Shown here: positions 1 to 20,061 of the stretch, piece by piece
Layout of the letters: each line of letters begins with the position of its first letter
Position numbering within the stretch: position 1 is the first letter of the stretch
Origin: a virus
DNA length: 20,061 nt
IMG/VR virus record: IMGVR_UViG_3300042564_001371
Span: 1-20,061 of that record
Strand: one strand, 5' to 3'
Position numbers and translations under genes: made by a program
Notes under the pieces: model-generated
Told to the model about the DNA's origin: nothing
Seen by the model: the letters and a program-made list of their open reading frames with translations, nothing else
The model's database searches: none

Positions 1-527
1 TTATTATCTGCAATAGCATTTAATTTGTTTTTTGTCCAAAACCAACAAGCAGATTCAATAGCACCATCCATTGTTTCGCAATAATGAACAGCATCTTCTA
101 ATGTTAGCCCAATAGAGTTGGCAAATGCTTGATAATTTAATTTACCTGTAAGTTGGATAGCACCACGACCTCTGTGTGCATAACCATCACCGGAAGCTTC
201 GGGTCCGTTACCCATTCTGTTTGCGTAAATTCTGTTTGCGATCTTTTCAGGTTTGCGCTCATATTCTTTTGCCAATGCTTCTGTTGCGAAATACTTTTTA
301 AATAATCCCAACAATCCTTTGGCGCCATAATTTAAATTTTCTTGTAGTACAGTAAAGTCTAAAGACTCATGACCACATTGTGCTAAAAATGCAGCAACTC
401 TTTCGACAGTTGTTATCTCATACTTCGGCAACACATTTTCAAGTGCCTCAAATAAAACAGGGATGTTTTTATTTCTAGATAAACATTGCTGTAACTTTTC
501 TTCAGTAAATTCAAACTCAAAACTCAT
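1..527 (-). CDS. GH19 chitinase-like phage endolysin (3' end outside window)
   Basis: The reading frame starts with ATG at 525-527 and runs off the left edge, giving 175 codons. I translated it by hand. The pattern is that of the GH19/COG3179 'predicted chitinase' endolysins: a GHES motif near residue 52, then LNYGAKGL, then YANRMGNG, and a Gly/Arg-rich stretch HRGRGAIQLTG followed by an aromatic ACWFW segment. In this family the Glu of GHE(S) is the catalytic acid, and the RGxxQLTG stretch lines the substrate groove that cleaves peptidoglycan glycan strands. It should lyse the host from within, after export through the holin, whose likely gene is about 15 kb upstream (15530-15946). The SD is AAGGAG, 7-8 nt before the ATG. 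No signal peptide is visible at the N-terminus (MSFEFEFTEE). The C-terminus is not in the window, so length cannot be compared. Confidence 0.88.
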   Translation of the reverse strand, partial: MSFEFEFTEEKLQQCLSRNKNIPVLFEALENVLPKYEITTVERVAAFLAQCGHESLDFTVLQENLNYGAKGLLGLFKKYFATEALAKEYERKPEKIANRIYANRMGNGPEASGDGYAHRGRGAIQLTGKLNYQAFANSIGLTLEDAVHYCETMDGAIESACWFWTKNKLNAIADN

Positions 528-537
528 TTTATTCTCC

Positions 538-1092
538 TTATACTTCTATATAATTTCTATCTTTAGTAAACCAAATTGGCATTGTATATCTAGTACCAAC
601 AACTGTACTAACACCGTGACTATATTCTATGCCTGCGGGATATAATGCCAATTTGCCCTTCATAGGTTTAATAAAATGTGGACCGTGTCCCGGAAAAAAG
701 GTTTCGCCTCCGGCAAAATCATCGTTCAAATATAATACTCCGGAATAATTTCTCCAAGAACAGAAATTTGGTTCGCCTTCTTGATCGCAGTTGTCTGCGT
801 GTAAAATCATCCCGGAGCCGCTTTCCCAAGAAACCAAATCTGTGTAATCTGGATACAGATATTCTTCATTGAATACTTTTTTTGCTACGGCTGTTGCATC
901 AAACTTAAATGCATTAACCCAGCGTTTAATTGTGTAGTCTTGAATATTACTGTAATCTATAGTTTTACCGTTGAATAATCTATTGCGCCCACTTACGTTC
1001 ATCCTTGGTCTCGTACTAAACCAAGCAACGATTGTGTCGCATAAATCATCCGGTAAAAAGTTCTCAAATTCATAGATTTGATTATCTCTCAT
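538..1092 (-). CDS. 2OG-Fe(II) oxygenase (prolyl 4-hydroxylase-like fold)
   Basis: A protein of 184 aa with the full iron and 2-oxoglutarate signature of the P4Hc superfamily: HAD at residues 98-100 (His and Asp ligands), the family strand GGETFF at 128-133, the distal His at 159 in YSHGV, and Arg168 in GTRY, which would bind the 2OG C5 carboxylate. All catalytic residues are present, so an active dioxygenase is expected. Such oxygenases are common in T4-like cyanophages and other marine myoviruses. Their substrates are mostly unproven; protein side chains or nucleic acid are possible. The ATG at 1090-1092 has a strong SD (TAGGAG) which also contains the TAG stop of the upstream phoH gene, so translation is likely coupled. 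An ATAAATA late-promoter-like element lies about 22 nt before the ATG. Confidence 0.87.
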   Translation of the reverse strand: MRDNQIYEFENFLPDDLCDTIVAWFSTRPRMNVSGRNRLFNGKTIDYSNIQDYTIKRWVNAFKFDATAVAKKVFNEEYLYPDYTDLVSWESGSGMILHADNCDQEGEPNFCSWRNYSGVLYLNDDFAGGETFFPGHGPHFIKPMKGKLALYPAGIEYSHGVSTVVGTRYTMPIWFTKDRNYIEV

Positions 1093-1100
1093 TTTAACTC

Positions 1101-1853
1101 CTAATTTGTTTCATATTTATTTTCATATTCTAGTCTCGCTAATATATATTCCTTAACTATAGAAGATCTTACAATGTCACCTGTGCCGAATTCAAAAGTC
1201 TTAAAACTTGGCATCATGTCTGCAATTGCCATAAACTTCTTTAATCCAGACATATCGGTTTTTTTGTATAAATCAGTTTGTCTAAAGTCTCCGCAAAATA
1301 TGATCTTTGACCGTGGCCCTACTCTGGTCATTATAGAATTTAATTCCATGTCAGTCATATTTTGACACTCATCTACAATTATAATAGAATTACTCAAAGT
1401 AATTCCTCTAACAAAAGAGGTTATCATAAATTGTACTGCCTTTTGCTCTACAAGTCTTGTATATGCGTCTGGCCTATCAAATAAGTCTTGACAAATTTCT
1501 ACATATGGTGCGGTATATACTTCTGTTTTTTCTTTTTCGTCTCCAGGCAAATGCCCAATTTCTCTACTAGGCACTGCTGATCTAACTATTACTATCCTTT
1601 GATATTGATTTCGTTTATCTAAAACCTCATCTAATGCATGGTATAACGCTATGTATGTTTTTCCTGTTCCTGCAACTCCGTGTAACAAAGAAACTTTCGA
1701 TTTCTCATATGCATCAAAAAACCCTTTCTGATTGTCAGTTAATGGCTTAATGGTCTTCATATCTGATAAACATAACTTCAACTTATTATTAGTTATAGTA
1801 AGTTGGGGTGTTTGATTATTTTGAATCTGAAGGTTAGTTCTTGCTTTTGCCAT
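1101..1853 (-). CDS. phoH: PhoH-family P-loop ATPase
   Basis: A protein of 250 aa with a Walker A motif GVAGTGKT (residues 59-66), a Walker B-like IIIVDECQN (157-165) and the GDFRQTD segment (188-194) that follows in PhoH proteins. This is the helicase-like P-loop domain of PhoH. The ~35-residue N-terminal leader before MKTIKPLT has no recognisable domain. PhoH is one of the commonest accessory genes of marine phages; its phage function is unsettled (phosphate stress was proposed, RNA metabolism is also possible). The ATG at 1851-1853 follows the SD AGAGGAC with good spacing. The 88-nt leader upstream holds a 9-bp hairpin that may control this SD (see 1858-1906). The gene ends in TAG inside the SD of the next gene. 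Confidence 0.93.
   Translation of the reverse strand: MAKARTNLQIQNNQTPQLTITNNKLKLCLSDMKTIKPLTDNQKGFFDAYEKSKVSLLHGVAGTGKTYIALYHALDEVLDKRNQYQRIVIVRSAVPSREIGHLPGDEKEKTEVYTAPYVEICQDLFDRPDAYTRLVEQKAVQFMITSFVRGITLSNSIIIVDECQNMTDMELNSIMTRVGPRSKIIFCGDFRQTDLYKKTDMSGLKKFMAIADMMPSFKTFEFGTGDIVRSSIVKEYILARLEYENKYETN
1114..1120 (-). promoter_or_regulatory. Possible T4-type late promoter (ATAAATA)
   Basis: On the minus strand the sequence reads AAAATAAATATG, matching the NATAAATA late -10 element described for T4-like cyanophages. It sits inside the last codons of phoH, 22 nt before the ATG of the 2OG oxygenase. AT-rich DNA produces this heptamer by chance, so this is only a candidate. Confidence 0.35.
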
Positions 1854-1857
1854 GTGC

Positions 1858-1906
1858 GTCCTCTTTGGATAGTACGAAATGAGGACAATTTCTAAGGATT
1901 GTCCTC
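1858..1906 (-). promoter_or_regulatory. Structured leader of phoH: hairpin with possible SD sequestration
   Basis: On the minus strand an upstream arm GAGGACAAT (1906-1898) pairs perfectly, 9 bp, with ATTGTCCTC (1889-1881) around an 8-nt loop. The second arm contains GTCCTC, which is also the exact complement of GAGGAC at 1863-1858, the phoH Shine-Dalgarno. The arm can therefore form the upstream hairpin (SD free) or pair with the SD (translation blocked). The upstream arm is in effect a copy of the SD. Pairing is seen in the sequence; switching is inference. Read on the plus strand, the hairpin is followed by CCGATTTTT, so a terminator for plus-strand transcripts is an alternative. Confidence 0.5.
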
Positions 1907-1941
1907 CCGATTTTTAAAGTGGGATTTTAGCATCATATATT

Positions 1942-2202
1942 TTAGCGTCTGCTCAACTTATCTGAAAGATTAGCTTGACGACCGTTAGTCGAATTAATCT
2001 TAGATAAAACTTCCCTAAATCCGTTGTCTATAGTTCGTACGCCTAAACGGACAGGGTCGCCGAAGGGAATCGGCGTTGTGTGGTGAGATTCGTATTTGGT
2101 AGAATTGCAGGTAGGGCAATGTTGATTTTCCCTTTCCGAAATTCGACACATAACTTCAAAAATGTTTGAGCACTCAGAACATTTGAAATCGTAAAATGGC
2201 AT
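1942..2202 (-). CDS. FmdB-type zinc ribbon protein
   Basis: A small protein of 86 aa. Its N-terminus MPFYDFKC and two knuckles, CSEC (residues 8-11) and CPTC (29-32), form the zinc ribbon of the FmdB/CxxC_CxxC_SSSS putative regulatory family. The remaining ~50 residues are basic and polar, ending in KLSRR, with no recognisable domain. Small proteins of this kind occur in T4-like cyanophages, sometimes annotated as FmdB-like regulatory proteins; a DNA- or RNA-polymerase-binding role is possible but unproven. The start ATG is supported by TAGGAG about 7 nt upstream. It lies between the sugar cassette and phoH, with 40 nt after the decarboxylase stop and the 88-nt phoH leader following it. Confidence 0.75.
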   Translation of the reverse strand: MPFYDFKCSECSNIFEVMCRISERENQHCPTCNSTKYESHHTTPIPFGDPVRLGVRTIDNGFREVLSKINSTNGRQANLSDKLSRR

Positions 2203-2242
2203 TAATTAGCTCCTAATACAATTATATATTAAATTGTAAGTT

Positions 2243-3256
2243 TTAATTTGGATGAGGAATAGAATCCACAATATTTGTCAATGATTGATCAAATGTGTAC
2301 TTAGGTGTCCATCCAAGGTCGTTTCCTATATTATTTATGCTAGGAACACGACTTGTAACGTCTTGATACCCTGCACCGTAAAATTCTCCGCTAGATTTAA
2401 CACTAATTGTAGCTTTTTGTTTAGTTAATCCTGCATCTTCTAATTGATCAATTACTTTTAAAGCAACTTCTCTTACAGATAGATTATTCCATGGATTGCC
2501 TACATTATAAATTTTACCATTAGATATTTCTTCATTTAGAAGAATTTCTTTTAACGCTCCAACGCCATCTCTAACATCTGTAAAGCATCGTTTCTGATGA
2601 CCACCATCGACCAATGTTACTTCACCCCTAAATAAAGCATCTCCGATTAATTGTGTAATTAATCTTGAAGAACCTTCTGATGTTGCTTCTAATGTATCAA
2701 GATAAGGGCCTACCCAGTTAAATGGTCTAAATAATGTAAAGCGGAAACCGTCTCGTTGATTCATCGCAAAGATTACACGATCAAGCAATTGTTTGGAGCA
2801 AGCATAAATCCAACGAGAATACTTAATAGGACCATATACCAAATCTGTAGTCTCTTCGTCAAACGGTGCTTCACCTTTACCATACACTTCAGAAGTAGAT
2901 GGGAATAAAACACGCTTACCTAATTTTTGTGCCAATTTAATTACACGAAGATTTTCTTCAAAGTCTAATTCAAACACGCGCATTGGTTGTTCAACATATA
3001 GCTTAGGTGTAGCAATAGCAACAAATGGTAATAACACATCGCATTCTTCAATTAACTTATCAATAATATTATGATCTTCCATAATATTCAATTGATGGAA
3101 TTCAAAACGATCATCCTGTGGTAACATATCGGTGCGAGTCTTATACTTGTCGACACCTACAATTTTTACATCGCTAAAACGATCATCTGCTAAAATCGAA
3201 TTACTCAAGTGATATCCGATAAATCCATCAGATCCTAAAATTAAAATTTTCATCAT
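2243..3256 (-). CDS. ArnA-type UDP-glucuronic acid decarboxylase (NAD-dependent SDR)
   Basis: A 337-aa extended SDR protein that closely follows the C-terminal dehydrogenase/decarboxylase domain of ArnA. The dinucleotide motif GSDGFIG is at residues 8-14. VAIATP (79-84) and VFELDFEENLR (94-104) match ArnA nearly word for word. STSEVYG (120-126) supplies Ser122 and Glu123, corresponding to ArnA Ser433/Glu434; YxxxK is Tyr151/Lys155; and Arg303 in SRVPSI corresponds to ArnA Arg619, so the decarboxylation residues all appear conserved. The expected reaction is UDP-GlcA + NAD+ to UDP-4-keto-pentose + CO2 + NADH. The ArnA formyltransferase domain is absent. The start is ATG at 3254-3256 (or the adjacent ATG), overlapping the oxidoreductase stop (ATGA) with SD GAAAGG. 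It is the last gene of the sugar cassette that starts at 5514. Reaction assignment rests on remembered family comparison. Confidence 0.85.
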   Translation of the reverse strand: MMKILILGSDGFIGYHLSNSILADDRFSDVKIVGVDKYKTRTDMLPQDDRFEFHQLNIMEDHNIIDKLIEECDVLLPFVAIATPKLYVEQPMRVFELDFEENLRVIKLAQKLGKRVLFPSTSEVYGKGEAPFDEETTDLVYGPIKYSRWIYACSKQLLDRVIFAMNQRDGFRFTLFRPFNWVGPYLDTLEATSEGSSRLITQLIGDALFRGEVTLVDGGHQKRCFTDVRDGVGALKEILLNEEISNGKIYNVGNPWNNLSVREVALKVIDQLEDAGLTKQKATISVKSSGEFYGAGYQDVTSRVPSINNIGNDLGWTPKYTFDQSLTNIVDSIPHPN

Positions 3257-3999
3257 AACCTTTCAAGTCTTATTTTCTTTTCATTAGAAACAATCTCATT
3301 AATCATTTTACTCACGGTGTCTTCACCTCTAGAGGACAAAATAATTTTTTGCTTGTCTCTTTTACTTTTCATTGTCATACTGTTCATAGCTTTAGTAATA
3401 ATAAACTCGCCAGTATATAATTCTGTTTCTATTTGTATTTTCAATCTTCTTTGAAATTGCTTTGAAATGTTTACTGTAGAAATATCATCTATAATATACT
3501 CACCGTATTCATTATGGTATATTTCAACATTTTTGTTTTTTAGATATGAATCTAAAGACGCAATGTGATACAGATATTCAGAAACAGTATTTCTTTCAAT
3601 ACCCCAATTATAAGTACATTTTATAACTTTGTCAACATCTAAACCAGATGTTAATTGGTCAAAAATTATAGAATATCTATGTTGTGATAAAATATATGTA
3701 GGTATACCTTTAACAAGTGCAGATGCTTCTTGTTTTTCGGCACTACTTGAAAATCCTTTTTCTACATATATCTTAGTGGGCTGTAACTCTAAGCAATCTT
3801 TAAGATCACTTAGATGTTTGTCTGTTGCAGATGCGATGTAAATAGGTAATCCCCGATATGAGGCTTTTTTAATGGCCTCTCGGGAATATGTATTTTCTGA
3901 TTTTTTACTACCAACATAAATGGGTTTAATTCTGTGACTCAATAATTTAGAGCCTAAAACTCCTGCCCATTTACCGGTACCATAGATTATTGCATGCAG
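3253..3999 (-). CDS. Gfo/Idh/MocA-type oxidoreductase, probable CTG start
   Basis: The annotation-style start (TTG at 3940-3942) gives 229 aa without a cofactor motif. Reading the same frame upstream to CTG at 3997-3999 adds 19 residues including HAIIYGTGKWAGVLGSKLL, a proper Rossmann GxGxxxG segment, and the CTG stands 7 nt after AGGAG. I therefore take 248 aa. Then come YIASATDKHL (residues 54-63) and VEKGF (79-83), the position of the conserved EKP lysine, and SQHRYS (105-110), all in the order typical of Gfo/Idh/MocA NAD(P)-dependent sugar oxidoreductases. It is shorter than the usual ~330 aa, with a reduced C-terminal substrate domain. It overlaps the methyltransferase by 13 nt and the decarboxylase by 4 nt, so the three are one translational unit. 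It is likely to reduce or oxidise a keto-sugar. Substrate unknown. Confidence 0.7.
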   Translation of the reverse strand: MHAIIYGTGKWAGVLGSKLLSHRIKPIYVGSKKSENTYSREAIKKASYRGLPIYIASATDKHLSDLKDCLELQPTKIYVEKGFSSSAEKQEASALVKGIPTYILSQHRYSIIFDQLTSGLDVDKVIKCTYNWGIERNTVSEYLYHIASLDSYLKNKNVEIYHNEYGEYIIDDISTVNISKQFQRRLKIQIETELYTGEFIITKAMNSMTMKSKRDKQKIILSSRGEDTVSKMINEIVSNEKKIRLERL

Positions 4000-5132
4000 A
4001 GTATTTCTCCTCGATGTCCTCTACTTACTAATTTAGCTTTAATGTCATCAAATACATTCCATGCTACAACAAAAACAAGTGCATCTTTATCTAAATCTTC
4101 TGGGCTAGTAATTAACTTATCTGTCCCTGGGAAATAGTAGCCTTGTTTTAACTCATTGTCGTCAACAACACCTGTTAGTTTAGAATTAACTAAATGTAAT
4201 GTATATAATGATGTTACTGCTTTTGCGGCCGCACCATAAGCAACAAAAGGTCTATCATTTAATAAAGCTTTCATTCGATCTTCACGATCAGAGTTATATT
4301 GCTCTACATCTTTTTTAGTTTGTTCCCAATCTACATTAGGCTTAACAACATCAGAAACGCCGCTCAATTTTCTAGCATAGATCCTAAAACTAACACCATG
4401 GGTGTTAATTGCGATATGTTTTTCTACAATTAATCCAGCGCGCTCTAAAAGTTTAGAGAATGAGTATGGGGAATAGTAATCAATGTGTTCGTGATAAACA
4501 TTGTCTAAGAACTTTCCGCTTAGAATACCCGACTGGTCACCACACTCTACAACTAATACGCCACCTGGTTTTAACGCATTTGAAATAGCTTTAACAACAT
4601 CTAATGTGTCAGGAATATGTGCAAGTACATTGTTTGCCAGGATAAAATCAAAGTTGTTTTCCCATGCTTGTGTTTTAACTAAAGATGTAGTAAAGAAATC
4701 TGTAATTACAGGAATATTTTTACTTGTATGTTCTTCGATTAAATATTCGGATGGCTCAACCCCGACAACTTCCATGCCATATTCTTCTTTAAATTGTTGT
4801 AGCAAATAACCATCGTTGCTACCAATCTCAAGAACTTTATTTGCACTACCTGCCCCATACCGTGTACAAACATTTTCAGCATAGCTTTCAAAATGTTTTC
4901 TAAATGAAGCTGATACTCCAGATTTATACTTGTATGTTGAAAATACGTGGTCTGGGTCTGGAGCAGATGCCAATTGCATATGACCGCAATCAGAACAACG
5001 ATTTAGTTCTAATGGGTGTCTGTAAAAATCTGGTTCAGAGAAAAGAGCATTGGCTACCGGAGAATTCGGTAATGCTAGCCAGTGCTTTAGATCATTACTG
5101 CCGCAACAACGGCAAACATCATACTTCAACAT
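3987..5132 (-). CDS. SAM-dependent sugar C-methyltransferase (TylC3/TcaB9-like)
   Basis: A protein of 381 aa with the three-part layout of NDP-sugar C-methyltransferases: an N-terminal zinc-binding domain (cysteines near 7-10 and 46-49), a class I SAM fold with motif I LEIGSNDGYL (101-110), and a C-terminal Methyltransf_14-like domain starting FVAYGAAAKA (296-305). The YHEH motif (213-216) matches the Tyr/Glu/His catalytic set known from TcaB9. Such enzymes methylate C-3 of a 4-keto NDP-sugar to give branched sugars. I chose the ATG at 5130-5132; a TTG seven codons upstream is possible, but neither has a clear SD, and the ATG overlaps the cupin stop by 14 nt, suggesting coupling. The 3' end carries the AGGAG for the next gene. 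Its 4-keto substrate could come from the decarboxylase or from the host. Confidence 0.85.
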   Translation of the reverse strand: MLKYDVCRCCGSNDLKHWLALPNSPVANALFSEPDFYRHPLELNRCSDCGHMQLASAPDPDHVFSTYKYKSGVSASFRKHFESYAENVCTRYGAGSANKVLEIGSNDGYLLQQFKEEYGMEVVGVEPSEYLIEEHTSKNIPVITDFFTTSLVKTQAWENNFDFILANNVLAHIPDTLDVVKAISNALKPGGVLVVECGDQSGILSGKFLDNVYHEHIDYYSPYSFSKLLERAGLIVEKHIAINTHGVSFRIYARKLSGVSDVVKPNVDWEQTKKDVEQYNSDREDRMKALLNDRPFVAYGAAAKAVTSLYTLHLVNSKLTGVVDDNELKQGYYFPGTDKLITSPEDLDKDALVFVVAWNVFDDIKAKLVSRGHRGEILCMQ

Positions 5133-5514
5133 ATTGTTCGTGCAATGGTGCAATTTTTACAATATCTTCATCATATGTAGTTGCATCTCGCTTGTGTTCT
5201 GAGATAACTACCATGATAGAATCAGTTTCAAAAACCATCTCATGGTCAATCATAGGACCCGTCTTGAACATATCACCTTTGCTATAGTGCTCACGATGGA
5301 TCTTTGTTTCACCATGGTTGCGCCAGTAGAACATCATTTCACCTGATACTAGATAGCAGGTATGTGTGTCTGTTTTGTGATAGTGATTGGCACGAAGTGC
5401 GCCTGGCTTAGACCAAATCATTTGGACATTAGCGTCGCCATGTGTAAGGGGGAGAATTGTGCCGCGGTCGTCTGTGTAGCCTTGCTCAACCGGTACTCGA
5501 TGTGTTTCTGTCAT
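5119..5514 (-). CDS. Cupin-fold protein of the sugar cassette
   Basis: A 131-aa single-domain cupin. Motif 1 reads NHYHKTDTHTCYLVSGE (residues 43-59), giving His44, His46 and Glu59 as metal or active-site ligands; motif 2 has GDMFKTGPMIDHEM (80-93) with His91. FdtA/WxcM-like sugar-nucleotide isomerases and other small cupins have this form. Being first in the cassette with a C-methyltransferase, an oxidoreductase and UDP-GlcA decarboxylase, an isomerase or epimerase acting on a keto-sugar nucleotide is the natural guess, but cupins are functionally very broad and the sequence alone does not fix a reaction. The ATG is preceded by GAAAGG at 5 nt. The 3' end overlaps the methyltransferase start. 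Confidence 0.75.
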   Translation of the reverse strand: MTETHRVPVEQGYTDDRGTILPLTHGDANVQMIWSKPGALRANHYHKTDTHTCYLVSGEMMFYWRNHGETKIHREHYSKGDMFKTGPMIDHEMVFETDSIMVVISEHKRDATTYDEDIVKIAPLHEQYVEV

Positions 5515-5523
5515 AATTGCCTT

Positions 5524-6066
5524 TCAATTAAATTCATACCAAGATGGTATAGTTCTTTTTTTCCAATTCGCTAAATGCTTTTTAGCACCTACATAATAAT
5601 TTATATACGATTGTATTGAGTTATTTTTAACTCTATATTCTTCTGGCATTGCAGGTGTAGGTTCAGTAAATCCTACACCTTTAGGAATATGTGTTGGTGG
5701 CGCGCGTAATGCATCTATTAGTCGAGCAGTCGCATGAATTTTACCATACCTATAAGTATATTCGTTTAATACTGCAATTAATAATTTATATAACCATTCA
5801 TAATTTTCATAAGAATGTCTTACCCAAATTGCTGAAGGATGATTGGCATGAGTAGAACGGTACAAAGTATATTCACGCTCATCGGAAAGAATGTATTTGG
5901 TTTGTTTTCGATTAGTTTTACTGACACCCACAGATTGAGTACCATCAAGAATACGATGAGCAGTAGAAAGAAGTTGAGCATATTCTAAAATCATTTTAAC
6001 GACATGCTTGTCGTTATGTAATTCAGCGCAAGTTTTAGGGTCATGATGTAAATAAAAAATATTCAT
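5524..6066 (-). CDS. Conserved phage protein, possibly related to pyrimidine-dimer glycosylase-like family
   Basis: A 180-aa protein beginning MNIFYLHHDPKTCAELHNDK, with conserved-looking KHVVKMILEYAQLLSTAH (residues 20-37), ANHPSAIWVRHSYENYEWL (73-91) and a C-terminal WKKRTIPSWY. The layout (early 'ND/DKHVVK' helix, central NHP...W segment) recalls a widespread phage and bacterial family sometimes annotated as pyrimidine dimer DNA glycosylase/endonuclease V-like (MSMEG_6728 type). The resemblance is from memory and weak, so repair of UV damage is a guess. It starts at ATG 6064-6066 with a 4-nt ATGA overlap with the preceding gene and no strong SD of its own, so translational coupling is likely. 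It precedes the sugar cassette by 9 nt. Confidence 0.7.
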   Translation of the reverse strand: MNIFYLHHDPKTCAELHNDKHVVKMILEYAQLLSTAHRILDGTQSVGVSKTNRKQTKYILSDEREYTLYRSTHANHPSAIWVRHSYENYEWLYKLLIAVLNEYTYRYGKIHATARLIDALRAPPTHIPKGVGFTEPTPAMPEEYRVKNNSIQSYINYYVGAKKHLANWKKRTIPSWYEFN

Positions 6067-6332
6067 AAAGTTTCTATAGATTTCAATATGTCTGCAATAA
6101 TTTGTTTAGACTTATTTGACAATAGACTTGAGGATTTTGCTTCAACCAAAGATTTAATAACTGTCACAGGATCATATGACTCTAAAGTTTTATCAGTAAC
6201 TTTTTCGGGCAAGTTGCCAAAAATATTTAAAGCAATAACTGTCAAAACAATCTCATCCTCAGTATACAGGGGTATTTTATACCCTTTAAATAAAGTTCGT
6301 TTCTCTGGAAATCTATAAATCTTTGCGATCAT
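6063..6332 (-). CDS. Small hypothetical protein (89 aa)
   Basis: I do not recognise this protein. It is predicted to be mostly helical, with a hydrophobic stretch EIVLTVIALNIFG (residues 27-39) too polar at its borders to be a confident membrane segment, and a Ser/Lys-rich C-terminal half. It follows the ligase gene by 27 nt; that gap contains an ATAAATA motif and a small hairpin whose loop holds the SD AAAGGT, 6 nt before the ATG. It overlaps the next gene by ATGA. Coding status is supported by the SD and this overlap. Confidence 0.65.
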   Translation of the reverse strand: MIAKIYRFPEKRTLFKGYKIPLYTEDEIVLTVIALNIFGNLPEKVTDKTLESYDPVTVIKSLVEAKSSSLLSNKSKQIIADILKSIETL

Positions 6333-6357
6333 AAAAGCACCTTTGCTTTTTATTTAT
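6333..6357 (-). promoter_or_regulatory. SD-in-loop hairpin and late-promoter-like ATAAATA
   Basis: On the minus strand the 27-nt gap reads GCATAAATAAA, then AAAAGC-AAAGGT-GCTTTT immediately before ATG. The six-base arms pair perfectly and present the SD AAAGGT in the loop; the 3' arm abuts the start codon. The ATAAATA (6351-6357) matches the late -10 element of T4-like phages and is 19 nt from the ATG, so transcription could start inside this gap. The stem has only two G-C pairs, so stability is modest. A weak terminator for ligase is an alternative reading. Confidence 0.4.
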
Positions 6358-6359
6358 GC

Positions 6360-7685
6360 TTACTTTACAGATTTACTTGCCTCTGCCGTACTTTTATCTT
6401 CACGTAATTCAATAAATCTAGGTAAGAACAAACTCTCACTTTCGCCAGATCGTTCTTTAATACGTGCATTATAACGTACAGTAATAATTTTTCCTATTAC
6501 TTTTTTGTCAAACTCTGCTCGTTGTTCATCCGAATAACCAGAGCCAACATTAACACGAATAACACCGTCACTTGTTTCGCATACTAGTGCGCCTAAGCGA
6601 CCTTTGTTTTTACCAGTACCTTCTTCCCAGTCAACTACCATCAGATCACATTCAAGTTCTCCCTTGAACTTAATTTGATCTTTAGATCGGCGATCTTCCC
6701 AAATACCTGTTTTGGATTTTAGAATAGTACCTTCTTGACCTTCTGCCAAGAACTTCTCAAAGATTTTTTGTGCTTCATATAAAGTATCTACTTGCTTAGT
6801 CCACACTAAATCTACATAATGTCTAAATTGGTCAAAATTAGATTTAACGTGTGAAATACAATTATTGAGTTTGCCCAATCTAACATTGTAGGGCTCTTTG
6901 TCAATACCTTGTTTGAATGAAGCATATGGAATAGCATCCCACAATGTAGCTCGTACGTTTTCAGCTTCAGTATTACTCATTGTACCTTTAATTGCTTTAG
7001 ATAAAATGCCGTTACCTGTTTGTCTATTAACTGGTTTACCTGCATAATCTGCAACTAACAATTCACCATCGAATACCATATCATCTTTATAGAATTCTGC
7101 CATCTTAATAAATGGTATTGGGAATGATGGATTAGGAATAGTTATTTCCTTACCATTGCGTGATCTAAATTCTACTACGCCGTCTTTGACGATTGCATTG
7201 AATCGCATTCCGTCGAGCTTGAGCTGACAAAGCGCGGGGAGTGCGATTTTGTCGACAAGCTTTTGGTCGTATCCAGAAGCCAACATAACTGGGTATGTCG
7301 AAATAATACCGGGCCAAATTTTATTTGCTGTGGCTTCGGAGACTCCGCAACGGAGGTCTTTTGCAATAACACGCTCAATGATTTTGGCATTTTCTTTACT
7401 CAAGTTAGATAGAACATTACGTAGATGTGAAATAGCATTGTTGCCTGTTACTGTTCGACTAGACAATAGTGATAAATCATCTAATGCCTGTTCCAAAGTT
7501 TTGCTCTCTGAAACAAAATCGTAACTTGGAATTTTTCTAATGTAGAATTGAATGAACGGGTCAAGTGCAAGATAGAAAACTTGTTTAAGTGTTTTGTTAT
7601 CTTTGTTTTTAACAAGAATTGCTTCTTTAGCTAAACGGGAATTATCATTTGCTAATTGTTCAAATATATTATAGATCATACTCAT
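6360..7685 (-). CDS. 30: ATP-dependent DNA ligase, T4 gp30-like
   Basis: This 441-aa protein follows T4 DNA ligase (487 aa) along its length: the N-terminal helical region (KEAILVKNKDNKTLKQV, residues 20-36, cf. gp30 KQAILEKNKDN), RDL.CG-like KDLRCGVSEATANKIWPG (109-126), motif I KLDGMR with the adenylated Lys156, motif Ia-like RSRNG (174-178), motif III FDGE (205-208), motif IV EGTILK (318-323), motif V IKFK (338-341) and the C-terminal SLFLPRFIELREDK, which matches the gp30 tail. It seals nicks in dsDNA during replication and Okazaki processing using ATP. It is about 45 aa shorter than gp30, mainly in the nucleotidyltransferase domain insert. The SD AAGGAG precedes the ATG. A perfect consensus promoter (7706-7734) directly drives it. 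Confidence 0.96.
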   Translation of the reverse strand: MSMIYNIFEQLANDNSRLAKEAILVKNKDNKTLKQVFYLALDPFIQFYIRKIPSYDFVSESKTLEQALDDLSLLSSRTVTGNNAISHLRNVLSNLSKENAKIIERVIAKDLRCGVSEATANKIWPGIISTYPVMLASGYDQKLVDKIALPALCQLKLDGMRFNAIVKDGVVEFRSRNGKEITIPNPSFPIPFIKMAEFYKDDMVFDGELLVADYAGKPVNRQTGNGILSKAIKGTMSNTEAENVRATLWDAIPYASFKQGIDKEPYNVRLGKLNNCISHVKSNFDQFRHYVDLVWTKQVDTLYEAQKIFEKFLAEGQEGTILKSKTGIWEDRRSKDQIKFKGELECDLMVVDWEEGTGKNKGRLGALVCETSDGVIRVNVGSGYSDEQRAEFDKKVIGKIITVRYNARIKERSGESESLFLPRFIELREDKSTAEASKSVK

Positions 7686-7705
7686 TTTTTCTCCTTAACA
7701 ATACT

Positions 7706-7734
7706 ATTATAACACCATATTAAAAAGGTGTCAA
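7706..7734 (-). promoter_or_regulatory. Sigma70-type promoter, perfect consensus (upstream of ligase)
   Basis: The minus strand reads TTGACA (7734-7729), a 17-nt spacer, then TATAAT (7711-7706). All twelve consensus bases match. The -35 contains the TGA stop of the upstream gene. The spacer ends in TGT, as in the other two perfect promoters, and the arms ACACC and GGTGT of an inverted repeat flank its centre. The ligase ATG lies about 20 nt past the -10. Confidence 0.88.
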
Positions 7735-7928
7735 GCATTATATGGGATAAATGGATTAAATTGTGGATTAATTGAAAAAGAAACCTTATATTTTGGTTCA
7801 TTCGCAATTACCGTCTTTTTAATCTCTTCGATTTTCTCTAAACTAGCATAAACACCTATAATACCTTTTCGTTTTACACGATTAATATTATCCAAATACT
7901 TAGCTTCGAGAATAAATTGGTTAAACAT
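7731..7928 (-). CDS. Small hypothetical protein (65 aa)
   Basis: Unrecognised. The frame is open from a TTG at 7988, but I take the ATG at 7926-7928, one base after the stop of the DsbA-like gene; the longer version would overlap that gene by 59 nt. The protein starts MFNQFILEAKYLDNIN, has a basic KRK segment and ends in an aromatic/Pro-rich tail. The SD is weak, so translation probably depends on coupling. Its TGA stop is embedded in the -35 hexamer of the ligase promoter. Its place next to dsbA recalls T4 gene 33, but I see no sequence resemblance to gp33. Confidence 0.6.
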   Translation of the reverse strand: MFNQFILEAKYLDNINRVKRKGIIGVYASLEKIEEIKKTVIANEPKYKVSFSINPQFNPFIPYNA

Positions 7929-7929
7929 A

Positions 7930-8208
7930 TTAAGCAGTTTCTTTAGCCATTGTAGTGGTATTAGTAATAGCTTGATACATTGATTCAAACTCTTCGTGTT
8001 CCTCTAGCTCAAGACTAAAGTTTTGCTTGTGATAAACTCGTGCCATACGACGGAATGTCTTTTTAGACAATAGTTGTTTCTCACAAATTTCGTTGATAGC
8101 TTCTCGAATGAATTCACGTTCGCCTTCGATGCGTGTCATCGATGAACTAACTTCTTTCATGCAATCTAAAATTGCTTTACGATCTACTGGGCTGGATGGG
8201 ATTGTCAT
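7930..8208 (-). CDS. dsbA: DsbA-like dsDNA-binding protein (late transcription)
   Basis: A 92-aa protein whose length and C-terminal half match T4 DsbA (89 aa): an acidic/basic helix, then KTFRRMARVYHKQN (residues 55-68; T4 has KMFNRLLALYHKDN), then an acidic EEHEEFESMY segment (cf. EAETEEVVELYD). T4 DsbA binds double-stranded DNA near late promoters and modestly enhances late transcription. The N-terminal ~30 residues are not obviously conserved. In T4 dsbA is next to rnh; here an rnh homologue lies about 2 kb upstream, so part of the T4 order is kept with genes inserted between. ATG at 8206-8208 has GGAAACC upstream inside the preceding gene; the gap to that gene is 2 nt. Confidence 0.75.
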   Translation of the reverse strand: MTIPSSPVDRKAILDCMKEVSSSMTRIEGEREFIREAINEICEKQLLSKKTFRRMARVYHKQNFSLELEEHEEFESMYQAITNTTTMAKETA

Positions 8209-8210
8209 AA

Positions 8211-8978
8211 TTAAGGTTTCCTTTCAATATCATCTTCAATACAATTATCGCCATACTGGATTTCGATAATCTTCAATGGGACTTCAGCTTCATTGCAAAG
8301 CTGATGCCACTCTGTTTTGCCAATATGTAGACTTTCAAATTTCTCATAAGTCCCTTTTAGCTCAACATCTGTGCTTCGATTTAAACTATAAACCGTAGCT
8401 GTTCCTTCTGCAACGAACCAATGTTCTCCACGATCTTTATGTCGTTGCATGCTTAAACATTTACCAGGATCAACAGTAAGTTCTTTTAACTTTACTTCCT
8501 TGTCTTGTTCGTGTAGTACTCGGTAATATCCCCAAACTCGATCTGTTTTTGGGGCTTTCCATTCTTGAAGAATCCAAGAACTAGAGTTCATTTTGTTTTC
8601 GCCACCTACACCGAATAAAAATTCTAGGTTATCATCTATAATATCCATTTCCGGGATATTCTCTTTTGTACGGTCTCCACCATTAGCAAAAATAATTTTT
8701 TCGTTAGGATATATCTCTCTAACTTTACGTATAGCATCCTTAGCAGAGTTATCATTGTCATCGAAGTTGATAACTCTGCCTATATCTTGTAAGGAAGCAA
8801 CAATAGTTGCACGCTCTTCCCAGGGCATAAACGGCGAACCTTTTTTACGAGTCAACCATGCATCAGAATTTACACCCACAACTAACAAATCGCCTAATTT
8901 TTTAGCTGATTTAAAATATTCGATATGACCAGAATGAATTGGATCGAAACCACCTGTTACTAAAACTATTGTTCTCAT
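8211..8978 (-). CDS. HldE/RfaE-type nucleotidyltransferase fused to mannose-6-phosphate isomerase-like cupin
   Basis: A two-domain protein of 255 aa. Residues 1-~140 form an HxGH nucleotidyltransferase: GGFDPIHSGH (9-18), GVNSDAWLTRKKG (35-47), NGGDRT (99-104) and NSSSWIL (131-137), as in the C-terminal adenylyltransferase domain of HldE/RfaE and in TagD-type cytidylyltransferases. Residues ~148-255 are a cupin of the type-II mannose-6-phosphate isomerase/ManC C-terminal family: VWGYYRVL, PGKCLSMQRHKDRGEHWFVAEGTA (171-194) and KIIEIQYGDN. The classic ManC has a different, GT-A type nucleotidyltransferase at the front, so this is a distinct combination. A role in activating a phosphosugar (heptose or mannose type) after isomerisation is inferred. 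It overlaps the upstream gene by one base (TAATG). Which NTP is used cannot be told from the sequence. Confidence 0.82.
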   Translation of the reverse strand: MRTIVLVTGGFDPIHSGHIEYFKSAKKLGDLLVVGVNSDAWLTRKKGSPFMPWEERATIVASLQDIGRVINFDDNDNSAKDAIRKVREIYPNEKIIFANGGDRTKENIPEMDIIDDNLEFLFGVGGENKMNSSSWILQEWKAPKTDRVWGYYRVLHEQDKEVKLKELTVDPGKCLSMQRHKDRGEHWFVAEGTATVYSLNRSTDVELKGTYEKFESLHIGKTEWHQLCNEAEVPLKIIEIQYGDNCIEDDIERKP

Positions 8979-9367
8979 TAGCGCCTCATACTTGAAATAG
9001 ATTTTGCCTCATCATCACTAAAGATAGGCACAGCATTGGATTTGTGCATAGTACCAATACCGATAATGTTAGTGCCAGTATACTGAGGAATACCCTTAGT
9101 ACAAACTGCACCACTATGACCGGTGTCTAAACTCTTAATGTGATTGCTTGTTTGCCTGCCCGCAGGAGCAGATAAAGTATATGATAAAGACTCGAATGTC
9201 TTTTCTACTTTTTTCTTTTGAATTGCTTGCCCGTGTTGAGCAAGTACTTGTTGCCAGCTGCCATCAAGGTCACGAGCACGCTTTGCTTCTTCAGCAGAAC
9301 GATACTTGTGTTTGCCTTTTTTCTTACCGTTTGTAGATAACCAGGGTCCAACAATATGCATTGTCAT
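8978..9367 (-). CDS. Conserved marine-phage hypothetical protein (129 aa)
   Basis: A small basic protein that I recognise as a recurring hypothetical in marine phages, without a known role. It begins MTMHIVGPWLSTNGKKKGK; a Lys-rich segment and an AEEAKRARDLDGSW helix follow (residues 25-38), and the C-terminal block IPQYTGTNIIGIGTMHKSNAVP (93-114), then FSDDEAKSISSMRR, looks strongly constrained. The N-terminal WLSTNGKKKGK plus later W suggests a nucleic-acid-binding element, as inference only. Start ATG at 9365-9367 has GGAG upstream; a second in-frame ATG lies two codons on. It is the first gene after the perfect promoter at 9391-9419 and overlaps the nucleotidyltransferase fusion by one base. 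Confidence 0.78.
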   Translation of the reverse strand: MTMHIVGPWLSTNGKKKGKHKYRSAEEAKRARDLDGSWQQVLAQHGQAIQKKKVEKTFESLSYTLSAPAGRQTSNHIKSLDTGHSGAVCTKGIPQYTGTNIIGIGTMHKSNAVPIFSDDEAKSISSMRR

Positions 9368-9390
9368 AAAAACTCCATTACGAATAATTA

Positions 9391-9419
9391 ATTATAACAT
9401 CTTTTGACGATGTTGTCAA
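9391..9419 (-). promoter_or_regulatory. Sigma70-type promoter, perfect consensus (upstream of 9367 gene)
   Basis: Minus strand TTGACA (9419-9414), 17-nt spacer, TATAAT (9396-9391), all consensus. The spacer contains an inverted repeat AACATC...GATGTT (the last base shared with the -10) and ends in TGT. The TGA within TTGACA is the stop of the -1 frame extension of the upstream DUF6433-like gene. The start codon of the driven gene lies ~24 nt beyond the -10. Confidence 0.88.
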
Positions 9420-10038
9420 GTCTTATCAAAAGCCCTAAATTTATGTTCAAGAAACATTCTACTATCGTGATTAGGATCGTCGGGAATCGTTCCTTGATCT
9501 GACCATTGTTCTTTTGGCACAGAAACTGGTTTTTCTTTGAACCAGGTCAGGATGCGTTCAAAGAATCCGTCTTTTTTGCCTTCGGTTCTCCCAATGGCGG
9601 AATGATTGGCTTATTAGGCAATAGACCAGGAAAAGCTTCTCTTACCAAATCTTCTTTCAATGATTTGTATTTAGTTTGTAGTTTTCTATCTTTAGCTAGA
9701 CACACTGCTTCAGCTTCTGTCCAATGAATGCCTTCAAGCAATTGAATAAACAACTGCTCTTTTCTAGCGCGAGTCAAATTAACATCATTTTGTAACCAAA
9801 TATAAAAACGTCTAAATTCTACATAAAGATTTGACTCAGAATAACCTGCAGGTATAGATGTATCCTTTTTGTAAGGAGGCTCACCTTCAGGTAAACTCAT
9901 TTTAACATTTGGATCAAAATTAATTTGCAACATCCCTTTTAGAATAGGATGGTCATATGCTCTTAATGTTTTAATCTTGGCTTCTTTGGAGCCAGCCTTT
10001 TCAACTTCATCAAAAATCTGTGGGATAGATGTTTTCAC
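9416..10038 (-). CDS. DUF6433-like phage protein with probable -1 programmed frameshift (207-aa product; 163 aa without shift)
   Basis: Zero frame: GTG at 10036-10038 to TGA at 9547-9549, 163 aa. The body (SLPEGEPPYK, residues 49-58; LFIQLLEGIHWTEAEAVCLAKD, 96-117; EAFPGLLP) resembles DUF6433-family proteins of T4-like cyanophages, a family of unknown function. At codons 154-156 (GCA AAA AAG) sits A AAA AAG; a -1 slip there continues into a 51-codon frame ending at TGA 9416-9418 and adds DGFFERILTWFKEKPVSVPK..., a Trp/Phe-containing tail with clearly protein-like composition (see the separate signal entry). The GTG has SD AGAGGA about 8 nt upstream and starts one base after the rnh stop. Alternative: the extension is conserved in relatives in-frame and this copy is a simple frameshift mutation or sequencing error. 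Confidence 0.72.
9533..9592 (-). promoter_or_regulatory. dnaX-type -1 ribosomal frameshift signal
   Basis: On the minus strand in order: SD-like GGGAG (9592-9588); 10 nt; slippery heptamer A AAA AAG in the correct phase (9577-9571); a 5-nt spacer ACGGA; then a perfect 10-bp stem TTCTTTGAAC/GTTCAAAGAA (9565-9556 with 9542-9533) with a 13-nt loop that contains the zero-frame TGA. E. coli dnaX has the same heptamer, an SD-like element 10 nt upstream and a stem about 5 nt downstream. The stem here is AT-rich and so weaker than in dnaX. Confidence 0.78.
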
Positions 10039-10039
10039 T

Positions 10040-10921
10040 TTAAAATTCCTCTATAACTTCTAGCATGTTCTTCATTTTATGTTCAACAAAGAAAGTTAAT
10101 AATTTACTTTTATCTTTTGTCGGCTTATCGGTATAAGTATTTATAATAGATTCTTTAATTGAAGTTGGGATGCAATCAAAACTAACTAGTTTGCGATTAC
10201 GCTCATAATTTGTTTTGAACTCAGCATCCTGTGGCATAGCATCAAAATCTTTATACCATATATCCAATTTATCTTGTCTAATAGCTTTTTGTCTTGTACC
10301 GGTTACAATACTATCATCTGCAGAAAGAACATTGGGGATACCATCACCCTTGTCACCTCGAATAATATGTTCAAACAAATATTTTTCTGGGCTAATATCT
10401 GATTTTACATATTTCTTTTGAATAGGTGAAAATTGTTTAACATTCTCATATTTTTGCAATTGAATAAAGTCATGATCGCCTGATAATACTAAGAATGGTT
10501 TTGGTTCTGAAAACAATACATTACTAGTATCATTTGTCTGAGACCATTCTGCCAATACTGCAATCACGTCATCTGCTTCTGCGCCATCGACATTAATTAC
10601 TTTATATGGGAAGAATACATCAATCTCACTCCTAATAAGATTCAATGCTTCAAAAATTTGTTTCCAATCTAAGCCAGATGCTTCACGAGCTTTTTTCCTA
10701 CCGGCCTTATAGAACTTAAATGCTTCTCTGCGCCAATAATTTTGATTGTCGCAAGCAATCACAATCTCGCCAAATTCTTTACCGAATTTTTGTTTATAGC
10801 TTCTAATAGAATTTAGAATCATATGACGCAGAAGTGGTACTTGCACTTCGATGTCATTGCGGCTGCCAATCTCCATCATAAGATTAGAAATGGCTGTTTG
10901 ATTAAAGTCAACTACGATCAT
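10040..10921 (-). CDS. rnh: RNase H / 5'-3' exonuclease, T4 Rnh-like (FEN-1 family)
   Basis: This 293-aa protein parallels T4 RNase H (305 aa): N-terminal Asp5 in VVDFNQ, ACDNQNYWRREAFKFYK (residues 56-72; T4 has the YWRR...YYK block), KAREASGLDW (77-86), the acidic core GAEADDVIAVL (113-123), SGDHDFIQL (147-155) and KYENVKQFSPIQKKYVK, and the H3TH DNA-binding segment RGDKGDGIPN (188-197). The Asp/Glu set of the two-metal site is intact. It removes RNA primers from lagging-strand fragments with 5'-to-3' exonuclease and flap activity and would act with the ligase. The start ATG has a weak AAGAAA upstream. The upstream gene ends 11 nt before; the DUF6433-like gene begins 1 nt after. Confidence 0.95.
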   Translation of the reverse strand: MIVVDFNQTAISNLMMEIGSRNDIEVQVPLLRHMILNSIRSYKQKFGKEFGEIVIACDNQNYWRREAFKFYKAGRKKAREASGLDWKQIFEALNLIRSEIDVFFPYKVINVDGAEADDVIAVLAEWSQTNDTSNVLFSEPKPFLVLSGDHDFIQLQKYENVKQFSPIQKKYVKSDISPEKYLFEHIIRGDKGDGIPNVLSADDSIVTGTRQKAIRQDKLDIWYKDFDAMPQDAEFKTNYERNRKLVSFDCIPTSIKESIINTYTDKPTKDKSKLLTFFVEHKMKNMLEVIEEF

Positions 10922-10932
10922 GATATATTTTC

Positions 10933-11880
10933 TTAAGTTAGTTTTACTGTTACACTATTTGTTGGCGGCGTTACTTCAGTACTGACAGATGCAATGACAT
11001 TACCGTAAATATCATAATATGCTGCACCCGATTCATTTTGTTGTTGAATCGCTGCCGCATAAACTGACAATGTTTGTTTAACATTTGATTTTAATGTCAG
11101 ATCAAATACTTGATTACCGCAACCTGATAACAAATTATAAACAATCTGTGTAATTTGAGAAGTTACTGCACTTCTAATTGCTGCCTTGTTTACTATTGTA
11201 TTGAAGTTTAAATTAAATCCGTCGATTGTTGTTTTAAATGTTGCCAAAGCAGTAACTACATCAGCAATACCCAATCCACTTGTTAATTTTGCGGTAATAG
11301 CATCAATTAAGTCTTTGGTTTTTAATGATTCTGTTAATGCTTTAAGGTCAATATCAGGAACGTCACCGTTAGGTGTACATCCACTGCCCAATAAATCTTG
11401 TAAAGAACAACCACCGGCATTAGCTGACCCTGAAGCTGGTCCTACTCCCGACAATCTATCAGTATTTGTTTTAAAATCTTGTAATGCCGTTTTATTAGCA
11501 ACAAGAGCCGCTTTTTGAGCAGTTAGTGTTGCATCGCCTGGACTTGAAACAAGACCATCATCAACAGTCGCTATCCTAGCATCAATGCCTGCAATAGCAG
11601 CGGTGATAGATGTACCAACTGGATTTTGGTATAGTTGCCCGCCAATTTTTTCCATGACATCTGAAAAATCACTAGCAGCCGCCTGCGCCGCATTTATAGT
11701 TGCGGTTACTTGATCAATTAGTTGTTTAATTTCCAATAACCCAGTTGGTATCAAACCACCTTGAGCGGCCTGTGCTTTGCCTTGGCTCAACTGAGAATAA
11801 AGTTGTTGTAATGGATTGCCGCCTATCTGAGATAAAATAATCTTGATAAGCGAGCAATATGTTAATTTTAACACTGACAT
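10933..11880 (-). CDS. Putative virion-associated protein (315 aa, Ala/Thr-rich)
   Basis: No catalytic motif. The protein is rich in Ala, Thr, Ser, Gln and Ile, with amphipathic repeats (IDARIATVDDGL, LTAQKAALVANKTALQDF) suggestive of coiled-coil or fibrous structure, a Gly/Ser/Cys-rich hinge near residues 148-170 (SANAGGCSLQDLLGSGC) and a Thr/Val-rich C-terminal end typical of beta-structured phage structural proteins. Three Cys are spaced in the hinge and near 258. A virion component in a T4-like phage is my best guess; I recognise no specific family. The SD GAGGT lies 7 nt before the ATG and is inside the terminal codons of the preceding gene. An ATAAATA late-promoter-like motif 37 nt upstream fits late expression. 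Confidence 0.6.
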   Translation of the reverse strand: MSVLKLTYCSLIKIILSQIGGNPLQQLYSQLSQGKAQAAQGGLIPTGLLEIKQLIDQVTATINAAQAAASDFSDVMEKIGGQLYQNPVGTSITAAIAGIDARIATVDDGLVSSPGDATLTAQKAALVANKTALQDFKTNTDRLSGVGPASGSANAGGCSLQDLLGSGCTPNGDVPDIDLKALTESLKTKDLIDAITAKLTSGLGIADVVTALATFKTTIDGFNLNFNTIVNKAAIRSAVTSQITQIVYNLLSGCGNQVFDLTLKSNVKQTLSVYAAAIQQQNESGAAYYDIYGNVIASVSTEVTPPTNSVTVKLT

Positions 11881-11884
11881 ATAG

Positions 11885-13009
11885 TTACCTCATAATTCGT
11901 AAAATGATTGTATCTATATTTATCCTACCATTAACCGCTTGTTCTTTAGCCTTAATATCATTGATGTATGTTCGCAACTTAACTTTGCCTGCACCCATTA
12001 GATCTTTAATTTGTTCTGCAGGTTTACGTAGTGTCTTTTGCTTAGATTTATCTGGTGACCAATTTTGCAAAGCCGACCCCTTAACAGTCATACCTTTTGT
12101 AGACTCAGACGTATAAACTGCTAGCTTACGAGTTTTAGTATTAAATAACCAGACTTGTTCTGCACCTACAAGATCAATTGCTTTTGCAGATGTCAACCCA
12201 AGTTCTTCATCTTTAACTTTATACTTAAGAGATTTAATCTGTGTGACTGCAGGCTTTTCTCTTACTGCTCGAGGTTTGCGATTTGCTTTCTTAAATTGTG
12301 AGTATTTCTCGCAATCAGCAATAAATGCCTCAAATAGCTTAACTAAGTTCTTTAGTTTGCGTTTATTGATATTAGAATAACCCTCAATCGTTTGAGAATC
12401 TTTAGTATCAACGACTGCATTATATTGATCTAATTTTTTCTGTGCCCATTCTTTAATGTCTGAAACATATGGTCCAGGAATTTGATTAGATTTTAAATTA
12501 TTGTATAAATTAATCTCAACATCATTCTTAATGAAGTCATCAATCAATCCTTCGACTTCGCCAATATACTCAGAAGTCTTTTCCTTCATTACATCTTGAA
12601 TAGAAGGTTTTTTAACTGTGCCAATAGGCGTTACAACCTTAGCAACAGACTTTTTATTGTAGAATCTGTTTTTGCCTAACCGAATCAATTCATCAAGTGC
12701 ATTATTAAAACCTTGCATATGAGTAGGTGATAATTTTGCGCCTTGAAGAACTAGTCTAGCAACCCAACCATACGTAATATGAACATCTTTCTCTTCAATT
12801 TCAGAAAAATATTTCGCATCTTCTGGTCTATTATGTTTAATATAATATTCGTAATACTTGTAAGAGTCAGCACGAGTCTTTTCTGCAGAATACCAATTAT
12901 TAATACGCATCAAGTCTGCGTTATAGTTTACAGAAATAGGATCAAGGTGCGAAACCGTAGGTTCCGAACCATATGTGCGACTCAAATCATGTTCACGTTT
13001 AGATGCCAA
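11885..13009 (-). CDS. Hypothetical protein (374 aa), Lys-rich
   Basis: Not recognised. The N-terminal ~90 residues are rich in Tyr and charged residues (NWYSAEKTRADSYKYYEYY); the middle (130-240) is predicted helical and probably coiled, with a PSIQDVMKEK start and a LYNNLKSNQIPGPY turn; a basic KKANRKPRAVREKP linker (residues 239-252) follows; the C-terminal half has a compact beta-like segment (AEQVWLFNTKTRKLAVYT) and a final KTLRKPAEQIKDLMGAGKV block. The basic linker suggests nucleic-acid or acidic-protein contact. The start is TTG at 13007-13009 with a good SD (GGGGAT, ~5 nt); the next in-frame ATG is 34 codons later. It overlaps the upstream gene by 11 nt. A structural or scaffold role cannot be excluded. 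Confidence 0.75.
   Translation of the reverse strand: MASKREHDLSRTYGSEPTVSHLDPISVNYNADLMRINNWYSAEKTRADSYKYYEYYIKHNRPEDAKYFSEIEEKDVHITYGWVARLVLQGAKLSPTHMQGFNNALDELIRLGKNRFYNKKSVAKVVTPIGTVKKPSIQDVMKEKTSEYIGEVEGLIDDFIKNDVEINLYNNLKSNQIPGPYVSDIKEWAQKKLDQYNAVVDTKDSQTIEGYSNINKRKLKNLVKLFEAFIADCEKYSQFKKANRKPRAVREKPAVTQIKSLKYKVKDEELGLTSAKAIDLVGAEQVWLFNTKTRKLAVYTSESTKGMTVKGSALQNWSPDKSKQKTLRKPAEQIKDLMGAGKVKLRTYINDIKAKEQAVNGRINIDTIILRIMR
11917..11923 (-). promoter_or_regulatory. Possible T4-type late promoter (ATAAATA)
   Basis: Minus-strand GGATAAATATAG matches NATAAATA and lies 37 nt before the ATG of the Ala/Thr-rich protein, within the last codons of the upstream gene. A late promoter here would suit a structural gene, but the heptamer alone is weak evidence. 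Confidence 0.38.
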
Positions 13010-13316
13010 TTTTATCCCCTATTGTAAATTTAATTTCTCTGATAGAATCATACCTACACGATCGCCATTCGTTTTTCTCTAAATCAAAAACAGAAAGCAC
13101 GTCGTCATTTTCTTTTCTGACGCGATCTGTTTTCTTTTCTAGAATCGGTAACGATGATTCGATAAGAGTACACTTCATTTTTCTTATTGTATCATCTTTC
13201 TTCAAGAAAGTCAAATTCACAATGTCCGTTCTAAGAACGCCTTGTAACCATTCCCTAAATAACTTCTGTTCTTTCGAATCGGCTTCTTTATACCAAGTTG
13301 GGGATTCTAAATTCAT
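12999..13316 (-). CDS. Small SH3/Sm-like protein (DUF2693/WYL_2-type)
   Basis: A 105-aa protein: an N-terminal helix ESPTWYKEADSKEQKLFREWLQGVL (quoted in part: WYKEADSKEQ at 8-17) and then a beta-rich segment with KMKCTLIESSLP (46-57) and DVLSVFDLEKNEWRSCRYDSI (72-92). The order TFLKKDDTIRKMKCT...VFDLEKNEWRSCRYDSIREI resembles the small phage 'WYL_2, Sm-like SH3 barrel' family (DUF2693), found widely in T4-like phages, function unknown. It begins at ATG 13314-13316, 29 nt inside the 3' end of the glycosyltransferase gene, with a poor SD, so reinitiation is likely. The stop overlaps the next gene's TTG start region by 11 nt. Confidence 0.7.
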   Translation of the reverse strand: MNLESPTWYKEADSKEQKLFREWLQGVLRTDIVNLTFLKKDDTIRKMKCTLIESSLPILEKKTDRVRKENDDVLSVFDLEKNEWRSCRYDSIREIKFTIGDKIGI

Positions 13317-14394
13317 TTTGTACGGCTTTCAAAATAGTTTCCACGCGATTATCGACATGGTAATTGTTCATAATTAAATTGTGACGAGCTAAAATGCCGT
13401 CTTTACCGGTTTCATCAAATATTTTATTTGCTTTTTCAGTAATTGGTAATGGATTTTGAATATCTTCATAATCATAGAATAAAATATAATCATGCATATT
13501 AACAATATCTCTATGATATTTTAATGAGCGAGGAACGATTGGAATTCCTCCAGTAATTAAAGCATCGTATATTCGAATTGGCGCATCATTCAATACTGGA
13601 ACAATCCAATGTGCTTTATGACTGCACCATTCGGTAAATCGATCCAACATATCTCGGCTATGATAAGAACCATCTACTAATTTTACATTTGGCAATGTTT
13701 TATGTAGTGTGGTTAAATTCTTTTGACGTAATGGGAATTGCGGATATTCAATGTGTGTTCCTAATGGATCATTGCTACGATCTGTGTCTGTAATAAGATT
13801 TAAATGTTCTTTTAAATATTCTTTAGACCATTGAATAGTACCAGACCCAACCGGGCCTGCCATGATATTATTAAATCTTGATAATGGTTCAAGATTATCA
13901 GAGTGTGTTGGTACGTAAAGATCACATGACGCAGCTAGCATACCTGACAGAGCAAACCAGTGGTGGTTATCAAAATCCCAAATAACGAATGCAGATGTAG
14001 GTGAATTTAAATACAATTCGATAAAACGATTTAAATTATTATCAGTCATCACATTGTTATTACTTAAAATAACAACTGAGTTCTCAAATACCTTTGGTGC
14101 CGAATTCATATTAAAGAAGTGCATATTTGCACCTTTTGGTTTATATGTAACAGCATGGAAAATATGGTCAGTTAAGTAAACTTGTCCTGAAAAGTTTTTG
14201 CTTAAATTTTCAGCAAGGTTTCTTACTCGAATATTTTTCAAGCGAACCATATCATAAATTAAATCTTGTTGAGATTGAGCACTAGTTCCAGCAATTGACT
14301 GGGCAATGTTATTTGCAATGCCATTGGTAGAGCTAATGTAATCAACTAGATTTGTTGGTGGCGGCGGTGTATCCATATTATAAAATACTGACAT
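13288..14394 (-). CDS. Putative glycosyltransferase (GT-B C-terminal-like)
   Basis: A 368-aa protein. The C-terminal third carries a GT1/exostosin-like nucleotide-sugar-binding pattern: HWIVPVLNDAPIRIYDALITGG (in part: PIRIYDALITGGIPIVPRS near 276-294), the 'R.yeal..Gg.Piv' block, followed by MHDYILFYDYEDI. The N-terminal half has a DLYVPTHSD loop and VILSNNNVM strand compatible with a first Rossmann-like lobe, but the N-terminal ~70 residues (MDTPPPPTNLVDY...) are unlike a standard GT. It probably transfers a sugar from a nucleotide donor, perhaps one made by the phosphomannomutase, Nudix and nucleotidyltransferase genes nearby. Acceptor unknown: virion protein, host glycan or DNA. ATG at 14392-14394 overlaps the preceding stop (TAATG). 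Confidence 0.7.
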   Translation of the reverse strand: MSVFYNMDTPPPPTNLVDYISSTNGIANNIAQSIAGTSAQSQQDLIYDMVRLKNIRVRNLAENLSKNFSGQVYLTDHIFHAVTYKPKGANMHFFNMNSAPKVFENSVVILSNNNVMTDNNLNRFIELYLNSPTSAFVIWDFDNHHWFALSGMLAASCDLYVPTHSDNLEPLSRFNNIMAGPVGSGTIQWSKEYLKEHLNLITDTDRSNDPLGTHIEYPQFPLRQKNLTTLHKTLPNVKLVDGSYHSRDMLDRFTEWCSHKAHWIVPVLNDAPIRIYDALITGGIPIVPRSLKYHRDIVNMHDYILFYDYEDIQNPLPITEKANKIFDETGKDGILARHNLIMNNYHVDNRVETILKAVQNEFRIPNLV

Positions 14395-14642
14395 TATTCG
14401 TAATCCTCTTCGTCATCTAAATTTCTATTATTTGCCAGATTTCTAATTCTATTTTGTAAATGATCTAAAATAAGAACATGACATTTATCTGGGCCTACAG
14501 TTTGATCAAATACCTCAAACACTCTTTGTAACATTGCGCAATTAAACATTAATAAATCTTCATCATTGTCGCACATCATCAGTTGGCGATCTACGGGTTT
14601 CATTAGATCTCGCATACGGTTTTCTACTTTTGAATCTTTCAA
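14394..14642 (-). CDS. Small acidic hypothetical protein (82 aa, TTG start)
   Basis: Unrecognised. Starts with TTG at 14640-14642, immediately after the TAA of the 54-aa gene; the SD GAGGT is 7 nt upstream within that gene, so TTG is favoured over the later ATG codons. Cys and Met rich in the centre (LMMCDNDEDLLMFNCAMLQRVFEVFDQ), predicted helical, with a charged C-terminus LDDEEDYE. Its stop overlaps the start of the glycosyltransferase gene by one base. Confidence 0.65.
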   Translation of the reverse strand: MKDSKVENRMRDLMKPVDRQLMMCDNDEDLLMFNCAMLQRVFEVFDQTVGPDKCHVLILDHLQNRIRNLANNRNLDDEEDYE

Positions 14643-14807
14643 TTAACGACCTCTGCCGACTTTCTTTTGAATGGCTTTATTCAGTATAGGAAGATTTTTT
14701 GGTCTTACTGTGTTTGCTAATGCCTGCAAGTCTGCTAAAGGTTTCGAATGTAATTTTGGTTTTCCTGATTTCGTTGTATTGGTATCAAGCTCTTTATTGT
14801 TTGCCAT
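14643..14807 (-). CDS. Small basic hypothetical protein (54 aa)
   Basis: This frame is short but convincing: ATG at 14805-14807, TAA at 14643-14645, SD TGGAG at 5 nt, and the end abuts the SD and start of the 82-aa gene. The protein (start MANNKELDTNTTKSGKPKLH, end KAIQKKVGRGR) is basic and hydrophilic with a helical central part ADLQALANTVRPKNLP. Function unknown; basic, low-complexity ends suggest nucleic-acid or virion contact. The promoter at 14865-14893 sits 58 nt upstream and would drive it. Confidence 0.75.
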   Translation of the reverse strand: MANNKELDTNTTKSGKPKLHSKPLADLQALANTVRPKNLPILNKAIQKKVGRGR

Positions 14808-14819
14808 AATGTCTCCATT

Positions 14820-15518
14820 TTAAAATGCTTTTAGTTTTTGCCAAGTATCCATCCAATTAAGTACATTATAACACCCACCTATATTGTTGTCAATAATAAC
14901 TTTACCTAAAGGATAATCATTACCCACCTTATCCATACGGTCTCCGAAGAAATGAACTTCTTTTTCGTCTGGTAAATATTTGAGTATTTGAGATTTGTCG
15001 GCGCCTTTGGCAAATATGTCAATGCCCGTTTCGCCCCCGACAACGGCCTGTACAGTAGACCATTTGTTGTTGATTTCGTTTGCAATATGCTCTCGCTCAA
15101 GATGAATTCTATCCCATTGATAGTATTCGTCTCTTTCAATACCTATAGCATTACGACCAACTATTGAAAAGTTTAACATCCCGATTCTTTCTTCGAAATG
15201 TTTACCATATTTAAAATTATATCTAGAATAATACAGTTTGTTTTCAAGAAATAGCCATAAATCATCAGGACATTTCCAATCGCTTTTGTAGATTAATTTA
15301 CCTTGTTGATAAATTGCATTACCTGAGCAATTGAAAGAAAACCTGGCTTTGTTGACCAGGTCTTCTCCAAGCTGTTCTATAGTTTTTTCAAGATCAGATC
15401 CTGTCACAAATGCAACAGGATGTTGATCCATAAAATTATTAAACCAAACTTTAAATTCATTATCTATAACGCCACGACTCGGTGTGAGTGTGCCATCCAC
15501 ATCAAATATAAAATACAT
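14820..15518 (-). CDS. Phosphomannomutase-type HAD protein (eukaryotic PMM-like)
   Basis: A 232-aa HAD-superfamily protein. Motif I FDVDGT (residues 5-10; catalytic Asp6 and Asp8), VTGS (38-41), then PMM-family signatures: FNCSGN (62-67), ERIGMLNFSIVGRN (110-123; eukaryotic PMM has the R.GMLN.SP.GR block), VVGGETGIDIF (159-169) and motif IV FFGDRMDKVGND (190-201). Phosphomannomutase of this type interconverts mannose-6-P and mannose-1-P through a phosphoaspartate. The eukaryotic PMM-like HAD fold is unlike the bacterial ManB/AlgC phosphomutases. It belongs with the mannose-type isomerase cupin (8211-8978), the Nudix gene and the glycosyltransferase. SD AAGG before the ATG (15516-15518). The promoter at 14865-14893 lies in its 3' end. 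Substrate assigned by family resemblance only. Confidence 0.8.
   Translation of the reverse strand: MYFIFDVDGTLTPSRGVIDNEFKVWFNNFMDQHPVAFVTGSDLEKTIEQLGEDLVNKARFSFNCSGNAIYQQGKLIYKSDWKCPDDLWLFLENKLYYSRYNFKYGKHFEERIGMLNFSIVGRNAIGIERDEYYQWDRIHLEREHIANEINNKWSTVQAVVGGETGIDIFAKGADKSQILKYLPDEKEVHFFGDRMDKVGNDYPLGKVIIDNNIGGCYNVLNWMDTWQKLKAF
14865..14893 (-). promoter_or_regulatory. Sigma70-type promoter, perfect consensus (upstream of 54-aa gene)
   Basis: Minus strand TTGACA (14893-14888), 17-nt spacer, TATAAT (14870-14865), all consensus. The spacer ends in TGT, as in the other two. It lies in the last part of the phosphomannomutase reading frame and points at the 54-aa gene, the TTG-started gene and the glycosyltransferase. 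Confidence 0.8.
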
Positions 15519-15529
15519 AATAAATTACC

Positions 15530-15946
15530 TTATGCTTTACCTTCTACTTTTTCTTTTGTACGGCCATAAGCAGCGATACCAAGAACGGCACCCATTGCAA
15601 TATGATATAGCCCAGCACCTTGAAGTGTTAAAGGTTGCCATTGGCTCGTAACTTGACCTGCGGACATTGCTTGAAGCAATGACCATAAGATTGGAAATAC
15701 AACAAAGTCTGCTGTACAGGTCATCATGTAGACCCAACCCATAACAGGCCGCCATTTTTTGTTGATCCAATCTGTACTATCTTTATCATGTGCAACTAGT
15801 ACATCTGCACCGGAGTGCATTGCACCACCGGGGCTTTTTAACATCTCAGGATTACCAGATTGGTATCCTGTAGGTGGGGTTGCGTTAGTATTAAAAGGCG
15901 TTGGATTTCTTTTTTCTTCTTCAGCGTGATCGTCCCAATTTGCCAT
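15530..15946 (-). CDS. Holin (3-TM superfamily, PF11351-like)
   Basis: A 138-aa protein with a soluble N-terminal third (start MANWDDHAEEEKRN, Pro/Asn-rich) and three hydrophobic segments in the C-terminal two-thirds: WRPVMGWVYMMTCTADFVVFPIL (roughly 66-88), LLQAMSAG, then LQGAGLYHIAMGAVLGIAAYG. The WRPxxGW...F..P signature is that of the 3-TM phage holin/gene-transfer release family. It would permeabilise the inner membrane at lysis and let the GH19 endolysin (1-527) reach the peptidoglycan. In many phages holin and endolysin are neighbours; here they are about 15 kb apart. The SD AAAGGGA is before the ATG at 15944-15946. Confidence 0.82.
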   Translation of the reverse strand: MANWDDHAEEEKRNPTPFNTNATPPTGYQSGNPEMLKSPGGAMHSGADVLVAHDKDSTDWINKKWRPVMGWVYMMTCTADFVVFPILWSLLQAMSAGQVTSQWQPLTLQGAGLYHIAMGAVLGIAAYGRTKEKVEGKA

Positions 15947-15961
15947 TTTTATCCCTTTTTT

Positions 15962-16267
15962 TTATTTTTTTATCTTTTTTGCTCTTGGAGCCTTTGATGC
16001 AGCTGTTTTTCTAGCTCTTGTAGCCACTGGTGCAGTTACAGCTGCTACTACGACAGGGTCTGCCGGTGTAGCAATTAGTTCGGCTGGTGCTTGACCTTGT
16101 GCCTCGACCACAACATCTGCAGGAGCAGGTGCTGGAGCAGTTGGCGCTTCGGCAGCGGCGGCAATAGCAGGTGATGCATTGATTTTTTCTTGTCTTGCTG
16201 CAAGATCAAGAGTTGGTTCTTCTGTTTTCTTTGGTTCTAACCCAAACAATCTTCTTAAAATACTCAT
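15962..16267 (-). CDS. Ala/Pro-rich protein with basic C-terminal tail (101 aa)
   Basis: Not a recognised family. After a short basic, hydrophobic start (MSILRRLFGLEPKKTEEP) comes ~60 residues of Ala, Pro and Val with little charge (e.g. APTAPAPAPADVV), then a basic tail (ATRARKTAASKAPRAKKIKK) resembling histone H1/AlgP-like or nucleoid-protein tails. A DNA-binding or virion-associated, flexible protein is possible. Despite the AT-rich genome it is rich in GCN codons. The SD AAAAGGAT precedes the ATG. It lies just upstream of the holin, so lysis-related or structural roles are both open. Confidence 0.6.
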   Translation of the reverse strand: MSILRRLFGLEPKKTEEPTLDLAARQEKINASPAIAAAAEAPTAPAPAPADVVVEAQGQAPAELIATPADPVVVAAVTAPVATRARKTAASKAPRAKKIKK

Positions 16268-16332
16268 TTCAGTATCCTTTTATAGTTAATATTAAAAGTC
16301 ACGGCAAGAACCGCAACAGCATTATATATTTA

Positions 16333-16368
16333 ACACAATTCACACCTCACTATTTTATGAAATTGTGT
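16333..16368 (-). repeat. Inverted repeat ACACAATT...AATTGTGT at the Nudix 3' end
   Basis: Arms at 16333-16340 and 16361-16368 are perfectly complementary over 8 bp around a 20-nt loop and straddle the Nudix stop codon. On the minus strand the hairpin is followed by TAAATATATAAT, not a U-run, so it is not a classic terminator. The rest of the 87-nt gap (16268-16354) holds the SD of the next gene and no other gene I can support. Confidence 0.4.
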
Positions 16369-16798
16369 CTTCAAATAATGGAAATGTGGTTACTTTGAAT
16401 CTTTTTGGTAATTCTTCGAATAATCCATATTCTTCACTGGTCCCATCCAAAATAATTGAAGGTAAGCCTTCAAGATCACCTACCCAGACAATACTTAGGG
16501 TGCAGTAATCGGTTTTCTTGCTAAATGAGTTGGATGTATAGCGATCTTCGTAAAATCCGATTGGATAAAGTTCGCCTTTGAAATCTATACCGATTTCTTC
16601 TTTGATTTTTCGCCTGGCAGCATCGATTGCTCGCTCACCTTTGTGAATTCTGCCACCAATAGGCCAGAAAACCCCTTTGCAGGGTTCCTCGGTTCTTTTA
16701 ATTAACAATAATTTGTCATTATAACGTAAACAAACATCAACGCACAAATTTACAGTATTTTTAATTATCTCTTTATATTGTTTTTCAGGAATAAACAT
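16355..16798 (-). CDS. Nudix hydrolase, GDP-mannose mannosyl hydrolase-like
   Basis: A 147-aa Nudix protein. The Nudix box (residues ~53-75) reads G-RIHKG-E-RAIDAAR-RKIKEE-IGI; the REUXEE core is R-K-I-K-E-E, so the first Glu is replaced by Lys while the two metal-binding Glu near the end remain. The start (MFIPEKQYKEIIKNTV) and the overall length recall GDP-mannose mannosyl hydrolases (GMM/NudD), whose box is also altered. Substrate could equally be another nucleotide sugar or a (d)NTP. It fits the mannose-type set nearby. ATG at 16796-16798 has a weak SD (AAAAGAAA). The gene is followed by 87 nt without a gene. Confidence 0.83.
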   Translation of the reverse strand: MFIPEKQYKEIIKNTVNLCVDVCLRYNDKLLLIKRTEEPCKGVFWPIGGRIHKGERAIDAARRKIKEEIGIDFKGELYPIGFYEDRYTSNSFSKKTDYCTLSIVWVGDLEGLPSIILDGTSEEYGLFEELPKRFKVTTFPLFEDTIS

Positions 16799-16816
16799 TA
16801 TTTCTTTTCATAATAA

Positions 16817-17008
16817 TCACACTTCAATATCTATGTACCTACCAAGTTTCAAATCAACACTACGTTTTGGGTCAATTTTTTCTATTCTTTGCTTTTCTAT
16901 TGCTTTGCGATCAGTTTCAATTCTAGTTTGTCTAGAAGTTTCTTGCATGCGTAGAATATTTGCCTGATGTGCGGCATAGTAATCTAATGATACTTTTGAA
17001 ATCTTCAT
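16817..17008 (-). CDS. Small hypothetical protein (63 aa)
   Basis: Unrecognised. Start ATG at 17006-17008, 4 nt after the previous stop, with a weak SD. The sequence MKISKVSLDYYAAHQANILR then a highly charged helix QTRIETDRKAIEKQRIEKI suggests a single basic/acidic alpha-helix, possibly coiled, ending in a short beta-like KLGRYIDIEV. Coding is supported by the tight gene spacing and amino-acid composition; function unknown. Confidence 0.55.
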   Translation of the reverse strand: MKISKVSLDYYAAHQANILRMQETSRQTRIETDRKAIEKQRIEKIDPKRSVDLKLGRYIDIEV

Positions 17009-17012
17009 ATTG

Positions 17013-17258
17013 TTATTTATTATCTAAAAAATGTTGTTTAATTTCTGCTATGCAATCTACACGAAACGCATTTTCAATTTGATCTCGATAATCTTTATAT
17101 CCAGGAGATAAATTTTCAATTACAGTAATACATTCGTTAATAAGCATATCTGCGAATCTTTCGGGATCTATTAAAAGAACCGATTGCATTTGTCCATCAA
17201 CTAAAATTGTTTTATACTGCTTGGACAATTCGGCAAATTGCTTAATTTTTTCATTCAT
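17013..17258 (-). CDS. Small phage protein of the 'FAELI..EC' paralogue family (81 aa)
   Basis: I take ATG 17256-17258, with GGAG 9 nt upstream, over a TTG five codons earlier. It begins MNEKIKQFAELSKQ and contains RFADMLINECITVIENL (residues 39-55) and a final IKQHFLDNK. The pattern 'MNxxI..., F(A/G)(E/D)(L/M)(I/L)...C, ...HF' is shared with the products at 17400-17651 and 18696-18938, so they are likely paralogues, a type common in T4-like and marine phages with no known function. The start overlaps the stop of the small membrane gene (ATGA). Confidence 0.68.
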   Translation of the reverse strand: MNEKIKQFAELSKQYKTILVDGQMQSVLLIDPERFADMLINECITVIENLSPGYKDYRDQIENAFRVDCIAEIKQHFLDNK

Positions 17259-17392
17259 AATAAGTAACTCCAAAGTCTAAGTATCCAGTATATAAACCAA
17301 TATACAATAACAAGCAGTACCAGGCCCCAAAAGGTTAACACTGCTGTCATGAACGCAGTTCCCAATAGTTTTATAATAAGGTCAAATATCAC
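17255..17392 (-). CDS. Small membrane protein (45 aa, GTG start)
   Basis: A short frame in an otherwise empty stretch: GTG at 17390-17392, TGA at 17255-17257. The product starts MIFDLIIKLLG and has a long hydrophobic run from FMTAVLTFWGLVLLVIVYW to FIYWILRLWSYLL, Trp/Leu/Ile rich, one or two membrane segments. An internal ATG (17348-17350) would give 31 aa that are almost wholly transmembrane. Its stop overlaps the next ATG (ATGA), supporting coding. The GTG has only a weak SD. Possible membrane-interfering peptide; function unknown. Confidence 0.5.
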   Translation of the reverse strand: MIFDLIIKLLGTAFMTAVLTFWGLVLLVIVYWFIYWILRLWSYLL

Positions 17393-17399
17393 TGTTAAC

Positions 17400-17651
17400 T
17401 TACTCTTTAACTCCAAAATGTTCTTGATATTTATTTAGCAATCTTTCAAATGCATTAAATGAAAGTTCTTGTTTATTAATTTCAATGCATTCTTTCACGA
17501 TCAACTCGCCAAATTTTTCAATAGCTTCTTTATCATAAGAATCCATCTGATCCCAGCAACCGCTAGCTGTTAGACCAGACTTATACATCAAATCGTCAAT
17601 TTTAGAATCCATATAATTTCCTGCGGTAGTAAATTTTAAATCGTTCATCAT
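17400..17651 (-). CDS. Small phage protein of the 'FAELI..EC' paralogue family (83 aa)
   Basis: Starts ATG ATG at 17649-17651, with GGTGG TTAA upstream, directly after the stop of the preceding gene. An insertion-like N-terminus (MMNDLKFTTAGNYMD) precedes the family pattern: SKIDDLMYKSG, then KFGELIVKECIEINKQ (residues 45-60), then YQEHFGVKE at the C-terminus. The closing HFGV(K)E is very typical of small T4-like phage proteins of this kind. No enzymatic motif. See the paralogue finding. Confidence 0.72.
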   Translation of the reverse strand: MMNDLKFTTAGNYMDSKIDDLMYKSGLTASGCWDQMDSYDKEAIEKFGELIVKECIEINKQELSFNAFERLLNKYQEHFGVKE

Positions 17652-17882
17652 TTAACCACCAAAATTTTTAATAATTAGATTGAGGGCATTGATAGCGGCG
17701 CCATTACCAACAACATCCTCGGGATGAAGCCAGTATCCTGTGGGATTATCATCAGTACGAGGATTCTTACGCCATTCGGTCAATTCTTTTTTTAGATAGT
17801 TTCGATGTTCTTTTAAATTTAGTAAAGTAATGCGATCGGCTGCTTCGCCGTCTAATGTAATAGGTCCAAATCTTTTATTCAT
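17652..17882 (-). CDS. Conserved phage hypothetical protein (76 aa)
   Basis: ATG at 17880-17882 (one base after the preceding stop; a longer TTG start is unlikely). It begins MNKRFGPITLDGEAADRITL, followed by NLKEHRNYLKKELTEW and the C-terminal YWLHPEDVVGNGAAINALNLIIKNFGG (in part: LHPEDVVGN, residues 52-60). I recall this layout (PITLDGEAADRI, LHPxDV, FG) as a frequent hypothetical protein in marine T4-like phages, function unknown. SD GGAAAT. Confidence 0.75.
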   Translation of the reverse strand: MNKRFGPITLDGEAADRITLLNLKEHRNYLKKELTEWRKNPRTDDNPTGYWLHPEDVVGNGAAINALNLIIKNFGG

Positions 17883-17883
17883 A

Positions 17884-18105
17884 TTATTTCCAAGCGTTAT
17901 ATAATCCAATTAAACAAGTAACGATTGCTACAATATTTACCGTCATCTGAGGCTTATTCATTACTCGTATAGTCCATGTCAAGAACATAACGGTACCTAA
18001 TGTAAATGCAACAATATTATATGGATAAGCATCTGGCCCAACGGCATTGCAAACGTGTCCAATGATGATGAATACTGCGCCAACCCATTGAATGATGTTA
18101 TTCAT
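17884..18105 (-). CDS. Small membrane protein (73 aa, ~3 TM)
   Basis: Three hydrophobic stretches: IIQWVGAVFIIIGHVCNAVG, YNIVAFTLGTVMFLTWTIRV and VNIVAIVTCLIGLYNAW, joined by short loops (GPDAYP; MNKPQMT). An N-in topology with basic residues in the second loop is plausible. Conserved-looking small membrane proteins of this shape occur in cyanophage-like genomes without known function. ATG at 18103-18105 overlaps the preceding stop by one base (TAATG). Confidence 0.75.
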   Translation of the reverse strand: MNNIIQWVGAVFIIIGHVCNAVGPDAYPYNIVAFTLGTVMFLTWTIRVMNKPQMTVNIVAIVTCLIGLYNAWK

Positions 18106-18506
18106 TATTCGACTCCGTATTCTTTCTTAATATCGGCAGAACCACACCAGCCGGACTTATTATAGGCAATACGAGCACAATCGGCGGCAACCAAACGGGC
18201 AAAGTTCTTATTAAACAGATCACCCCAATACTCTTCGGACTTTTCGTATTCGTAATCGGTAAAGGTCTCTGCGATATCAGCAAGCTTTTTAATCCGACTC
18301 TCACTATCCCCATCTCCGGTTTTTCCAACGCCAGTTTTGCTACTCTCCGAATCCACACCTTCACGACCAGCGTCGAAAGCGGCTATGAGCCATAACACCA
18401 TGTCATTACGGGGCGCACCTTGATCTAAGACCTCAAAGAATCGTTCCGATCGAAGGGAGAAAGACTCAAGTTCGTCGAACCAGTCTTCAAAGATATCGTA
18501 TGTCAT
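18105..18506 (-). CDS. Hypothetical protein (133 aa), possible two-module
   Basis: N-terminal part MTYDIFEDWFDELESFSLRS, RFFEVLDQG and WLIAAFDAGREG (residues 38-49) forms a helical module also seen in other phage small proteins; a low-complexity Ser/Gly/Asp linker (VDSESSKTGVGKTGDGDSESR) follows; the C-terminal FARLVAADCARIAY ... IKKEYGVE repeats the FAxLxxxxC ... yG(v)E pattern of the paralogue family. Function unknown. ATG at 18504-18506; overlap of 4 nt with the upstream gene. Confidence 0.7.
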   Translation of the reverse strand: MTYDIFEDWFDELESFSLRSERFFEVLDQGAPRNDMVLWLIAAFDAGREGVDSESSKTGVGKTGDGDSESRIKKLADIAETFTDYEYEKSEEYWGDLFNKNFARLVAADCARIAYNKSGWCGSADIKKEYGVE

Positions 18507-18703
18507 AGATATTCCGCAGCGTCATCAAAGCCATTATCAATTAGAGTTTGCTTATGTTCCGCGGTTAACAGTTTCACAAAATCCCAGATCTCTCTGTCAT
18601 AGTCGTTAGACCAATCGACTCGGCCAGGACCAGGTCCCCAGGGTTCGTTTTGCCAGAACACAAAGCCAGCTTCTTTAAGTAATTCAAGAATACGATTATT
18701 CAT
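18503..18703 (-). CDS. Small hypothetical protein (66 aa)
   Basis: I take ATG 18701-18703 (MNNRILELLKEAGF...) since the longer frame adds an out-of-pattern N-terminus; it overlaps the preceding gene by 8 nt. Trp-rich centre (FVFWQNEPWGPGPG), DFVKLLTAEHKQTLID helix. The start 'MNNRILELLKEAGF' matches the paralogues' first helix, but the body differs. Function unknown. Confidence 0.65.
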   Translation of the reverse strand: MNNRILELLKEAGFVFWQNEPWGPGPGRVDWSNDYDREIWDFVKLLTAEHKQTLIDNGFDDAAEYL

Positions 18704-18938
18704 TATCATCTTTAATCTCCGGAAAGTTATATCGCTGCCAATCAGACTTGATACCATACATCTCTCGGATCTTCTTCACAGTAAGATTAGCGGGATACAT
18801 GGGTTCAAGAGAACGCATTAAGTCACAAGCGTCATCTATCAGTAGCTCAGCAAAGCGCTGAAAGTTATCCCCAAGCATGAGTATTTCCCTATCAGTGAAC
18901 TCTGCCTCTTTTACGTATTTTAGTACTCGTTCATTCAT
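18696..18938 (-). CDS. Small phage protein of the 'FAELI..EC' paralogue family (80 aa)
   Basis: Starts ATG 18936-18938, overlapping the upstream stop by ATGA. MNERVLKYVKEAEF, then NFQRFAELLIDDACDLMRSLEP (residues 25-46) and REMYGIKSDW. It shares the first helix and the central FAELL..xC block with the products at 17013-17258 and 17400-17651. Likely driven by the near-consensus promoter at 18983-19011. Confidence 0.7.
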   Translation of the reverse strand: MNERVLKYVKEAEFTDREILMLGDNFQRFAELLIDDACDLMRSLEPMYPANLTVKKIREMYGIKSDWQRYNFPEIKDDNE

Positions 18939-19324
18939 GTAGTCTGTCCTTGTAATCTGATATATGCTGATATCGTGTAGTCATTATAATTGATTTTCCA
19001 ATAAGTGTAAAGTCTCAATTTGTCCATTGCTTTATCAATACGCTCTGTAATCTCTGAAACGGGTAAATTGTTATCTACTGTAAAAGGAATACGCCATTCT
19101 TGCTCTGTCACCTCATCGAACGTATTCGGGTCTACTCGCTTAATATTTTGTTTATGCACTCTCTTATTGTAGTATATCTTATTGAGGACTAGGAGTGTAG
19201 TATTGACATAGCCGTTTAGGGTGTCTGCAGGGCCATTTGCCCGTGTAGAGATAGTAGATGGAAAGTCGGGCATATCGGAGAAAAATGAGTCTTTGAGTTG
19301 TGAGTGTGGGATAATGGAAGTCAT
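18935..19324 (-). CDS. Hypothetical protein (129 aa)
   Basis: Unrecognised. N-terminal Ser/Pro/Thr-rich (MTSIIPHSQLKDSFFSDMP, then FPSTISTRANGP), then a helix TLNGYVNTTLLVLNKIYYN (60ish), a charged HKQNIKRVD, and an acidic helix VSEITERIDKAMDKLRLYTYW. ATG at 19322-19324 has no visible Shine-Dalgarno; the same frame stays open about 40 codons upstream but with no usual start codon except CTG. Either leaderless, coupled, or with a non-standard start. A near-consensus promoter sits in its 3' end. Confidence 0.65.
   Translation of the reverse strand: MTSIIPHSQLKDSFFSDMPDFPSTISTRANGPADTLNGYVNTTLLVLNKIYYNKRVHKQNIKRVDPNTFDEVTEQEWRIPFTVDNNLPVSEITERIDKAMDKLRLYTYWKINYNDYTISAYIRLQGQTT
18983..19011 (-). 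promoter_or_regulatory. Sigma70-type promoter, near consensus (upstream of 18938 gene)
   Basis: Minus strand TTTACA (19011-19006), 17-nt spacer, TATAAT (18988-18983): one mismatch in -35. It lies inside the end of the 129-aa gene and points at the small paralogue cluster. The spacer lacks the TGT seen in the three perfect promoters. Confidence 0.6.
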
Positions 19325-19509
19325 AGTAGAATGGTATATAGAATGTTTTTGTAGCGCAAAATTTTCTGGGGGATTTTTTCTGGAGAATTTCTTTGAGGAA
19401 TACTGTGTAGGAAATTGTGTAGACAGAAAGGGTTTGGATTGATAATATTAGACGGTCGCTATATGCTATATAAGCATACGCTGATTCTTGCTGTGCTAAT
19501 TAGGGGGGT

Positions 19510-19671
19510 CTATCTGTCGGGGCTATTCACCTTGTCTAGGTCATCGGCGATTATGGTTGCTATTCTAGCGCCAGCAGCATCTAGGGCCTTATACGCTATT
19601 AAGAAGGACTCTCGACCGGATGCCGTAAAGGCCACCCAGCCTAGCACGAAGCCTATAAGCATATTAGACAT
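19510..19671 (-). CDS. Small hydrophobic N-terminus protein (53 aa)
   Basis: A short gene: ATG at 19669-19671, TAG at 19510-19512. The ATG overlaps the ATPase stop (TAATG) and has AGGGTG 5 nt upstream. The start MSNMLIGFVLGWVAFTASGR is a likely membrane or signal-like segment; then ESFLIAYKALDAAGARIATIIADDLDKVN is an amphipathic helix. Function unknown. Downstream 19325-19509 (185 nt) has no gene I can support. Confidence 0.72.
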   Translation of the reverse strand: MSNMLIGFVLGWVAFTASGRESFLIAYKALDAAGARIATIIADDLDKVNSPDR

Positions 19672-20061
19672 TATGCACCCTGTGTGAGCACATACTTAGC
19701 GAGCTGTTTCCAATCGCCACCCTCTGCTCTGATCTTTGTGGTTGCTATGAGTGATCGCAAGCTAAGGTTGCTGACCTTGTTCATGTTCTCTCTGATGAAC
19801 GCAATCGCATCTTTCTTTAACTGCATGTGATAGTCGCTGAGGAACTCGGGGTCTGCTACGAGTGTTTCCATGCGCTCGACCTTCTGCTCTTGCGTCATGC
19901 TCAAGTCTACGCACATAGCCCTGCTCTTGACTGCTTGGTCTACACGATCAAGATCCATATTGCTGATGAACACGATTGTGCCTGTGAATTTGAATGTCTT
20001 TGGCAGATCGTCATCTTTGAAGTCTGCGTTCCAGGAGATCCAACGATCGCCATATGAGTCT
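19671..20061 (-). CDS. AAA+ ATPase, C-terminal part (5' end outside window)
   Basis: The frame is open to the right edge (129 residues from the first full codon, 20060); no in-window ATG is a required start. RWISWNADF (6-14) leads to a sensor-1-like strand TGTIVFISNMD (26-36), followed by DQAVKSRAMCVDL (41-53) with the arginine-finger-like SRA, then a lid helix KVERMETL and a sensor-2-region RSLIATTKIRAEGG. This is the AAA+ small domain arrangement. Walker A/B should be in the missing upstream part. Phage AAA+ ATPases of this size in T4-like marine phages have no single known role. Codon use is less AT-rich than the genes further left. Confidence 0.75.
   Translation of the reverse strand, partial: DSYGDRWISWNADFKDDDLPKTFKFTGTIVFISNMDLDRVDQAVKSRAMCVDLSMTQEQKVERMETLVADPEFLSDYHMQLKKDAIAFIRENMNKVSNLSLRSLIATTKIRAEGGDWKQLAKYVLTQGA

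Follow-up and report, generated by a model that had tools for sequence, protein, structure and literature searches.

The window (the whole 20,061-nt stretch of DNA that was analysed) carries on its minus strand a gene with a GTG start and a zero-frame ORF of 163 aa (10038-9547). The sole Pfam match of its product is DUF6433 (PF20025; 100 bits against a cut-off of 38.9), in agreement with the family named in the preliminary description, and the protein also matches phrog_461. A T4-type RNase H gene (10921-10040, minus strand) lies directly upstream, with its stop 1 nt before the DUF6433 start, and the downstream neighbour encodes a 129-aa phrog_27048 protein. The same phage has a separate full ligase at 6360-7685.

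The 3' end of the DUF6433 gene was read directly for the elements of a -1 frameshift signal, all of them on the minus strand. The slippery heptamer A AAA AAG (9577-9571) stands in the phase GC[A AAA AAG] and is preceded, 10 nt upstream, by an SD-like GGGAG (9592-9588) with a duplex energy of -7.3 kcal/mol. A spacer of 5 nt (9570-9566) separates the heptamer from a stem with the 5' arm TTCTTTGAAC (9565-9556) and the 3' arm GTTCAAAGAA (9542-9533), both also supported by folding and by the relatives. The arms form 10 of 10 perfect pairs around a 13-nt loop, inside which lies the zero-frame stop TGA (9549-9547). The -1 frame (9577-9416) would encode two Lys and 51 further residues up to the TGA at 9418-9416; this tail is supported by the open -1 frame, by the relatives and by a dN/dS of 0.31. 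Adding these 53 residues to the 154 that precede the two Lys codons gives a predicted trans-frame product of 207 aa. The layout that had been claimed from the sequence, from the stop after 163 aa to the predicted 207-aa fusion, was thus verified at every position, including the overlap of the tail stop with the -35 of a consensus promoter, TTGACA-17-TATAAT (9419-9391, minus strand; 12/12 sigma-70-type match).

This promoter is the probable start of the next transcription unit. Four perfect sites of this kind occur in the window, all on the minus strand, with the first base of the -35 at 14893, 9419, 7734 and 3635; those at 9419 and 7734 each closely precede a gene and share bases with the end of the ORF before it. 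The promoter spacer (9413-9397) contains an ACATC...GATGT inverted repeat that was found once in the window. A 255-aa ORF at 8211-8978 joins in one protein a cytidylyltransferase-like N-terminal domain and a mannose-6-phosphate isomerase/cupin C-terminal domain.

By themselves, before comparison, the elements in the window are only suggestive. The 37 window ORFs chosen as likely genes, 6,222 codons in all, hold an in-phase A AAA AAR 5 times, so that little weight attaches to the heptamer by itself. Folding of the next 51 nt gave -13.0 kcal/mol (z -2.3) and 3 of 200 shuffles were equally good; taken alone, the stem signal of the window is modest. Judged by the comparison that follows, conservation among relatives lifts the signal far beyond chance.

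Relatives were collected from IMG/VR by selecting loci via DUF6433 and not via the tail. The scans comprised the best 80 of 202, the best 80 of 290, the best 80 of 175 and the best 80 of at least 586 loci, and only pattern-matching stretches confirmed by tblastn were taken into the locus set. Loci from the DUF6433-based scans were 66-99% identical among the matches listed, alignment-based scans added more distant ones, and many loci are repeat copies of one contig. Among the matches listed, the tail was in the -1 frame in all 378 loci in which both parts were recognised, 363 of 363 from the first scans and 15 of 15 from a later, wider scan. An in-frame tail, which the preliminary description had held against its own reading, was seen by HMM in 0 of these 378 tail-bearing loci among the matches listed, and the +1 frame likewise gave 0. 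The first set also happened to count 378 loci, and in 375 of them DUF6433 was detected by HMM, 363 with the -1 tail and 12 without; the latter are exactly the 12 isolate phages taken for contrast. The three loci with no DUF6433 match were the window's own (L099) and two in which the tail only was recognised (L155 and L373).

The later scan, centred on the boundary, gave 78 new loci, 15 with the -1 tail and 63 tail-less by HMM; among the matches listed, the tail-less ones were more distant, mostly marine relatives. Seven of the 63 were opened (L401, L403, L404, L406, L412, L425 and L438). In the first four an in-phase A AAA AAR is kept and the -1 frame is open, but its tail is very divergent. 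The zero-frame end of L405 is identical to those of L403 and L404, its tail score is similar (L403-L405 against the tail model, E 0.02), and it was judged to share their arrangement. Zero-frame ends were inspected for 40 of the 63 tail-less loci, and many of the others (inspected ends, 35 of 58) end a short way behind the domain, as the cyanophage proteins do. In L401 the zero frame continues for about 50 residues past the domain. Among the 486 phage records with DUF6433, the tail was not found in the 12 isolate records opened; the remaining records were checked for it by tblastn with two tails only. As far as these sequences go, the arrangement marks one broad lineage of uncultured T4-like phages. 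Of the 84 distinct relatives, 82 have RNase H upstream of DUF6433 and the loci of the remaining 2 are cut off at that point; photosystem genes, sought as a host clue in the records of six relatives, were found in 0 of 6.

We have then compared the recoding devices. Distinct sequences were defined by the 160 bases around the stop, which gave 84 among the 363 loci of the first scans; these include L066, a truncated copy of L065, and a narrower stretch gives 77. The type counts cover those 363 loci, with the later 78-locus scan outside, and are A AAA AAG in 36, A AAA AAA in 33, C CCT TTG in 8, a stop-start overlap (TAATG or TGATG) in 6 and G GGA AAC in 1. The first two types, 69 sequences, make up group A, and in 63 of the 69 the heptamer starts 31 nt before the end of the zero-frame stop. 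The proposed dnaX-type signal stood in this comparison: slippery site, stem and -1 tail recur in 69 of the 84 distinct sequences, which keep A AAA AAR; the other 15 use another device.

The C CCT TTG branch (L160 and L248-L254) has an in-phase heptamer, and its overlap lacks a start codon. The internal SD, of the AAGGGAGG/GGAGG type and very strong, is placed about 10-12 nt upstream. Assignment of L160 to the A AAA AAG type was rejected, its neighbours showing C CCT TTG and a strong SD, and it was counted as group C. In E. coli, C_CC.U_UU.G belongs to a set of heptamers selected because they gave over 0.10% frameshifting with no stimulator present, A_AA.A_AA.G ranks with the most efficient ones, and G_GG.A_AA.C is weak, yet occurs in IS elements (PMC4066793). 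The branch is a candidate SD-driven -1 site with an unusual heptamer. In the stop-start branch (L332, L333, L335, L338, L340 and L341) the tail ATG overlaps the zero-frame stop, and the overlap is probably expressed by re-initiation instead of frameshifting. With the tail encoded behind such an overlap in these six relatives, its fusion to DUF6433 is not obligatory everywhere.

In a protein tree of 75 of 94 proteins (near-copies removed), the 63 tail-bearing and 12 tail-less rows were separated at 99/98, the C CCT TTG and stop-start types formed one clade each, and the deepest tail-bearing rows were of the A type. Because the tree rests on few columns and its outgroup branches are long, it gives only a tentative order of the device changes.

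The downstream stem was followed by imposing the window helix on alignment A3, which holds 36 of 39 distinct segments (L160, L165 and L166 were left out; L165 folds as a long bulged stem and L166 folds poorly). This gave 90% of cells paired, against 29-61% when the partner was slid by 1-3 columns. The changes seen in A3 were one inner pair from G-C to A-U and two pairs from A-U to G-U. Column shuffles were as good in 0 of 500 for cells paired, 0 of 500 for cells changed on both sides and 2 of 500 for the covariation score; two of the five measures were unremarkable, namely pairs changed on both sides (116 of 500) and pair types (317 of 500). This comparison indicates that the stem persists, with some compensatory change. 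More distant relatives form a stem at the same place from other letters, for example GTCTCTTTGAA with TTCAAAcGAGAC and GGTCCCTT with AAGGGACC.

In 50-nt windows across the 69 group A sequences, the mean folding energy was lowest right after the heptamer, -11.5 kcal/mol, the mean over all positions being -6.3 kcal/mol (sd 1.6). The best stems starting 3-11 nt after the heptamer averaged 10.3 bp in 68 of the 69 sequences, against 6.8 in dinucleotide shuffles, with poor stems in two group A rows (L133, 7 bp; L166, 5 bp). Single foldings of relatives were mostly unremarkable (z < -2 in just 2 of 11), the window stem is A-U-rich, and RNAalifold on A3 found only the inner 6 pairs, with -0.81 kcal/mol in all. 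Part of the pairing follows from the protein, because the codons of F..E/F.K are partly self-complementary. Codon choice points to selection on the RNA: the Phe codon of the single-coding 3' arm is TTC in 43 of 48 rows (91 of 354 gene-wide), while another invariant Phe of the tail is TTT in 49 of 49.

The upstream element was less uniform. No other 14-nt window of the gene in our sequence is as strong as that with GGGAG, and over 52 rows the 14-nt window 7-20 nt upstream of the heptamer had a mean anti-SD duplex of -5.1 kcal/mol, stronger than anywhere else in the gene (mean over the gene -1.3, sd 1.0). The SD-like element of E. coli dnaX stands 10 nt from its heptamer, and the peak in our rows fell exactly at the dnaX spacing. 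Over all 69 group A sequences the mean was -4.2 kcal/mol, with 30 at or below -5 and 25 above -2.5. The SD-like element is strong in the close relatives of the window, but conservation of this part of the signal did not extend to 25 of the 69, in which it is weak, so that it seems partly dispensable. It becomes extreme in one branch, with -8.7 to -12.6 kcal/mol in 8 of 8 C-type sequences, equalled by no other window of the gene, which would fit a weaker slippery site.

To have a view of the shared N-terminal part, we have modelled it and compared its profile with those of other proteins. The AlphaFold2 model (23 sequences, pLDDT 72.6) is all-helical to residue 135, and residues 145-163 are disordered. 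Foldseek against the PDB gave no match with E <0.001, though ranks 1-20 were all DNA ligases. In VIA-align, ligases made up 33 of the 34 entries listed: the DNA-binding domain (DBD) of T4 ligase gp30 (PDB 6dt1, 5wfy) had Z 11.1 over 129 residues at 3.5 A, a Prochlorococcus ligase 10.9, a Rhizobium phage ligase 9.6, and human LIG1 and LIG3 5-6.5. Helical models can reach a Z of this size by chance, and the fold match alone is no proof. With hhalign, DUF6433 residues 2-145 aligned to residues 1-134 of 441-aa phage ligases (probability 94.4%, score 58.5), while the controls reached 19.5 at best over 60 column shuffles, 17.9 when reversed and 11.0 with RNase H; with the narrower alignment A2, the profile probability against ligases was just 54%. 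By these comparisons the protein is related to the ligase DBD, and a detached ligase-type DNA-binding domain is its most likely identity.

The DUF6433 protein of two lake cyanophages is annotated "DNA ligase". A full ligase was rejected for the protein studied here, which ends after the DBD-like domain and is without the KxDG nucleotidyltransferase or the OB domain. The DB domain of T4 ligase is described as a 7-helix module (PMC6698739), and RNase H and ligase as the Okazaki repair pair of T4 (PMC3012046). Based on the ligase-DBD fold and the RNase H neighbourhood, the DUF6433 protein probably binds nicked or duplex DNA in lagging-strand maturation.

We consider it highly probable that the gene is read by a dnaX-type programmed -1 ribosomal frameshift, with a ligase-DBD relative as the shared part and probably a partner-binding peptide as the tail. 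Ribosomes translating the DUF6433 gene would reach A AAA AAG, where the Lys-tRNAs in the P and A sites would re-pair one base upstream, with help from the downstream stem and from the SD-like GGGAG, which would bind the 16S rRNA tail. Part of the ribosomes would end at the zero-frame TGA and release the 163-aa protein, and the remaining ones would go on in the -1 frame and gain 51 residues, giving the 207-aa product. Slippage would take place in the linker behind the folded domain, in agreement with the disordered residues 145-163 of the AlphaFold2 model, and its efficiency would set the ratio of bare to tailed DNA-binding protein.

The nature of the tail bears on this reading. In 26 diverse tails aligned, 11 residues are invariant, the mean column identity is 64%, and most end in YRAFDK plus one residue; the recognisable features are a short amphipathic helix, an invariant Trp and the terminal (Y/F)RAFDK. 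The dN/dS was 0.31 in the -1 frame (mean pS 0.63, close to saturation; pN 0.32) and 0.77 and 1.37 in the other two frames, over 1,039-1,058 pairs of related rows from 49 of 52 rows (L066, truncated, L160 and L166 were left out). By this measure the tail is coding and under purifying selection in the -1 frame. The model of the tail alone was not confident (pLDDT 67, pTM 0.18), which fits a binding peptide, and we infer that the tail, present on some of the molecules, probably serves as a partner-recruiting peptide.

It is unlikely that the frameshift is real and the tail functionless, the signal merely tuning the amount of DUF6433 or downstream translation. Such a role would be compatible with the lack of a confident fold, with L401, L403, L404 and L406, which keep A AAA AAR yet have very different -1 tails, and with the searches for relatives outside the DUF6433 gene: two tails compared by tblastn with 50,697 phage records had no match with E below 3, Pfam and PHROGs had no match for the tail of the window, and of 2 stretches matching the tail pattern in genome contigs 0 were confirmed. 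It does not account for the 11 invariant residues and 64% identity, nor for the retention of the tail as its own ORF in the stop-start branch. A PDB profile match of the tail to PCNA (E 0.018, 17 residues) was judged to be a chance amphipathic helix. In the marine cyanophages L102, L103 and L106 the DUF6433 end is overlapped by an unrelated small -1 ORF that starts at the stop or close to it, so that the -1 overlap position recurs with a different protein; as a version of the tail this ORF was rejected, its sequence being unrelated.

A tail made as a separate gene, unfused to DUF6433 and translated close to the zero-frame stop by an independent ribosome or one that re-initiates, is very unlikely for the window. 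This is what the TAATG or TGATG overlaps of 6 of the 84 distinct relatives suggest for their branch, and TTG overlaps the zero-frame stop in 14 of the 69 group A sequences, with TTG or GTG just after it in 10 more. In these 24 of 69 the -1-frame TTG or GTG begins 27-36 nt beyond the heptamer start, and some re-initiation may occur there. However, the window has no start-type codon in the -1 frame from the last stop to 14 codons past the heptamer, and 0 of the 69 group A sequences have a -1 ATG, GTG or TTG from the last stop to 9 codons past the heptamer start. The residues KK..FFER encoded in this start-less stretch are conserved, and in 12 of the 69 a -1-frame stop is placed no more than 2 codons before the heptamer. 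A separate gene would also leave the strictly phased heptamer, the stem and the SD-like element unexplained.

Production of the fusion by transcriptional slippage on the A run, and not by the ribosome, is more doubtful still. Runs of 6-7 As would be too short for efficient transcriptional slippage, and those in group A are just 6 (36 rows) or 7 (33 rows), never longer. The C CCT TTG and G GGA AAC relatives have no such A run, and under this mechanism the phase, the SD and the stem would be needless. Transcriptional slippage of this kind is described for Thermus thermophilus dnaX, on a nine-A run (PMC3711429). Finally, A-runs are prone to indels, but a sequencing or assembly indel that split a longer gene, or a recent mutation with a decaying tail, has a negligible chance and is already refuted by comparison: the 84 distinct sequences share the same frame relation, which excludes the missing or extra base at 9571-9577 that had been raised as an objection, the tail is under purifying selection in the -1 frame, and its retention in many phages of distant relationship marks the arrangement as a real genetic signal.

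The programmed frameshift thus preferred can be placed in a wider setting. The linkage between domain and tail is kept while the device changes (A AAA AAR with a stem, C CCT TTG with a very strong SD, G GGA AAC, or stop-start), which would make coupled, ratio-controlled expression the conserved thing. The stop-start branch suggests either that the tail can act unfused or that the coupled ratio is what matters. We see about an even chance for a joint scenario in which a T4-like lineage detached the ligase DBD as a free replication protein, was selected early for a set fraction with a partner-recruiting -1 tail, and has conserved this coupled, ratio-controlled expression rather than one slippery site.

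Such a frameshift would easily escape notice, since the 163-aa ORF has the look of a whole gene and the tail is without a start codon. It would be a conserved case in a protein associated with replication, in T4-like phages that form a broad uncultured lineage. Two findings added here by comparison are new: the same overlap appears to be served by several different recoding devices, which offers a natural series, and DUF6433 gains a lead to its function and a testable identity as a free ligase-type DNA-binding domain. In the passages covered of a large review and of a prediction-tool paper, phage frameshift cases are mainly tail chaperones and capsid proteins, and the latter paper also names lysins, methyltransferases, polymerases and RusA/RuvC among frameshift genes. 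DUF6433 was not found in the literature searched, a scope that leaves most subscription literature outside, and titles and abstract openings on T4-like, cyanophage or RNase H frameshifting and on phage ligase domains held no such case.

The T4-like cyanophages, Cr30 and phiM7 have a homologous N-terminal domain in their DUF6433/phrog_461 proteins, and the tail is absent in the 12 isolate records. The DUF6433 protein shares the DBD fold with T4 ligase gp30 and is without its nucleotidyltransferase and OB domains. E. coli dnaX has the same build of signal, with A AAA AAG, an internal SD-like element, a 5-nt spacer and a 10-11-bp stem-loop, in the gene of a replication protein made in two lengths. 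Its heptamer, 5-nt spacer and stem are described in two papers (PMC8861025, PMC7282821), and its SD-like stimulator and hairpin in a third (PMC3711429). The tau/gamma protein is unrelated to the DUF6433 protein, and in dnaX the shift leads to an early stop and the shorter gamma, whereas in the DUF6433 gene it would append a conserved tail. The three elements attributed to dnaX in the preliminary description thus hold for the build of the signal, but the logic of the products is nearer to lambda gpG/gpGT. There the common N-terminal part gains a C-terminal domain by the shift, and the two products are made in a set ratio (PMC5009743). Both are phage genes in which a shift extends a shared N-terminal part to give two products. 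A G/GT tail assembly chaperone was rejected for the DUF6433 gene, which is not between a major tail protein and a tape measure and has RNase H upstream in 82 of 84 relatives. Unlike these tail assembly genes, DUF6433 would be a ligase-DBD relative beside RNase H, with a signal of the dnaX build.
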